Shown here: one piece after another, positions 1 through 64,000 of the stretch
Position numbering within the stretch: position 1 is the first letter of the stretch
Layout of the letters: every line of letters starts with the position of its first letter
NCBI GenBank assembly: GCA_905234755.1
Contig: CAJOIT010000002.1
Location: forward strand, 90,405-154,404
DNA from: an uncultured Bacteroidales bacterium
GTDB lineage: Bacteria; Bacteroidota; Bacteroidia; Bacteroidales; ML635J-15
Reading direction: 5' to 3'
Length of the DNA: 64,000 nt
Position numbers and translations under genes: made by a program
The notes under the pieces: generated by a model
The model's database searches: none
Seen by the model: the letters and a program-made list of their open reading frames with translations, nothing else
Told to the model about the DNA's origin: nothing

Positions 1-1005
1 CAGGAAAACATTGACGCCCAACGACATTGCCGTATGCCGTGCGAGTATAAGGTAAAGCAACCAGCCAAACATTCCCGCAAGTCCGCAGAAAATGTAGTTT
101 TTCCTCGGCACACCGAAAAGCACAGAAAACGCCAATGTACCAGCAAATGCCGATATAAGCTGTACTGCCATTCCAGATGTACCACTGTCGGCTGCAAGTT
201 CTTGAAGCTCCTTCATTTGCCCCGATATTCCAGCATCGACCATAAACGAAACGGCAACACCAATTGCAATGCATAGGAAGGTCAGCATGGCATCGAGCAA
301 CCGCGTCACACCTGCTATATAGTCCTCGTTTGCAATGTCGCGGATACCATTTGTGAACGGCACTCCAGGAATCAATGGTATTATGGCTCCGATTATCATG
401 TTGCTAAGGTGAGTGCCAAGCCCCATTGCAAACATTGCCATGCAAAGCAGAGAAGCAATCAGTCCTCCTACGAAATTGCCCATAATCCTCGACATGTACC
501 TGAATCCCACAAAAAGCATAAATGCCCACAACAACATCCCAGCGATAAACGCGGCTATGCAGTCGTAGAATCCGCCACCAAAAACTATGCAAAACGCAGC
601 ACTGCCAACGGCAGATGCAGCAATCTGCTCAATCGCGGGCTTGGATTTCATCTTGCGGATAAGCTTGAGACGGCGCTCCAACTCGTCAACATCGCACTTG
701 TTTGCCTCGACATCGCGCGAAAGTTGCTTTACCTCAACGACCTTTTCGAGACAAGTTCCCTGTATGGGTATGTATTTGGTACGCGCGTAGTTGCGTTCTG
801 TAGCCATTATGCCATTGCTGAGCACGAAGAAATTTTCGTCATCGATGCCGAAATGCCTTGCAATGCGCGTCATGGTCTCCTCGACATTTGAAATTTCGTC
901 GCCATTTTCGAGAAGAATAGAACCAGCATCGTATGCCAAGTCCATGATGCGCCTTCTCTCAGAAGCCGTCAACTCATCACTCTTGCAAGATTTCGTATCT
1001 TCCAT
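1..1005 (-). CDS. ThrE-type threonine/serine exporter family protein (3' end outside window)
   Basis: Translating the minus strand from the ATG at 1003-1005 gives an open frame of 335 codons that runs off the left edge, so the C-terminus is missing. The first ~130 residues are soluble and contain conserved-looking segments such as DLAYDAGSILLENGDEISNVE. Hydrophobic helices rich in Gly and Ala follow. This is the layout of the DUF1212/YjjP domain, followed after residue ~270 by a second hydrophobic block resembling the YjjB half. Family members export threonine, serine or short organic acids across the inner membrane. The start codon lies 2 nt beyond the stop of the upstream thioesterase gene, so the two are probably co-transcribed. 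Family assignment is by recognition; the substrate is not deducible. Confidence 0.75.
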   Translation of the reverse strand, partial: MEDTKSCKSDELTASERRRIMDLAYDAGSILLENGDEISNVEETMTRIARHFGIDDENFFVLSNGIMATERNYARTKYIPIQGTCLEKVVEVKQLSRDVEANKCDVDELERRLKLIRKMKSKPAIEQIAASAVGSAAFCIVFGGGFYDCIAAFIAGMLLWAFMLFVGFRYMSRIMGNFVGGLIASLLCMAMFAMGLGTHLSNMIIGAIIPLIPGVPFTNGIRDIANEDYIAGVTRLLDAMLTFLCIAIGVAVSFMVDAGISGQMKELQELAADSGTSGMAVQLISAFAGTLAFSVLFGVPRKNYIFCGLAGMFGWLLYLILARHTAMSLGVNVFL

Positions 1006-1007
1006 AA

Positions 1008-1415
1008 CTACTCTTTCTCAATACTTTCGCTAAGAACCTTGTACAATTCCGGCAGTCGCTTCGAAATAGCCACAGGACGATTGTTTTCGATGAAACAATG
1101 CGTACTTTGAGCTGTGCATACAATTCGACTAGCAACACGCATTATGTAGGAAATTTCAAACTTTATCTCGCTGAACTTTCCCAACGACACCTCAATCTCA
1201 ATAACATCCTTGAAAGTTGACGGACTTTTGTAGTTGCATGTCACCGAAACTACGGGAGAGAATACACCTTCCGCCTCTACCTTGTCGAAACCATAACCAA
1301 GCTGGTCGAGCCAGTCGATTCGTGCCTCCTCCATGAAGCGCACATAGTTGGAATGATGCGTAACACCCATTTTGTCACACTCATAATACTTGACTTCGTG
1401 CCTGTATGTATGCAT
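1008..1415 (-). CDS. Acyl-CoA thioesterase, YbgC/FadM-like hotdog-fold family
   Basis: A 135-residue protein starting at the ATG at 1413-1415 (MHTYRHEVKYYECDKMG). A longer in-frame extension to 1559 exists, but it would cross the -7 promoter box and the divergent promoter region, so it was not used. The N-terminal pattern with YYECDKMGVTHHSNYVRFMEEAR matches the active-site strand and helix of 4-hydroxybenzoyl-CoA thioesterase-like proteins, where Asp (here D17) is catalytic. Single hotdog domain of typical length. It would hydrolyse acyl-CoA thioesters in the cytoplasm. It is followed after 2 nt by the ThrE-type exporter and faces the CobW gene across a divergent promoter region. Confidence 0.85.
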   Translation of the reverse strand: MHTYRHEVKYYECDKMGVTHHSNYVRFMEEARIDWLDQLGYGFDKVEAEGVFSPVVSVTCNYKSPSTFKDVIEIEVSLGKFSEIKFEISYIMRVASRIVCTAQSTHCFIENNRPVAISKRLPELYKVLSESIEKE

Positions 1416-1438
1416 AAACAATGATTTAAAAATCGGCG

Positions 1439-1509
1439 CAAAGATAAAGCAAAATGATTTACGAATTACGATTTTAGATTTACGATTTGGGGCATTTTTT
1501 TTAACTTTG
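1439..1509. promoter_or_regulatory. Divergent Bacteroidota-type promoter region
   Basis: CAAAGATA at 1439-1446 is a minus-strand TATCTTTG, placed about 24 nt before the thioesterase ATG. TAACTTTG at 1502-1509 is a plus-strand -7 box 19 nt before the CobW ATG. Both match the TAnnTTTG consensus. No good -33 TTTG is seen at the ideal spacing for either. The AT-rich stretch between them (1454-1490) carries the short word TTTACGATTTTAGATT that recurs elsewhere in the window. Confidence 0.6.
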
Positions 1510-1527
1510 CACAAAAATTCAAAGACA

Positions 1528-2736
1528 ATGAAAAACGACATACCAGTATTATTGCTCACAGGCTACTTGGGTAGCGGAAAAACCACTTTGGTAAACAACA
1601 TACTTTCGAACAAAAAAGGCATTAAGTTCGCAGTGATAGTGAACGACATAGGCGAAGTAAACATCGATGCCGACCTCATCGAAAAAGGCGGAATTGTCGG
1701 ACAAAAAGACGACAGTCTTGTGGCATTGCAAAACGGTTGCATCTGCTGTACTCTGAAAATGGACTTGGTGGAGCAGCTCAGCGAAATCGCAAGTCAGCAC
1801 AAGTTCGACTACATTGTAATAGAAGCAAGCGGTATCTGCGAACCCCAACCAATTGCTCAGACAATATGCTCGATACCAAGTCTCGATGAAAAATACACGC
1901 GAAACGGACTGCCTTACCTCGACTGCATTGTCACAGTTGTGGATGCACTGCGCATGAAAGACGAATTCGGTTGCGGCGAAAGTCTTACAAAAAAGCATAT
2001 TGCCGAAGACGACTTGGAAAACCTTGTAATACAGCAAATTGAGTTCTGCAACATTATACTGCTGAACAAGTCATCGGAAATAAACGAGGTAGAACGCAAC
2101 CGCCTGAAAGAAATAATACGGGCAATACAATCCAAGGCACAAATAATTGAATGCGATTACGGAAACATCGACCTCGATGAAATTATCTATACAGGAAGTT
2201 TCGATTTCGAAAATACTGCGACTTCGGCAACTTGGATACGCGAAATCGAGGACATTCACGAAGAGGACGAGCACGAGCATCACGGTCACCACGAAGAGCA
2301 TGAGCACGAACACCATCATCACGACCATGAACATCATCATCACGACCACGAAGGTGGAGAAACAGAAGAATACAACATTAGCACTTTCGTCTATAAGGCG
2401 CGCCAACCGTTCAACCTAGGTCGCTTCGATGACTTCGTAGCCCGCAAGATGCCCAAGAACATAATAAGATGCAAAGGAATGTGCTATTTCAAGGACGAGT
2501 TCGATGTATGCTACTTGTTTGAACAGGCAGGAAAACAAATCAGTCTGCGCAATGTTGGCCAGTGGTTCGCCACGATGCCCGATGACGAACTCGAAGACTT
2601 TATCCTGCGCAATCCTGCAATTTTGCGCGACTGGGACGACACCTACGGCGACCGTATGCAGAAACTTGTATTCATAGGTCAGAATATGGACAAGGAAAAG
2701 ATCCGCGAAGATTTGGACATGTGTTTGACGAACTAA
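1528..2736 (+). CDS. CobW/P47K-family GTPase, His-rich metallochaperone
   Basis: 402 residues from the ATG at 1528; a longer upstream ORF would cross the promoter box. The P-loop GYLGSGKTT is at residues 12-20, the family metal site GCICC at 70-74, then a Walker-B-like VIEASG and the nucleotide motif LNKSSE (in place of NKxD). Residues ~244-274 form a dense His/Asp/Glu linker, as in zinc-handling COG0523 proteins. The C-terminal CobW_C domain follows (about 285-400). COG0523 GTPases deliver metal, usually Zn or Co, to client enzymes in the cytosol. No Zur box or client gene is visible nearby, so the metal and client are unknown. Confidence 0.88.
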   Translation: MKNDIPVLLLTGYLGSGKTTLVNNILSNKKGIKFAVIVNDIGEVNIDADLIEKGGIVGQKDDSLVALQNGCICCTLKMDLVEQLSEIASQHKFDYIVIEASGICEPQPIAQTICSIPSLDEKYTRNGLPYLDCIVTVVDALRMKDEFGCGESLTKKHIAEDDLENLVIQQIEFCNIILLNKSSEINEVERNRLKEIIRAIQSKAQIIECDYGNIDLDEIIYTGSFDFENTATSATWIREIEDIHEEDEHEHHGHHEEHEHEHHHHDHEHHHHDHEGGETEEYNISTFVYKARQPFNLGRFDDFVARKMPKNIIRCKGMCYFKDEFDVCYLFEQAGKQISLRNVGQWFATMPDDELEDFILRNPAILRDWDDTYGDRMQKLVFIGQNMDKEKIREDLDMCLTN

Positions 2737-2822
2737 TTGATGACATACAATCAAATCATGCATGCTCAAGAACAATCTCACAAGACCTTTTAGGCTAATT
2801 ATTATATAAAATACAATTTTCT

Positions 2823-2854
2823 TTTGCAAATCATGGCGAATTGCATTACATTTG
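2823..2854 (+). promoter_or_regulatory. Promoter of the surface-protein operon
   Basis: TTTG at 2823-2826, exactly 20 nt of spacer, then TACATTTG at 2847-2854. This is a full match to the Bacteroidota sigma-ABfr type promoter. It lies 35 nt upstream of the ATG at 2890. Confidence 0.75.
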
Positions 2855-2889
2855 CCACATAATTTAGATTAAGTATTGTTTTGCATAAG

Positions 2890-5157
2890 ATGAGAAAATT
2901 AATTATATTGTTTATTTTATCCATGTTGTTGGGTAATTATGTTCATGCTTACGATTTTTCCGCTGTATGCAGCACAGGGCAGACATTGTACTATAACATT
3001 ACTTCCAACGTGGAACCTTATACGGTGGAAGTTGTACCAGAAAATGAAAGTCTGCCATACTATACAACCTATCCCACTGGCGACCTCGAAATTCCAGAAA
3101 CGGTTGAGTATAATAGTATAACATATACCGTCACGAGCATTGGTGAGTGGGCATTTTGTCTATGTAGCGAGCTGACAGGCACTTTGACTATTCCAGAATC
3201 AGTTACAAACATTGGGGCTCACGCATTTGAAGTTTGTAGCGGACTGACAGGCGATTTGACTATTCCAGAATCGGTTACAAGCATTGGCGATTATGCTTTT
3301 AGCGAGTGTATCGGACTGACATCGGTATCATTACCCAACTCTGTTGCAAGTATTGGCAATGATGTGTTTTGGGGGTGCAGCGGGTTTACAGAACCAGTCT
3401 ATAATGCCAATAGCTTTGTTTTTTTTCCAAATGGATATACAACAGAATATACAATTCCAGATGGAATACAGAGAATTGAAGGCGGTGCATTTAAAGATTG
3501 CAGCAGTTTGACAAGCATTACAATTCCCGAATTTGTTACATTTATTGGGGATGGAGCATTTTTTGGGTGCAGTGGATTGACATCATTTACAATTCCAAAT
3601 TCTATTACGAGTATTGGATCCTCTGCATTTTATGATTGTAGCGGATTGACTACAGTGAACTTTTATGCACAAAATTGCACATATATGCCACATGCCTGGT
3701 ATAATGCAACATTTACAACCTTGAATATTGGTGAAAGAGTTAAAAATATTCCTGATTATGCATTTAGTGGTTGCACAGGATTGACCGAAATAACAATTCC
3801 TGATTCCGTTGTGTACATTGGCTATGAAACATTTTGCAGCGGACTTATTACAGTTAATTTCAATGCAACAAGTTGTACCACAATGTATCAGCCTTTTACT
3901 ATTTGTGAAGCATTAGCGACATTGAATATTGGCGAAAATGTCACAAATATTCCCGAAATGGCATTTTGGGGAGTCAACATTTCCAATATAAATGCATATT
4001 CATATACCCCGCCAACTATTGATGAGATAGCATTCGAAAATGGGGTTTACTTGACAGCCAACGTCTATACACCTTGTGCTGCTGCCAATAGTTACCGAAA
4101 TTACCAAATATGGGAGCAATTTGCAAATATTCAGGGTGATACAACAGTCAACTTCTCAATTTCAGTTCAAACAGAAAACGAAACTATGGGAAGTGTGACT
4201 GGCGGTGGTAACTATTCGTGCGAAGCAGAAGCAAGCATTACCGCTATGCCAGGTACAGGCTACCGCTTTCTACAATGGAACGACGGCAACACCGACAATC
4301 CACGAACTGTCGTTGTTACTGCCGACAGCACTTTTACCGCTGGTTTTAGGGCAGTTTACACTGTTACCGTACTGTCAAACAACGAAGCATACGGCTCCGT
4401 ATCTGGCGGCGGCACCTACGATGAAGGTTCTGAAGTCGTTGTAACTGCAATTCCAAATCAAGGCTACCGCTTCCTGTCGTGGAACGATGGCAACACTGAA
4501 AATCCGCGTACAATTATAGTTACAAGCGACAGCACGTTTGTGGCGAACTTTGAGCAGATACCGCTATACACGATTACAGTCTTGTCAAACAACGAAGCAT
4601 ACGGCTCAGTTTCTGGCGGAGGAACATACGAGGAAGGAACAGATGTCATCATAATGGCAATGCCAAACGGAGGCTATCTGTTTGATTCGTGGGAAGATGA
4701 TAATGCCGAAAATCCACGAACAATTACTGTTACGAGCGACAGTACTTTCATTGCCGATTTCGTTAAGTGCGAAATAACACAAGCCATCGACACAGTTGTA
4801 AACAATTTCGTCACTGTTGGCGATCACACCTTCTACTCTACTGGTCGCTACTCGTTTGAAATACTGCACGAAAACGATTGCGACACCATTTTCGACATTA
4901 ATCTTACGGTTCTTGCAGAACCTGAACCTTTCGACATAGGACCAAACCCAACCGATAAAATACTCAACATCAATTCCGAAGGCTTCATTTCGTATGTGGA
5001 GTTCTACTCCCCTACCGGGCAGCTTGCTTTACGCAAGGAAGTAAATGGTTATTTCGTGGAATGCGATGTCGAAAGTCTTGTTTCTGGAATTTATATTGTT
5101 AGAATTTACGGCGATGAAAGCAGTCTACCGTCAGTCTATAAGATAGTAAAAGAATAA
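2890..5157 (+). CDS. BspA-type leucine-rich repeat surface protein with InlB-like repeats and T9SS type A tail
   Basis: 755 residues from the ATG at 2890; a TTG at 2881 could extend it by three codons. Order of parts: an Sec signal peptide (~1-21); LRR_5 (BspA/TpLRR) repeats to about residue 385 with recurring words such as LTIPESVTSIGxxAF; three ~60-residue InlB B-like repeats at about 425-485, 492-552 and 562-622 (GSVSGGGTYxEG...FxSWxDGN); a short Cys-containing module; and a type A T9SS sorting domain (~681-755, ending SVYKIVKE). It is expected to cross the outer membrane through T9SS and act as an adhesin or matrix-binding protein. The last ~190 residues closely match those of the next gene. 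Confidence 0.88.
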   Translation: MRKLIILFILSMLLGNYVHAYDFSAVCSTGQTLYYNITSNVEPYTVEVVPENESLPYYTTYPTGDLEIPETVEYNSITYTVTSIGEWAFCLCSELTGTLTIPESVTNIGAHAFEVCSGLTGDLTIPESVTSIGDYAFSECIGLTSVSLPNSVASIGNDVFWGCSGFTEPVYNANSFVFFPNGYTTEYTIPDGIQRIEGGAFKDCSSLTSITIPEFVTFIGDGAFFGCSGLTSFTIPNSITSIGSSAFYDCSGLTTVNFYAQNCTYMPHAWYNATFTTLNIGERVKNIPDYAFSGCTGLTEITIPDSVVYIGYETFCSGLITVNFNATSCTTMYQPFTICEALATLNIGENVTNIPEMAFWGVNISNINAYSYTPPTIDEIAFENGVYLTANVYTPCAAANSYRNYQIWEQFANIQGDTTVNFSISVQTENETMGSVTGGGNYSCEAEASITAMPGTGYRFLQWNDGNTDNPRTVVVTADSTFTAGFRAVYTVTVLSNNEAYGSVSGGGTYDEGSEVVVTAIPNQGYRFLSWNDGNTENPRTIIVTSDSTFVANFEQIPLYTITVLSNNEAYGSVSGGGTYEEGTDVIIMAMPNGGYLFDSWEDDNAENPRTITVTSDSTFIADFVKCEITQAIDTVVNNFVTVGDHTFYSTGRYSFEILHENDCDTIFDINLTVLAEPEPFDIGPNPTDKILNINSEGFISYVEFYSPTGQLALRKEVNGYFVECDVESLVSGIYIVRIYGDESSLPSVYKIVKE

Positions 5158-5194
5158 ATGCTCGTATCAATGCAATAATTCTAAAAAAAATGTT

Positions 5195-5202
5195 TAAGTT
5201 TG
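5195..5202 (+). promoter_or_regulatory. -7 promoter box TAAGTTTG
   Basis: TAAGTTTG lies 23 nt before the ATG at 5226. It supports that ATG over the in-frame one at 5190, which would sit upstream of the box. No clear -33 TTTG. Confidence 0.45.
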
Positions 5203-5225
5203 CAATTGGTAAAAAAAGGTTGAGA

Positions 5226-7982
5226 ATGAAGAAATTTATATTGCTTTCAATAATAATGGTTGCCATTTCTGTGGCGAATTGCAATGTTGGATTTGCACAG
5301 ACCGATAATAACAGGTACGAAATTCGTAGCCATAAGAGTGTTTCTCCTATGGTAAGAAATACCCGAGAAGCCTCTTCCTGTTCTGGGTGGGGGACATTTA
5401 CCAACTTTTCTGCCACCGATATGAATGGGGGAACTCACGATATTCAAAGTTATTTGAACCAAGGAAAGTATGTCGTAATCGAATTCTTCTGTGCGTGGTG
5501 CAGTCCGTGCTGGCAGTATTATCAGGGAGGTACTCTTGAAGAGTTATACAATACATACGGAGATGGCGGTACCGGAGAATTTGTTGTATTGATGGTCGAA
5601 GGTGAACTTACAAATACGGAAGCTCAGATAACAGGTACTACCACATCACAAGATTATGCAGGTATGTCGCAGGGCGACTTTACAAATGGCGGCACGAATC
5701 CTATTCCGATTATTGACGCAACCGAGAATCTTGCAGAAAACGTTTCCTTGTATGAGGGTTCTGTGCCATCTGTCTATCTGTTCTGCCCATCAGGATATGT
5801 CTTCGACGTTTATGACAATGGACAATCAACGGCGAATGATATATACAATTTTGCTACAAGAACTTGCCCCAATGAAGAATCTCTGCCTGATATTGGCATA
5901 GCTAAGCCAGTTGTTGTGCGGATGGGAGAAATAGCTACATTTTCTTCTTGTGTAATAAGTTTGACCGATGTTACATACGCCTGGACATTTGAAGACGGAA
6001 CACCGGAAACATCAACGGATGCTATTGTAGATGTGGTTTGGGATACCCCGGGAATGCACAGAATATCGCTTACGGTTGCCAATGTGAATGGACAAGTGGA
6101 ACATCCCGATTCCGTGTATGTAATAGATTGCTCCTCAGGAATTTCAACGTTTCCGTTTGTAGAGGATTTTGAGAGTGGGCAGGGGTGCTGGATTTTGGAA
6201 AGTGCCAATACTGTAAATGAGATAACTATAGGTGATTATTCCGACGGTATGAACGGGTTGATATTTAGCAGTTTTGAACAAGCCAATAACTATAACCAGT
6301 ATTTCATCTCGCCCGAACTTCACCATACTGGCGAACTTAACTTGTCGTTCAAGTACAAAAAGGACGGAAGCCAAAGCACAGGTGAAAATTTTTATGTAAA
6401 GTATTCAACAACAACATCTGACATTTCCAGTTTTATAACGCTTGGTTCGATGATTACCGCGAATTCTAATAGTTGGGAAACATATACAGGAACCCTTCCG
6501 GCAGATGCAAAATACTTTATGATAAATTATAATACTGATTATCAGTACTATTTGGTTGTTGACGATTTGACTATAGAAAGGGCTGCCTACTGGTCATGCG
6601 ACTTCGAGGGCGATGAAACGTGGACTTTAGGAAACGACCAGCAGGATGGAAATGTGCAGTGGCAGATTTTAACGCCAGAGACTTATCCATCCACACTTAT
6701 CTCCGGCGATAATGCCTACCTAACCCCTTTTGTATTTAATGGCGATACACTGAACATTACACCAGAACACTGGGCTTTGGCGGACTTGATTAGCCAATTG
6801 ACTGATTTTGGAGGACCCGGGCAGGTGGCTGAAAGTTCGTGGATTGAATTCAGCAACATTAATCTGACGGATGCGGAGAACCCACAAATTACATTCCGGC
6901 AAATTTTTAAACAGCTTAACGGCGTAGAAACATCTATAAGAGTTTCGACAGATGGCGGACAAACATGGACTGACCATATTGTAAACGAGGAAGTAGAAGA
7001 CAACACATACGGAGAATATGAAATAAGAACAGGCATTCGTGAGGCAGCTGGAGAAGGAAATGTTAAAATTCGTTTTCTTATTAATTCTGATGCACATGTC
7101 GTGCAAATGGGTTATGGTTGGGAAATAGATGACATTGAAATAAAAGAGGCTCCCGATACTATTATAGCAACTGCAGGAGAAGGCGGAACGATTTCTCCGA
7201 GCGGTAATGTACTGGTAGATGATGGCGATGATGCAGCATTCACAATCACTCCCAACGATGGCTATCGCATTGCAAGCGTAATGGTTGACGAAACCGAAAA
7301 TGTTACCGACCAACTCGTTGATGGCACTTACACATTTGTGGATGTTATAGAAAATCACACGATTGCAGCGACCTTTGAAGAAATCCACACATACACCATT
7401 ATCGTCCTTTCAAGCAACGAAGCATACGGTATGGTTTCTGGCGGTGGAATTTACGAGGAGGGTACTGATGTTGTAATAATGGCAATGCCAAACGGAGGCT
7501 ATTTGTTTGATTCGTGGGAGGATGGCAACTTCGACAATCCGCGTACAATTACGGTTACTAGCGACAGCACTTTCGTTGCCGACTTTGTCAAATGCGAAAT
7601 AACACAAACCATCGATACCACCGTACAAAACTTTGTAACAGTTGGCGACCACACTTTCTATTCTACAGGCAACTACTCGTTTGCCGTGCCATACGAAACA
7701 GCTTGCGACACCATTTTCGACATCAACCTTACCGTGCTTGCCGAACCTGAACCTTTCGACATCGGACCAAACCCAACCTCAAAAACACTAAACATCAATT
7801 CCGAAGGCTTCATTTCGTATGTGGAGTTCTACTCCCCTACCGGGCAGCTTGCTTTACGCAAGGAAGTAAATGGCAATTTCGCCGAATGTGATGTAGAAAG
7901 CCTTGTTTCAGGAATTTATATAATAAGAATCTACGGTGCAGAAAGTAATTTGCCGTCTGTATATAAAGTTGTAAAGGAATAA
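5226..7982 (+). CDS. T9SS type A secreted protein with thioredoxin-like, PKD-like, adhesin-like and InlB-like modules
   Basis: 918 residues. A signal peptide (~1-24, ending GFAQ) is followed by a thioredoxin-like segment with the motif CAWCSPCW around residues 85-95, so a CxxC redox pair is present. A PKD-like Ig-fold follows (~220-300, with DVTYAWTFEDG). Then come two cleaved-adhesin/choice-of-anchor-like segments (~310-450 and ~455-640), two bacterial repeat modules (GGTISPSGNV... and an InlB B-like GMVSGGGIYEEG), and a T9SS type A tail ending SVYKVVKE. The tail and last repeat are paralogous to the preceding gene, with one stretch of perfect DNA identity. A redox domain on a surface-exported multidomain protein is unusual; its role is unknown. 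Confidence 0.82.
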   Translation: MKKFILLSIIMVAISVANCNVGFAQTDNNRYEIRSHKSVSPMVRNTREASSCSGWGTFTNFSATDMNGGTHDIQSYLNQGKYVVIEFFCAWCSPCWQYYQGGTLEELYNTYGDGGTGEFVVLMVEGELTNTEAQITGTTTSQDYAGMSQGDFTNGGTNPIPIIDATENLAENVSLYEGSVPSVYLFCPSGYVFDVYDNGQSTANDIYNFATRTCPNEESLPDIGIAKPVVVRMGEIATFSSCVISLTDVTYAWTFEDGTPETSTDAIVDVVWDTPGMHRISLTVANVNGQVEHPDSVYVIDCSSGISTFPFVEDFESGQGCWILESANTVNEITIGDYSDGMNGLIFSSFEQANNYNQYFISPELHHTGELNLSFKYKKDGSQSTGENFYVKYSTTTSDISSFITLGSMITANSNSWETYTGTLPADAKYFMINYNTDYQYYLVVDDLTIERAAYWSCDFEGDETWTLGNDQQDGNVQWQILTPETYPSTLISGDNAYLTPFVFNGDTLNITPEHWALADLISQLTDFGGPGQVAESSWIEFSNINLTDAENPQITFRQIFKQLNGVETSIRVSTDGGQTWTDHIVNEEVEDNTYGEYEIRTGIREAAGEGNVKIRFLINSDAHVVQMGYGWEIDDIEIKEAPDTIIATAGEGGTISPSGNVLVDDGDDAAFTITPNDGYRIASVMVDETENVTDQLVDGTYTFVDVIENHTIAATFEEIHTYTIIVLSSNEAYGMVSGGGIYEEGTDVVIMAMPNGGYLFDSWEDGNFDNPRTITVTSDSTFVADFVKCEITQTIDTTVQNFVTVGDHTFYSTGNYSFAVPYETACDTIFDINLTVLAEPEPFDIGPNPTSKTLNINSEGFISYVEFYSPTGQLALRKEVNGNFAECDVESLVSGIYIIRIYGAESNLPSVYKVVKE

Positions 7983-7987
7983 AAAAC

Positions 7988-8980
7988 ATGAAAATAAAAA
8001 GTACATATATGAGAACCTGTTTATTGCCATTGTGCACAATAATGTTTGTAATGCTTTTTACCTCATGCCAAAAAGAACCGCTTGAGCTTACCCCTCTGGC
8101 AACATTGAACATAGAACTGGTGAAAAAGTATTCCGCCGAAGGCATAGTAAGCAAAAGTCAGGTTACCGATTTTGAGGCAACCGTTTCTATCGCATACGAG
8201 GACGACACAGTAGTATATGATAGTAGGTTTGTTGCTGTTGACAGTATAGCGGATTACTATATGTACGACTACGGTCGTAGCAATATACTATATGCCGCTA
8301 TGGGTAAGCCTTTCCGCGTGCTGGTTGATGCGACCATCGGCGATATAGCATTTCACGGAGAATCGGAAATCTATATCCTAGAAAACGAACCTTTGACAGC
8401 ATCCATAGATTTGGTTTCCACATTCAATTATGTTGATCTTGGTCTGCCCAGCGGACTAAAATGGGCAAACTGCAACCTCGGTGCAAGCTCACCAGAAAAA
8501 ACAGGCAAATACTACGCTTGGGGCGAAGTCACAGAAAAACAATCATACAACTGGAATACATATAGTTTCTACAAAGATTCGGCTTTGGTAAAATACACCA
8601 GCACAGACGGATTTACCGCCTTGGAATCTGCCGATGATGCAGCAACAGCGATACTTGGCTCGGCATGGAGAATGCCAACAAAGGAAGAATTCGCCGAATT
8701 GTACAACAACTGCACAAAAGAATACACTTCGCAAAATAGCGTGAATGGTTATCGCTTAATAGGACCAAACGGCAATAATATCTTCCTGCCTATGGCTGGA
8801 GGTCGTGATGGCGAAGGCCTTTTGAGCAACGGTGAAAGCGGTTTCTACTGGGTTAACACCTTGTATTCCGATGCCCCCGAATACGCGTGGGGATTTATCC
8901 TTGAACCAGCATCATGCTACGAAACAAGCTATTACAGAATGTTGGGACAGACGATAAGACCAGTGTATAATGGACAATGA
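7988..8980 (+). CDS. FISUMP/DUF1566-like lipoprotein
   Basis: 330 residues. The signal peptide ends in a lipobox (VMLFTSC), predicting a lipid-anchored envelope protein. From about residue 145 it carries the pattern YVDLGLPSGLKWA, ...GKYYAWGE and WRMPTKEEFAEL, typical of the Fibrobacter succinogenes major paralogous domain seen in many Bacteroidales surface proteins. The N-terminal ~125 residues are an unrecognised Ig-like or FimB-like region. It begins 5 nt after the preceding T9SS gene, so it is probably part of the same transcript. Function is not established; surface glycan or adhesin roles are only suggested by context. Confidence 0.75.
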   Translation: MKIKSTYMRTCLLPLCTIMFVMLFTSCQKEPLELTPLATLNIELVKKYSAEGIVSKSQVTDFEATVSIAYEDDTVVYDSRFVAVDSIADYYMYDYGRSNILYAAMGKPFRVLVDATIGDIAFHGESEIYILENEPLTASIDLVSTFNYVDLGLPSGLKWANCNLGASSPEKTGKYYAWGEVTEKQSYNWNTYSFYKDSALVKYTSTDGFTALESADDAATAILGSAWRMPTKEEFAELYNNCTKEYTSQNSVNGYRLIGPNGNNIFLPMAGGRDGEGLLSNGESGFYWVNTLYSDAPEYAWGFILEPASCYETSYYRMLGQTIRPVYNGQ

Positions 8981-9026
8981 ACAATGAACAATGGACAATG
9001 AATAATGGACAATGAATAATGGATAA
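8968..9026. repeat. Degenerate ATAATGGACAATGA tandem repeat
   Basis: About eight imperfect copies of a 7-8 nt word (ATAATGG, ACAATGA) begin inside the last codons of the lipoprotein gene and run into the intergenic space. Similar arrays lie at 11556-11621 and 33678-33780, and a remnant at about 43598-43616. Confidence 0.7.
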
Positions 9027-9027
9027 C

Positions 9028-9057
9028 TGTAAGGTAGTTGCGTGCAACTACCTTACA
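9028..9057. terminator. Strong hairpin, probable terminator of the surface-protein operon
   Basis: A perfect 14-bp stem, TGTAAGGTAGTTGC / GCAACTACCTTACA, with a 2-nt loop. The nearest T-run (CTTTTTTC) starts about 13 nt downstream, so it is not a textbook intrinsic terminator. Confidence 0.55.
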
Positions 9058-9136
9058 CAGAAACCTAAAAACTTTTTTCTTCGCGTATCATAAATTTTAT
9101 TATCTTGCGTTTTTATTTTGAACTCAAGATATTCTT

Positions 9137-10630
9137 ATGAAGAAAATATTAGTCATTGCTATATTAAGCTTGATATTTGCGGCTAAATCTTTTGCTGGAC
9201 TTGAAGTTTACTTCATGTACACCAAGTTCAATTCGCCTCAAGGGCAGTACATTGAAACATACATGAGCACAATAGGAAGTTCTACTGTCCTGAAGGAAAT
9301 CGGCAACGGGAAATACATGTCGGAAATAGAAGTCGTAATGATTTTCAAAGCAGGCGATTCAATTGTGAATTTCGAAAAGTATGTCCTGCACGGACCAGAA
9401 ATTGCCGACACAACTGCCCCGAATCCCAATTTCATTGATGTACAGCGTATAAACCTGCCAAACGGCAAATACACCTTCGACATCAGCATACGCGACATCA
9501 ACAGCGACAAGCCGCCATACTGCTTCTCCGACACAATCGTAATGGATTTCAGCAACGAAGTGAAATTCAGCGACATAGAACTTGTAGAAAGTTATACAAA
9601 GGCATCAAGCGAATCGTCAATAACCAAAAGCGGTTACGAACTTGTACCTTATGTTGCAAATTTCTTCCCCGAAAACATGAACTCGCTGAAATTCTACATT
9701 GAGGCATACAACACCAACAAGGCACTAAACGATGAGTTCATGCTCAAATACCACATTGACGATTACCAGTCGGGCAAGGAGATTCCACAATGCAGCCGCT
9801 TCAAGAAAATGAAGCCAGCCGAGGTAGTTCCATTCATTGGAGACCTGAACATCGAAAAGCTTCCTAGCGGCAACTACAACCTTGTGGTAGAAATAGTCAA
9901 TAGAAACAACGAAACTCTAACCAAGAGCGTTTATTTCTTCCAACGACAGAACAAAAGTACATTCAGCAACGAGGAATACGAGGCTCGGGCACGACAGTTC
10001 GACCTCAACAACACCTTTGCCGGAAACTTAAATTCACGCGACTCGCTTGTATATTACCTCAAGTCGATGCGCCCGATAGCCAGCGTTTACGAGCGTCCGT
10101 TCATCGACAACCAGCTTCGTACGGCTGATTTGGCAACATTGCAGAAATATTTTGTTGAATTCTGGGTAAAACGCAATTATGTAAACCCCGAAAATGAATG
10201 GTATCAATACAAATTGCAGGTGGAGAAAGTTGAACGAAACTACGCCACAACTATCCGCCATGGATTCGAAACCGACAGAGGCGTCATTTACCTGCAATAC
10301 GGAGTGCCGAACCACATTTTCCAATCGCCAATAGAACCTGGTGCCTACCCTTACGAGATATGGCAGTACTACCGACTTGGCGAAGACAACAACTGCAAGT
10401 TCGTCTTCTACAACCCAAGCATGGAAGGTCACGAATACGAACTGCTCCATTCGAACAAGCAAGGCGAAATACACACCTTCAACTGGACCCGCTACCTATC
10501 GCGGAGCAAAGCGACATCATACGGAATTTCAGACACATACAATTCTGTTGACAACGCTTCATCGGGATACGGACAGAATACTTTCAACAACGACTGGGAA
10601 CGCCGCGCAATAGAGGAATTTAACAAGTAA
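9137..10630 (+). CDS. GWxTD domain-containing exported protein
   Basis: 497 residues with an N-terminal signal peptide (~1-20, ending SFAG). The N-terminal two thirds look like stacked beta-sandwich material. The C-terminal part carries RHGFETDRGVIYLQYGVP at about residues 375-392. This is the GWxTD signature (here GFETD), followed by a characteristic YPYEIWQYYR. GWxTD proteins are common in Bacteroidota and their function is undefined. The next gene, a pseudokinase-like protein, starts 4 nt after the stop, suggesting translational coupling. A second GWxTD protein lies at 14827-16089. Confidence 0.8.
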   Translation: MKKILVIAILSLIFAAKSFAGLEVYFMYTKFNSPQGQYIETYMSTIGSSTVLKEIGNGKYMSEIEVVMIFKAGDSIVNFEKYVLHGPEIADTTAPNPNFIDVQRINLPNGKYTFDISIRDINSDKPPYCFSDTIVMDFSNEVKFSDIELVESYTKASSESSITKSGYELVPYVANFFPENMNSLKFYIEAYNTNKALNDEFMLKYHIDDYQSGKEIPQCSRFKKMKPAEVVPFIGDLNIEKLPSGNYNLVVEIVNRNNETLTKSVYFFQRQNKSTFSNEEYEARARQFDLNNTFAGNLNSRDSLVYYLKSMRPIASVYERPFIDNQLRTADLATLQKYFVEFWVKRNYVNPENEWYQYKLQVEKVERNYATTIRHGFETDRGVIYLQYGVPNHIFQSPIEPGAYPYEIWQYYRLGEDNNCKFVFYNPSMEGHEYELLHSNKQGEIHTFNWTRYLSRSKATSYGISDTYNSVDNASSGYGQNTFNNDWERRAIEEFNK

Positions 10631-10634
10631 GCCA

Positions 10635-11555
10635 ATGACACCTAAGATATTAGATGGCAGCAAAGCCAAATACATATACTTCCCCGAAGAACAGGACACA
10701 ATAATAAGCCGTTCTGGCTACAGCACCTTATATGTAGGAGCAAATGCCGACACAAAGGAGAAAATCGTCCTGAAAAAAATATCCACAGCAATGTTCGGGA
10801 ACGATGCGCAACGATTCAAATTCTTCGCAACAGTATGCAACGAAGTTAAAAATGACGGTCTTGTAAGCATCGATGACATGGTTTTCGATGGAAGCGACAT
10901 CTACCTCGTATGTGAATTCGTATCGGGACGCACTCTGAAGGAACTGATATACGATCCGAAATTCATGGACTACCGCAACGATATTTTCTTCTTGCGCATA
11001 ATTGCAAACTGCCTCGAAACTTTGTCGTACATACACAAACTAAAACTTTGCCACGGAAACCTAACACCAGAAAATATCATCGTGCAATGGGACGACTGTG
11101 AAGAGTTTGACTTCATGCACCCGACGACAAAGATTTTAAGCATCGAAAGCATAAAGTTGGGATTCAAGAACATGCCTCTCTTACGCAAAGTTTCCGACAC
11201 AAGATACCAAAGTCCCGAACAAATAATCGGATTCGAAGACCTTGTCGGCGACTACAGCGATACATACAGCATGGGACTTATAATGTACGAGGCATTGGCG
11301 AGGGAACCTGTTTTCCCCACCGACAAGCCAATAGTAAAACGGCAACAAGTTTTCGGCAAGGTGGAACAGCACTACCGTCTAAGCGAAGAAGCATACGAAA
11401 TTATCAAGAAAGCAACAATACGACCTCTGCCATTTGTTCCGGGAGCAATAAGCGACGATGCACAGAAACTCATGGTACTCAAAGCATTAAACGACAGGTA
11501 TCAGTCGGTAGAAGTTTTCAAGAAGGAATTGGACGAACTAATAGGAAATTTATAA
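10635..11555 (+). CDS. Protein kinase-fold protein, predicted pseudokinase
   Basis: 306 residues with no signal peptide or membrane helix. Recognisable Hanks-type landmarks: a degenerate Gly loop (SRSGYSTLY, 26-33), VAIK-like Lys (VLKKIS, K47/K48), helix-C Glu (E70), catalytic-loop equivalent CHGNLTPENI (139-148), SPE in place of APE (193-195) and the subdomain IX pattern SDTYSMGLIMYEAL. The catalytic HRD Asp is Asn (N142). The DFG motif is not present; the corresponding segment reads ESIKLGF. The fold is therefore retained while phosphotransfer seems lost. It is coupled to the GWxTD gene by a 4-nt gap. A scaffold or sensor role is inference. Confidence 0.72.
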   Translation: MTPKILDGSKAKYIYFPEEQDTIISRSGYSTLYVGANADTKEKIVLKKISTAMFGNDAQRFKFFATVCNEVKNDGLVSIDDMVFDGSDIYLVCEFVSGRTLKELIYDPKFMDYRNDIFFLRIIANCLETLSYIHKLKLCHGNLTPENIIVQWDDCEEFDFMHPTTKILSIESIKLGFKNMPLLRKVSDTRYQSPEQIIGFEDLVGDYSDTYSMGLIMYEALAREPVFPTDKPIVKRQQVFGKVEQHYRLSEEAYEIIKKATIRPLPFVPGAISDDAQKLMVLKALNDRYQSVEVFKKELDELIGNL

Positions 11556-11621
11556 ATGGATAATGGATAATTGATAATTGATAATGTATAATTGACAATT
11601 AATAATGGATAATTAATAATG
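11556..11621. repeat. GGATAATTGATAAT-type degenerate tandem repeat
   Basis: About nine imperfect copies of words such as GGATAAT, TGATAAT and TGACAAT, directly after the stop of the pseudokinase gene. Same family as 8968-9026 and 33678-33780. Confidence 0.7.
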
Positions 11622-11629
11622 GGGTAAAA

Positions 11630-11726
11630 GAAGAAAAGGCTAAAAGGCAGAAAGCTTATCAGCAAGACAGCGAAACAGCCCGGCAGCAAGACATTTTGGC
11701 TGTTAGCCTGCAAGCCTGTTAGCCCA
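11630..11726. repeat. Reiterated AGGC/TTAGCC short words
   Basis: Intergenic stretch with repeated short words (AAGGCTAAAAGGC, AGCAAGACAGC, GCAGCAAGACA, CTGTTAGCC twice, GCAAGCC). A comparable stretch occurs at 58600-58640 (AGGCTAGCAGGC, AAAGCCTAAC). No coding or RNA structure recognised. Confidence 0.4.
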
Positions 11727-11773
11727 AAACTCAGAAACTTAGAAACTTAATATAAATTAAAAACATCACGATT

Positions 11774-12475
11774 ATGACAGCAGACGAAAAAAACAGAATG
11801 CAGAAGAAATGGGACACTGAAATAAAGTCTCTCGACTCATGGAGCATGTTCAAGGTAATGGGCGAACTTGTAAACGGTTTCGACCACTATGCAAAGTTAG
11901 GTCCATGCGTTGCAATATTCGGTTCGGCAAGAACAAAGGAAAACAACCCATACTACATTAACGCAGAAGAAACTGCATGCCAGTTGGTTAAGAAAGGTTA
12001 TGGTATCATCACCGGTGGCGGTCCCGGCATCATGGAAGCAGGAAACCGCGGTGCTCAGCGTGGCGGTGGAACATCGGCAGGTTGCAACATCGTACTCGAA
12101 TTCGAACAGGCAGCAAACAAGTACATCGACAGCGACAAACTCGTTACTTTCGACTACTTCTTCACCCGTAAGACCATGTTCATGCGTTACGCACAGGGAT
12201 TCATCATTTTCCCGGGCGGATTCGGAACATTTGACGAACTTTTTGAAGCAATCACATTGATACAGACCAAGAAAATCGCCAAGTTCCCGATTATCCTCTA
12301 CGGTTCGAAATACTGGACCGGTCTTTTCGAATGGGTAAAGACATGTGTACTCGAACAGGAGCACAACATATCGGAAAAAGACCTCGAAATCTACAACATC
12401 GTAGATACACCGGAAGAAGCTGTAAAGATTATCGAAGACTTCTACCGCGACTACGAACACAAACCGAATTTCTAA
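11774..12475 (+). CDS. LOG-family protein (TIGR00730 Rossmann-fold nucleotide hydrolase)
   Basis: 233 residues. Contains GSARTKENNPYY near residue 50, the glycine-rich GIITGGGPGIMEAGNRGA, and the family signature PGGFGTFDELFEA (about 152-164). In this family the PGGxGTxxE motif holds nucleoside 5'-monophosphate and catalyses release of the base (the LOG cytokinin-activating activity). Bacterial members are often mislabelled lysine decarboxylases. Cytosolic, monocistronic in appearance, and closed by a strong bidirectional terminator. The physiological substrate is unknown. Confidence 0.9.
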   Translation: MTADEKNRMQKKWDTEIKSLDSWSMFKVMGELVNGFDHYAKLGPCVAIFGSARTKENNPYYINAEETACQLVKKGYGIITGGGPGIMEAGNRGAQRGGGTSAGCNIVLEFEQAANKYIDSDKLVTFDYFFTRKTMFMRYAQGFIIFPGGFGTFDELFEAITLIQTKKIAKFPIILYGSKYWTGLFEWVKTCVLEQEHNISEKDLEIYNIVDTPEEAVKIIEDFYRDYEHKPNF

Positions 12476-12491
12476 TCATCATTGGAAAACA

Positions 12492-12527
12492 AAAAATAAG
12501 CAAGCCGATTGGCTTGCTTATTTTTTT
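12492..12527. terminator. Bidirectional intrinsic terminator
   Basis: A 12-bp stem, AATAAGCAAGCC / GGCTTGCTTATT, with loop GATT, flanked by A-run on the left and T-run on the right. It can end both the LOG gene (plus) and purH (minus). Confidence 0.9.
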
Positions 12528-12545
12528 GCTATTGTCCCAAACATT

Positions 12546-14063
12546 CTAGTGTCTGAAATGCCTAATTCCTGTGAATACCATAGGAATCTTGTTCTCATTG
12601 CAGAATTTTATTGTATCCTCGTCACGGATTGAACCTCCAGGCTGTATTACAGCAGAAATACCCTCCTTGTAAGCGATTTCGATAGAATCTGCAAATGGGA
12701 AGAATGCATCCGAAGCCATCACTGCACCATTTAGGTCAAAACCGAAACCTTTTGCCTTCTCAATTGCCTGTTTCAAAGCATCCACACGCGAGGTCTGACC
12801 TGTACCGCTTGCCAAAAGTTGTGCATTCTTCACAAGCACTATTGCATTCGACTTGGTACTCTTTACCAACTTGTTGGCAAAGAACAAGTCTTGAATCTGC
12901 GCAGATGTCGGCTTTTCATTGGTAACATACTTCAAGTCGTCCATGCCCTCGATGCGAGTATCGCGTTCCTGAACCAAAACGCCGTTTATTGCAGTACGCA
13001 AAACATGCTTCGACACATTATTATGCTTCTGTACAAGAATTATGCGGTTCTTCTTCTGCTCAAGCACCTCAAGCGCCTCTTTTGTAAAGTCTGGTGCAAT
13101 TATCACCTCAAAGAAAATCTTGTTTATCTCCATTGCCACCTCGCGGTCAATAGGACGGTTTGTAACAATGATTCCTCCGTATGCCGACACAGGGTCACAA
13201 GCGAGTGCATCCTTCCATGCCTTGAGCAAAGTGCTACGGGTTGCTACGCCACAGGCATTGTTGTGCTTTAGAATTGCAACAGTTGTATCCTCGAACTCGC
13301 GTATCAAGTTAATGCCCGCATCAATGTCGAGAATATTGTTGTAGCTGACTTCCTTTCCGTGCAACTTGGTGAACATCTCATCGAAATTGCCGAAGAACTT
13401 TGCTTCCTGATGCGGATTCTCGCCATAGCGCAGTGGCATGTATTCGCGCTTGGACAGTTTCAACTGCGACATCGAATCATTGTCGAACCAATTGAAGATT
13501 GCAGAATCGTAATTGGAACTGATGCCAAATGCTTCGCGAGCAAATCTGCGACGAGTTTCCAAGTCGGTGGAGCATCCATTTTCCTCAATTATGTTGCAAA
13601 GTTCCTGATACTGACCTTTGTGCGAAATTATCAGCACATCCTTGTAGTTCTTTGCAGCCGCCCTAATCAGCGAAATGCCACCTATGTCAATCTTCTCGAT
13701 TATGTCGCTCTCCGATGCATTCGACTTAACGGTTTGCTCGAACGGATACAAATCTACAATAACCAAGTCAATCTCAGGTATTTCATACTTCTGCATCTGT
13801 TCCAAATGGCTTTCTTCCTCACGAATGGCAAGAATTCCTCCAAAAATCTTAGGATGCAAAGTCTTTACCCTGCCATCAAGAATTGACGGATAACCAGTAA
13901 CATCCTCGACCTTTGTAACATTAACATCCAATGATGAAATGAAGTCGTAGGTGCCACCTGTAGAATAAATCTTAACACCATGGTTGCTCAAATTCTTGAC
14001 AACCAAATCCAAATCGTGCTTGTCGAACACTGAAATCAACGCAGACTTAATAACTTTTTGCAT
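12546..14063 (-). CDS. purH: Bifunctional AICAR transformylase / IMP cyclohydrolase
   Basis: 505 residues, the usual PurH length. The N-terminal MGS-like IMP cyclohydrolase domain (about 1-145) begins KSALISVFDKHDL and has STGGTYDF; the C-terminal AICAR transformylase domain contains LKHNNACGVATR and SDAFFPFADS. It catalyses the last two steps of de novo IMP synthesis in the cytosol, upstream of guaB, which is also in this window (60148-61626). It is the last gene of a minus-strand run, 30 nt after rlmB, and ends at the shared terminator. Confidence 0.97.
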   Translation of the reverse strand: MQKVIKSALISVFDKHDLDLVVKNLSNHGVKIYSTGGTYDFISSLDVNVTKVEDVTGYPSILDGRVKTLHPKIFGGILAIREEESHLEQMQKYEIPEIDLVIVDLYPFEQTVKSNASESDIIEKIDIGGISLIRAAAKNYKDVLIISHKGQYQELCNIIEENGCSTDLETRRRFAREAFGISSNYDSAIFNWFDNDSMSQLKLSKREYMPLRYGENPHQEAKFFGNFDEMFTKLHGKEVSYNNILDIDAGINLIREFEDTTVAILKHNNACGVATRSTLLKAWKDALACDPVSAYGGIIVTNRPIDREVAMEINKIFFEVIIAPDFTKEALEVLEQKKNRIILVQKHNNVSKHVLRTAINGVLVQERDTRIEGMDDLKYVTNEKPTSAQIQDLFFANKLVKSTKSNAIVLVKNAQLLASGTGQTSRVDALKQAIEKAKGFGFDLNGAVMASDAFFPFADSIEIAYKEGISAVIQPGGSIRDEDTIKFCNENKIPMVFTGIRHFRH

Positions 14064-14093
14064 ATATTTCTTTTTTTAGTCCTATAATTAATT

Positions 14094-14834
14094 TTACTTT
14101 TTATTCATAAATCGTTGGCGTACAACCTCGTACACAACCACTGCGGTAGAAACTGACACATTGAGCGACTCGGTCTTGCCTTGCATCGGAATCTTTACAA
14201 GTTTGTCGGCACGCTTCATCAAGGTCTTGGACACGCCAACATCCTCCGAACCCATTATTATTGCCGTAGGTCCCGAGAAATCCTCATCGTAAACAATATT
14301 ATCAGTTTTTTCCGTTGCCGCATACACGCGGAATCCACTTTGTTGCAGGAACAGCACGGTATCGACAAGATTTTTCTCGCGGCACACTGGAATATTGTAT
14401 AAAGCTCCTGCAGATGTCTTTATCGCGTCCTCGGTAATTCTCGCCGAATTGGTCTCGGGAATGACAATGGCAGTAACGCCAGCACACTCGCAGGTACGCG
14501 CTATCGCACCGAAATTGCGCACATCGGTAATGCCATCAAGCAATACCACCACAGGTGTAACGCCCTCATCGAAAGATTTCAACACCACCTGCTCAAGACT
14601 TTGGTAGGAAACTGGTGAAATATACGCAACCACGCCCTGATGATTCTTATTGGTAATCTTGTCAAGTTTTTCGGCTGGAACATACTGAATATTCAGTTTG
14701 TTACGACGCAATTCAGCCATAAGTTCCACAGCAAGGTCGCCTGTCATATTCTGCCTGACCAGCACCTTGTCAATCTCCTGCCCTGCCCTAATCGCCTCGA
14801 GCACAGGTCTTATTCCAAAAATAAATTCACTCAT
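14094..14834 (-). CDS. rlmB: 23S rRNA (guanosine-2'-O)-methyltransferase, RlmB/TrmH family
   Basis: 246 residues. An N-terminal substrate-binding domain (starting FIFGIRPVLEAI) is followed by a SpoU methyltransferase domain with the motifs NFGAIARTCECAG, IMGSEDVGVS and LNVSVSTAVVVYE, which form the knotted SAM site. RlmB methylates G2251 of 23S rRNA in E. coli. The start codon overlaps the 3' end of the upstream GWxTD lipoprotein gene by 8 nt, so translation is probably coupled. Confidence 0.93.
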   Translation of the reverse strand: MSEFIFGIRPVLEAIRAGQEIDKVLVRQNMTGDLAVELMAELRRNKLNIQYVPAEKLDKITNKNHQGVVAYISPVSYQSLEQVVLKSFDEGVTPVVVLLDGITDVRNFGAIARTCECAGVTAIVIPETNSARITEDAIKTSAGALYNIPVCREKNLVDTVLFLQQSGFRVYAATEKTDNIVYDEDFSGPTAIIMGSEDVGVSKTLMKRADKLVKIPMQGKTESLNVSVSTAVVVYEVVRQRFMNKK

Positions 14835-16089
14835 TGTTCAACTTTGATACTGTAAATATTTTTCCTGACCGCCAAGTCGTCAAGACCTGCGACCATACCG
14901 ACTGATATGTATTGGACCTCAACAGCGAAAAATCGTTGCGGAGCCCCGATGTATTCTCGAATGTAAATAGCAATCCATTTGTGTCGCCATATACCCATTC
15001 CTCGCTTGTAGGCGTTATGTTGACAATGGACGGCGGTCCAAGCATTATGTACAGCATGCCACGGTCCGTTTGCCAGCCTTCAATACTGCTTGGGAAAAAC
15101 ATATTCGCCAATGCCACACGGCTATAGAACACCCGAATCTGCTCCTTGGCATTCTTTTCATTCTTCGACAAACCCAACCAAAATGCATCAACAGATTTCT
15201 TAATGTTCTCTGATGAATCAATCCTAGCAAACTCCTTGTCGGTACAAATAAGCTTCAATGGTTCCAACATATCGACAACCTTTGTTACCGATGGATACGA
15301 CTGGTTGTCGGTTGCCACAATGCCAAACTTTTCGTTTTTTGATGTCGTTCCTAATGCATACAAGCCAGCCCTGTCGATGCGCAAGATATCGCCGAAAGTG
15401 TATCGGAAAATTGAATCCGGCAAATTCGGAGCTTTTACAGGAGAACTCAAATAAGGTGGAAGCGAAACATAGCTTTTCTCGCTGTAAAACTCAATATCTA
15501 CAGACTTGTTACAATCAGCGCCAGCAGTTAAGACCAACGATTTGCCAACCGGTATAACATTGCCAAACAAAACCTCACCAGAATTTGCCGTAGCGACATA
15601 CTTGTCATCATTGAAACCTGGTGTATTTTTCAAGTCGCAAAGCAAGCGTTTGCGAATGTCGTAATTGACATTCACGAAATCGACGACAAGTTTGTACGCC
15701 ACCTTATTTACCAAAGCGACTTTAAAACGACCATACACATAATCGCCCGACGAAACATCGAAGGTATAGCGCATTGATGCAGTATCGGCAAGCTGAAAGT
15801 CGCTTGCGGTGCGCAGATAATATTTGACATAAATGTTTATCTCCTTTTCAAGCGGATTTGCAAGAGCATTTTTTAGTTCCTGCGTCCTTATGCGAAAAAA
15901 CACATCGGCTTCGGAATCAGACGATATGTATGCAGTAACTTGCGGATTAACAACCGAGGAACTTGGCTTGTACATTGCCGAAAAGTCGGACGCAGACGAC
16001 TTTGATACAGTAGTGGAGGAACGCAAATCCCTCTGGAACATCCAGCATCCGCCCATAAACAAAAGCGACAACAACAGCAATATGTACAC
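14827..16089 (-). CDS. GWxTD domain-containing lipoprotein
   Basis: 420 residues using a GTG start at 16089 (GTG TAC ATA), 7 nt after the stop of the preceding giant gene. The signal sequence ends in a lipobox LFMGGC, so the mature protein is probably lipid-anchored. The C-terminal part contains EGWQTDRGMLYIMLGPP, a perfect GWxTD signature, followed by EEWVYG. It has a paralogous domain to the protein at 9137-10630 but lies in a different operon, between a giant exported protein and rlmB. Function unknown. Confidence 0.82.
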   Translation of the reverse strand: MYILLLLSLLFMGGCWMFQRDLRSSTTVSKSSASDFSAMYKPSSSVVNPQVTAYISSDSEADVFFRIRTQELKNALANPLEKEINIYVKYYLRTASDFQLADTASMRYTFDVSSGDYVYGRFKVALVNKVAYKLVVDFVNVNYDIRKRLLCDLKNTPGFNDDKYVATANSGEVLFGNVIPVGKSLVLTAGADCNKSVDIEFYSEKSYVSLPPYLSSPVKAPNLPDSIFRYTFGDILRIDRAGLYALGTTSKNEKFGIVATDNQSYPSVTKVVDMLEPLKLICTDKEFARIDSSENIKKSVDAFWLGLSKNEKNAKEQIRVFYSRVALANMFFPSSIEGWQTDRGMLYIMLGPPSIVNITPTSEEWVYGDTNGLLFTFENTSGLRNDFSLLRSNTYQSVWSQVLTTWRSGKIFTVSKLNNE

Positions 16090-16096
16090 TACTCTT

Positions 16097-19000
16097 CTAA
16101 TATTCAGTCTCCTTATTTTGGAATTTTCTCTCCATTTCCTTCAAGAAAGCGTTCTTGTCTGTATTGCCTTCGAGTACCACATTATAATTGTCGGTATACT
16201 TCTCTTTCGAATCTGCTATTATTGACCTATACTTATTCACGCCATCACCTTCCTCGGAATATGTCTTGACATATTTTCCATCTGTATTGAAATAGAAGAA
16301 CTTATCATTGTCAACCGTTATAAGCATCTCGAAAATTTCAGACGCCGTACTTCTCGACTTTACTATCCTGATGTATCCATATACATTACGCAATACTCGG
16401 TGCTTGCCTAAACTTACTATACCAATAGGACCACCATAAACCATTCCTTTCTTCTGTGACTTTCGGTCGTATACAAAGTTGACACCCGTAATTATAACCT
16501 TGTTTTCGGTCAGCATCTTCGGAATCTTGTTGTAGTTGCCGAAACTTACGCTTGTCATATACTTGTTGTACTCGGCAGTATCAAGGAACTGCTTCAACGC
16601 CACATTGTAGTCCTCGTCATTTTCGTCAAACACATCCGAACTTGCCGCTGTCAAGACCTTTGCCAAGTGTTCGTAGGCCGCATTAGGCATTGGCATATTG
16701 ATAAACATCGTGGTATTAAACACGGTGGTATCGGTTTCTACATTATAGTTGAATGTACCATACGAATTTAGATTGAACACCTTGGCATCGAAATTCTTGC
16801 TAAAGGCGAAATGTCCTTCTCCATTTATATTGCAGGTGCTGGCATCAAGAGCCATATAGTTGCCAGGAAGATTTGGCTCATATAACTTATCCTTAGATGC
16901 AATCTCGTACTTTCCTGAATCCACATCGTAATGTATGTAACCGTTCACATCGAAAATTGTCTCATCAGCAGAATTAGTACGCTTTGTAATAAATGCTGGA
17001 TATATCTTGTTGTTGCCAAATAAGATTGATGTCCTCAATGGCTTATTGTTTATAGTCTTCAAATCACTGGCAATCGGTATGTATGCATCCTCTGACGCTA
17101 CAAACGACTTAAACTTGAACCACTGGGCAGAATCGCACTGATAAATCATCTTGGCAGCACCATCATATTCCAAAGTATCCTTTCCTGCATACACATTAAT
17201 CCTACCCTGATATCCGAAATAGCGAGTCAGCAAGAAATTGTCGGGATCCGACACATCTCCGTGAGCCCTAGTTTCTCCATCAACGACACCAATATCGGCA
17301 AAATGTATGGTCTGCGGTTCCTTAGTATCGTTTATGTAATCGTAATAAGCATCACCTGTAAAATCACGCCTTCCGTTTATCTTTACTGTCGCATTATAGA
17401 ATTTATACCGTTCATTTGTAACATTTGCTGTAATTTTTGCATTACGCAAAGTATCCATTGCCGCATCCTCCCTAATTATCAAATCATCAGACGGGAATAT
17501 TGTGGCATCGGCGACACGGACTACACCGACCTGCATTGCCTTTATAACATTATTTCGGTAATTATAGACCGCATTGGGGGCATGAAATGTCAGATTGTCC
17601 TGACCTTGCTTAATCGACATGAATTTAGAACTTCCCATAAATGCAGACTCCCATTTCTCCCAATCGGTTTCTACATTTATATTCTTAATTGCGTCAAGTA
17701 CATCCTGCCTTGTTGAAAATGACAGCTCGTCATCGTCCATATTCCAAATTGTTCTATCTGAAATACATGTATACTTGTTCACTGGGAAATTCTGTGGTGC
17801 CAATGTGTCAATTGAAGTAAAGTCGCCTATTTTCTTGACAAAATCAATGTGCGACTTCTGTTTTTGACCATAAAAAGCAATATCATTGACATTATTACGA
17901 TAAATATTAAAATCAGCAGTATCCGCATCAAAATCCTCTTTATTATATACAAAGTCATTCGACTCAAGGAAGGCCTTTTCTATATAAGTTTTTCCTTCTC
18001 CATGCAATCCTTTCGATGTAATAACAAGATTACCATCAAGATGAGCCTTTCCATCATACATAACAAAGTCGCTTGTATCCTTATCCACATGGAACTTATC
18101 ATTATTAACCTCCCAATGCAAAGTATTCTCAACTCCTTCTACCTTCGGGAATTGTACAGGCGACTTTTTAGGTTGCATTTGCATTTTCTTGGAATGTCCA
18201 TCCATGTCATTCGGGAAAAGAGTAACATACGCATCGCTGAAAGTAGTATTCATATATGCAATTGTACCATCGGCACGCAATCCCTTATTACTCAAGTCAA
18301 TATCATTTATAAAGGTTGCCTTTCCATTATATATCGGAAGACCAGATGCTGGTGTCTTATGCTCGAAACCCAACGACCAGTCGCTCTTGCGCACCACAAG
18401 CGTCTCGTTTAGGTCGGGTAAAATACCACCGCTAACTAACACACCTGCAAAATGTATATTTTCCTTACTGTAGCCTTTTATACTGTCAAGGACAAACGGA
18501 TCAACCTTGAAGTAGAAATTTTTCCTATCGTATATTCCACTGTAAATATCTTTCCTATCGTAGTACACATACGAATCCTTTGTTGAAACCAACCTGGGAT
18601 ACTCGTCGTAGTCGGCAAATCCCGACTTATTCTGCGGATAATCAATATAGAATTCGCCAGAAAGACCTTCAATCATATTGCGGACAATGGCTGGTTTAGG
18701 CTGTCCGTTTGCATCTAGGAAATTCATATCAGGCGTTGTCGTAGCGACCATTTTCATTGAGTCGCAATTAGAAACATCAATCTTAAATAGTCCATAATTA
18801 AAAAGGAATCCCTTGCCATACATATAGAACTGACCGGCCTGAAGCAAACCGTCGAACATAAAGTTCCTGTTCTTCTGTATTACCAAGTTTCCATTCTTCG
18901 GATACACAGTAACATTCTGTGAATCAGAAAGATGCACACTAGGAACTCCCGACATCTTTAATTCGAAATTAGATAGGCTTAATTTTGCATTTGACACCGT

Positions 19001-20746
19001 ATCATAACCGATTGCATTCGTTGCCACCTGCCTTGTGTCCTTGTCAACCTTTACTCCACTTTCCGATTTCACCTTGCTATAGAACACGATTACATCAGAA
19101 TCGGCATCGCCCCTATGCGCCGCAAGGAAACGCCATGTCTCCTCATGCACCTTTATCTGTTCCGATACCTGATTATACGAAATATAACCCTTGTATGTGA
19201 GTTCAAACACCAATTGCAATGCCTGATCGCGGTCTACCTTCATGTAATTTACCAAATCGGTAAGTGTAAATTCGGGATAGCCACCTACATAATTTACAAC
19301 AGAAGCAACTACTTCGAGAGGATTTCGTGCATCATGCTTCTTCAGTGCCCTATACTTCTCATACGAATAGTAATCAGCCGATTCAAAGAGCACTTCGCTA
19401 GGAGTTCCCTGCGTATTTATCGTAGATATTTCAATTATTGGCTTATCCACAACCCATTTCATGGATGTAAAATCCATCGAAAGCTGATGATAGGTGTCGA
19501 CAAAATTTATGTTCGAAAGTCCTTCCTTAGTCCTGATGACCTCCAAAAATCCGTTCTCCACATAATCGTACTGCTTCTCCTGCTTTCGGTTCCTACGACC
19601 CTGTTCGGCTGATTCCTTTTCAAATGCCCTCTTTACTACCGTGTATCTAATTGATACCGATGGATGGTAAATTGAGTCTTGTGCCAAACGGAACACCACT
19701 TCGCAATTATCTGCCGCAATTTTTCCCGGGTCGAACACAAACGCATTGGCATACGCACTGAACGAAACACTATCGTTCTTTACAATCCTTATTTCGGCCT
19801 TGTTGTCATCGACACCGCTACCGATAAAATTTCGGCCACGCACCGAAAGTCCGCCACGATAGTCAACATCCTTCAAGATATTCTTTATGTCGAAATCCTG
19901 CGAATAGCTTGTAAAGCGCGGATACGACGACTTATACGGCTTTTCTCCGTTTTGCGCCTTATCGAGAAGGTCGCCCATAAGGTCCTGTGTAAAATAATAC
20001 TTGTTACGGAACACCACGCTGTCGGCCTTGACCATAATATCGGTCATGTTCAAGTTGTATTTGTTAAGTGTCACGCTCATGCTATCAAGCGGATAACCGA
20101 CTCGTTCCCACCCAAGTACACCACCAGCGCCAACCCATGTCTTTGCAATAGGATTTAGAATTCCGCTGGTCGAATATAATTTCAGGCTATCTCTATCCTG
20201 ATACCCTATTAGGTCAACATTGTCGAACTTTATAAGGAACTTTTCGTTTTCGTATGTAATCAAAAAATCAAGCTTGTTGACCGTCCACTTTGTTCTCATA
20301 TTGTTGGCAACAATGCGGTTGCGTAAAAACACATTGAAATTCTGTAAAAATTCCGACAAATCATTAACACGCACCTGCCTTCCAGCATTAGCCATGTCGA
20401 GCACCTTCTTCTCGAAAAGTTCAAATTGTCCATAATCGTACCCCCTGCGCTTAAACATCATAAGCACATCGGTGTAACGCACAAAATCCGGATATGGCTT
20501 GCAACCCTTCGACTGCAACTTGTTTATCGTCCTAATAAAGTTGTCGCGTTGTGGCGAAGTCAATGAATCCGACTGCCAGAAAGCAAGGAATTCCTTCTGC
20601 ATACTTGCTCCGTCCTTGCGCATATCGCCAGTAAACGACAATTGCTGGGCGAACTCCTTTCCAAACTTGGTCGGTTCCATGGTAAACTGGGCAAAAGCGG
20701 AAACCGTAGCAATGCATAACACCAGTATGGAGAACAATCTTTTCAT
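16097..20746 (-). CDS. Giant exported protein of unknown function (1549 residues)
   Basis: A signal peptide (~1-19, ending SAFAQ) starts a 1549-residue protein with no transmembrane helices seen and no T9SS tail. After an alpha-helical N-terminal region (about 20-160) the sequence is dominated by short beta-like segments with many Tyr, Asp and Asn. At least two internal units recur about 93 residues apart (starting near 805 and 898), sharing the pattern K-A-x-(F/L)-x-N/G-D/N-x-x-(L/I)-S/T-N/S-K-G-L. That style recalls repetitive beta-sheet envelope proteins such as OstA/LptA-like or AsmA-like folds, but I cannot assign a family. It is followed directly by a GWxTD lipoprotein, which suggests an envelope role. 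Confidence 0.75.
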   Translation of the reverse strand: MKRLFSILVLCIATVSAFAQFTMEPTKFGKEFAQQLSFTGDMRKDGASMQKEFLAFWQSDSLTSPQRDNFIRTINKLQSKGCKPYPDFVRYTDVLMMFKRRGYDYGQFELFEKKVLDMANAGRQVRVNDLSEFLQNFNVFLRNRIVANNMRTKWTVNKLDFLITYENEKFLIKFDNVDLIGYQDRDSLKLYSTSGILNPIAKTWVGAGGVLGWERVGYPLDSMSVTLNKYNLNMTDIMVKADSVVFRNKYYFTQDLMGDLLDKAQNGEKPYKSSYPRFTSYSQDFDIKNILKDVDYRGGLSVRGRNFIGSGVDDNKAEIRIVKNDSVSFSAYANAFVFDPGKIAADNCEVVFRLAQDSIYHPSVSIRYTVVKRAFEKESAEQGRRNRKQEKQYDYVENGFLEVIRTKEGLSNINFVDTYHQLSMDFTSMKWVVDKPIIEISTINTQGTPSEVLFESADYYSYEKYRALKKHDARNPLEVVASVVNYVGGYPEFTLTDLVNYMKVDRDQALQLVFELTYKGYISYNQVSEQIKVHEETWRFLAAHRGDADSDVIVFYSKVKSESGVKVDKDTRQVATNAIGYDTVSNAKLSLSNFELKMSGVPSVHLSDSQNVTVYPKNGNLVIQKNRNFMFDGLLQAGQFYMYGKGFLFNYGLFKIDVSNCDSMKMVATTTPDMNFLDANGQPKPAIVRNMIEGLSGEFYIDYPQNKSGFADYDEYPRLVSTKDSYVYYDRKDIYSGIYDRKNFYFKVDPFVLDSIKGYSKENIHFAGVLVSGGILPDLNETLVVRKSDWSLGFEHKTPASGLPIYNGKATFINDIDLSNKGLRADGTIAYMNTTFSDAYVTLFPNDMDGHSKKMQMQPKKSPVQFPKVEGVENTLHWEVNNDKFHVDKDTSDFVMYDGKAHLDGNLVITSKGLHGEGKTYIEKAFLESNDFVYNKEDFDADTADFNIYRNNVNDIAFYGQKQKSHIDFVKKIGDFTSIDTLAPQNFPVNKYTCISDRTIWNMDDDELSFSTRQDVLDAIKNINVETDWEKWESAFMGSSKFMSIKQGQDNLTFHAPNAVYNYRNNVIKAMQVGVVRVADATIFPSDDLIIREDAAMDTLRNAKITANVTNERYKFYNATVKINGRRDFTGDAYYDYINDTKEPQTIHFADIGVVDGETRAHGDVSDPDNFLLTRYFGYQGRINVYAGKDTLEYDGAAKMIYQCDSAQWFKFKSFVASEDAYIPIASDLKTINNKPLRTSILFGNNKIYPAFITKRTNSADETIFDVNGYIHYDVDSGKYEIASKDKLYEPNLPGNYMALDASTCNINGEGHFAFSKNFDAKVFNLNSYGTFNYNVETDTTVFNTTMFINMPMPNAAYEHLAKVLTAASSDVFDENDEDYNVALKQFLDTAEYNKYMTSVSFGNYNKIPKMLTENKVIITGVNFVYDRKSQKKGMVYGGPIGIVSLGKHRVLRNVYGYIRIVKSRSTASEIFEMLITVDNDKFFYFNTDGKYVKTYSEEGDGVNKYRSIIADSKEKYTDNYNVVLEGNTDKNAFLKEMERKFQNKETEY

Positions 20747-20755
20747 ATTACCATC

Positions 20756-21577
20756 TTATTTTTCAAAAACACAAGCTGTCCACTCTTCAGTGGTCAAGCA
20801 TTTCACATACGATAGCCCGCACGAAGCACAGACCTCTTTAATCTGGTCGATTTCTGTAAAGAAGAAACCGCTAAGTAGCAAAACAGCACCCTTTTTCATC
20901 AGTCGTGCGTATGTAGGTATTTGCTTTTTCAGTATGTTGAGATTAATGTTTGCAAAGACGAAATCGTATTCAACTTCGGGTATGTCCTGCACATCACCAC
21001 ACGAAGCGACTATATTTGAAACGCCATTGCGTTCGGCATTTTCCTCGGTATTTTCGAAAGCCCATTGGTCGATGTCGATTGCATAAATCTTTGATGCGCC
21101 GAGAATTGATGCATAAATTGCAAGTATTCCGGTTCCACAGCCCATATCAAGACCAACCTTGCCCTTAAGGTCTAGTTCGGCAATCAATCTGCACATCATC
21201 GATGTTGTTGCATGATGTCCAGTACCAAACGACATTTTCGGTTCTATTACAATCGTATGCTTTGTATCAAAGGTTTCAGTATGGAATGGAGCCTTGATAG
21301 CCAGATTGTCATCGACCACTATTGGCGAAAAATTCTCTTCCCACTGCTTGTTCCAGTTTTCCTGCGGAATAATCTTTTCGGTTGCAGAAACACCAAACTG
21401 CGCCAATATCTCATCTACATCAGCCTTGCTGTATTTTCCTTCTTCAATGTAAGCAAGAAGTTTTCCGTTTTCCTCGCTGAAACTGTCGAAGTTATGCTCG
21501 GCCAGAAAAGCCACAAGTATGTCCGACAGGTCGGGGTTGCTTCGTGGTATCTCGATTGAAAGTTCCAAATAGTTCAT
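20756..21577 (-). CDS. prmA: Ribosomal protein L11 methyltransferase
   Basis: 273 residues from the ATG at 21575-21577 (MNYLELS). A 13-residue upstream extension to 21616 would overlap the tpiA terminator and was rejected. Contains SFGTGHHATT, the SAM-binding DMGCGTGILAIYA and the post-IV motif FANINLNIL, in the order typical of PrmA, which trimethylates ribosomal protein L11. It lies 9 nt upstream of the giant exported-protein gene and 59 nt after tpiA, separated from tpiA by a strong terminator. Confidence 0.95.
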   Translation of the reverse strand: MNYLELSIEIPRSNPDLSDILVAFLAEHNFDSFSEENGKLLAYIEEGKYSKADVDEILAQFGVSATEKIIPQENWNKQWEENFSPIVVDDNLAIKAPFHTETFDTKHTIVIEPKMSFGTGHHATTSMMCRLIAELDLKGKVGLDMGCGTGILAIYASILGASKIYAIDIDQWAFENTEENAERNGVSNIVASCGDVQDIPEVEYDFVFANINLNILKKQIPTYARLMKKGAVLLLSGFFFTEIDQIKEVCASCGLSYVKCLTTEEWTACVFEK

Positions 21578-21593
21578 TTCGACTCGTTTTTTA

Positions 21594-21628
21594 CAAAAAA
21601 AAGACGATGGAAGCAAGCTTCCATCGTC
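21594..21628 (-). terminator. Intrinsic terminator after tpiA
   Basis: Read on the minus strand: a GC-rich perfect stem GACGATGGAAGC / GCTTCCATCGTC followed by a run of eight or more T. It ends 9 nt after the tpiA stop. Confidence 0.9.
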
Positions 21629-21636
21629 GAAATAAA

Positions 21637-22398
21637 TTAAATAGCCTTTATTATGCTAATGAAATCGTTTGCCTTGAGCGATGCTCCACCTACCAGTCCG
21701 CCATCGATGTCGGGCTGTGCAAACAAGTTTGCAGCATTACCTGCATTTACGCTTCCGCCATAAAGGATTGTGGTATCATCAGCAATCTGTGAATTGTAAA
21801 GTTTTGCAATCAGACCACGGATGAAAGCATGGATTTCCTCTGCCTGCTCAGGAGTTGCGGTCTTGCCTGTACCTATTGCCCAAACTGGTTCGTAAGCAAC
21901 TATGGTATTTTTGAAATTTTCAGCAGAAACATCCTTCAAAGCATTGCGCAACTGCGACTCGATGACCTCGAAATGCTTTCCAGCCTCGCGATCTTCCAAC
22001 TTTTCGCCACAGCAAAGTATCGGTGAAAGTCCGTTTGCGTAGCACTGTGCGAGCTTGGTTGCAATAACCTCATCGGTATCGCCGAAATACTGACGGCGTT
22101 CGCTATGTCCGATAATTGTGTATTCAACGCCCAAGTCCTTAATCATATTTGCGGCTACTTCACCTGTATATGCGCCTTTCTCGAACTGCGAGCAATTCTG
22201 TGCCGACACATGAATTTTCTTTGTATCGACAGCTGCAACACAGGTTGAAAGGTGGGTAAACGGCGTACCGATAATGACAGTCTTGTTGGCTGGCATGTCG
22301 TAAGTTTTCATAAAGGCGTTCAACTCTTCAGCCAAAGCCTTGCCCTGACTTACGAGAGTATTCATTTTCCAGTTTCCTGCAACAATTTTCTTTCTCAT
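21637..22398 (-). CDS. tpiA: Triosephosphate isomerase
   Basis: 253 residues. Substrate Lys in GNWKMN (K11), electrophile His in IGHSERR, catalytic Glu in [12 protein letters not shown], and the phosphate-binding YGGSVNAGN are all present. It interconverts dihydroxyacetone phosphate and glyceraldehyde 3-phosphate in glycolysis. The start codon overlaps the stop of the upstream DoxX/MauE gene (ATGA), implying translational coupling, and a strong terminator follows. Confidence 0.98.
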
Positions 22399-23930
22399 AT
22401 CAAATCGTTTTTATCGTTAATATATCTGTTTTTCACTAACCAGTTGTAAATTATCTTAATCACAGCCATAGCCAAGAATGCCGACAATATCCAGACGATA
22501 TAGAGCAGTCTGTCGCGCTGGTTGTGCTGTGGAGTAAGCATTGTGCTAGTAAGTTCGTTCTTCAAAGTTTCAACTTCTGGAAGATTACCGTCGTGCCACT
22601 TGTCTATAACAGTACCCTTGCGGATTAACAGCAAGCCCGGATTAGAACGGACAATTGTCTTGAGCGTTATCGGGTCGGTATTGTAGAAATCGTATTTCAC
22701 AGGATGTTCTTCCTTGAAATTTTCGATAGACTCTGCATTCGATGAAGTCATGCAGTAGAATCCCATATTGTTATTCAAAGCATAGTCGGCAATCGAATCA
22801 AACTCGGCAAGATGTTCCGTATCCATATCTTCTAAACGGAGTGCTATCATCAAGAACGAATATCTTTCATCTGCCAGCACGCGCGGAGCTATGTCGGGTT
22901 CCGTAGCCTCGTCGGCATATACGGCTTCTACGAATTCTAAATCTTCGGGGGCTTCATCAACTCCAAGCACAACAGTTTTTCCATCTGCATCGTTGTATGT
23001 TATCCTTATCTTCGACACATCAATGTCGCCTTCACACTCCTCGCAAATGTACTTCTCGAACTTCCACGAAGCATCGGGAACCGATGAAACATCGGCATAC
23101 ATCTGCTCGCCGTCTTCGTTTTTGTACACAAGTTCAACACCATCGAGGTCGACTTCTATCCCACTCTCGGCAGGTACAGGTTTTGTCATTGTAAAGTCGT
23201 GAATAGGTGGAACATAGCCAGGGTCGATTACATTGTGCTTTGCATCAACAAATTTCCAAGATTCATCAGGCAAATTGTCAACAGAAAACTCCTGTTGCTT
23301 TCCACCCTTTTCATAGATAAACACGCTTTCAATCACGGGCTTGGGTGCATCTTCGGGAACAATCATTCCCTCGGCAATGTTTGCGCCAATGTGATACGGG
23401 CGGAAATCGATAATTGGCAAAGTTTTCAAGCAATATAATGATAATCCGAGAGATGCAAATCCCACAACGAACATTATTACCCACTGAAGTGCAGGGAAAT
23501 ATGCAGGTTTAAATTTCTTCCGCTGTGCAAAAAGCAGAATTGCCATTGCAAGTAGTACCAGATTCTTGAAGAAGGTTTGCCAGTTGGTAATTACAAGCGC
23601 ATCGCCGAAGCATCCGCAGTCCGATACTGGATTTGCTATTGCCAGCCAAAGTGTCAACGGAGTGAAGAATATCATCATTAACAAGGCTCCCAATGCGCCA
23701 AGTTTTGGCAACTGATTGAAAAACAAGGAAAAACCTATTACTAGTTCCAATACAGCAAAAATTATTGCCATCGGCAAAGCTATGCTTTCAATTGACGACA
23801 ATTGCATTGCTTCCAGATAGTCGGCAATCTTGTATCCGTATCCCAGCGGGTCGATTACCTTAACGAAGCCGGAAAATATAAATGTGGCTCCGACAATCCA
23901 CCTGAATAATGTCCTTAATATCTTCATCAT
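22395..23930 (-). CDS. DoxX/MauE-like membrane protein with C-terminal thioredoxin-like domain
   Basis: 511 residues. The first ~170 residues hold four to five transmembrane helices with the motif [10 protein letters not shown], the CGCFG signature of MauE/DoxX-like proteins. An unusual acidic middle region (about 190-330) contains related strands ([24 protein letters not shown] and [12 protein letters not shown]...VPDASW) and a pair of Cys (ICEECEG). A thioredoxin-like domain (about 350-470) lacks a CxxC pair, and a final TM helix lies near 478-498. This architecture occurs widely in Bacteroidota next to tpiA. A role in envelope redox or quinone chemistry is inferred only. Confidence 0.75.
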
Positions 23931-23943
23931 ATATCAACTATTT

Positions 23944-24630
23944 TTATTTTACAAAGTTATGTTTTCTCAATTCGTTTACAATCTTTTCCGATATGCTTTC
24001 GGCAGGAAGCATTTCGCCATTGCACGAACAATCGATACGCACAAGACGGCTGTCGGTTTCGGCTGCCTTAATGTAGGTTTCGCGAACCTTTTTTTGGAAA
24101 TTCAGATCTGCCTCGTGAATATCGGTCTTGCCGTTTAGGTAGTCCCGGTCCTTGCCAGTTCGGTTTTCGGCAAGTCGCTTTTCGGTAAACGAGAAAGGCA
24201 CATCGAGGAAAATATTGAGGTCGGGACGCGGAATCTTGAAATAATTGAACTCAAGATTGAAAATCCAATCGAAAAGTTTCTTTTTTTCGCTTTCATCCTC
24301 AATTTTGGCGCACTGGAAACCTATGTTTGAATACACATATCTGTCGTTTATGACAAACTTGCCTTCGCTGAGCCATGCGTTAATCTTCGGTGCCATATTG
24401 TAGCGGTCGCCAGCAAAAAGCAACGAAACCAAATACGGGTTTACATCGCCTATTCCGCCAAACTCACCACGCAGGAACCGGTTTATCATGTCGCCAAAAA
24501 TTTCGGAATCGCCAGTAGGGAAATGCACATACTCAACAGCCTTTCCCATTGACTGCAAATATTTTGAAAGCAATTCGACCTGAGTTGACTTGCCCGCCCC
24601 ATCAAGACCTTCAATTACTATAAAAGCCAT
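23944..24630 (-). CDS. tmk: Thymidylate kinase
   Basis: 228 residues. P-loop GLDGAGKST at 8-16, the base/phosphate motif NDRYVYSN, LID-like segment RTGKDRDY and LDVPFSF are present. It phosphorylates dTMP to dTDP. The TAACTTTG box on the minus strand at 24655-24662 is a likely -7 element. It reads towards the DoxX/MauE-tpiA pair with a 13-nt gap and may be co-transcribed with it. Confidence 0.95.
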   Translation of the reverse strand: MAFIVIEGLDGAGKSTQVELLSKYLQSMGKAVEYVHFPTGDSEIFGDMINRFLRGEFGGIGDVNPYLVSLLFAGDRYNMAPKINAWLSEGKFVINDRYVYSNIGFQCAKIEDESEKKKLFDWIFNLEFNYFKIPRPDLNIFLDVPFSFTEKRLAENRTGKDRDYLNGKTDIHEADLNFQKKVRETYIKAAETDSRLVRIDCSCNGEMLPAESISEKIVNELRKHNFVK

Positions 24631-24828
24631 TTCGTTCCTCCGACATTAAAATGCCAAAGTTAAGAAAACTTTTACAAATATGAAATACGGAGAATAAATA
24701 TTTATGCCCCAAAATATGGCTGTGATTGTTATTAATTATTCACGGGATTATGTCGGATTTTACGACATGTTCAAATAAGCAAAAGCGAGTTTTTTTTGTG
24801 TTGCGGATAAAATATCCTTATACTCTCG

Positions 24829-24853
24829 CCTTCGGGAGTGCAAATCCCGAAGG
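24829..24853. other. Perfect 9-bp inverted repeat
   Basis: CCTTCGGGA / TCCCGAAGG with a 7-nt loop, 10 nt past the stop of the minus-strand lipoprotein gene. No U-run follows on that strand, so intrinsic termination is uncertain. The rest of the gap to tmk (24631-24828) shows only a -7 box and small palindromes. Confidence 0.5.
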
Positions 24854-24862
24854 ACGATTCTA

Positions 24863-25954
24863 CTAATTGTACGGCTTATGCGTGATGTAATAATTGTCAG
24901 TCCACGGCTGGAACTTAAGCTGCTTGGTATGGATTCCTCGTGCAATAGAATCAAGCGTTTCGGAGCCCAAGGACATAGAAACCGATACCGTTAAGCGAGA
25001 TGCGACAAGCCCGTACGCCTTACCGCCTGGCATCTTTGAGTTTTCATCAATCGTAATGTTGGTGAAAATCGGTCTGTCCTGCGCTATTCCACTCGACGGC
25101 TTTGTTACCTGCATGTAGGTATACAGGTTTTCGTCTGCTGTTGACACGGCAAATGTAAGCGCCTGCTCTTTATCAATATCAGGATCCATTTTTACCAATC
25201 TTCGCACAACCGTTTCGTCATCGGCATTTATCTGCGCAGCCAAGGAACTGTAGAACGATGCCACCGAAAAAGCCTGCTCAATCTGTGTATACGAATCGTT
25301 TGAAACCCTATACGACTGATTATTATACACCTGTATTGATTTAGACTCGGTATCACCATTAGTTTTTACTTCAAGATAATTGAAAGTTACATTTACCTCC
25401 TGTAAATTAGCATTTTTGCCAGGTGCATATTTTATATTGCAATCATTGTTGTACCTAGAAAGCTCCATTTTTTTTGCTCTTCTATCCGGGACACTTATTC
25501 GGCAACCATCAATTATCCCTGTGCTACCTTTTGCGATAATTCTTCCATTGTCAATGTTTACCTCGAGCTCGTATGTAAAGCCATCAGCAAGTTCCGGTTT
25601 TCCAACCCATATTGTGTTTCTGTCGCTTGCAAAATATCCGCTTTCCTTAGGAATGCTGTCAACAGGCCTGAAATTCCAAGTCTTCAAAACTGAATTTCCT
25701 TGCATCTTATGCAATTTCACCTGCACATCGCAATCGTAGAACAACGAATCCGATACCGAAGCCATTTCAGATGCTGGTAAATTGCCGATAAAACACTTGT
25801 TTACCTTGACATACTGCATATCCTGCGACTTGTCGAGAATACAAAAAATCGCCGGTGCATCCTGCCACTTGTCGTTTACATCAAAGTCGGAATTGCATGA
25901 AGAGAAGGCAATTATCAAACTCAATATACTTATTATCAATATATTTCTAACCAT
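24863..25954 (-). CDS. DUF4249-like lipoprotein
   Basis: 363 residues. The signal peptide ends with a lipobox (AFSSC). The N-terminal segment WQDAPAIFCILDKSQDMQYVKVNKCFIGNLP is typical of DUF4249 proteins, which are cell-surface or periplasmic lipoproteins of Bacteroidota, often near TonB-dependent receptors. No receptor gene is adjacent here. The protein is mostly predicted beta-strand and hydrophilic. Monocistronic in appearance, with its own -7 box at 25977-25984. Function unknown. Confidence 0.6.
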   Translation of the reverse strand: MVRNILIISILSLIIAFSSCNSDFDVNDKWQDAPAIFCILDKSQDMQYVKVNKCFIGNLPASEMASVSDSLFYDCDVQVKLHKMQGNSVLKTWNFRPVDSIPKESGYFASDRNTIWVGKPELADGFTYELEVNIDNGRIIAKGSTGIIDGCRISVPDRRAKKMELSRYNNDCNIKYAPGKNANLQEVNVTFNYLEVKTNGDTESKSIQVYNNQSYRVSNDSYTQIEQAFSVASFYSSLAAQINADDETVVRRLVKMDPDIDKEQALTFAVSTADENLYTYMQVTKPSSGIAQDRPIFTNITIDENSKMPGGKAYGLVASRLTVSVSMSLGSETLDSIARGIHTKQLKFQPWTDNYYITHKPYN

Positions 25955-25976
25955 TTCTAAAACTCTAATCCGAACG

Positions 25977-25984
25977 CAAAGATA
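25977..25984 (-). promoter_or_regulatory. -7 box TATCTTTG of the DUF4249-like gene
   Basis: CAAAGATA on the plus strand is TATCTTTG on the minus strand, 22 nt upstream of the ATG. The -33 position shows only a partial match (GTTT). Confidence 0.5.
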
Positions 25985-26017
25985 TAATAAAAATGAATAT
26001 TACGAAACATTAGAAAC

Positions 26018-26044
26018 AAAAAAAAGGGCGACATGCGCCCTTTT
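26018..26044 (-). terminator. Intrinsic terminator after lipoprotein paralogue 1
   Basis: On the minus strand GGGCG / CGCCC with loop CATGT is followed by a run of T. It ends the gene at 26063-27019. Confidence 0.85.
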
Positions 26045-26062
26045 CCATATTTTTTGAGATTT

Positions 26063-27019
26063 CTATTCTTCGTATTCGTATGCCCATGTTTCAGTAATCT
26101 TTGAAACCGAAGTAGGTCTCGTTTCTGTCCTTTTAACCACTTTCCCTGTAGGTGTTTTCTTGTCGTATGTATATTCGGACTCCTCGGTATATGTAAGGTT
26201 AGCGCTTTCGTATGTACAACTAACTACATTGTTGCGAGAGCATATAAGGGCATCTAGTCCATTATCCTCAACCAAACCCATAACGCGAGCCATCTGCGGA
26301 TTATGGTTCTTGTCGTAGGTGTACGAAATCTTAATTGTATCACCAGTCGTAGAAATCATGGTCACATTCGAAATATTCTTCTTCTCCCACTCAAAAACAT
26401 AGTCGTTGATTCTTTGATCGTATTCTGCTTTCGACCTGATTTCGTTTTCTTCGATGCTTTCTGCCATTTCCTCGGAAACCAGATATGGGAGCAACGATGT
26501 TTCCATATATGAATAATTACGAGGATACCTCTGGGTATTAACCGTTTCCTTTATTGATATTACCTTGTTGCCATCATATTCAAACACCAACCACTTATAT
26601 GGCAAGTTGTTTTCAGGAAAGGCCTCGGTAAAATACTTTATTTCCTTAAGCTTCCTCGTGTCATCGTCGTACATGAATCGTATGCGAGTCTTTCTTTCGG
26701 CAGCAATATTGGATGTTATACCAATAATCCTGTTGTTCTCCTTTTTGTTGTACTCATAATTGTAATTGTACCAGACATCACCATTGCTCCTAAAAACTGT
26801 ACGCGATGCAAGATACTTTCCGTCCCATATCCATTCTTCGCGCAAATACTTATCGATAGGCGGATTTTTATGTTCCACACTATCAATTATTACTAGCGAC
26901 TCTTTCTCAAACCACACTTTAGACAATTTGTCCTTTGGCTTATATACACCACTCTTATTGCATGATACAAAGAGAATTGCGCTCAACAGAACAAACGATA
27001 CGACTGCTATCTTTTTCAT
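26063..27019 (-). CDS. YD-repeat-like lipoprotein, tandem paralogue 1
   Basis: 318 residues. Lipobox ILFVSC, then the family word GVYKPKDKLSKVW. The body consists of alternating short strands with repeated YxYD/YEYN-type words (YEYNKKENNRI, YMFDDDT-like, FEYDGNK, YTYDKNHNP, YEYEE), resembling YD-repeat lipoproteins of Bacteroidales. It is the most divergent of three tandem paralogues (26063-29295), each with its own -7 box (here TACTTTTG, 27045-27052 on the minus strand) and its own terminator. Function unknown; surface exposure is inferred from the lipobox. Confidence 0.72.
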   Translation of the reverse strand: MKKIAVVSFVLLSAILFVSCNKSGVYKPKDKLSKVWFEKESLVIIDSVEHKNPPIDKYLREEWIWDGKYLASRTVFRSNGDVWYNYNYEYNKKENNRIIGITSNIAAERKTRIRFMYDDDTRKLKEIKYFTEAFPENNLPYKWLVFEYDGNKVISIKETVNTQRYPRNYSYMETSLLPYLVSEEMAESIEENEIRSKAEYDQRINDYVFEWEKKNISNVTMISTTGDTIKISYTYDKNHNPQMARVMGLVEDNGLDALICSRNNVVSCTYESANLTYTEESEYTYDKKTPTGKVVKRTETRPTSVSKITETWAYEYEE

Positions 27020-27170
27020 AAAAACCTATTAATTTAAAGCGGCGCAAAAGTACACATTCATTATCAATTAATAACCGCTAAAAAGATTTTTTTTCTTAAA
27101 AAAAACAAAAAGTTTTCAACAAATCCAATATATTAAAAATCAGCACATTCCATGCTGGCAATAATGCACA

Positions 27171-27197
27171 TAAAAAAGGCTTCCACAAGGGAAGCCT
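27171..27197 (-). terminator. Intrinsic terminator after lipoprotein paralogue 2
   Basis: On the minus strand AGGCTTCC / GGAAGCCT is followed by six T. It is nearly identical to the terminator at 28286-28312, showing that the duplication included the downstream region. Confidence 0.9.
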
Positions 27198-27220
27198 GAT
27201 TGTATTAATAATTTGCAAAT

Positions 27221-28192
27221 TTACTTATACTCGTATGTAGTTGTTCTTGTTGTTGTTGTCTTATAACTAAAAGAATAGCCTCCATTAGAACTTGTATTTT
27301 CATAGCGATACACAGTAGTGACTGATGTCGGATATTTACCATCATATTCGTATGTGTATTCATCTATTGTTGTTATAGTTTTGTTATTGCTCGTATAACT
27401 GCATGTTTCCTTTACTACATTATTTTTTGAATATGCGAAATGCAACCCATCGGCTTCTTCTTCGATTACACAGGCTGCTCCATACATACCATAATAGGGA
27501 TTAATATTATTGTCGTATTCGTATGTAGTGGTAACTGGATCTTCATCGGGTTCTGCTGTTACCACCTGCGAAATATTCTTGCCGTCCCATGTAATATTTG
27601 CAGTAATTGTATAAGTATGTGTTGCTTTAGCCGTAAGTCCTTTTTCTTTTAGTTCCTTATATTTTAAAATATAACTAGGTATCAATGACTTTGCAAAATC
27701 AGACATATTCTTATCTGAAGCGCCCCAATATTCCGTCATAGCCACCTTAACAGGCAACTTACCTTCATATTCTATATCATAGCTAAAACCTAATTCATTG
27801 TCTTCATAATACTTCACAGACTGCAATTTTTTGTCGTCGTTATATGCGTATTCAACCTTTCCTCCGTCAAATGTCAAACCAGTCAGACGGTTCTTGTCAT
27901 CATAGATATAAGCAACATTAGCATCAACATTACCGTGGCTATCCTTAATTACGACAGAACTCAAAGTCTTGTCACCCCAGTTCCACTCTTCGGCAACATA
28001 ACGAGGCTGAGCCGTTGTATCAGTTCTTGTGGTAGTCATATCAGGGGTTACTTGGGTGGTCACATCTATTGTTGTCCACTCTTTATAAATCTTTGCAATC
28101 TTCTGTTTCGGCTTGTAAACGCCGTCTTTCTGGCACGACACAAATGCAACTGCCAACAATGCAATTGCTACAATCAATAAATTTCTTTTCAT
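27221..28192 (-). CDS. YD-repeat-like lipoprotein, tandem paralogue 2
   Basis: 323 residues. Lipobox AFVSC followed by QKDGVYKPKQKIAKI, almost the same as paralogue 3. Repeated words YIYDDKNRLTG, YAYNDDKKLQSV, TYEYDNNINPYYG and YTYEYDGKYPTSV run through the protein. -7 box TATATTTG at 28237-28244 (minus strand). The signal-peptide and terminator regions are highly similar to paralogue 3, so the duplication looks recent, while the middle has diverged. Function unknown. Confidence 0.74.
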   Translation of the reverse strand: MKRNLLIVAIALLAVAFVSCQKDGVYKPKQKIAKIYKEWTTIDVTTQVTPDMTTTRTDTTAQPRYVAEEWNWGDKTLSSVVIKDSHGNVDANVAYIYDDKNRLTGLTFDGGKVEYAYNDDKKLQSVKYYEDNELGFSYDIEYEGKLPVKVAMTEYWGASDKNMSDFAKSLIPSYILKYKELKEKGLTAKATHTYTITANITWDGKNISQVVTAEPDEDPVTTTYEYDNNINPYYGMYGAACVIEEEADGLHFAYSKNNVVKETCSYTSNNKTITTIDEYTYEYDGKYPTSVTTVYRYENTSSNGGYSFSYKTTTTRTTTYEYK

Positions 28193-28285
28193 CTCTTTAA
28201 TTTATTTAAATTAAAATATCAGTATATAATTGTCCTCAAATATATGACATTTCTGCATACCAGAGAAAAAAATATTTATATTCAT

Positions 28286-28312
28286 AAAAAAAGGCTTCCA
28301 CTAGGGAAGCCT
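28286..28312 (-). terminator. Intrinsic terminator after lipoprotein paralogue 3
   Basis: On the minus strand AGGCTTCC / GGAAGCCT is followed by seven T; the twin of 27171-27197. Confidence 0.9.
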
Positions 28313-28335
28313 GATTATTTAACAACTTCAACAAA

Positions 28336-29295
28336 TTACTTTGTGTATTCGTAAACATCGGTAGTAACTGTTGTAATGGTGTGCTTGCCACCCAACAAGT
28401 AATCGCGGTTTTCAACTGTAGTAGTCTTAACAGTCGAAGGACTCTTACCGTCGTATTCGTATTCAACAGTCTCAACAGTTTCTGTAGTTATAGTAGTATT
28501 GCCCTGTACAGTCTTGCTGGTTCTAGTTGTCTTTATTATATTATTCTTCGAGTACATTTCTGCAGAAACGCCAGTACCGCAGTAGAAGCCAGCGTAAGGA
28601 TTCAACTTACCGTCATATTCGTAAGTAGTTGTTACAGTTGTTGCATCGTCTGACTTAGCATCCATCTTTACGATATTCTTTCCATCCCATTCAATTGTAA
28701 TGTCAGTTACAACAGTTCTTGTATCTTTAGCTACAATTTCTTCATCACTATCGTTGCAAATTACATCAACAATCTGTCTCGGCAAAACCATAGCAAGAGC
28801 AGCTTCGCACTTCTTTGCAGGGTAGAATCTTGTAACCTTCAACGAATTAACAACCTTTCCGTCGTAGTTGATTTCAACTGTGCTTTCGAGGTTTGCGCCA
28901 TCGTTTACAGTAATCTTCGAGAACTTCTTGTCATCGTTGTAGGTGTATTCAATCTTATGATCACCATACTGAGCGCCAGTGATTCTGTTCTTGTCGTCGT
29001 ACGAATAAGTGGTCTTTTCTGAAGCATACGAAACACCTGTCAAATTCCAAATCCTTGATGTGAAAGTTCTGCTCTCAACAGTCTTGTCACCCCAAGCCCA
29101 TTGTTCACAAACCCATGGATCAGCTTTAGTCTTGTCTTCGTGCTGACCACTAGCATCACTATAGACATCAGTGCTTTCCCAGCTACGGGTAATTTTGTCA
29201 ATTCTCTGTTTTGGCTTGTAAACGCCGTCTTTCTGACACGATACAAATGCAACTGCCATCAATGCAATTGCTGCAATCAATAAATTCTTTTTCAT
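28336..29295 (-). CDS. YD-repeat-like lipoprotein, tandem paralogue 3
   Basis: 319 residues. Lipobox AFVSC, then QKDGVYKPKQRIDKI. The same internal words recur: YSYDDKNRITGAQ, YTYNDDKKFSKI, TYEYDGKLNPYAG, EYEYDGKSPSTV. -7 box TATATTTG at 29333-29340 on the minus strand. It is the first of the three tandem genes in transcription order, yet each copy carries its own promoter box and terminator, so they are separate transcription units rather than one operon. Function unknown. Confidence 0.74.
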   Translation of the reverse strand: MKKNLLIAAIALMAVAFVSCQKDGVYKPKQRIDKITRSWESTDVYSDASGQHEDKTKADPWVCEQWAWGDKTVESRTFTSRIWNLTGVSYASEKTTYSYDDKNRITGAQYGDHKIEYTYNDDKKFSKITVNDGANLESTVEINYDGKVVNSLKVTRFYPAKKCEAALAMVLPRQIVDVICNDSDEEIVAKDTRTVVTDITIEWDGKNIVKMDAKSDDATTVTTTYEYDGKLNPYAGFYCGTGVSAEMYSKNNIIKTTRTSKTVQGNTTITTETVETVEYEYDGKSPSTVKTTTVENRDYLLGGKHTITTVTTDVYEYTK

Positions 29296-29378
29296 CGCAA
29301 TAAAGTTAAAATATTAGTTAATTAATTATTCGCAAATATATCTATTCAGACAAATAGCAATAGTTTTTTCAAAAAAAA

Positions 29379-30590
29379 TTACAACTTGTGATGCATCTTC
29401 TTTGCCTTGGTTTCAAGATAGAATTTGTTGTACTCATTGGGTTCCACCTTGATCGGTACGGTTTCTACTACTTCAAGTCCATAACCCTTGATTCCAGCCA
29501 TCTTGCGCGGATTGTTGGTTATGAGACGCATTTTGGTAACACCAATATGTCTTAATATCTGTGCGCCAACGCCATAGTCGCGCTCGTCGTCCTTGAAACC
29601 AAGGTGCAGGTTTGCCTCAACAGTATCGTAGCCCTGCTCCTGCAACTTGTAGGCGGCAATCTTGTTCATCAGACCAATTCCACGGCCTTCCTGATTGAGG
29701 TATAGCAAAACGCCCTTGCCTTCTTTGTCGATCATCTTCATCGACTCGTGAAGCTGTGTGCCGCAGTCGCATTTCTTCGAACCGAAGATGTCGCCGGTAG
29801 CACAACTCGAATGTACACGCACAAGCACTGGCTCGTCGGGTTTCCATTGGCCCTTGATAAGAGCTACATGCTCCAGACCATTGCAATGCTGGCGGAACGG
29901 GATAACGTCGAAATTGCCATATTCAGTCGGCAGGAACACCCTGTCGCCCATATCCACAAGGCTTTCGGTCTGCAGACGATACTTTATAATGTCGGCAATA
30001 CATATAATCTTAAGTCCGTACTTGTCGGCCACCTCGAAAAGCTGAGGCAGACGAGCCATAGTTCCGTCCTCGTTCATGATTTCGATAAGTGCTGCTGCGG
30101 GGTAAAGTCCTGCCAGACGAGCCAAATCAATTGATGCCTCGGTATGTCCTGCACGACGAAGCACGCCCTTGCTCTTTGCGTAAAGCGGATTTATATGACC
30201 CGGACGGCCAAAGGTTTCGGGCTTGGAATTCGGGTCTGCCAATGCGCGGATGGTGGCAGCGCGGTCGTGTGCCGAAACACCAGTAGTACAGCCTTCCAAC
30301 TTATCAACCGTAACTGTAAATGGTGTTCCCAACATCGAGGTATTGTTCGACACCTGATGTGCAAGCTCCAGTTCCTCGCAACGCTCCTCGGTAATAGGCG
30401 CGCAAAGCACACCGCGACCGTTATGCAACATGAAATTCACAATCTCGGGAGTTATCTTCTCGGCGGCAACTATGAAATCACCTTCATTTTCCCTATCCTC
30501 GTCGTCAACCACGATGACAATCTTGCCCTGCTTGAAATCCTCAATGGCTTCTTCAACAGTATTCAAATGACGCTTAGTATCTTCAATCAT
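29379..30590 (-). CDS. ribBA: Bifunctional DHBP synthase / GTP cyclohydrolase II
   Basis: 403 residues. The N-terminal RibB domain (about 1-205) has [13 protein letters not shown] and [13 protein letters not shown]; the C-terminal RibA domain has the zinc site [20 protein letters not shown] and [10 protein letters not shown]. The two halves start riboflavin synthesis from ribulose 5-phosphate and GTP. A minus-strand TAATTTTG box is at 30643-30650. I looked for an FMN riboswitch in the 116-nt leader and found none. ribF, acting at the end of the same pathway, is nearby at 32210-33130. Confidence 0.97.
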
Positions 30591-30706
30591 TTCGTTTTCC
30601 TTTATAGCGGGAAAGCACCATGCCTCCCTTTTTTTAAGACCGCAAAATTACATTAAAAAATCCGTTTGCAGTCCATAAAAAACAAAAACTTTACAAGCTG
30701 TTTTTC

Positions 30707-32194
30707 CTACTGCTCATCAGCCTCATCGCCACGGTTCTTCTGACGCTTTAATTTAAGGAAATTTATAATCTTATTCATTACTCGCGGATTTATCCTCAGG
30801 TTGTCGTTGGCTACCGAAACAACAAGATAAATACCTATCGGCAACAAAATGATTGAACTTATCCACATTCCGATATATGTAGGAGTTACAAGTTCCTTGA
30901 CCGTGCTCTCGAATGTGGTTGAAATAATGTAGTACAATAGGAATATGAAAACAGAAACTACCGTAGAAAGGCCAAATCCTCCCTTTCGAATTATAGAACC
31001 AAGCGGTATGCCTATCAAACAGAACAACAAGCAAGCCAACGACAACGAATATTTCCTGTACCACTCAATTTCGTGACGAACTATCCACCTCCGCGTACCG
31101 TCAATTTCATCCGACACAATATTCAAATAAGTATTCGCCGAACGGGAATAATTCACAGCAAATTCGTACACCCGCTCCTTCTGCACATTGTCCATCATCG
31201 AAAGCAATGTATCTATCTTGATTTTTGAAACTACCGATTCTCCCTCTGCCGTAATGTTCAATGGCGGAGCCTTCGGACACATTGATGGCATATTATTGCC
31301 ATATACATCGGTAATTCCCTTGTAAATCTGAAAGCGCTTGAAATTCCCACATATTTCCTGCTCCCTGTCGGACAGAGCAACATACAACGAGTCCATTGTA
31401 TATTTCAACTGCTGATTGTTGAGCATCTCGTATCCGCCTTTGAAAAATTCCTCGTTATTCTTGTCGATTCCTGTCGCATCAAGTTCCAAATAAGTAACCT
31501 GACGGTCAAACTTAGAACTCTGGTGCTGGTACTTACTGCCCTTAATATCCTCGTGCCGAGTTCCATCATGAAGTTCGAGAATCATCATCGAATTATCCTC
31601 TGTTATCATGATATTTCCTGACGAAGCCATAGTTACATTGTTAGGTGTTGATGTACCGCGATGATCGTAGATAAGGACACCATTCAAGTCGTTGTTGCGA
31701 GTCTTCTGGTCAACCTTAATGAAAATATCATCAGCCGGCTCTACAAATATGCCATTCTGGATTATAACTTCGGGGCGCTGTTGCTGTATTCCAAACAACA
31801 ACGATCTCATTTTCAAGTTGGTATATGGCATAATATTATTTGAGAAAATGAAAGCAGCAACGCTTATTACAATATTGAATGCTAAAAGCGGTGCCATTAT
31901 CCTGTAAAGCGACACGCCACCCGACTTCATGGCAAAAAGCTCGTTAGTCTCGCCAAACTTGCCCATAGCCATAATTGAGGCAAGTAGTCCTGCCAATGGC
32001 AATGCTAAGGGTACAAGAGAGAACGATGCATAAAACATCAGTTCGAATATTATTGAGAAATCAAGTCCCTTACCCACAAGGTCATCGATATATCTCCACA
32101 GGAATTGCATCAATAGTATGAAGACGCACAACAGGAATGTTATCACCCAAGGTCCTATAAACGCCCGCAAAATATATCTGTGCAATCTCTTCAT
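30707..32194 (-). CDS. LptF/LptG-family permease (lipopolysaccharide export)
   Basis: 495 residues from the ATG at 32192-32194 (MKRLHRYI); a TTG at 32204 would add four residues. Three transmembrane helices lie near the N-terminus, a ~230-residue periplasmic beta-jellyroll in the middle, and three helices at the C-terminus, the YjgP/YjgQ layout. With LptB and LptC these permeases extract LPS from the inner membrane. A TATCTTTG box on the minus strand (32213-32220), overlapping the end of ribF, may serve as its own promoter. Whether it is LptF or LptG cannot be told. Confidence 0.88.
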   Translation of the reverse strand: MKRLHRYILRAFIGPWVITFLLCVFILLMQFLWRYIDDLVGKGLDFSIIFELMFYASFSLVPLALPLAGLLASIMAMGKFGETNELFAMKSGGVSLYRIMAPLLAFNIVISVAAFIFSNNIMPYTNLKMRSLLFGIQQQRPEVIIQNGIFVEPADDIFIKVDQKTRNNDLNGVLIYDHRGTSTPNNVTMASSGNIMITEDNSMMILELHDGTRHEDIKGSKYQHQSSKFDRQVTYLELDATGIDKNNEEFFKGGYEMLNNQQLKYTMDSLYVALSDREQEICGNFKRFQIYKGITDVYGNNMPSMCPKAPPLNITAEGESVVSKIKIDTLLSMMDNVQKERVYEFAVNYSRSANTYLNIVSDEIDGTRRWIVRHEIEWYRKYSLSLACLLFCLIGIPLGSIIRKGGFGLSTVVSVFIFLLYYIISTTFESTVKELVTPTYIGMWISSIILLPIGIYLVVSVANDNLRINPRVMNKIINFLKLKRQKNRGDEADEQ

Positions 32195-32209
32195 GCCGAC
32201 TTGCAATTT

Positions 32210-33130
32210 TTACAAAGATAAAGGTTTTTTGCGAAAATACTCCTCGACAGCCCACCTGTCCTTCTCGAGCTGTTCCACAAGTTTTTCAACTTTATCAAAC
32301 TTCCGCTCGCCTCTGATTCTTGAGCAGAACCTTACCTCCACAGACTTGCCGTACAAGTCATCGGAGCATCCGAGAATATGAAGTTCAATGCTTTGCGACT
32401 TTCCCTCGAATGTAGGGCAAAAACCGATGTTAAGCATTGATTCGTAGCACTTTCCATCAACAAAAGCCAATGCTATATACACACCGTTGGCAGGCACAAC
32501 CTTACGACAATCTGAAATTTCAATGTTGGCCGTAGGAAACCCAATAGTGCGACCAACACCTCGTCCATGCACCACTGTACCCGAAATGCAATACTTATAT
32601 CCAAGATACCTATTGGCGGTTGCCACATCGCCATTTGCAAGCAAATTGCGTATGGATGATGAACTTATGTCATCGGAATAGTCCAAATGGAATCTGTCAA
32701 GGCGCGAAACTGGAATTTTGGCAGACGATATTTCCGAAACGCCATTTTCCTTATGCCCGATGGAATTGTTGTAGCCTAGCAAAAGCCTCGAAACCGAAAG
32801 CTTCGAAACAAGTATTTCATCTATGAATCTGGTGCCAGAAAGCGCTGCAATTTCGGAATTGAAATTCAACACCAACAAATTTCTCACTCCATAATTCTCG
32901 AACAAAGCGAGTTTCTCGTCCATCGTCGAAAGGAGACTTATTTTTCTACCGAAAAACTCCGCCGGATGAGGATTCATGGTTATTACAAGCTCTTCCTCAC
33001 CAATATTTTCAGCCATCTGCTTTATTTGACCTATAATATATTGGTGACCAGTATGCACACCATCGAACACACCGACAGTTGCCACGCAACCACGCGGAAC
33101 ATCCGATGATATTTCATGAAATACTTTCAA
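32210..33130 (-). CDS. ribF: Bifunctional riboflavin kinase / FAD synthetase
   Basis: 306 residues. The N-terminal nucleotidyltransferase (FAD synthetase) has GVFDGVHTGHQ (21-31) and NPHPAEFF; the C-terminal flavokinase has GRTIGFPTANI and NGVYIALAFVDG. It converts riboflavin to FMN and FAD in the cytosol. Minus-strand -7 box TATTTTTG at 33145-33152, close to the start. The LptF/G gene follows after 15 nt. Confidence 0.95.
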   Translation of the reverse strand: MKVFHEISSDVPRGCVATVGVFDGVHTGHQYIIGQIKQMAENIGEEELVITMNPHPAEFFGRKISLLSTMDEKLALFENYGVRNLLVLNFNSEIAALSGTRFIDEILVSKLSVSRLLLGYNNSIGHKENGVSEISSAKIPVSRLDRFHLDYSDDISSSSIRNLLANGDVATANRYLGYKYCISGTVVHGRGVGRTIGFPTANIEISDCRKVVPANGVYIALAFVDGKCYESMLNIGFCPTFEGKSQSIELHILGCSDDLYGKSVEVRFCSRIRGERKFDKVEKLVEQLEKDRWAVEEYFRKKPLSL

Positions 33131-33246
33131 TTCGAAATTTTTTGCAAAAATAAATATTATTTACGATTATTAGATTTACGATTTTAGATTTGACAGAGAT
33201 ATATCCATGCAATTCATGGTATGCAAAAAATTGATAGTTTTGCGGT

Positions 33247-33693
33247 ATGGACAATGCTCAGATTGCATATCAACGGCTGACAATAGAAAAGGACTGCTCG
33301 GAACTAATGGCAAAGCTACCGAACCGAATTTTCATTAACGGTAGATTCGTTGGCATTATGCAACAGAAAAAAGTCACAATAATGATACAGGAAGGGACAT
33401 ACAACATCATGATACAAAGCGTATTTCCTTTCATGTACGCCACATGCATAGCAGAAATAAGCCAAGGTGTGGAAAATGTCATCTCGTTCAAAAATCGGGA
33501 ACGGATATGGGATATTCTGTTTACAATTGACCTTGTACTATGGATTGCAGGATTCTTCGTCTCTCTGCCGGAGCCATGGGATTTAGTTTACGAAATTTCA
33601 ACCAATGTTTTCCTTGCATTATGGCTCATTTACGAATTCTGCATACGCAAAAGATACTATAGGATTAGACAAAGGACAATTGGCAATGGATAA
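33247..33693 (+). CDS. Small membrane protein of unknown function
   Basis: 148 residues. The first ~85 residues are soluble and PEGA-like in feel (PNRIFINGRFVGIM..., IMIQEGTYNIMIQSVFP). Two hydrophobic helices follow at about 95-111 and 116-132, then a basic C-terminus. No family recognised. The -7 box TAGTTTTG at 33235-33242 ends only 4 nt before this ATG, so the transcript would be leaderless or nearly so, unless a downstream Met (M21) is used. The 3' end runs into a degenerate repeat array. Confidence 0.55.
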   Translation: MDNAQIAYQRLTIEKDCSELMAKLPNRIFINGRFVGIMQQKKVTIMIQEGTYNIMIQSVFPFMYATCIAEISQGVENVISFKNRERIWDILFTIDLVLWIAGFFVSLPEPWDLVYEISTNVFLALWLIYEFCIRKRYYRIRQRTIGNG

Positions 33694-33780
33694 TGGATAA
33701 TGTATAATTGACAATTAATAATGGATAATGGATAATGGATAATTAATAATTGATAATGGATAATGGATAATGGATAATTA
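33678..33780. repeat. GGATAATGGATAATT degenerate tandem array
   Basis: The longest of the three arrays of this family: about 14 imperfect 7-nt words (GGATAAT, TGACAAT, TTAATAA), starting in the last codons of the small membrane protein gene. Confidence 0.75.
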
Positions 33781-33782
33781 AC

Positions 33783-33808
33783 AAAAAAGGAGTTCGCAAG
33801 CGAACTCC
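33783..33808 (-). terminator. Intrinsic terminator after the first giant SprB-type gene
   Basis: On the minus strand GGAGTTCGC / GCGAACTCC with a 2-nt loop is followed by six T, 9 nt after the stop codon. Confidence 0.9.
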
Positions 33809-33817
33809 CCTATTGTT

Positions 33818-36800
33818 CTATCTAATAAGCATTATTGTTCCCTGCCTATTGTGTATTACACCGTTCCAATCCTCGAATGTACAGAACCACTGATATAGTC
33901 CTGGAGGACATACGGCATCACCTTGTATCTTATTGCCCCAGTCGGTACCGTCCCATGCGCCTTCGCTACACGATTCGCACGATGCCGATGGATCGTATGT
34001 GTCGCTTCTGAATACAATAGCACCCCATCTGTCGAAAACTGTAAGCATATAGTTGTTCCTTGTGATGCCATTACCGCATATCCTGAAACAATCGTTTATA
34101 CCATCTCCATTTGGAGTGAACGATGTCGGAGCATAAAATGCGAACTCGTTCTGTATTATTATGGAGCGAAGAGTGGTATCGCGACAATATTTATCCGATT
34201 CTGCCACTAGCATTACCTCGAACTCACCAATTCTTCTGTACTTGTGGCGAGGATTCTCGAACAGAGAACTGTCGTTGTCGCCAAAGAACCAGTAGTAGCG
34301 TTCTGCTCCAGTAGAATAGTTTATAAATTCTATCTCAGAATCAAGCATACCGGTAATCAAAGGATCAGTCTCGAACAATGCCTTAGGTTTCGGATATACG
34401 GTAATCATATTGTTGTATGTCTTGTAGAAATGACAACCGAAATTATCTACAAGTTCGAGTGATACATTGTACGAACCTTCGCCACTATACACATGCGTTG
34501 GTCCCCAAGCATCAGAGAATGCATAATCGCCGAACTCCCATAGGGTCTGGTTGGCTGTATTGAACGGCGTGAATGTTACTGCAAACGGAGCACACCCTGC
34601 TATTTCTGAAGCAGTAAACAATGTATCTGGCTTAGGCCTTACATTTATCAGAATCGAATCTTCCACTGGTGTGGTTCCACACATATCGGACAAGGTTATA
34701 TGAACCATCGTTGTCGTATCAAGATTTATGGTAAATGGAGCTGGAACTATTACGCCATTATCGATTGTAAGCTGATACGGACCTCCGTTTCCGCCTTCCG
34801 ACTCAACATTTATCAATGCACCAGTACCCGGGCATATAGTATCGTAGCTTGTAGTAACAGCCCTTATGTTCAGTGGCGGATTCAATGTTATTGTCACTGG
34901 TTGCGAAACAGCAGTACATCCTGCACCATCGGTAACGGTAAGGGTATATGTTGAATTTTCTGTAGGTGTGACAGTCAATATATTGGAATATGATATTACC
35001 GAATCCTGACTTGCCCAAATATAAGTGTAGAACGGTGTTCCACCAGCAGCCTGAGTAGTTATGGTGGTTGTCTGTCCATTGCATATCGTCTGGTTGCTCA
35101 TCGGTAATATATATATAGGTGTAGGTCCTTCAATCGTTATACTGCTTTCGAGACGGCAGTTGTGATCATCTGTTACAGTAACCACATATTCGCCAGGAAC
35201 GGCAGTAATATTGTGCGTTGTTTCACCTTCGGGCCACAGGTACGAATATGGCGGTACACCTCCCTGCACATTGATTAAGGCTGTTCCGTCAGCAGTATTG
35301 CCACACGATGCCGCTGTTGTCATTGTATTCGAGAACATCTGCGACGGCTCATCAATAATAAAATAGGTGTTTACATTACATCCGATATTATCGACAACCG
35401 TAACCGTATATAATCCAGCGCAAAGTCCACGATATATGTAGTTTTCTGACCCCCACATATACTGGAATGGCTGAAGTCCACCATGCATAACGATTTCGGC
35501 ACTACCATCGCACGAACCGAAACAGGTATTATGCACGAGAATCATTGAATCGATAACCATCTCGGGGCTTACGGTAATAGTAAATGTTTCTGTATTCGAC
35601 TGACAACTATGATTATCGGTTACATATACAGAATAGGTTGTAGTCTCATGAAGGGTTGTTTCAAAATTTGGAGTATTGCCAACACTCGAGCCGTCACTTG
35701 TTATCCAATGGAAAGTGTAAGGCATAGTTCCACCAATTGCAGAAGACTGAACAAATGAAGTCGTACCTTCGCAAATCGCACTATTTCCATCGGTAGATAC
35801 AATAAGAGGATCGGGCTGGTTAACTATAAACTCGCGCGACAATGAACATCCATGCTCATCAGCCACTGTAACAACATATACGCCTGCCGACAAATTTTCA
35901 CGACGGGCTGGTGCAAAACCAATATCCGACCACAAATATGTAGGACGACCTGTACCACCTCTTACAGATATGCGGATTGAACCGTCGTATGAACGATAGC
36001 AGGAAAGGTCATTGCTATATGTTGAATTGTCAACGACAACTAACTCATCGGGTTCATTTATCCGATAGTCGAATGTGAGTTCGCAACCATTTGCATCGCT
36101 CAAAGTTACGCTGTAGTCGCCTACACATAAATTGTACAATGTATTGGATGGAGCACTCCACGAATACGAATATGGTAATGTACCACCTGTAGCGGTAATA
36201 GTCGCTGAACCTTGGCAGTCACGGTAGCAAGTATTGTCAACAGTTGATATATCACCTATCATCTTCGAAGGCGCAAAGATATTTACAACCGTATCTTCCG
36301 ATGCACATCCGTTAGCCTCGATATGCAATGACACCGGGTGGGTTGCTGCTTCTGGGTCTTGCCAGTGTATCACATACGGACCAGCACCGCTTCCCGATTC
36401 AACAATTGCGCCATCGAAATCCCAGAAGTACTGAGCGTTGTTTCCAACTGGTCCAGCCGATGTCATATTGCCGAAATATGTGATAGTTGTAGCATCTCCG
36501 TAGCAACTTATTGGCAAATATGCGAAAGTATTAGTCGGTTGCGGATAGAATTCCACAATCACATCATCGTAAGTTGAGCAGTTGTCGTAGTCGCCCAAAT
36601 AAGCTTCTGTCCATCTGAACTTATAAAGACCCCATGTATCAACAAAAACATTTGTTGTTGGAGAATGTTCAGCAGCGAAGGTTGCACTTCCACCAGCAGG
36701 TGCAGAAACTACAGTCCATGTACCTTCATTTCCGGCAGGAAGCGGAGTTGCCGACAGCATATAGCGGTCGGTACAAACGCGAGCATCAACACCAGCGTAT

Positions 36801-38503
36801 GGAGTTGGCTGAACGCAGCAGTGTGCATCATCATGTGCGCGAACCGTAATAATGAGGGTTGTATCGTAAGTACAACCGAAATTGTCGGTAGCAAAAAATG
36901 TATATTCATGATCGCCAGGAACAGCTGGCATTGCTGTAGTAAGCGCAACATGGTCCTGTGCCACACTTTCGCCTTCCCATGTCAAATCCTGCGAGGTTGC
37001 TGAAATATCAAATTCAGTCTGATATGAAATAATATTGTCACCAGCTGGAATCATGTGATCTGCAAAGTGCAATTCTACCGAGAATACTGTTCCATCATCC
37101 GAACCAAGGTGGTCCTGAATATTTATACACCACTCACCGTTTACAGGACATCCGACAAGGCTTGACCAGTTGCCGATTGGTCTATAGTCACCTCCTGGAA
37201 TGTATGGATGGTCGGTATATGTATATCCAACATTATTTGTATATGTGTATGTTGGCGGATTGGATGCAACAGACTCTATTGTTTGTGTTGCTGTTTGATT
37301 CCAGCAATAATGATATGGAGTTCCTTGAATACAAGCATCGCCTCCTTCGTCAACAGGTTCGCCCAAGAACTCCCAGCCACAGTCAGAGCAAGCACTGCCA
37401 TATCCATTGAACAAGTCCATTCTGTTTCCTGATGGACAAGTTATCCAAACTTCAAGGTCGCCGATGTATGAATGTTCGATTTCCATACATATCGACTCGA
37501 TGTCGCTCGCACTCTGGATTGTCTGTCCCTGAGCAAAAGCGTTATGTTCGAAGCACATCGTCTGCACATAATTTGTAACATCCTCGAAGCAGTGTTCCTC
37601 AATGATGGCTTCTGGAATCTGCATAACCCATTCATCCGGCTGCTGCACATGACCATCAAGCCTGATTATTTCACCAATACAAATTGTATCAGGTGTGGCA
37701 GTTGTTCCATTGAATGTCGGCGGCAAAGAAATTACCACAAGGAAAGATTCCGGATAAATGTATGTACAACCGTTAATATCAGTAGCCTGCAGATTAATGT
37801 AATATGCACCTGGCTCTATATCTGCCGTAAGTACATTGTGACCCTCTCCAGAATCCTCGTGACGACCATTTACATCTACCCAGCTCCATGTCCAGTCAAG
37901 GTTTTCATCAGACTGATGGTAACCTTGCGGAGCATCGTTGTTCGGGAAAACGCCATGAGCCGCAATACCAAGGTCATCATTTGAACATGCCTCGTAGCGT
38001 TCCTCAGTAGCATTCCAACGGGCAGTTATATCAGGCACCAAGGTAAAATCCTGACATTCCATACCACAGCTTATCTCTATAGCGAAACCAGCATACTGAC
38101 CAGAACCATCTGTATGCCATGTAAAAGTAGCACATGATGAACTTAACGAATAGTGATGTGTGACTTGTGTTCCTGATGAAGAACTACCTATTCGAGAAGC
38201 AACTAAATTACCATTTGTATTTGTGCCTTCATATATATACATATAATCCCAAGTCGTACTTTCGGTAGTCATTGTAACATCAAGTTCCATTGGATAGTTG
38301 CTCGGCACGCACACAGTAACTGTGTAATCCTCATAACTAGAGTAGTTGCCATTGGGTCCACCAGAGTCGTACAATATTGCAGAGCAACCTGTCATGTTTA
38401 CAGTCTGGTTACTGTTCATCGTTATGGTCTGCTGTGCAAAAGAGCCAACAGCAAACATACATAACAGAACGACTAATAATATTTTAATGCTACCTGTTTT
38501 CAT
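33818..38503 (-). CDS. Giant SprB-repeat surface protein with T9SS type B (gliding motility-associated) tail, paralogue 1
   Basis: 1561 residues. Order of parts: signal peptide (~1-23); a CUB-like domain (~25-145); a beta-rich region; a proprotein-convertase P-like domain (~314-480, with HSYIGDLEVWITCPSGNRMDLF); an Ig-like region; four SprB repeats between about 749 and 1210 (e.g. NTCYRDCQGSATITATGG), interrupted by a PKD-like unit; two PKD domains (~1285-1450, with FGDNDSSLFENPRHKY); and a CHU_C/T9SS type B domain starting near 1456 (FYAPTSFTPNGDGIND). It would be exported by T9SS and surface-attached. Its start overlaps the small upstream gene by 14 nt. Confidence 0.88.
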   Translation of the reverse strand: MKTGSIKILLVVLLCMFAVGSFAQQTITMNSNQTVNMTGCSAILYDSGGPNGNYSSYEDYTVTVCVPSNYPMELDVTMTTESTTWDYMYIYEGTNTNGNLVASRIGSSSSGTQVTHHYSLSSSCATFTWHTDGSGQYAGFAIEISCGMECQDFTLVPDITARWNATEERYEACSNDDLGIAAHGVFPNNDAPQGYHQSDENLDWTWSWVDVNGRHEDSGEGHNVLTADIEPGAYYINLQATDINGCTYIYPESFLVVISLPPTFNGTTATPDTICIGEIIRLDGHVQQPDEWVMQIPEAIIEEHCFEDVTNYVQTMCFEHNAFAQGQTIQSASDIESICMEIEHSYIGDLEVWITCPSGNRMDLFNGYGSACSDCGWEFLGEPVDEGGDACIQGTPYHYCWNQTATQTIESVASNPPTYTYTNNVGYTYTDHPYIPGGDYRPIGNWSSLVGCPVNGEWCINIQDHLGSDDGTVFSVELHFADHMIPAGDNIISYQTEFDISATSQDLTWEGESVAQDHVALTTAMPAVPGDHEYTFFATDNFGCTYDTTLIITVRAHDDAHCCVQPTPYAGVDARVCTDRYMLSATPLPAGNEGTWTVVSAPAGGSATFAAEHSPTTNVFVDTWGLYKFRWTEAYLGDYDNCSTYDDVIVEFYPQPTNTFAYLPISCYGDATTITYFGNMTSAGPVGNNAQYFWDFDGAIVESGSGAGPYVIHWQDPEAATHPVSLHIEANGCASEDTVVNIFAPSKMIGDISTVDNTCYRDCQGSATITATGGTLPYSYSWSAPSNTLYNLCVGDYSVTLSDANGCELTFDYRINEPDELVVVDNSTYSNDLSCYRSYDGSIRISVRGGTGRPTYLWSDIGFAPARRENLSAGVYVVTVADEHGCSLSREFIVNQPDPLIVSTDGNSAICEGTTSFVQSSAIGGTMPYTFHWITSDGSSVGNTPNFETTLHETTTYSVYVTDNHSCQSNTETFTITVSPEMVIDSMILVHNTCFGSCDGSAEIVMHGGLQPFQYMWGSENYIYRGLCAGLYTVTVVDNIGCNVNTYFIIDEPSQMFSNTMTTAASCGNTADGTALINVQGGVPPYSYLWPEGETTHNITAVPGEYVVTVTDDHNCRLESSITIEGPTPIYILPMSNQTICNGQTTTITTQAAGGTPFYTYIWASQDSVISYSNILTVTPTENSTYTLTVTDGAGCTAVSQPVTITLNPPLNIRAVTTSYDTICPGTGALINVESEGGNGGPYQLTIDNGVIVPAPFTINLDTTTMVHITLSDMCGTTPVEDSILINVRPKPDTLFTASEIAGCAPFAVTFTPFNTANQTLWEFGDYAFSDAWGPTHVYSGEGSYNVSLELVDNFGCHFYKTYNNMITVYPKPKALFETDPLITGMLDSEIEFINYSTGAERYYWFFGDNDSSLFENPRHKYRRIGEFEVMLVAESDKYCRDTTLRSIIIQNEFAFYAPTSFTPNGDGINDCFRICGNGITRNNYMLTVFDRWGAIVFRSDTYDPSASCESCSEGAWDGTDWGNKIQGDAVCPPGLYQWFCTFEDWNGVIHNRQGTIMLIR

Positions 38504-38930
38504 AATGCGTCCTCCTATATTCGTTAAAGAGTTTAGTCAAGTCGTAATTTGAATAGAAGACAAGAAGTTTTCCTGTATTTCCAATCAAATAAGCATTAGA
38601 CGAATCGGGTAATATTTCATAATAATATTCCATCACATTGAAAGTTTCCGGATTATACTCAGTTACCTCGGCTCCAGCCATCTTGGTTTCCTTGTCCAAA
38701 AACCTCAATTTTGGGAAATCAGAAGTTTCAGGATTAGCAATTTCCTTTATGACATACGCATTTTCTACGAACCAATTGATATATTCAAGGTCGGCAGGCC
38801 TATTCTGCTGCATATTGATTAATTCATCTTCGGGATAAATCGCATACAATCGACTATCAATTGCAAGCGACTGCGAAAATAAGCCGAATCCCATGAGAAT
38901 CAGCGACAAAAGCAATATTATCTTTTTCAT
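38490..38930 (-). CDS. Small exported protein coupled to the giant T9SS protein
   Basis: 146 residues from MKKIILL; an ATG two codons upstream (38936) is also possible. A signal peptide (~1-20, ending LFSQ) precedes a soluble domain with YIGNTGKLLVFYS-like strands near the C-terminus (AYLIGNTGKLLVFYSNYDL). No family recognised. Its 3' end overlaps the start of the 1561-residue gene by 14 nt, so the two are translated together. A promoter with both boxes lies upstream at 39033-39064. It may be an accessory or chaperone for the giant protein; that is inference from coupling only. Confidence 0.62.
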   Translation of the reverse strand: MKKIILLLSLILMGFGLFSQSLAIDSRLYAIYPEDELINMQQNRPADLEYINWFVENAYVIKEIANPETSDFPKLRFLDKETKMAGAEVTEYNPETFNVMEYYYEILPDSSNAYLIGNTGKLLVFYSNYDLTKLFNEYRRTHYENR

Positions 38931-39032
38931 AAACATAACTTTTCAACTACATTTGTACTTGCATAACGCAAAAAAATTTTCATGGTTGCCTACTGCATGA
39001 AAAAAATTTTTTTCACATTATGCAACAATCGG

Positions 39033-39064
39033 CAAAGATATACTTTTTATTAGAGGTAAACAAG
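39033..39064 (-). promoter_or_regulatory. Promoter of the small exported protein / giant protein operon
   Basis: Minus-strand TATCTTTG (plus CAAAGATA at 39033-39040) with CTTG 20 nt upstream (39061-39064), a near-consensus Bacteroidota promoter. It leaves a leader of about 95 nt that contains an A/T-rich palindrome. Confidence 0.6.
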
Positions 39065-39104
39065 GATTTGCAAGGTTTTTTTAGAATAATTTTTCAGGCG
39101 CGGT

Positions 39105-39153
39105 TATTTGTATTGTAGGGGCAGGTTTGAAACCTGCCCCTACAATACAAATA
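39105..39153. repeat. Perfect 24-bp inverted repeat with 1-nt loop
   Basis: The arms, including TATTGTAGGGGCAGGTTT and its complement, pair over 24 bp around a single G at 39129. It lies 7 nt past the stop of the second giant gene (minus) and upstream of the 39033 promoter. No T-run follows, so it looks more like a dispersed palindromic repeat than a simple terminator. Confidence 0.85.
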
Positions 39154-39159
39154 CGCCAA

Positions 39160-42100
39160 TCATCTTATAAGATTCACCGTCCCCTGCTCCTTATGCAAAT
39201 TTCCAAATACGTCCTCAAACTGGCAATACCACTGGTAAACGCCATTGGACAAAACCTTGTCGCCCTTGCGCTTGCTTCCCATGTCGGTGCCATCCCACGA
39301 ACCTTCCGAACATGCATCGCAACTGGCTTCGGGGAAATAATCGCTTGTCTTGAAAACCAACTCTCCCCAACGGTCGTAAACGGTCAACAGAAAACTGTTC
39401 TTCGAAATGCCACTGCCACAAATTCTGAAGCAGTCATTTATGCCATCGCCATTGGGCGTGAACGATGTAGGTGCATAGAAGGAAAGTTCGTTGTAAACCA
39501 TTATGGTACGGGAAGTAGTGTCAGTACAGAAATGTTCATTTTCGGCTACAAGCACGACCTCGTATTCTCCTGCAGATGGGTACAAATGGCGCGGACTTTC
39601 GAACATAGAACTGTCGTTGTCACCAAACGACCAGAAATATCTTACAGCATCAATTGACCTGTTTACGAAAAGCACCTCGGCTGACATTGCCGACACGGCT
39701 TGTACATCGGCATCAAACAGCGCCTTGGGACGAGGATAGGCATGTATCATATCGGGCATAGTCCTTTTCACACGGCAACCATACTCGCTTGTAACAGACA
39801 TTGTTACATCGAAGCCACCAGCCTTGCTGTACTCATGCGTTGGCGTTCTGGTTTCGGAAAAATCGTTGTCGCCAAACTCCCATAGGTAATTACTTCCGCT
39901 TACAACCAACGGGGCAAACGACACAGACAACGGTACACAGCCAAAAACCTTGTCGGCACTGAACAATTCATCGGGAATCGGATACACATGGATGAGAACC
40001 GAATCCATAACCGACGGAGTGCCACACATATCGGAAAGCGATATGTAGAACATGGTTGTCGTGTCGGGACGTACCGTAAAAGGTGACGGCACTATGCTCC
40101 TATCACCAAGCGTTAGTGTATATGGTCCGCCATTGCCACCAGCCGCCTCAACATAGACAAGCACCTCTTCGCCCGGACAAACGGTATCGCGATTGGGCAA
40201 AATGGACACGATTCGCAAGTCGGGATTTATAGAAATAGTAACAGGTTGCAATTGTACCGAACAGCCGTTTGCATCGGTAACCGTCAAGATGTAAGTCGAT
40301 TCGACAGTAGGAGAAACGGTGTATTGTGAACCAAAATAACTACCGCCATCGGAACCAGACCAAGCGTAGTCGTAGAAAGGTGTTCCGCCCGAAACTTGTG
40401 TTGTAAGTACCGCCGACTGTCCCTTGCAAATTGTGACATTGTTCATTGGCAATGCCTGCAAAGGCAATGGCTCGGTAATTTCAAAGTCCTGCGTAAAACG
40501 ACATCCCAAATCATCAAGCACCGTGACGGTGTACATACCAGCAGATGCGACAAGCGTTTCGGTAGTATTTCCATTCGGCCAAAGGTAGGTGTATGGCGGA
40601 GTTGCCCCCGAAACAAATATCCTTGCCTCGCCATCATCGCCACCATTGCACGAAACAGGATTGAGCGAAGAGGAAACCATAAAGTCATCTGGCTGGGTAA
40701 TCACAAAGGTCGTTATTGCCGAACATCCTATGCGGTCGGTAACGGTAACGGCATACATTCCGCCACAGATTCCATCGTACACATAATTCTCTGACGGCCA
40801 ACTGTACTGCAATGGCGCAAGACCTCCACTTACAACAAGTTCCGCCCTACCATCGCAATGCCCATAACAATTCACATTGCGCAAAATTACACTGTCGATT
40901 ATTAGTTTTGGACTGACAGTAACTGTCATTGTTTGCGTTCGGCTCACACAATTTTGTGCATCAACGACATAAACCGAATAATGTGCTGTTTCGGACAGAT
41001 TAGCAGAAAGACCGCTTCCTGCCTCGAAAGAATTTGTTCCGTCGTTCCAGAAATAACGATATGGAGCAGTTCCGCCAAAGGCATTTACAAAAACTGGCGT
41101 AGATTCCCCCTCGCACACTGCATAATCGGAAGTCATTTGAACCACAATTGGTTCTGGTTGCGACAAAGTTGCATACGCGATTTGCGAGCAATTATTGGCA
41201 TCGCTTATAGTTATCGAATATTCGCCTGCAGGCAAATTTACCCTGCTTGCTGGACCTTCGCCAACATCCGACCACAGATAATGCAAATCGCCAGTACCAC
41301 CGCCAGCATGTACCGTAATAGCACCATTACCAATGGAATAACAGGTAAGATCGGTCGTAGTTACCGACTGCACAACAAGTTCAGGTGGTTCAGTAAGCAT
41401 AAAATTGCTTTGCGCAGTACAACCGTTAGCATCTGTAATCACAAGATTATAATTTCCCGCTCCAAGATTCAGCAGTTCGTTGCCAGGAGCAGCCCACGAA
41501 TACGACACAGGAAGCAGGCCACCATGATGAGTAACTACGGCAGAACCTTCGTTTGCATGGAAACATCTGTCGTTCACAACCGAAATGGAATCAATGACAA
41601 GTTTTTCGGGATTAAAAATCGACACAAGCGTATCGTTCGACTGGCATCCGTGATTGGTAACTTGTAGCGTTACAGCATGAGTACCAGACTCCTGCCACGA
41701 AACGACATGCGGACCTAACGGAGTTGCACCATACTGCACAAAACCACCATCAAAATTCCAAGCAAAATCGGCATCGGCACTCATATTTCCAGTGTAAACA
41801 ATAGAAGTTTCGCCACTAAAGCATGAAATTGGCGTATAAGTAAAGGTCGCATTCGGTTGCTGGTTGAAAGTCATAGCAACATCGGCAAAATCGATGCAAC
41901 CTGCCTGTCCCAGATAATGCTCGGTCCATCGGAAAGTATATGTACCCCAGCCATTTACAACAACTTGTGTATTAGGAGCATTCGGACTGGTGAAAGTTAC
42001 CGAATTGTTCACATTGTCGCCATTAGGATATGCCACCACCGACCATTCCCCAGTATTCCCGTTTGCCAATGGCTGAGCCGAAAGATTTGTCCTGTTTGAG

Positions 42101-43422
42101 CAAATACTTGCTGGAGCGGTCAGAATTGCAGTTGATGGTGTAATACAACATTCGGGGTCACCATAATTGCGAACGGTTGAATACAAGGTCGTATCGTAGG
42201 TACAGCCAAAATTGTCGGTTGCAGAAAACACATATTCGTGCTGACCGGGGACATTGGGCAATGCAGTCGTATTTGCAGAAACACCACCAATTATGTTTGT
42301 TCCATTCCAAGCCATATCAGAAGGATCATATTCGGTCTGGAATTGAATAAGGTTGTCGAATGGAATAAGATAGTCGGCGAAATGCAGTTCCACAGAGAAA
42401 ACCACGCCATCGTCCCAACGCCTATGGTCCTGAATATTAATGCACCATTCGCCATTAATAGGACAACCGACAAGGCTCGACCAGTCACCAGTAGGACGGT
42501 AATCGCCAGCAGGTATATATTCATGACTGTAATACGGATTTCCTGCATTGTCGGTATAACTATATGTTGGAGCATTTTCGGCCACCTGCTCAATCGTACT
42601 TGTCGCATCGTGACTCCAAGTATAGTGATATGGATTTCCAGGAGTGCATGGGTCATTATCATCATCAATTGGTTCGCCAAGGAACTGCCAGTCGGAATCT
42701 CCGTGGTAACCATCGAAAAGCGTAAGCCGATTCCCCGATGGACAAGTTATCCACATTTCAAGGTCACCCAGATACGAATGCTCCATATCAATGCCAATGG
42801 ACACAATGTCGTTAACATCCTGTATTACCTGACCCGGGGCAAATGCGCTGTGCTGAAAGCACATCGACTGCACATATCCCGTTTCGTCAACAAAGCAATG
42901 CTGTTCGACAATTTGATCGGGGATTTCCATACTCCAAGGGTCGGGCGGCTGGACATGACCATCGAGCAAAACCGCCTCGCCGGGACAAACTTCCGGAGTA
43001 ACTGTAGTTCCTTCAAAGGTAGGCGGAAACGAAACCACCAAAACAATCGGTTCGGGATAAATATACCGGCATCCGTTCTGGTCGGTAGCTTGAAGCGTTA
43101 TGTAATATCCACCCGATGGGAAAGTTGTACCAACAGAATAGACACCATTGGCTCCCTGAAAACCATCAGCACCGCACCACAACCAATTATATATAAGATT
43201 CTCGTCCGACTGATGATAACCATTGGGGGCGTCATTATTTGGAAATACACCATGCGCTGCCAGTGTAACATAAGAATCTGGGCAAGCCTCGTAACGACCT
43301 TCGGCCTCGTTCCACCGCGCATCAATGTCAGGTACTACAGTAAAATCTTGACAAGGTGGTCGTTGAGAAAAAGAAACCAAATACATTACCACGGCACATA
43401 ATAGCATCACTAACTTTTTCAT
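39160..43422 (-). CDS. Giant SprB-repeat surface protein with T9SS type B tail, paralogue 2
   Basis: 1420 residues, homologous to paralogue 1 from its beta-rich region onward but lacking the N-terminal CUB-like domain. After a signal peptide (~1-19) it has CQDFTVVPDIDARWNEAEGRYEAC, a P-like domain (~180-344, with HSYLGDLEMWITCPSGNRLTLF), four SprB repeats between about 607 and 1075 (e.g. LTCYSIGNGAITVHAGGG), PKD domains (FGDNDSSMFESPRHLY) and a CHU_C/T9SS type B tail from about 1310 (FYAPTSFTPNGDGIND). Likely a surface-exposed adhesin or gliding-type protein. DNA identity with paralogue 1 is moderate, so the duplication is not recent. Confidence 0.88.
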   Translation of the reverse strand: MKKLVMLLCAVVMYLVSFSQRPPCQDFTVVPDIDARWNEAEGRYEACPDSYVTLAAHGVFPNNDAPNGYHQSDENLIYNWLWCGADGFQGANGVYSVGTTFPSGGYYITLQATDQNGCRYIYPEPIVLVVSFPPTFEGTTVTPEVCPGEAVLLDGHVQPPDPWSMEIPDQIVEQHCFVDETGYVQSMCFQHSAFAPGQVIQDVNDIVSIGIDMEHSYLGDLEMWITCPSGNRLTLFDGYHGDSDWQFLGEPIDDDNDPCTPGNPYHYTWSHDATSTIEQVAENAPTYSYTDNAGNPYYSHEYIPAGDYRPTGDWSSLVGCPINGEWCINIQDHRRWDDGVVFSVELHFADYLIPFDNLIQFQTEYDPSDMAWNGTNIIGGVSANTTALPNVPGQHEYVFSATDNFGCTYDTTLYSTVRNYGDPECCITPSTAILTAPASICSNRTNLSAQPLANGNTGEWSVVAYPNGDNVNNSVTFTSPNAPNTQVVVNGWGTYTFRWTEHYLGQAGCIDFADVAMTFNQQPNATFTYTPISCFSGETSIVYTGNMSADADFAWNFDGGFVQYGATPLGPHVVSWQESGTHAVTLQVTNHGCQSNDTLVSIFNPEKLVIDSISVVNDRCFHANEGSAVVTHHGGLLPVSYSWAAPGNELLNLGAGNYNLVITDANGCTAQSNFMLTEPPELVVQSVTTTDLTCYSIGNGAITVHAGGGTGDLHYLWSDVGEGPASRVNLPAGEYSITISDANNCSQIAYATLSQPEPIVVQMTSDYAVCEGESTPVFVNAFGGTAPYRYFWNDGTNSFEAGSGLSANLSETAHYSVYVVDAQNCVSRTQTMTVTVSPKLIIDSVILRNVNCYGHCDGRAELVVSGGLAPLQYSWPSENYVYDGICGGMYAVTVTDRIGCSAITTFVITQPDDFMVSSSLNPVSCNGGDDGEARIFVSGATPPYTYLWPNGNTTETLVASAGMYTVTVLDDLGCRFTQDFEITEPLPLQALPMNNVTICKGQSAVLTTQVSGGTPFYDYAWSGSDGGSYFGSQYTVSPTVESTYILTVTDANGCSVQLQPVTISINPDLRIVSILPNRDTVCPGEEVLVYVEAAGGNGGPYTLTLGDRSIVPSPFTVRPDTTTMFYISLSDMCGTPSVMDSVLIHVYPIPDELFSADKVFGCVPLSVSFAPLVVSGSNYLWEFGDNDFSETRTPTHEYSKAGGFDVTMSVTSEYGCRVKRTMPDMIHAYPRPKALFDADVQAVSAMSAEVLFVNRSIDAVRYFWSFGDNDSSMFESPRHLYPSAGEYEVVLVAENEHFCTDTTSRTIMVYNELSFYAPTSFTPNGDGINDCFRICGSGISKNSFLLTVYDRWGELVFKTSDYFPEASCDACSEGSWDGTDMGSKRKGDKVLSNGVYQWYCQFEDVFGNLHKEQGTVNLIR

Positions 43423-43552
43423 GTCACTAAATTTTAATGTTTACATGCTTAACGAAACAAAATAAAAAAGGTTGCCTGAAAAAGTAGAAAATTTTCAATT
43501 AACCGAATATCAAATCATCAGCTTCAAGATTTGTCCATTATCGATTTTTACA

Positions 43553-43577
43553 GATGCTGAAACAAGTTCAGCATGAC
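43553..43577 (-). repeat. Solo copy of the GTCATGCTGAAC palindromic 25-mer
   Basis: Reads GTCATGCTGAAC...TTCAGCATC on the minus strand and matches the left-end palindromes at 48055, 48205 and 48708. No right-end partner is nearby. Confidence 0.85.
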
Positions 43578-43705
43578 ACCGTGGGTGTATTGTTTTTTGT
43601 CCATTATCCATTGTTAAAATAAATTGCAAAAACAGACAATCGAAAATTCCTTTGCATCTTGTCGGCAAATCGTCCATCGTAAATCCAAATTCGTAAATAT
43701 TATTG

Positions 43706-43713
43706 TATTTTTG
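43706..43713 (+). promoter_or_regulatory. -7 box TATTTTTG
   Basis: 22 nt upstream of the ATG at 43736; it supports that start over the in-frame one at 43703. Confidence 0.45.
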
Positions 43714-43735
43714 CACCACAATTTTTACACGCAAG

Positions 43736-45874
43736 ATGAACGAAAAATTCCATAACAAAATTTCAAGGATTATATTTATAATCATTGCATTAGCAATAGC
43801 AGCAGTAATGTTTTCAAGCGTGAGCGACTACGGAAACACCACTGCCGAAGACGAATACCAGATAAGCCAAGCTGTCCAACTCGACCGCTACTACCGCAGT
43901 TTCGGCAAGGACACCAGCATTCTTGAAAATACCCACCCTATGTACAGCAGTTGGTTCAATGCTCTGACAGTTACAATGTCGGATGTGTTTGCAAAACACG
44001 AAATAAGAAGCGTGCGCCATGGAATGAATATCGTTTTCGGATTCTTAGGGATAATTTTCGCCGCCATGCTTGCTAAAAGATGCCGCAACTGGCGCACAGG
44101 AACTTTCGTTTTGCTACTTTTGGGATTTTCACCGGTAATTTTCGGGCATTCAATGTTCAACCTTGACGACATTCCCGTTTTTGCGACTTTCGCAGCATCG
44201 CTGTACTTCACAAAACGCCTTGCCGACCATTTTCCAAAACCAAAAATCATCGATGCGATATTTTTTGCCTTGTCAACAGCATTGTGCATCACGACAAATC
44301 CAGATTGCTCGCTAATTGTTGCAATTGCTCTCATACTTTGCATTATCGGACTTATCGCACAACGCAAACACGAACTAATCAAGAAAGCAACAATCAGATA
44401 TTCAATATTTACAATTTGCTCGCTAGCAATCATTTGCGGAATTGTAGTGCTTCTTGTTCCACAAGAAATTGGCGCTTGGCTGGAATCGTTCTCTCCGACT
44501 TCACCCACAAGAATTCTGTTCCAAGGAAAACTCTACTGGACTGACCTTTTACCGTGGTACTACAATGTAAAAATGCTGGTTATGACGATTCCTGCAGCAA
44601 TTTTTGTCGGAATGTTATTGGCGCTAGGTTTGTGCTTTGTAAAAAAGTCAAACCGCACAGAAATCATAACACTTTTGGCAATATCGGTGCTAGCTATCTT
44701 GCTTTTCTCGCTCAAAACCGACACCAACGGCATCTGGCAGCACTTACTTTACGCCGAAATTCCACTATACATTGTGGCTGCAATCGGCTTCGACATGCTT
44801 GCCGAATCGTCACGCTCAACTGCAACACAAATTGCAGGCATAGCAATACCTATACTGCTGATGATAATGCCTGCCGTTCATATTTTCCGCAGTAACCCGT
44901 ACAGCCACATATACTACAACGAATTTACAGGTGGCGTGCAACATGCATTCGGCCACTACGAACTTGAAAACTACGGTGTAAGCAACCGCGAAGCAGCACA
45001 ATGGATAATCGACAACGGCAAATATGGTCTTTCGGGAAATCAGCTTTTCGTAGCGACAAGAAGCGAACTTGCTGGAAAATATTATTTCGGCAAGTACAAA
45101 TACGAGGTTTCCATAGTTGAAAGTCGCTGGGCGGAACGCGCAAACCACCTCTGGGACTACGCGATTTTCCCCGTTACAGGCATCGAACCCGAAATATTGA
45201 CAAGTTCGTATTTTCCACCCAAGAATACGGTTGATACAATAAGCATTGACAATGTGCCGATATGCCTTGTATTGCAGCGCACCGACACCTGCGACTTATA
45301 CGGACGAGGATACCTTGCCAACAACGATGTGCCACACGCCATCGAACTGCTCGAAACGGCTGTTCAAAACGATTCTACCAACGAATCGGCAATGATAAAC
45401 CTCATCGATGCAAACCTGCGCATAAACAACAAGGGTGCAATGAAAATGTGGATTGACCGGTTCCTTGCCATCGCCCCACGCAACGATGTAGGCAACTACT
45501 ACAATGCTTATTACCACAACATTACAGGCAACAACGATGAAGCAGAACGCATCTGTAAGGAAATAATCGACTACAACCCGCGCTTCAGTCTTGCCTACAT
45601 GTTCCTGTCAACCATTTACATTCAGCAGAAGCAGTTCGACAAAGCCGAAAGCACAATCCTTGCAACCGTTGACTATGACATATACGATGAACAGGCGGCT
45701 CGTCAGCTTGTTCGCGTTTACAACGCACAGCAGAAGGACATCCGCGATGCTGAATTGTCCTATTACGATTACGCTTACAAGTCATACGATAGGCGTGGCA
45801 AAAAGGAACTCGCCGAGAAATTCAAAAAGTTGTACGAAGAGGCTAAAGAAAACCGGCAGAATACTAACAATTAA
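43736..45874 (+). CDS. Polytopic membrane glycosyltransferase-like protein (GT39/ArnT-like) with C-terminal TPR
   Basis: 712 residues from the ATG at 43736 (MNEKFHNK). About ten transmembrane helices fill residues 10-400. The first periplasmic loop carries acidic DYGNTTAEDEYQ and ENTHPMYSSW, similar in place to the catalytic Asp/Glu loop of dolichyl- or undecaprenyl-phosphate-sugar-dependent mannosyl and arabinosyl transferases (GT-C fold). The region after ~500 contains TPR-like helices (YLANNDVPHAIELLETAVQNDSTNESA, AYMFLSTIYIQQKQFDKAESTI). It would modify lipid or protein with a sugar on the outer face of the inner membrane; the acceptor is unknown. Confidence 0.68.
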   Translation: MNEKFHNKISRIIFIIIALAIAAVMFSSVSDYGNTTAEDEYQISQAVQLDRYYRSFGKDTSILENTHPMYSSWFNALTVTMSDVFAKHEIRSVRHGMNIVFGFLGIIFAAMLAKRCRNWRTGTFVLLLLGFSPVIFGHSMFNLDDIPVFATFAASLYFTKRLADHFPKPKIIDAIFFALSTALCITTNPDCSLIVAIALILCIIGLIAQRKHELIKKATIRYSIFTICSLAIICGIVVLLVPQEIGAWLESFSPTSPTRILFQGKLYWTDLLPWYYNVKMLVMTIPAAIFVGMLLALGLCFVKKSNRTEIITLLAISVLAILLFSLKTDTNGIWQHLLYAEIPLYIVAAIGFDMLAESSRSTATQIAGIAIPILLMIMPAVHIFRSNPYSHIYYNEFTGGVQHAFGHYELENYGVSNREAAQWIIDNGKYGLSGNQLFVATRSELAGKYYFGKYKYEVSIVESRWAERANHLWDYAIFPVTGIEPEILTSSYFPPKNTVDTISIDNVPICLVLQRTDTCDLYGRGYLANNDVPHAIELLETAVQNDSTNESAMINLIDANLRINNKGAMKMWIDRFLAIAPRNDVGNYYNAYYHNITGNNDEAERICKEIIDYNPRFSLAYMFLSTIYIQQKQFDKAESTILATVDYDIYDEQAARQLVRVYNAQQKDIRDAELSYYDYAYKSYDRRGKKELAEKFKKLYEEAKENRQNTNN

Positions 45875-45909
45875 ATCGTTACAAGATTTTGTCGGCAAAA
45901 ATTTATTTT

Positions 45910-45941
45910 TTTGTTCGCATCAATAAAAATATGTAATTTTG
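45910..45941 (+). promoter_or_regulatory. Promoter of the tRNA-Val pair
   Basis: TTTG at 45910-45913, 20-nt spacer, TAATTTTG at 45934-45941. A consensus-quality promoter ending 10 nt before the first tRNA. Confidence 0.78.
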
Positions 45942-45951
45942 TCCCGATTTT

Positions 45952-46026
45952 GATCTGTTAGCTCAGTTGGTTTAGAGCGCTTGCTTGACAGGCAAGAGGT
46001 CACAAGTTCAAATCTTGTACAGATCA
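45952..46026 (+). tRNA. tRNA-Val (anticodon GAC)
   Basis: 75 nt. Acceptor GATCTGT / ACAGATC with discriminator A, D-arm GCTCAGTTGGTTTAGAGC, anticodon stem CTTGC / GCAAG with loop TTGACAG, T-arm ACAAG TTCAAAT CTTGT. CCA is not encoded. First gene of a two-tRNA transcript. Confidence 0.95.
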
Positions 46027-46039
46027 CTTTTCTTTTTTT

Positions 46040-46114
46040 GGTCTGTTAGCTCAGTTGGTTCAGAGCGCTTCCTTCACACGGAAGAGGTCAACAGTTCGAA
46101 TCTGCTACAGACCA
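46040..46114 (+). tRNA. tRNA-Val (anticodon CAC)
   Basis: 75 nt. Acceptor GGTCTGT / ACAGACC with discriminator A, D-arm GCTCAGTTGGTTCAGAGC, anticodon stem CTTCC / GGAAG with loop TTCACAC. The T-stem (AACAG / CTGCT) has one A-C mismatch. CCA is not encoded. Sits 13 nt after the GAC tRNA, with which it shares the D-arm and most of the acceptor stem. Confidence 0.93.
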
Positions 46115-46120
46115 CACAAG

Positions 46121-46141
46121 CCCGACAATGTCGGGTTTTTC
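46121..46141 (+). terminator. Intrinsic terminator of the tRNA operon
   Basis: CCCGAC / GTCGGG with loop AAT followed by TTTTT. Confidence 0.9.
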
Positions 46142-46153
46142 ATTTTTGTGGCA

Positions 46154-48037
46154 TTACTCTATCTTTTCTGCGAGTTCGAGCCATCGCATTTCTTTTTCGT
46201 CAATGCTATCAATGAGTTGCGAATACTCCGCCGACTTTGCTGCAATTTCAAACGGCGAAAGTTTTCCCGAATTAAGTTCGTCCTCCATAGCAGTACGCTT
46301 TGCATTCAATTCTTCCAACTCCTTTTCTAGCATGTCGTATTCGCGTTGCTCATTGTACGACAACTTTTTCTTTTGCGTTGGCACAACCTTTTTTGGTTCC
46401 TGCGACACTGGTTTCGGTTCCTTGGCTTCCTTAGGCGATGCGAACTCAATATACTTGTCATATTCCTTTGAATCGCGGAACTGCGTATAGTTGCCAGGAA
46501 AATCAACAATCCGCCCATCGCCCTCAAACACAAATATATGATCAACAATCTTGTCCATGAAAAAGCGGTCGTGCGAAACAAGAATAACCGTTGCATCAAT
46601 CATGGTCAGGTATTCCTCAAGCACCTGCAAAGTCGTTATGTCCAAATCGTTGGTAGGTTCGTCCATTATCAGCACATTGGGTTGCTGAATAAGCACAGTA
46701 CAAAGGTACAATCTGCGCTTTTCGCCACCGCTGAGCTTGCGCACAAGCGTATGCTGCATATCGCCCGTAAACATGAAATAATTGAGCAGTCCCGATGCAG
46801 AAAAACTCTTACCATCACGCAACTTCACATCATCCGAAATCTTGCGAACAATATCAATCGGTTTGTCGTCATCGTTGAAAGTAATGCCGTCCTGAGTGTA
46901 GTATGCGAATTTTACAGTCTGACCAATCTCAATGTGACCGCTGTCAGGAGCAAGATTTCCTGTTATAAGGTTCAAAAAAGTTGTCTTACCCACCCCATTG
47001 CGACCAACGATTCCAATCTTTTCGCATCGCGAGACCTTGTACGAAAATTCATCGATAATCTTTTGGCTACCAAACGATTTCGACACATTGTAAATATCAA
47101 TGATTTTCTTTCCTAGACGCTGATTTGCAACATCGAGTTCAAGTTTTCTTTCATCTATTCGCTGCGATGCCCTTGCTTTCAGATTTTCAAACTCGTCGAT
47201 ACGATATTTTGCCTTGTGTGAACGAGCCTTTGGCATACGGCGAATCCATTCCTGCTCCGTACGCATTAGGTTCTGCGCCCTCTCGATATTGGCTTGCAAG
47301 TTTTCAATGCGCTCAGCACGCTTTTCGACATAATAGGTGTAATTCCCTGAATATGAATATATGTTTCCTCCATCCATTTCGATTATGGTATCGCATATAC
47401 GGTCGAGGAAATAGCGGTCGTGTGTAACCATGAATATAGTTATGTTTGCTGACGACAAATAATCTTCAAGCCATTCTATCACATTGAGGTCCAACTGGTT
47501 TGTCGGTTCATCAAGGATAAGGAGCTGTGGTTCGCAAATAAGCAGTCCTGCAAGCGCAACACGCTTTTTTTGTCCACCGCTGAGAGTACCAATTTTTTTG
47601 TCAAGGTCGTGAATATCGAGTTTACCTAGGATTTGCCTGATGCGCGATTCGTAATCCCAAGCATTAAGGGCGTCCATCTTGTCCAACAGCGATGGCAAAA
47701 CCTCGTGAGATTCTGAATAAAGGCAGTCGTTGTATTGGCGGATAGTCTGAGTAATTTCATTTTCGAGCACAAAGACGGCATCAAGCACTGTGCGGTCCGG
47801 ATTCATTTCGATTTCCTGTGGCAGATAACCGATTCTCACATCGCGCCGGCGGCTCAATTTTCCGCTATCGGACGAGTCAACGCCTGCAAGTATGTTCAGT
47901 AACGAGGTCTTTCCCGTGCCATTCTTGGCGACTAGGGCAATTTTCTGTCCCTCGCCTATGCTTAAGCTGATGTTTTCGAACAGCAACTTGTCGCCGTATC
48001 GCTTGCTTATGTTTTCCGCCTGAAGAAGACTTTCCAT
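46154..48037 (-). CDS. ABC-F family ATPase, Uup-like
   Basis: 627 residues with two ABC domains and no membrane segment. First Walker A KNGTGKTS and signature LSGGQKKR; second Walker A RNGVGKTT and signature LSGGEKRR; the interdomain linker (about 240-300) is charged and helical. A C-terminal coiled coil (about 545-627, e.g. LEKELEELNAKRTAMEDEL) is the hallmark of the Uup group. ABC-F proteins act on the ribosome to relieve stalls or, for Uup, help tolerate precise transposon excision and ribosome assembly defects. The region downstream on its strand is the tRNA operon read in the opposite direction. Confidence 0.92.
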   Translation of the reverse strand: MESLLQAENISKRYGDKLLFENISLSIGEGQKIALVAKNGTGKTSLLNILAGVDSSDSGKLSRRRDVRIGYLPQEIEMNPDRTVLDAVFVLENEITQTIRQYNDCLYSESHEVLPSLLDKMDALNAWDYESRIRQILGKLDIHDLDKKIGTLSGGQKKRVALAGLLICEPQLLILDEPTNQLDLNVIEWLEDYLSSANITIFMVTHDRYFLDRICDTIIEMDGGNIYSYSGNYTYYVEKRAERIENLQANIERAQNLMRTEQEWIRRMPKARSHKAKYRIDEFENLKARASQRIDERKLELDVANQRLGKKIIDIYNVSKSFGSQKIIDEFSYKVSRCEKIGIVGRNGVGKTTFLNLITGNLAPDSGHIEIGQTVKFAYYTQDGITFNDDDKPIDIVRKISDDVKLRDGKSFSASGLLNYFMFTGDMQHTLVRKLSGGEKRRLYLCTVLIQQPNVLIMDEPTNDLDITTLQVLEEYLTMIDATVILVSHDRFFMDKIVDHIFVFEGDGRIVDFPGNYTQFRDSKEYDKYIEFASPKEAKEPKPVSQEPKKVVPTQKKKLSYNEQREYDMLEKELEELNAKRTAMEDELNSGKLSPFEIAAKSAEYSQLIDSIDEKEMRWLELAEKIE

Positions 48038-48054
48038 ATCACATTCCCCTACTA

Positions 48055-48137
48055 GTCATGCTGAACTTGTTTCAGCATCCGTTTCTATAATTAAACACAC
48101 ATTCCCTTTTCAGATTCTGAAATAAATTCAGAATGAC
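48055..48137 (+). repeat. 83-bp palindrome-ended element, module 1 (no gene inside)
   Basis: Left palindrome GTCATGCTGAAC...TTCAGCATC at 48055-48079, a 33-nt spacer, and right palindrome GATTCTGAA ATAAA TTCAGAATGAC at 48113-48137. The outer ends are inverted (GTCAT...ATGAC). The right hairpin extends outward by TTCCCTTTT / AAAAGGGAA (48102-48146). Its spacer is similar to that of module 3. Confidence 0.85.
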
Positions 48138-48204
48138 AAAAGGGAAGACAAATCCACAAACACTTTTATAATCAGAGACAATCATTATTTTCTCTCTACT
48201 ACTA
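48138..48204. repeat. Inter-module direct repeat, copy 1
   Basis: 67 nt shared with 48638-48707: AAATCCACAAACA, TTTATAATCA, GACAATCATT and TTTCTCTCTACTACTA, with small differences. Together with the left palindromes the repeat copies are exactly 500 nt apart and flank the nuclease gene. Confidence 0.8.
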
Positions 48205-48637
48205 GTCATGCTGAACTTGTTTCAGCATCTGTTACTATGATTCTTTTAACGATTTATAATATTCCGACACTGACTCAATTATTTCATCATCTACACCAAC
48301 CTCTTCCGCCAAGTCTTTCCACTGCGGATTCATCTCTGCAACAAGATTATTTTTCCAATCACGATGCCATTGTTTCAATTGCTTTTCTCTTGATATTGCA
48401 TCTTCAACATTCTCAAAATCATCAAAATAAACTAGTTTCTTACAATTATATTTTGCAGTAAAGCCATCGTTGACATGCGCCTTATGTTCGGCAACCCTAC
48501 GAACCAAATCGTTTGTTACTCCAATATAAAGCACATTATTGGTGTAATTTGACATCATATAGACATAATATGTTTTCATATTGTTTCTATTACATCCGAC
48601 TTCTCCTTTTCAGATCCTGAAATAAATTCAGGATGAC
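48205..48637. mobile_element. Putative palindrome-ended element carrying a GIY-YIG nuclease gene (module 2)
   Basis: Same left palindrome (48205-48229) and same type of right palindrome (48613-48637, here GATCCTGAA / TTCAGGATGAC) as modules 1 and 3, but the space between them contains the nuclease gene instead of 33 nt. The right hairpin differs from module 1 by paired changes (T-A to C-G in the inner stem; TTCTCC with GGAGAA in the outer stem), so pairing is preserved. Mobility is inference: no target-site duplication or empty site can be seen from this window alone. Confidence 0.55.
48235..48579 (-). CDS. GIY-YIG single-domain nuclease (UPF0213/YhbQ-like)
   Basis: 114 residues. YYVYMMSN (4-11) and LYIGVTNDLVRRVAEHK (17-33) are the GIY-YIG strands, with catalytic-type Arg (R27/R28) and His (H32). 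Glu at 65 (AISREKQLKQW) is the probable metal ligand. The C-terminal ~40 residues (DLAEEVGVDDEIIESVSEYYKSLKES) form an acidic helical tail. Related small GIY-YIG proteins are common in Bacteroidota with unknown role. The gene lies on the minus strand between two inverted palindromes, and its stop is only 5 nt from the left one. This makes it a candidate for the enzyme that acts on these palindromes; that is inference. Confidence 0.9.
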   Translation of the reverse strand: MKTYYVYMMSNYTNNVLYIGVTNDLVRRVAEHKAHVNDGFTAKYNCKKLVYFDDFENVEDAISREKQLKQWHRDWKNNLVAEMNPQWKDLAEEVGVDDEIIESVSEYYKSLKES

Positions 48638-48707
48638 AAAAGGAGAAGGATTATCCACAAATACATTTATAATCAACGACAATCATTCTCTTTTCTCTCT
48701 ACTACTA
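48638..48707. repeat. Inter-module direct repeat, copy 2
   Basis: 70 nt matching 48138-48204: TTATCCACAAATACA, TTTATAATCA, GACAATCATT and TTTCTCTCTACTACTA. Leads directly into module 3. Confidence 0.8.
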
Positions 48708-48790
48708 GTCATGCTGAACTAGTTTCAGCATCCGTTACTTCAATTATACCAACCTTCCCTTTTCAGATTCTGAAATAAATTCATGATGAC
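48708..48790 (+). repeat. 83-bp palindrome-ended element, module 3 (no gene inside)
   Basis: Left palindrome at 48708-48732 (one change, CTTG to CTAG in the loop), 33-nt spacer, right palindrome at 48766-48790 with one stem mismatch (TTCATGATGAC). The outer arms CTTCCCTTTT / AAAAGGGAAG (48754-48800) are intact. Same length and spacer type as module 1. It ends 16 nt from the RluA-family gene's stop. Confidence 0.85.
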
Positions 48791-48806
48791 AAAAGGGAAG
48801 ACTGAT

Positions 48807-49502
48807 TCAAAATATCTTCCAAATCTTTTCATCTGGAAACGGCGCCTCAATGACAATTTCCTCCTTCTTCACTGGATGAACAAAAGTGATCCGCACAGCA
48901 TGAAGATTAATGCCTCCATTTTTGTTGGAACGCGGATATCCGTACTTCAAATCGCCACGGATAGGGCAACCCATATTGGCGAGCTGACAGCGAATCTGAT
49001 GATGACGACCTGTATGCAAGTCAACCTCAAGCAGATAATACCGCTCCGAATGTCCAATCACCTTGTACGACAAACTCGAGCGCTTTGCCTCTGGATGCTT
49101 TTCATCAACCACATACGACTTGTTCTGTTTGACATTGCGGTAAATGTAATCCACAAGCGTGTCGCTGTCCTTTGGCGGCTTGTTGCCGACAACCGCTAAA
49201 TATGTCTTATGCGCATCCTTAGTACGGAAAAGTTCGCTCAAGCGCGTCAATGCCTTGCTCGTCTTTGCAAAAAGCACCACTCCGCTCACAGGCCTGTCGA
49301 TACGATGCGGAACACCAAGGAAAACATTTCCTGGCTTGTTATCGCGCTCCTTTATGTAGGATTTCAGAATTTCAGACAGTGGCTTGTCGCCAGTATTGTC
49401 GCCCTGCACAATTTGCCCCGCCTGCTTGTTAACGGCAATTATGTGGTTGTCTTCGTACAGAATATCAACCGTTTGCGGACTTGTGTTTTGATGTTCAGCC
49501 AT
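48807..49502 (-). CDS. RluA-family RNA pseudouridine synthase
   Basis: 231 residues. The catalytic Asp lies in HRIDRPVSGVVLFAKT (about 66-81), followed by KTYLAVV and LHTGRHHQIRCQLA, the standard RluA motifs. There is no S4 domain, as in single-domain RluA/RluC-type short forms. It isomerises uridine in rRNA or tRNA; the target cannot be told. It starts 16 nt after panB and ends beside the palindrome cluster. Confidence 0.92.
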   Translation of the reverse strand: MAEHQNTSPQTVDILYEDNHIIAVNKQAGQIVQGDNTGDKPLSEILKSYIKERDNKPGNVFLGVPHRIDRPVSGVVLFAKTSKALTRLSELFRTKDAHKTYLAVVGNKPPKDSDTLVDYIYRNVKQNKSYVVDEKHPEAKRSSLSYKVIGHSERYYLLEVDLHTGRHHQIRCQLANMGCPIRGDLKYGYPRSNKNGGINLHAVRITFVHPVKKEEIVIEAPFPDEKIWKIF

Positions 49503-49518
49503 GATACGACAAAATTTG

Positions 49519-50331
49519 TCAGTACTGTTCCTGCTCGTTAGGAAAATCCGCCGACTTCACATCGCTGATGTAGTTCGAAACCGCATCAGTAATTATCTTG
49601 TCCAAATCGGCATAACGGCGCAAAAAGCGTGGAGAAAATTCCTGAGTAATACCAAGCATGTCGTGCATTACAAGCACCTGACCATCGGCGGCACCTGCTC
49701 CAATGCCAATGATTGGAATCTTTATTTCGGAAACTATGCGCGAAGTAAGGCTTGCCGGAATTTTTTCCAATACAATGGCAAAGCAACCAAGTTCCTGAAG
49801 CAGATACGCATCTTCCACCAAACGCGATGCTTCCTCATCATCCTTTGCACGCACAGCGTATGTTCCAAACTTGTTTATACTCTGCGGGGTTAGTCCCAAA
49901 TGTCCCATTACAGGAATGCCAGCCGAGAGAATGCGCTTTATGGATTCTTCCGACTCCATTCCGCCTTCGAGTTTCACGGCTCCTGCTCCAGTTTCCTTCA
50001 TGATACGTATTGCAGACGACAAAGCCTCCTTAGAATTACTCTGATAAGTTCCAAATGGCAAATCGACAATTACCAAGGCCCTATCGACAGCGCGAACTAC
50101 GCTTTTGGCATGGTAAATCATCTCGTCGAGAGTTATCGGCAAGGTTGTTTCGTAGCCAGCCATCACATTCGATGCCGAATCGCCGACAAGAATAACATCG
50201 ATTCCAGCCCTGTCAATGATTTTCGCCATGCTGTAGTCGTAGGCAGTGAGCATCGAAATTTTTTCGCCACGATTCTTCATCTCCTGAAGAATATGGGTGG
50301 TAACCTTCTTTATTTCCTTATGTACCGACAT
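49519..50331 (-). CDS. panB: 3-methyl-2-oxobutanoate hydroxymethyltransferase
   Basis: 270 residues. [11 protein letters not shown], the metal-binding [29 protein letters not shown] and the C-terminal [17 protein letters not shown] are all PanB signatures. It makes ketopantoate from ketoisovalerate and methylene-THF at the start of pantothenate and CoA synthesis. Followed after 16 nt by the RluA gene on the same strand. Confidence 0.97.
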
Positions 50332-50470
50332 AATGGTATGTTTTTAAAGTCGGACAAAAATACAATATTATTTTAGATTGACGATTTACGATTTTAGATA
50401 ATTAATAATGTACAATGAAACATTCAAACAATTTCAAACCATTTAATTTTTGAATCCATATTCATTGTAC

Positions 50471-50523
50471 AGACGCAAAATTTTGCGTCTCAACAAAACA
50501 AACCATCGCAACGCATTGCGATG
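50471..50523. repeat. Two adjacent palindromes between panB and fabG
   Basis: AGACGCAAAATTTTGCGTCT is a perfect 20-bp palindrome (50471-50490). CATCGCAA / TTGCGATG with a 4-nt loop follows at 50504-50523. They lie in the 287-nt gap between divergent panB and fabG, surrounded by degenerate TTGAATTTTTGAATC words. No terminator is expected here because both genes read away. Confidence 0.75.
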
Positions 50524-50585
50524 CTACATATCATTGAATTTTTGAATCTTTGAATCATCAAATTTTCAAATCATTGAATTTTCAT

Positions 50586-50593
50586 TACCTTTG
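50586..50593 (+). promoter_or_regulatory. -7 box TACCTTTG of fabG
   Basis: 25 nt upstream of the ATG at 50619; the -33 position shows only a partial match (TTTTC). Confidence 0.5.
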
Positions 50594-50618
50594 CACAAAA
50601 TTTGACACCATTATAATT

Positions 50619-51365
50619 ATGGGATTACTAACTGGAAAAACAGCACTGATAACTGGTGCATCTCGCGGAATAGGCAGGGCAATTGCAATTGAATTTGCAA
50701 AAGCAGGCGCAAATATCGCATTTACCTCCACCCACCGCAACGAAAATGTCGATTCGCTCGAAAAGGAACTTGCAGAACTTGGCGTTGAATGCCTCTACTT
50801 TGAAGCCGATGCAAAAGACTTTGCCCGTGCAGACGAAATTGCCAACGAAGTGCAGAAAAAATTCTCGCGCATTGACATCCTTGTCAACAATGCAGGAATC
50901 ACCGCCGACACTCTGCTCATGCGCATGAGCGAAGAACAGTGGGACAATGTAATTGCCACCAACCTGAAGTCGGCATTCAACTATACAAAGGCTGTACAGC
51001 GCATAATGCTAAAGCAGCGTGAAGGTTCAATCATCAACCTTAGTTCGGTGGTGGGACTGTCGGGTAATGCCGGTCAGGCAAACTACGCCGCATCGAAGGC
51101 AGGAATCGTAGGTTTCACAAAGTCAGTAGCCAAAGAACTGGGCAGCAGAAACATACGCTGCAACGCCATAGCCCCTGGTTTCATCGAAACCGACATGACA
51201 GCCGCACTGAACGAGGAACAGAAGAAGTCCATCATCGATGCAATTCCGCTCAAGCGAGCAGGTCGCCCCGAAGATGTTGCCAACGCAGCCGTATTCCTCG
51301 CCTCAGATATGTCGCAATACATTTCCGGTCAAGTAATTAATGTTTGTGGCGCAATGTTGACATAA
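50619..51365 (+). CDS. fabG: 3-oxoacyl-ACP reductase FabG (SDR family)
   Basis: 248 residues from the ATG at 50619; an upstream in-frame extension would cross the promoter box. Cofactor motif TGASRGIG, NNAG, and the catalytic Ser-Tyr-Lys (NLSSVVG...YAASK) are all present, with the C-terminal ISGQVINVCGAM typical of FabG. It reduces 3-oxoacyl-ACP in fatty acid elongation. The T9SS gene 13 nt downstream may be co-transcribed. Confidence 0.95.
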   Translation: MGLLTGKTALITGASRGIGRAIAIEFAKAGANIAFTSTHRNENVDSLEKELAELGVECLYFEADAKDFARADEIANEVQKKFSRIDILVNNAGITADTLLMRMSEEQWDNVIATNLKSAFNYTKAVQRIMLKQREGSIINLSSVVGLSGNAGQANYAASKAGIVGFTKSVAKELGSRNIRCNAIAPGFIETDMTAALNEEQKKSIIDAIPLKRAGRPEDVANAAVFLASDMSQYISGQVINVCGAMLT

Positions 51366-51378
51366 AAGTTGACAAGAT

Positions 51379-52068
51379 ATGAAATCAAAAATAATTGTTC
51401 TAATAGCATTATCCGTAGTTTACTCAACTATTATGGCGCAAGACATCCAGAGGTTTCTTGGAATTTATGATGTCCATGAAGTATGTACTTGTACGACAAT
51501 AATGCCTAATTATATTGATACGATTAATTGTGAAATAGAAATAATACCTTCGAGCGTTGACACTTTGGACATACAATTTTATCTTCTTTCACATCTTGAA
51601 GACACAATAAGGGCAAAAATTACGGACGAAAATTCGTTTCAAATTCCTATGCAAACATATCAGTTGTTTCCAGAATACGATGATTACCATAACAATAACT
51701 TGTACAGTGGAGGCAGTGGAACTTTAATTCAAGATTCAATAGAAATTAATTACACTTCGGGAAGTGCTTTAGGCTTTTTTTTGTGTACTTGCAAGGGGAA
51801 AAAGAGAAATAACGCAGGTCTTTCCGATTATAAGGACAAAAAAATGTTTGATGTTTATCCTAATCCTGCCAGCAACTCAATTTCAATAGAAGTTGAAAAA
51901 GACTATACGGATTTGACGATTGAAATCATTGATGAAACGGGCAGAGTTGTTTATAGTAGAAACGACCTTGAAAATCCTATTTCGCTTGACAATTTCGTCA
52001 CAGGAATTTATTTTGTACGCTTGCAGGTTGATGGCGATGTTACTACTAAAAAAATTGTTGTGGAATAA
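51379..52068 (+). CDS. Small T9SS type A secreted protein
   Basis: 229 residues. A signal peptide (~1-20, ending IMAQ) is followed by ~130 residues of unrecognised beta-like sequence with CTCTTIMP and a second Cys pair FLCTCKG, suggesting disulfides. The T9SS type A tail (from about 150) reads FDVYPNPASNSISIEVEK...TGIYFVRLQVDG and ends KKIVVE. AT-richer and more lysine-rich than its neighbours. Sits between fabG and a VWA-like membrane protein. Function unknown. Confidence 0.8.
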   Translation: MKSKIIVLIALSVVYSTIMAQDIQRFLGIYDVHEVCTCTTIMPNYIDTINCEIEIIPSSVDTLDIQFYLLSHLEDTIRAKITDENSFQIPMQTYQLFPEYDDYHNNNLYSGGSGTLIQDSIEINYTSGSALGFFLCTCKGKKRNNAGLSDYKDKKMFDVYPNPASNSISIEVEKDYTDLTIEIIDETGRVVYSRNDLENPISLDNFVTGIYFVRLQVDGDVTTKKIVVE

Positions 52069-52104
52069 AAATATGGTGCAATGCTCTCATAAAAATCTCG
52101 GAAA

Positions 52105-54180
52105 ATGAAATTCTACTTTGAATATTCCCCGTGGCTGCTGATTCCGATGGCGATTGTCGCCGTTGCAATAGCGATTTTCCTGTACCACAAAGACAAAACT
52201 TTCGCCGAAATAGAGCCGTGGAAACGCAAACTGATGACAGCACTGCGTGCAATATTCATTTTCCTTACAATGGCACTTCTGCTCAATCCTATTGTAAAAC
52301 ACCTCACCTACGACATTCGCAAACCGATTGTTGTAATCGCACAGGACAATTCAAAATCAATACTTTACAATAAGGATTCCTCATTTTACAAGAACGAATA
52401 CACCAAAAACATCACGCAACTTGCCGAAGATTTAAGCGATAAGTTTGATGTCTGCATGTTGCCGTTCTCCGACGGAATAGAAAACAGCGACAGCATAAAC
52501 TTCACAGGCGATGCAACCAACATTTCATCGGTATTCAGCGAAATATCATCGCGTTACGCTGGTGCAAACATGGGTGCGGTAATCCTCGCCACCGATGGAA
52601 TCTACAACAAAGGTCAAAATCCTCAGTACGCATCTCCATCCAAATACCCCGTGATGTGCATTGCAATGGGCGACACAGTTCCGCACAAGGACTTGATGAT
52701 TAAGGACATCGTCCACAACAGCGTAACTTTCCTCGGCAACAAGTTCCCCGTGAGAATCCTTGTTTCTGCCGACAAATGCTCCGAAAAGCAGGCACAGATA
52801 AAAATCACAAGGAAAGGTCAGAGCGTTTACACAAGCAATTTCGACCTGCCCGAAAACGGCACGACAAAAAGCATTGAGGTTGAACTTAGCGCCGACCTCA
52901 TCGGATTGCAACAATACAAAGTTTCGCTGCAACATCTTGACAAAGAAACAAGTTACGAAAACAACGATGCCGAATTTTACATCGAAGTCATCGACAAGCG
53001 AAGCAAGATTCTCATTCTAGCCGATGCGCCCCACCCCGATGTCGGTGCAATAAAGTCGGCACTGAAAAGCAATCCCGACCTCGAAATCGAAACCAAGTAT
53101 TCGTACGAAAACAACATCAGCGCAAAAGGCTACGACCTTGTGATAATCCACCAGTTGCCGACCATCAAAAACAAGGCGCAGAATGTTTTCACCGAGATTG
53201 AAAAGTTCGGCATACCGCAGATTTTCATACTCGGCACACAGACATCGTTCTCCGACTTCGACAAACTTGGCACCGACCTGAAAGTAAACGCAAACTTCAA
53301 CTCGTTTGATGACGCTGTGCCATCGCTGAATTCGAGTTTCAACTCGTTCACAATTGATGCGCCCGAGTTCCTGCAACAACTTCCGCCGCTCAAAGTTCCA
53401 TACGGAAGTCCGAAAATTACTGGCGAATCAAAAACACTTTTGTACCAGACCATTAACGGAATTAAAACAGAAAAACCGCTTGTATTCTTCACCGACAGGG
53501 ACAACCGCAAATGCTGCTACATTATGGGCGAAGGTTTGTGGCGCTGGAGAATCTACGACTACAAGCAATCATCAAGCAACGAGAATTTCAACACACTGAT
53601 AAACAAGATTGTACGTTTCACAATCACCAAGCAGCAGAAAAACAAACTGAATGTCGAGGCAAAACGCCTTTACACCGACAACGAGAACATCATTATCACC
53701 GCCGAATTCTACAACGATGCATACGAACTTGTTCCCGACCTTGAAATCGAAGCCACGCTGAAGGACAGCACCGACAACGAGTTCAAGTACATGATGGAAC
53801 CCAACGGTAATTCCTACCGCATCGACCTCGGACGGCTCGGCAAAGGCAACTATACCTGCAACTTCGCAACCGAATTCGACGGAAACAAATACGAAACTAA
53901 CATAGCCATAATGGTCAGAAACCTTAACCTTGAAGCACAGAACATTACAGCAAACCACAATGTTCTGTACTCGATAGCCAGTACAAACGGCGGAAAGGTT
54001 TACTATCCAAGCGAAATTTCAAGGATAAAGGACGACCTCGAGGCTAACCCCAACATACAGAGCGTTTCATACGAAAAAGAATCGCTGTCATCCATAATTG
54101 ACTTCTGGTACATTTTCGTGTGCATACTGCTTTTTGCAGCAACTGAATGGTTCTTAAGAAAGTTCTGGGGAGGGTACTAA
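52105..54180 (+). CDS. VWA-like membrane protein
   Basis: 691 residues. Two transmembrane helices at the N-terminus (about 9-26 and 44-62), then a von Willebrand factor A-like domain with the metal-ion motif DNSKS at about 80-84 and ATDGIYNKG near 170. A long beta-sandwich region follows, including a Rossmann-like segment DKRSKILILADAPHPDVGAIKSAL. The last TM helix is near 668-686. This matches the BatA/glutamine amidotransferase-like VWA proteins of Bacteroidota. The TatD gene starts 10 nt after its stop. Envelope role unknown. Confidence 0.78.
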   Translation: MKFYFEYSPWLLIPMAIVAVAIAIFLYHKDKTFAEIEPWKRKLMTALRAIFIFLTMALLLNPIVKHLTYDIRKPIVVIAQDNSKSILYNKDSSFYKNEYTKNITQLAEDLSDKFDVCMLPFSDGIENSDSINFTGDATNISSVFSEISSRYAGANMGAVILATDGIYNKGQNPQYASPSKYPVMCIAMGDTVPHKDLMIKDIVHNSVTFLGNKFPVRILVSADKCSEKQAQIKITRKGQSVYTSNFDLPENGTTKSIEVELSADLIGLQQYKVSLQHLDKETSYENNDAEFYIEVIDKRSKILILADAPHPDVGAIKSALKSNPDLEIETKYSYENNISAKGYDLVIIHQLPTIKNKAQNVFTEIEKFGIPQIFILGTQTSFSDFDKLGTDLKVNANFNSFDDAVPSLNSSFNSFTIDAPEFLQQLPPLKVPYGSPKITGESKTLLYQTINGIKTEKPLVFFTDRDNRKCCYIMGEGLWRWRIYDYKQSSSNENFNTLINKIVRFTITKQQKNKLNVEAKRLYTDNENIIITAEFYNDAYELVPDLEIEATLKDSTDNEFKYMMEPNGNSYRIDLGRLGKGNYTCNFATEFDGNKYETNIAIMVRNLNLEAQNITANHNVLYSIASTNGGKVYYPSEISRIKDDLEANPNIQSVSYEKESLSSIIDFWYIFVCILLFAATEWFLRKFWGGY

Positions 54181-54190
54181 AATTAACGAC

Positions 54191-54826
54191 ATGAATTTCT
54201 TCAATTTCCATACGCACAACACATCGGAAACCTCGGGCATAATAAGCCTCAGCGAGTACGCCAACCTGTCGGAAGGCAAAAAATACTCGGTGGGACTGCA
54301 TCCATGGTACTGCGACAAGAATTCAATCCACAAGATGGCGGAAATTGCGCGTGCTGCCGAAAATCCGCAAGTCGTAGCCATCGGCGAAACCGGCTTCGAC
54401 AAGAAAAGCGGTCTTGACCTTGCAGGACAAACCGAAATCTTTGAAGCACATGTGGCATTGTCGGAAAAACTGCAAAAACCGCTGATAATTCACTGCGTAA
54501 AGCAATTCCAGCACCTTATTGCAGAAAAGAAGAAATTGCAACCTTCGCAGCCGTGGATTCTGCACGGATTCTGCGGAAAACTATCGCAGGTAAGCCCACT
54601 TATCGACTGTGGAATTTACTTTTCAATATCACATTCCCTGCTGTCGAAGGACAAGAAATCATCAAAATTCTTCTCGTTTGTACCTAGTGAACGTCTGTTT
54701 TTCGAGACAGATGACGGAAATTTCCCTGTCGAGAATGTTTACAAGTCGGCAACTCGCTGGATGAACATTTCGTTGGAAGAACTCTGCGAAATCATTGACA
54801 AAAACCTGAAATCCATAAACTTATGA
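54191..54826 (+). CDS. TatD-family metal-dependent hydrolase
   Basis: 211 residues. Metal ligands appear in order: FNFHTHN (HxH), GETGFD (Glu), LIIHCVK (His), ILHGFCGK (His) and FETDDG (Asp), the TatD/amidohydrolase pattern. Shorter than E. coli TatD (260) but all ligands are present. Family members act as DNases or quality-control hydrolases. The start of the tcdA gene overlaps its 3' end by 4 nt. Confidence 0.9.
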   Translation: MNFFNFHTHNTSETSGIISLSEYANLSEGKKYSVGLHPWYCDKNSIHKMAEIARAAENPQVVAIGETGFDKKSGLDLAGQTEIFEAHVALSEKLQKPLIIHCVKQFQHLIAEKKKLQPSQPWILHGFCGKLSQVSPLIDCGIYFSISHSLLSKDKKSSKFFSFVPSERLFFETDDGNFPVENVYKSATRWMNISLEELCEIIDKNLKSINL

Positions 54827-55587
54827 GTTGGCAGGAACGCACCGAATTGCTTCTAGGCGACGAAAAGATGAGAATTCTTCGCTCGGCGAAGGTGCTTGTC
54901 TGCGGACTTGGCGGTGTGGGCGGTGCTGCAGCCGAACAACTTGTGCGCGCTGGCATACAGAACCTTACGATAGTCGATGCCGACTGCGTTTCCGAAACCA
55001 ACATCAACCGCCAGCTTATTGCCACCCACGAAAACATAGGGAAACCTAAGGCAGAGGAATTTGCCAAGCGCTTCCGTGCCATAAATCCCGACATAAACCT
55101 CACTGTTATAGGTGAATATCTTCGTGATGAGTTTCTGGAATCGACACTGAAAAATGGCAACTGGGATTTTGTTGTCGATGCCATCGACACGCTTTCGCCC
55201 AAGATGCACCTGATGAGAATCTGCCACCAGAATGGCATTCCATCTGTTAGTTGCATGGGATCTGGCGGAAAGAAAAATCCGCAGATGATTCAGATTGCCG
55301 ACATTTCCAAGACCTACAACTGCCGTCTTGCGCTTATGCTACGCAAACGATTACACCGAATAGGCATCTACAAAGGCATAACCGTAGTTTTCTCGCCCGA
55401 ACTTGTCGATAAAAGCGCCATTGTAGAGGAAGAAAGCACAAACAAGAAATCAAATGTCGGCACAATAAGTTACATTCCAGTGGTTTTCGGCTGCATGTGC
55501 GCGTATGCTTGCATAGATTATTTGACAAAACAAACAGAAACAAGTCATTCTGAACTTGTTTCAGCACCTTCAGCTCAGCGAAGCTAA
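54823..55587 (+). CDS. tcdA: tRNA threonylcarbamoyladenosine dehydratase
   Basis: 254 residues. The E1/ThiF-like fold has the nucleotide-binding GLGGVGGAAAEQL, the DADCVSETNINRQ motif, and SCMGSGGKKNPQ. TcdA activates the t6A side chain with ATP to form the cyclic ct6A in tRNA. The normal domain appears to end near YACIDYLTKQ; the following residues, SHSELVSAPSAQRS, are the translation of a palindromic repeat (55544-55568) and its flank, so the C-terminus seems to have been replaced or extended by repeat insertion. Confidence 0.92.
   Translation: MSWQERTELLLGDEKMRILRSAKVLVCGLGGVGGAAAEQLVRAGIQNLTIVDADCVSETNINRQLIATHENIGKPKAEEFAKRFRAINPDINLTVIGEYLRDEFLESTLKNGNWDFVVDAIDTLSPKMHLMRICHQNGIPSVSCMGSGGKKNPQMIQIADISKTYNCRLALMLRKRLHRIGIYKGITVVFSPELVDKSAIVEEESTNKKSNVGTISYIPVVFGCMCAYACIDYLTKQTETSHSELVSAPSAQRS
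55544..55568 (+). repeat. Solo palindromic 25-mer inside the 3' end of tcdA
   Basis: GTCATTCTGAAC...TTCAGCACC matches the left palindromes at 48055, 48205 and 48708 with few changes, and lies within the reading frame (encoding HSELVSA). Confidence 0.85.
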
Positions 55588-55888
55588 TCTGTTTAAGATT
55601 AATGTTCGTCTGGATTTTTAATCCTTTAGCTCGTAGCCTTACCGTAAATCAGATACGACAAGTTACAATCTAGAATAAATATTTTTTCAAAACCCAACCT
55701 ATTTTAGGTATGATTTTATTGAATTACAAATGCAGGAATGCAGAGCGAAAAAAGGAATATATGCCATATAAAATTATTCTTCCAACTTAGAAACAAAATC
55801 AGGCAATTATTCCTTAGTCATTAATAAATAAACATTTCCAAGCAACCGTTTTCTCAGTGCATTGCGTAAAATCAATCGAAAAAAATCT
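55588..55888. other. AT-rich intergenic region
   Basis: About 300 nt with no open reading frame, RNA gene or strong hairpin recognised. AT-rich relative to its flanks. Ends at the promoter of the DUF4143 ATPase gene. Confidence 0.5.
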
Positions 55889-55919
55889 TTTGCCTATTCG
55901 GAAAATAGATTTACATTTG
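55889..55919 (+). promoter_or_regulatory. Promoter of the DUF4143 ATPase
   Basis: TTTG at 55889-55892, 19-nt spacer, TACATTTG at 55912-55919. Transcription would start near 55926, just before the three 33-bp-spaced repeats. Confidence 0.7.
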
Positions 55920-55931
55920 CCGAACAAAAAC

Positions 55932-56009
55932 TTGGAAAAGTGTCAAAAATAAGCAAAAATAACCTTGGAAAAATGTCAAAAATTGGCATAAAATATATTG
56001 GAAAAGTGT
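55932..56009 (+). repeat. Three TTGGAAAARTGT direct repeats with exact 33-bp period
   Basis: Copies start at 55932, 55965 and 55998. The first two read TTGGAAAA(G/A)TGTCAAAAA; the third diverges after TTGGAAAAGTGT and runs into the ATG at 56013. All lie in the predicted 5' leader. Each copy begins with a TTG codon followed by GAA AAR TGT; only the third frame stays open, into the ATPase gene. Confidence 0.85.
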
Positions 56010-56012
56010 AAC

Positions 56013-57380
56013 ATGATAGAGAGAGAATTAGATAAATACATTGATAATCATTACAATACAAGCAAAAATGCACTTTTGCTTACTGGAGCAAGACAAACTG
56101 GAAAAACTTTTGCCATAAGAAAATATGCAGAAAGGAAAGGATTGGACTTGCTGGAAATAAATTTTCTGGAAAATCCTGATGCATCATTGATATTCAAGGA
56201 TTCCAGTACAAAAGATATATTGCTGAGGTTATCGGCGTATGCGCACAGACAACTGGAACCAAGCAAAACGCTTATATTCTTCGATGAAATACAAAAGTGT
56301 CCCGAAGTTGTAACAATGATTAAATTTCTTGTTGACGAAGGAAGTTTCAGATATGCCCTGAGTGGCAGTTTGCTTGGTGTAGAACTTAATGATGTGCGCA
56401 GTGTTCCTGTCGGATATATGAATATTAAGGAGGTTTTTCCTCTTGATTTACAGGAATTTGTAAAGGCAATAGGCATCAGCGATGAAATAATAATGCATCT
56501 AAATGATGCTTGGGAGCAGAGAAAAGCGGTTGACGAGGTGATACACAACAAATTGATGAAGCTTGTGCAGTTATATTTGATTGTTGGTGGAATGCCCGCC
56601 GCCGTACAATGCTATATCGACACCAACGACATATATGCGGTGCAACAGAAACAAAAGGAAATCATCGCACTATACCGATGGGATATTTCCCAGTACGATT
56701 TCAATAGGAAACTGTACATTAGGGAAATTTTCGATATGATACCATCGGAACTAAATGCAAAAAACAAACGGTTTATTCTCAAAAATCTGAATGAACATGG
56801 ACGTTTTTCGCGCTATGAGGATAGTTTTTTGTGGCTGAAAGATGCTGGTGTAGCATTGCCAACTTACAATGCTGAAATTCCTGCTCCTCCGCTAAAGTTG
56901 AACAGTCAACGCAATCTTTTCAAACTATTTCAGAACGATGTGGGACTTTTGGCTTCGCAGTATGCAGATGGAACTGCCCTACGCATTTTAAGCGGAGAAG
57001 TCAGCATAAATTATGGAGCAATATACGAAAACCTTGTTGCTCAAGAACTAAAGTCGCATGGATACAATCTGTATTTCTATAACAGCAAAAAACTTGGAGA
57101 ACTTGACTTTCTGCTGGAGCATGATGCCGATATAATTCCAATTGAAGTTAAATCAGGCAAAGACTATGAAAGGCACAATGCTCTAAAAAATGTAATGCAA
57201 ACTGCAGAATATGCTCTGAGAAAGGCATTTGTATTGTGCAACAGCAACTTAAGCATCAAAGACAATATCATTTACGCACCAATCTATATGCTAATGTTCA
57301 TTAAACGCAATACAATCAATAGACCTCTAATATACAAAATTGACCTTGACGATTTAAACAATAAACAAATAACTCTTTGA
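56013..57380 (+). CDS. AAA ATPase with DUF4143 domain
   Basis: 455 residues from the ATG at 56013; a TTG at 55998 would add five. P-loop TGARQTGKT (about 24-32), Walker B LIFFDEIQKCPE (about 87-98), and a sensor-like ALSGSLLGVE follow the AAA_14 pattern. The C-terminal DUF4143 portion (from about 235) contains the PD-(D/E)xK-like ELDFLLEHDADIIPIEVKSGK at about 371-391, a putative nuclease site. Such proteins are very common in Bacteroidota, in many copies, with no settled function; defence and mobile-element roles have been suggested. The GT4 gene follows after 1 nt. AT-rich relative to its neighbours. Confidence 0.82.
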   Translation: MIERELDKYIDNHYNTSKNALLLTGARQTGKTFAIRKYAERKGLDLLEINFLENPDASLIFKDSSTKDILLRLSAYAHRQLEPSKTLIFFDEIQKCPEVVTMIKFLVDEGSFRYALSGSLLGVELNDVRSVPVGYMNIKEVFPLDLQEFVKAIGISDEIIMHLNDAWEQRKAVDEVIHNKLMKLVQLYLIVGGMPAAVQCYIDTNDIYAVQQKQKEIIALYRWDISQYDFNRKLYIREIFDMIPSELNAKNKRFILKNLNEHGRFSRYEDSFLWLKDAGVALPTYNAEIPAPPLKLNSQRNLFKLFQNDVGLLASQYADGTALRILSGEVSINYGAIYENLVAQELKSHGYNLYFYNSKKLGELDFLLEHDADIIPIEVKSGKDYERHNALKNVMQTAEYALRKAFVLCNSNLSIKDNIIYAPIYMLMFIKRNTINRPLIYKIDLDDLNNKQITL

Positions 57381-57381
57381 C

Positions 57382-58614
57382 ATGAAAGCCAACAAATCAG
57401 TCCTATATGTTTCGTACGATGGCATGACCGACAGCCTCGGACAGTCGCAGGTTATTCCTTATCTCACCGTGCTTTCGAAAAACAGCTACGACATCCACAT
57501 CCTCTCTGCCGAAAAGCCAGAAGCCTATGCGAAACGCAAGGATTTCATAGCGAAACTTTTGTCCGACAACAACATACAATGGCATCCGATTCCATATACC
57601 AAGAAACCGCCAATAGTTTCCACTATAAAGGATGTCTTCCGCATGAAACGCGAAGCGAGTCGTCTGCACAAGAAATACAATTTCAGCATAATACATTGCC
57701 GCTCATACATTTCGGCATTCACTGGCGTTTACATGAAGCGCAAGTTCGGTACAAAGTTCATCTTCGATATGCGTGGCTTCTATGCCGACGAGCGCGTTGA
57801 CGGAAAACTCTGGAACCGCAGCAATGCAATATACAATGCCGTTTACAAGTATTTCAAGCGCAAGGAGAAACTTTTCTTCACACAGGCCGACCATACGATA
57901 AGCCTCACCTACGCAGGACGCGACATAATACACACCTTCGAAGGAATGGAAAACATACCTATTGAAGTAATCCCTTGCTGTGCTGATACCGAACTATTTG
58001 ATTTCCATAAAATTGACCCTGCAAAAGTTGAGCAGCAGCGCAAGGAACTTGGAATTGCCGAAAATGAATTTGTCGTTACATACCTAGGTTCCATCGGCAC
58101 ATGGTACATGGCAGAAGAAATGATGCATTTCTTCAAGCTACTGAAAGCTAGCAAGCCCAACGCAAAATTCCTTTTCATTTCGCGCGACAATCCGCAGATA
58201 ATACACTCGCTTTGCGACAAGTACGACATTAGTCATAGCGACGCTATAGTGCATCCCGCCGACCGTGAAAATGTGCCGACAATGATTGCCGTTGGAAATG
58301 TATCGCTGTTTTTCATAAAGCCGGTTTTCTCAAAGAAGGCCTCATCACCAACAAAACTTGCCGAACTGCTTGGCATGGGTATGCCCGTAATCTGCAACGG
58401 CGATGTCGGCGACCTCGACAAGTTCATGCAAGATACTCCTTTCGGACTGATTACCACAAAGTTTGACGAAGAGACTCTGAATGGTCTTGTTTCACAAATT
58501 GATACGCTACAGAACCTTGACCGCGAATACCTGCGCAAAATCTCACTTGACCTTTTCTCACTAAAAATTGGTGCAGAACGGTATTTGAAAGTGTATGAAG
58601 GGCAGAAAGGCTAG
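57382..58614 (+). CDS. Glycosyltransferase family 4 protein
   Basis: 410 residues. N-terminal Rossmann domain begins VLYVSYDGMTDSLGQSQVIPYL; the C-terminal GT-B domain contains VTYLGSIGTWYMAEEM and the donor-binding region with SSPTKLAELLGMGMPVICN (E-x7-E-like). It would transfer a sugar from a nucleotide donor, probably in surface polysaccharide synthesis. It begins 1 nt after the ATPase gene, but base use is closer to the core genes, so the operon link may be incidental. Confidence 0.88.
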   Translation: MKANKSVLYVSYDGMTDSLGQSQVIPYLTVLSKNSYDIHILSAEKPEAYAKRKDFIAKLLSDNNIQWHPIPYTKKPPIVSTIKDVFRMKREASRLHKKYNFSIIHCRSYISAFTGVYMKRKFGTKFIFDMRGFYADERVDGKLWNRSNAIYNAVYKYFKRKEKLFFTQADHTISLTYAGRDIIHTFEGMENIPIEVIPCCADTELFDFHKIDPAKVEQQRKELGIAENEFVVTYLGSIGTWYMAEEMMHFFKLLKASKPNAKFLFISRDNPQIIHSLCDKYDISHSDAIVHPADRENVPTMIAVGNVSLFFIKPVFSKKASSPTKLAELLGMGMPVICNGDVGDLDKFMQDTPFGLITTKFDEETLNGLVSQIDTLQNLDREYLRKISLDLFSLKIGAERYLKVYEGQKG

Positions 58615-58688
58615 CAGGCAAAAAGCCTAACAGAAGGTCAGTCGAGCAGACAAACAGTCTAAGAGTCGTGACATCTGCTACGAAACAA

Positions 58689-58715
58689 AAAAGGGAGAAA
58701 CGAAACGCCTCTCCC
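58689..58715 (-). terminator. Intrinsic terminator after the DUF1015 gene
   Basis: On the minus strand GGGAGA / TCTCCC around a loop of about 11 nt is followed by six T. Confidence 0.75.
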
Positions 58716-58737
58716 ATATAAATCGTAAATATAAATT

Positions 58738-59982
58738 TTACAGTTTGTGGATTACAAGTCCCGAACGGAGTTTCGGTTCGAACCATGTAGTCTTCGGAGG
58801 CATGATGCTTCCCGAATCAGCGATGTTGATGAGCTGATCCATTGATACTGGATACAAAGCAAATGCAACAACCATTTCGCCTGAATCAACACGACGCTTC
58901 AATTCGCCAAGACCGCGGATACCGCCTACGAAATCGATGCGGTTGCTAGTGCGGAGGTCAGCAATACCAAGGATGTCGTTGAGAACGTGCTTCGAAAGGA
59001 TGTTTACATCAAGAACACCAAGTGGAGTGTTGTCGTATGTTCCCTGCTTTGCGTTCATCTTGTACCAATGACCATCGAGATACATGCTGAATTCGTGCAA
59101 CGAAGCCGGCTTGTAGATTTCTGTACCCATATCCTGAACTACAAAGTTCTGTACGAGCTTGTTCATGAAATCTTCCTTGCTAAGTCCGTTCAAATCCTTT
59201 ACAACACGGTTGTAGTCGATAATCTTGAGCTGTGTGTCGGGGAAGTGAACAGCCATGAAGAAGTTGTATTCTTCCTTGCCAGTGTGGTTTGGATTCTTGC
59301 CTGCATATTCCTTACCTATACGGCTAGCAGCAGCTGTACGATGGTGACCATCAGCAACATAAGTATAAGGAACCTTGGTTGCGAACAATTCTTCGATGCG
59401 CTTGTTTGTTGCATCATCGTTGATTACCCAGAAATGATGTCCGAAACCATCTTCTGCTACGAAATCATATTCAGCTGGCTGGTTCTTTACGATATTTTCA
59501 ACGATTGCATCAATTTCGGGAACGGCCTTATACGAGAAGAACACAGGCTCGATGTTTGCATTGGTGTAACGGGTGAGAACCATACGGTCTTCTTCCTTCT
59601 CAATACGAGTAAGCTCGTGCTTCTTGATAATGCCGTTGAAATAATCTTCGGATGAAGCGCAACCTACTATACCATACTGTGTACGACCGTCCATTGTCTG
59701 GGCGTAGATGTAGAATTTTGGCTTGTCGTCTTCAACGAGCCAGCCTTCGCTCTGCATCTTCTTGAAATTCTCAACTGCCTTGTTGTAAACTACTTCGCTG
59801 TGAAGATCGGTACCCTTTGGAAGGTCGATTTCGGCGCGGGTTACATGAAGGAGCGATTCCTTCTTGCCTTCTGCCATCTGTGCAGCTTCTTCCGAGTTCA
59901 TAACATCATAAGGCAGACACGAAACTTTCTCTACCAAATTCTTAGGAGGACGTAAGCCTCTGAAAGGTTTTACTATTGCCAT
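58738..59982 (-). CDS. DUF1015 family protein
   Basis: 414 residues, the family's usual length. It begins IVKPFRGLRPPKNLVEKVSCLPYDVM and contains YVADGHHRTAAASR at about 214-227, both DUF1015 hallmarks. The DGHHR motif suggests a ParB/sulfiredoxin-like nucleotide-binding fold. No membrane segment. In Bacteroidota it is frequently near serine-biosynthesis genes, which are not seen here; a divergent guaB lies upstream. Biochemical function is not established. Confidence 0.9.
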   Translation of the reverse strand: MAIVKPFRGLRPPKNLVEKVSCLPYDVMNSEEAAQMAEGKKESLLHVTRAEIDLPKGTDLHSEVVYNKAVENFKKMQSEGWLVEDDKPKFYIYAQTMDGRTQYGIVGCASSEDYFNGIIKKHELTRIEKEEDRMVLTRYTNANIEPVFFSYKAVPEIDAIVENIVKNQPAEYDFVAEDGFGHHFWVINDDATNKRIEELFATKVPYTYVADGHHRTAAASRIGKEYAGKNPNHTGKEEYNFFMAVHFPDTQLKIIDYNRVVKDLNGLSKEDFMNKLVQNFVVQDMGTEIYKPASLHEFSMYLDGHWYKMNAKQGTYDNTPLGVLDVNILSKHVLNDILGIADLRTSNRIDFVGGIRGLGELKRRVDSGEMVVAFALYPVSMDQLINIADSGSIMPPKTTWFEPKLRSGLVIHKL

Positions 59983-60026
59983 TTCTTTATGCTTTTTTAA
60001 ATAAGTTATTACATTAAAATTTTTCG

Positions 60027-60034
60027 CAAAGATA
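60027..60034 (-). promoter_or_regulatory. -7 box TATCTTTG of the DUF1015 gene
   Basis: CAAAGATA on the plus strand, 44 nt upstream of the minus-strand ATG. The divergent guaB has only a near-match, TACCTTCG, at about 60116-60123. Confidence 0.5.
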
Positions 60035-60147
60035 ACTTTTTTATCAGTTGAAAAAACTTTATTGCATTTTTATTCCTGTCAAAAAAAACTTTTCAATTTC
60101 TGCAAAAAAAGTCTTACCTTCGCACCTTAAATTTAATACGAGATTCT

Positions 60148-61626
60148 ATGGCTACAAACAGCAAAATCATCATGGACGGTCTTACATTTGACGATGTACT
60201 CCTTATCCCCGCATATTCGGAAATCATACCGGCACAAGTAACTCTTGGCTCGGTGTTTTCCAGAAACATAAAAATCAATACGCCAATAGTTTCGGCAGCA
60301 ATGGACACTGTCACCGACAGCCGTATGGCAATAGCAATGGCTCGTGAAGGCGGTATTGGCGTAATCCACAAAAATATGCCTATCGACATTCAGGCTCGCC
60401 ATGTAAGCCAAGTGAAGAGGGCTGAAAATGCAATGATTCTAAACCCAGTCACCATCGATGTTAAAAGCACTGTTGGCGATGCAAGGAAAATCATGAACGA
60501 ATATAATATCGGCGGTTTGCCAGTAGTTGATGCCGAAAAACGCCTCTGCGGTATTCTTACTAGCCGCGACATGCGTTTCCAAGACGATGCCAGCAAGCCA
60601 ATCAAGGAAATCATGACTCCTGCGGACAAACTTGTTACCGCCGACCAGAACACAAAAATCGAAGCAGCAAAAGATATTTTCAAGAAATATCGCATCGAAA
60701 AGTTGCCGGTTGTTGACAAGGACAACAAACTCGTAGGACTTATCACCTACAAGGACATCACAAAGGCAAGTGTAAGCCCCAACTCGTGCAAGGATTCGCA
60801 TGGTCGTCTGCGTGTAGCAGCCGCCGTAGGTATAACTGGCGATTCGCTCGAGCGCATGGAAGCATTGGTAAATGCTGGCGTTGATGCTCTCGTAATCGAC
60901 ACCGCCCACGGACATACCAAGAGTGTAAACGAAGTGCTGAAGTCTGCCCGCAAAAAATTCACCGACATCGACATCGTTGTTGGAAATGTAGCAACTGCCG
61001 AAGCAGCGAAACTGCTCGTAAAGAATGGTGCCGATGGCGTAAAGGTCGGCATTGGTCCTGGTTCGATTTGTACAACCAGAATCGTGGCTGGTATCGGCGT
61101 TCCGCAGCTTACAGCAATCATGAATGTCTGCGAAGGCATCAAGGGTTCGGGCGTTCCTGTAATCGCAGATGGCGGTATCCGCTACTCTGGCGACATAGTG
61201 AAGGCAATAGCTGCAGGCGCATCATCAATCATGGCAGGTGGACTTTTCGCAGGTACCGAGGAAGCTCCTGGTTCAACAATCATTTACAACGGTCGTAAGT
61301 TCAAGGAATACCGCGGTATGGGATCTCTCGAGGCAATGCAGCTCGGCTCGAAGGACCGCTACTTCCAAGACATGGAAGACGATGTTAAGAAACTCGTACC
61401 GGAAGGAATTTCGGGTCGCGTACCTTACAAGGGAACTCTAAACGAGGTTATTTATCAGCTCATTGGTGGACTTAAGGCAGGTATGGGCTACTGCGGTGCA
61501 AAGAACATTGAGGAACTTCACGAAAAGGCTCAGTTTGTACGCATCACCGCTAACGGCGTAGTCGAAAACCATCCGCACGACATAACCATAACAAGGGAAG
61601 CTCCAAACTATTCACGCAACCAATAA
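60148..61626 (+). CDS. guaB: IMP dehydrogenase
   Basis: 492 residues. The N-terminal [14 protein letters not shown], two CBS domains (about 95-215, with LTSRDMRF and LITYKDIT), the catalytic-Cys loop [15 protein letters not shown], and the phosphate site [18 protein letters not shown] are present. It oxidises IMP to XMP with NAD+, the committed step to GMP. Its start is set by the ATG at 60148, following a weak -7-like box. The SurA/parvulin-like gene follows after 12 nt. Confidence 0.97.
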
Positions 61627-61638
61627 AGGAATTTTAAG

Positions 61639-63624
61639 ATGAAAAAGACAATACTTGTAATTGCAACATTGCTTTTTGCAACAATATTGTGCGCTCAAGA
61701 TAGGACTCTGCTCGAAATCGACAACGAAAAGATTGATGCAGACGAATTCATACACATTTTCAAGAAAAATGCAGGCCACACAGGAAATGTTACGCGCAAG
61801 GATGTTGACGAATACATGGAACTCTTTGTCAACTTCAAGCTAAAAGTCCACGAGGGACAGATGCAGGGACTTGATACTTCGCGCAGTTTCAGGCAGGAAA
61901 TTGCAGGCTACCGCAAGCAGCTCGCGCAACCCTACCTCAGTGACAAGAGCGTAGAGGAAGAACTAATCAAGGAAGCCTACGACAGAATGTGCTACGATAT
62001 AAATGTCAGCCATATCCTTATTACGGTAAACAACAATGCATCACCTGAGGATACGCTGAAGGCGTGGAACAAAATCAACGAGATCTATAAGCGCGCTGTC
62101 AATGGCGAAGATTTCTCGAAACTGGCGGACACCTATTCGCAAGACCCCTCAGTCGCCAAAAATCATGGCGATCTCGGTTACTGCACAGTGTTTGGTCTGG
62201 TTTACGACTTCGAAACGGCAATGTACAACACAAAGCCGGGTGAAATCTCGAAGCCTTTCCGCACCCGCTACGGCTACCACATTGTAAAGGTCAACGACAA
62301 ACGCCCTTCAAAAGGTCGCTACAGAATTGCACACATAATGGTGGTTTCTCCACAGGATGCAACCGATGACCAGAAGCGTGAAGCAAGGGAAACCATCGAA
62401 AGTGTTTACGCACAGCTCAAGGCTGGTGCCGACTTTGCTGAAATGGCCGACAAGTACAGTGCCGACCGCAGAACAGCAATCAAAGGCGGCGAATTGGGCT
62501 GGATAAATGTCGGAGGCAGAATGATTCGTGAATTCGAAGAAGCAGCCTTCAAATTGAACAATGTCGGTGACATTTCTGATATCGTTTCCACAGGCTATGG
62601 ATACCACATTATCAAACTTCTCGAAAAAGAACCAATAAAGCCGTTTGAGGAATGCAAGGCTGACCTCAAGTCGAAGATAAGCGGAAACATGAGGTCGTAC
62701 AAGGGCCGCGATGTTGTTGTTGCCAACTTGCGCAAGGAATACGGCATTAAGGACATGTCGAAGAAGGTTGCTCCGTTCTACAAAAAGTATGTTACCGATT
62801 CCATTTTCAGTGGAACTTGGGTAATAGACTCCACATTGAAGCTCGACAAGGTGATTTTTGAGATAAAAGACCAGAAATATACAGAAAAGGATTTTGCTAA
62901 GTATTTCCAGAAGTTCAATGTCAAGCAACCGCCAGTTGACATCAAGATGTTGGTACTCAATGCATATAAGCAATTCGGAGACAAGAATATAATCGAATAC
63001 GAAGAAAAGCACCTTGAGGAAAAATATCCATCATTCAAGTATTTGATGAAGGAATACCACGATGGCATTTTGCTTTTCGCTCTTACAAACGATGCCGTAT
63101 GGAACAAGGCAATTGCCGACAGCGCAGGTCTTGAAGCCTACTACGAGACCGTAAAGGACAACTACAAGTGGGGAGACCGCTACCTTGTGGAAACTTTTAA
63201 ATGCAAGGACGAAAAGACAGCTGTTGCTCTTTTAGAAGGCTTAACATATAACCCATATTGGGAAAAAGAGAAAGTTATCAGCAAATTAAATGAAAAGGAT
63301 TCTACTGCTGTAATTGCCGGCGAGTTGGCATTGGAAGAAAAAGGTCACAGTTTGCTTGTTGACAATGCAATTCGCGAGCATCCGGTTAATGCTGACACTG
63401 TAATATCAATATACAGAAGCGAGGAGGACAACTCTGTTACATTCATAATGTATCAGGAGCCGAAGATAAAGGAACTCAGCGAAATCAGAGGCATTGTCAC
63501 CGCCGCATATCAGGATTACCTTGAAAAGCAGTGGACTGAAAGTCTGCACAAGAAATACAATGTGAAGATTCATGAGGAATTGCTCGACCAAATTGTAAAG
63601 GAACTTTCCGAAGATAAGCAATAA
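61639..63624 (+). CDS. Periplasmic peptidyl-prolyl isomerase with two parvulin domains (SurA/PpiD-like)
   Basis: 661 residues with a signal peptide (~1-19, ending ILCAQ). An N-terminal chaperone helical region is followed by two parvulin domains at about 118-222 (VSHILITVNN...YGYHIVKV) and about 227-335 (IAHIMVVSPQ...YGYHIIKL). The C-terminal half (335-661) is unrecognised. It would assist folding of outer-membrane proteins. The next gene overlaps its stop (TAATG), so the pair is translationally coupled and encodes related folding factors. Confidence 0.9.
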   Translation: MKKTILVIATLLFATILCAQDRTLLEIDNEKIDADEFIHIFKKNAGHTGNVTRKDVDEYMELFVNFKLKVHEGQMQGLDTSRSFRQEIAGYRKQLAQPYLSDKSVEEELIKEAYDRMCYDINVSHILITVNNNASPEDTLKAWNKINEIYKRAVNGEDFSKLADTYSQDPSVAKNHGDLGYCTVFGLVYDFETAMYNTKPGEISKPFRTRYGYHIVKVNDKRPSKGRYRIAHIMVVSPQDATDDQKREARETIESVYAQLKAGADFAEMADKYSADRRTAIKGGELGWINVGGRMIREFEEAAFKLNNVGDISDIVSTGYGYHIIKLLEKEPIKPFEECKADLKSKISGNMRSYKGRDVVVANLRKEYGIKDMSKKVAPFYKKYVTDSIFSGTWVIDSTLKLDKVIFEIKDQKYTEKDFAKYFQKFNVKQPPVDIKMLVLNAYKQFGDKNIIEYEEKHLEEKYPSFKYLMKEYHDGILLFALTNDAVWNKAIADSAGLEAYYETVKDNYKWGDRYLVETFKCKDEKTAVALLEGLTYNPYWEKEKVISKLNEKDSTAVIAGELALEEKGHSLLVDNAIREHPVNADTVISIYRSEEDNSVTFIMYQEPKIKELSEIRGIVTAAYQDYLEKQWTESLHKKYNVKIHEELLDQIVKELSEDKQ

Positions 63625-64000
63625 TGTACGCTAAATTGTTAACATTCATATCGTTCGCCATAACATTATGCTCGTGCGCTCACAATAGCGAAGAACCCGC
63701 GCAAGAAAAGTATGTGGCTAGTTTCGGCAAGGAAAAACTTACAGAAACAGAACTCATGCACGCAATAGGGGCATTTGCCAAGGGCAACGACAGCGCAGAA
63801 CTGGCAGACGAATACATTGACGGCTGGCTTACCGAGCGAATCATGTACAACGAAGCTTCAAAACTCCTGTACGACACTGCCGAAATCCACCGAAAAGCAA
63901 TGCAGTACCGCCGCCAGCTATTCGCTCACGAATACTGCCAAAAGTACATATACAGCAATGTGAACATGAATGTTACCGAAAAAGAAATTACCGACTACTA
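63624..64000 (+). CDS. SurA-N-like lipoprotein folding factor (3' end outside window)
   Basis: Open for 125 codons and cut by the window edge. A signal sequence with lipobox ITLCSC is followed by KYVASFGKEKLTETEL, resembling the N-terminal chaperone part of SurA-like proteins. Whether parvulin domains follow cannot be seen. It starts inside the stop codon of the preceding gene. Confidence 0.7.
   Translation, partial: MYAKLLTFISFAITLCSCAHNSEEPAQEKYVASFGKEKLTETELMHAIGAFAKGNDSAELADEYIDGWLTERIMYNEASKLLYDTAEIHRKAMQYRRQLFAHEYCQKYIYSNVNMNVTEKEITDY

Follow-up and report, generated by a model that had tools for sequence, protein, structure and literature searches.

Palindromic intergenic repeats form a visible share of many bacterial genomes. 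To our knowledge, the spread of such repeats outside the RAYT-linked REPs is mostly without a known source. REPIN palindromes have a foot of the GTAG type. In the REPIN/RAYT system, the nearest known kind to the elements described here, REP doublets occur together with a REP-associated tyrosine transposase, and RAYTs are single-copy genes that are apparently unable to move themselves (PMC3116915). The dRS3 repeat of Neisseria, ATTCCC(N8)GGGAAT, is present in ~700 copies per meningococcal genome and is the integration target of phage Nf1; a review of dRS3 names no spreading enzyme and mentions the Nf1 integrase as a possible recombiner only (PMC3898611). RIME and ABC are intergenic palindromic mosaic repeats of rhizobia with "unknown function" (cited in PMC2573895). 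GIY-YIG is a classic homing-nuclease fold (PMC1564403). A link between GIY-YIG genes and REP-like repeats was not reported in the open literature searched (subscription journals and preprints lay outside its scope), and searches of that literature with the palindrome strings returned unrelated papers only.

We analyzed a 64,000-nt stretch of DNA (the window), in which a GIY-YIG gene lies inside a palindrome-ended element. Like REPIN/RAYT, the elements consist of short intergenic palindromes that form inverted doublets and have many non-autonomous copies. In both systems the genes of one family are flanked by their own palindrome class and spread laterally, with the palindrome type tied to the gene type. 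They differ in that the partner here is a GIY-YIG nuclease rather than a Y1 HUH transposase, the foot is GTCAY rather than of the GTAG type, and the gene, unlike the single-copy RAYT, is multi-copy with recent duplicates. Because the Y1 transposase is not the partner (see below), we keep the GIY-YIG elements apart from REPIN/RAYT. The fold, the catalytic residues and the mobility of the gene resemble those of free-standing GIY-YIG homing endonucleases, but the protein is a small stand-alone domain, and its gene is palindrome-ended and intergenic, with no intron or coding target.

Anatomy of the locus

The first-pass annotation of the window had described three modules bounded by inverted pairs of palindromic 25-mers, and all six 25-mers were found at their places (Table 1). 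The window contained 8 matches to the 25-mers, compared with 0.01 expected by chance, and none of 100 shuffles gave as many. Modules 1 and 3, described as gene-less 83-bp copies, each measured 83 nt with 33-nt spacers, and the direct repeats said to lie between the modules around the gene were likewise present (60–70 nt, 501 nt apart, 78% identity).

Table 1. Features of the GIY-YIG locus, numbered from the first nucleotide of the window
Feature	Position	Strand	Evidence
Single palindrome away from modules	43553-43577	-	25-mer match
Left neighbour: ABC-F type ATPase gene, named from sequence	46154-48037	-	
Module 1 left palindrome, outer end GTCAT	48055-48079	+	Exact 25-mer match
Module 1 spacer, 33 nt, where module 2 has the gene	48080-48112		
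Module 1 right palindrome with extended outer arms TTCCCTTTT / AAAAGGGAA	48102-48146		44-nt fold z -5.3
Module 1 right palindrome, outer end ATGAC	48113-48137	-	25-mer match
Inter-module repeat copy 1	48138-48197		Direct-repeat comparison
Module 2 left palindrome, downstream end of GIY-YIG gene	48205-48229	+	25-mer match
GIY-YIG nuclease gene, 114 aa, within module 2	48235-48579	-	Pfam PF01541 E=1e-16
Module 2 right palindrome with extended arms TTCTCC / GGAGAA	48600-48648		Inverted-repeat comparison, fold
Module 2 right palindrome, upstream end of GIY-YIG gene, compensatory C-G pair	48613-48637	-	
Inter-module repeat copy 2	48639-48698		78% identity to copy 1
Module 3 left palindrome	48708-48732	+	25-mer match
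Module 3 right palindrome, one broken pair	48766-48790	-	25-mer match with 1 mismatch
Right neighbour: RluA-type pseudouridine synthase gene, named from sequence	48807-49502	-	
Single palindrome away from modules, slightly degenerate	55544-55568	+	1 mismatch

Base-pairing had also been taken to be conserved. This holds for module 2, in which the stem has changed in pairs from TTCTGAA/TTCAGAA to TCCTGAA/TTCAGGA and the outer arms from TTCCC/GGGAA to TTCTCC/GGAGAA, but not for the right palindrome of module 3, which reads TTCATGA with one pair broken; pairing is therefore imperfectly conserved. The DNA folds well beyond shuffled sequences (z -3.6 to -5.5), and an Rfam search gave zero matches.

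The 3.3-Mb genome to which the window belongs (G000) contains ~43 exact 25-mers of the window class, compared with 0 matches to a reversed control pattern. The count of doublets that the annotation had proposed did not favor doublets as the usual form: most copies are singles, and doublets are the minority.

The GIY-YIG protein and its flanking palindromes

The window gene encodes 114 aa and belongs to a family with a size of ~95 aa. Its product has the features of the GIY-YIG superfamily, including the PF01541 domain match, the invariant Tyr, Gly, Arg, His/Tyr, Glu and Asn, and the fold, and the catalytic-type residues Y7, Y18, G20, R28, H32, E65 and N84 are kept across phyla. The closest solved folds to the predicted structure (pLDDT 93) are those of UPF0213, Slx1 and UvrC, and the closest solved chains are UPF0213 1zg2 and 1ywl. 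Slx1 is a branched-DNA nuclease. With dN/dS values of 0.06 and 0.11, the gene is under purifying selection.

Relatives of the window protein with 42–62% identity and the same anatomy occur in Chloroflexota, Planctomycetota, Patescibacteria, Alpha- and Gammaproteobacteria, Ignavibacteria, Acetothermia and others. The same design is found in Bacteroidota, Alpha-, Beta- and Gammaproteobacteria, Chloroflexota, Planctomycetota, Patescibacteria, Cyanobacteriota and others, and the pattern of a gene with hairpins spans at least 8 bacterial phyla. Among 296 high-quality Bacteroidota genomes, 143 contain the gene, in up to 10 copies each, and these too have this anatomy.

The palindrome on the upstream side of the gene reads (T/C)GTCAY-stem-loop-stem'-RTCY, and that on the downstream side is its inverse. 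The 171 nearest palindromes, from a search that required GTCAY, led with GTCAT (161) or GTCAC (10), and their inner ends were ATCT/ATCC in 144 and GTCT/GTCC in 9. When every lead pentamer before outward hairpins was ranked without bias, GTCAT came first.

Flanking was tested at 129 non-redundant loci drawn from many phyla, counting outward palindromes with an exact stem of >=5 within 200 bp on both sides. Both-side flanking was observed for 48 of 129 GIY-YIG genes and 2 of 98 other ORFs at the same loci (odds ratio 28, p=8e-12), and at stem 6 for 25 GIY-YIG genes versus 1 other ORF. Palindrome density was 6.25/kb within 200 bp of the gene and 2.27/kb in intergenic DNA >500 bp away; paired flanking is the better statistic, because the genomes are palindrome-rich overall. 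The strict palindrome test failed at 37 of 129 loci, several of which have imperfect versions by eye. The association of the gene with palindromes is strong, and to the question whether doublets cluster near GIY-YIG genes of this clade, the answer is that these genes are usually palindrome-flanked. A chance origin of the pattern is ruled out by the shuffles, the reversed control, the lead-pentamer scan and the comparison with other ORFs.

Some copies lie among repeats that already have names. In N. gonorrhoeae, the GIY-YIG gene sits inside a dense dRS3 array with 16 copies in 3.3 kb (locus L293), which read GTCATTCCC..GGGAATC or the inverse. The elements resemble dRS3/NIME in this respect, although the ATTCCC(N8)GGGAAT pattern occurs at L293 only and the window copy does not carry it. 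Rhizobial GIY-YIG copies are flanked by GTCATCCTCGGGCTTGACCCGAGGATCC pairs, palindromes of the kind described as RIME and ABC, the likeness being one of description. The Azospirillum copy of the gene stands between sufB and sufC. On plasmid p1 of Planktothrix agardhii (L294, 17347-20616), the GIY-YIG element has a type IIL restriction-modification gene on one side and the DISARM gene drmA on the other.

Duplication and site polymorphism of the unit

Within the genus, the site between abcF and rluA varies in content. In G002, G005, G016 and G017 it is empty, a few nt being all that separates the start codon from the stop codon, which supplies the empty sites that the first-pass annotation had suggested looking for. 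The same place holds a gene-less doublet in G018, the gene module alone in G007, doublet-gene-doublet in G000, and the gene with several doublets in G023. At dispersed sites, one unit and one doublet are each present in G000 and G006 and missing from G023 and G014, and a second unit is present in G000 and G023 and missing from G014.

Duplicates define the ends of the unit. G236 has two copies either side of bioD, which encode proteins with 97% identity and whose similarity runs from palindrome to palindrome. In the two copies of G222, the genes are identical, and identity ends ~3 nt past the ATGAC of the right palindrome. Terminal inverted repeats bound the duplicated unit in both genomes, as in a classic transposon or MITE. 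No clear target-site duplication was seen at the compared sites (abcF/rluA, the dispersed sites and G236), and no clear excision product at the sites compared. The mobile unit and its palindrome ends are well supported: palindrome-to-palindrome duplicates and presence or absence at sites agree with the earlier placement of the gene inside a palindrome-ended mobile unit, and the doublets without a gene look like the non-autonomous derivatives that had been proposed for modules 1 and 3.

Other arrangements were also encountered. In G383:C1:120135-122177, five GIY-YIG frames of equal score, each with one stop, follow one another at a 450-nt period as a tandem array of apparently broken copies. 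An Acetothermia MAG has several near-identical element copies at or near contig ends of one assembly (L050, L052, L056, L058), as expected of an assembly-breaking repeat; the frame is disrupted in L052 and L056.

The polymorphism bears on a homing explanation, in which a free-standing nuclease would cut gene-less doublets that spread otherwise, and the gene would be copied into the spacer by break repair, with the flanking palindromes serving as homology and the doublets as landing sites. The classic homing fold (PMC1564403), the occurrence of doublets without the gene, and the gene-less doublet of G018 and palindrome-bounded gene of G007 at the same place all fit this explanation. Against it, entire units, beyond the gene alone, are present or absent at orthologous sites, duplicates include both palindromes at new sites, and the spread of the doublets is left without an explanation. 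We consider homing unlikely.

Residue 75 and palindrome class

The two palindromes of a locus resemble each other (left versus right similarity 0.757, compared with 0.451 for shuffled pairs, p<=5e-4). Palindrome similarity tracks protein similarity (Mantel p=0.001), and in the comparison of Bacteroidota with other phyla p was 0.007. In a scan over all columns of the protein alignment, column 75, in the helix after the catalytic Glu, was the best predictor of palindrome class. Fully paired palindromes accompany W75 (or F/Y) in 43/46, and the ..YGA..GAR.. class accompanies K75/R75 in 43/46. The W/K contrast was first tried post hoc on the sequences, and the column scan then ranked column 75 first unprompted. 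Both combinations of residue and class are found within Alpha- and within Gammaproteobacteria, and the genome-wide balance of palindrome classes follows the resident nuclease type (p=0.0013). Whether residue 75 is W or K predicts which palindrome class is present, and the phylum of the host is largely irrelevant to this. The window nuclease is of the W75 type and the Planktothrix copy (L294) of the K75 type. The link could reflect shared ancestry of both traits; a phylogeny-controlled test with the helix left out was underpowered, with only 4 well-supported independent contrasts in the tree.

Palindromes in genomes without the gene

YGA-class palindromes are more numerous in Bacteroidota genomes with the gene (median 17, n=143) than in those without it (median 3, n=153; p=5e-13), and the excess holds within taxonomic families (p=2e-4). 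The expectation that genomes without the gene lack doublets failed: 24 of the 153 gene-negative Bacteroidota genomes are palindrome-rich (>=20), and ~19 of these 24 have no relative at E<=1e-3. Many genomes of the same genus are also palindrome-rich while lacking the gene; seven have palindromes and no close gene copy.

The 257 pattern matches of G150 form doublets that are nearly identical to one another. A sample of 400 kb from this genome had 13/13 neighbouring pairs arranged head-to-head, 19, 20 or 28 nt apart, including perfect doublets at the 19–20-nt spacing; there were tight doublets only, and no other partner gene lay between palindromes. G150 has neither this nuclease, the sole match being a weak one in a 460-aa frame that is probably UvrC, nor Y1_Tnp.

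Judging by the palindrome-rich genomes that lack the gene, the palindromes do not need a resident gene to persist or spread; recent gene loss, supply in trans from elsewhere, or another enzyme may be the reason. Because such copies exist, we infer the mobiliser role of the nuclease rather than observe it. The annotation had said that its idea would be refuted if doublets were equally common without the gene, or if genes of this clade usually lacked flanking palindromes. The rich gene-less genomes go part of the way toward the first, and the usual flanking of the clade's genes contradicts the second.

The same genomes are the argument for regarding the GIY-YIG gene as mere cargo caught between two palindromes, whose movement would be due to another enzyme or to replication or repair alone. 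We consider this improbable, since no other gene is so placed (2/98 ORFs, 1/30 Y1 transposases), it is the same gene family that reappears in different phyla, where purifying selection acts on it, and the palindrome class is tied to the nuclease subtype.

Single palindromes and their outer arms

In 37 stretches of G000 (L180-L216), most of the single palindromes had extra, site-specific complementary outer arms, often an A-run and a T-run as in bidirectional terminators. The arms AAAAACGGAAT..ATTCCGTTTTT recur at several sites. These arms had suggested that the palindromes insert into loops of terminators already in place, but this is unsupported, as the outer arms are missing at the compared empty sites too; the arms therefore arrive with the unit or evolve later. 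They are gained or lost together with it.

The terminator-like arms of many G000 singles would fit palindromes that serve the host as regulatory hairpins, for termination or mRNA stability, with the gene neighbourhood incidental. This is very unlikely to account for copies that are polymorphic between close relatives, form fixed head-to-head doublets and cluster around one gene family.

Y1 transposases

The absence of a visible Y1 transposase, noted in the first-pass annotation, extends to the wider comparison. Among 30 loci with a Y1 transposase (PF01797) in these genomes, 1 had GTCAT flanking, which was a long-loop, AT-rich chance match, and when leads were scanned without bias at 18 Y1 loci, no palindrome was shared. 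G000 and its relatives do have Y1_Tnp genes, and G000 has a second palindrome class with GTAG ends; with the GTCAT palindromes, this indicates that two systems coexist. In G000:C3:89608-91047 (L195), a RAYT-like Y1 transposase ORF (~90-650) contains a GTAG-class palindrome, GTAGGGGCAGGTTTGAAACCTGCCCCTAC, as an in-frame interruption; one GTCAT palindrome lies ~60 bp downstream of the ORF (712-736). At the site of the GTCAT doublet of G000 and G006, G023 has an unrelated GTAG-class palindrome (G023:C18:241440-241830, L280) and G014 has neither. Two repeat systems are drawn to this one intergenic spot.

Linkage of the GTCAT palindromes to Y1/RAYT is ruled out by the 1/30 flanking and by palindrome-rich genomes without Y1_Tnp. 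That a Y1 (RAYT) transposase located elsewhere moves them in classic REPIN style, as the Y1_Tnp genes and GTAG-ended class of G000 and relatives might suggest, has practically no likelihood, given Y1 genes without GTCAT flanking and the absence of any Y1_Tnp match in the gene-positive G153 and G423 and in G150 and G390, despite 133–269 palindromes.

Discussion

The best reading of these observations, to which we assign a probability of roughly 60%, is a widespread family of REPIN-like mobile elements, with the window element as one member, in which a GIY-YIG nuclease would replace the Y1 transposase. The nuclease is probably the mobiliser. This role is suggested by the specific flanking, the recurrence across phyla, the palindrome-to-palindrome duplicates, the site polymorphism, the higher palindrome counts of gene-positive genomes, the likeness of left and right palindromes, the residue-75 link, the purifying selection, the structural nearness to Slx1, and the lack of flanking at Y1 transposase genes.

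The unit ends in hairpins that read GTC[A..T]CY and stand in inverted orientation throughout, with GTCAY facing outward. Complete units have a GIY-YIG gene of ~95–114 aa between two hairpins, and short ones have only a spacer of 20–45 nt (a doublet) or have decayed to one hairpin. In the mechanism that we propose from these sequence comparisons, the nuclease may recognise the hairpin as a folded single strand or an extruded cruciform, with the helix around residue 75 providing some of the contacts, and would nick at the GTC foot. For the subsequent route, we infer that the nick could release the unit or prime its copying, followed by repair into another intergenic site. Doublets would be moved in trans, and singles would be remnants.

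A broader possibility, on which we are evenly divided, is that these elements form a bacteria-wide class, whose hairpin-ended units would be recognised and moved by a minimal GIY-YIG nuclease. Many orphan palindromic repeats (dRS3/NIME, the rhizobial palindromes, and GTCATYC..GRATC of Bacteroidota and Cyanobacteria) would thereby gain their missing mobiliser. This would solve the REPIN/RAYT problem independently and with an unrelated enzyme, and a one-residue W/K75 switch would set the hairpin preference. If this is true, repeats that were named separately in Neisseria, rhizobia, Bacteroidota and others would have one cause, and a nuclease fold would be added to the enzymes that move hairpin-ended DNA. 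The protein and its hairpin would form a very small, testable recognition pair, and a gene that is very often annotated only as "GIY-YIG nuclease family protein" would gain a meaning.
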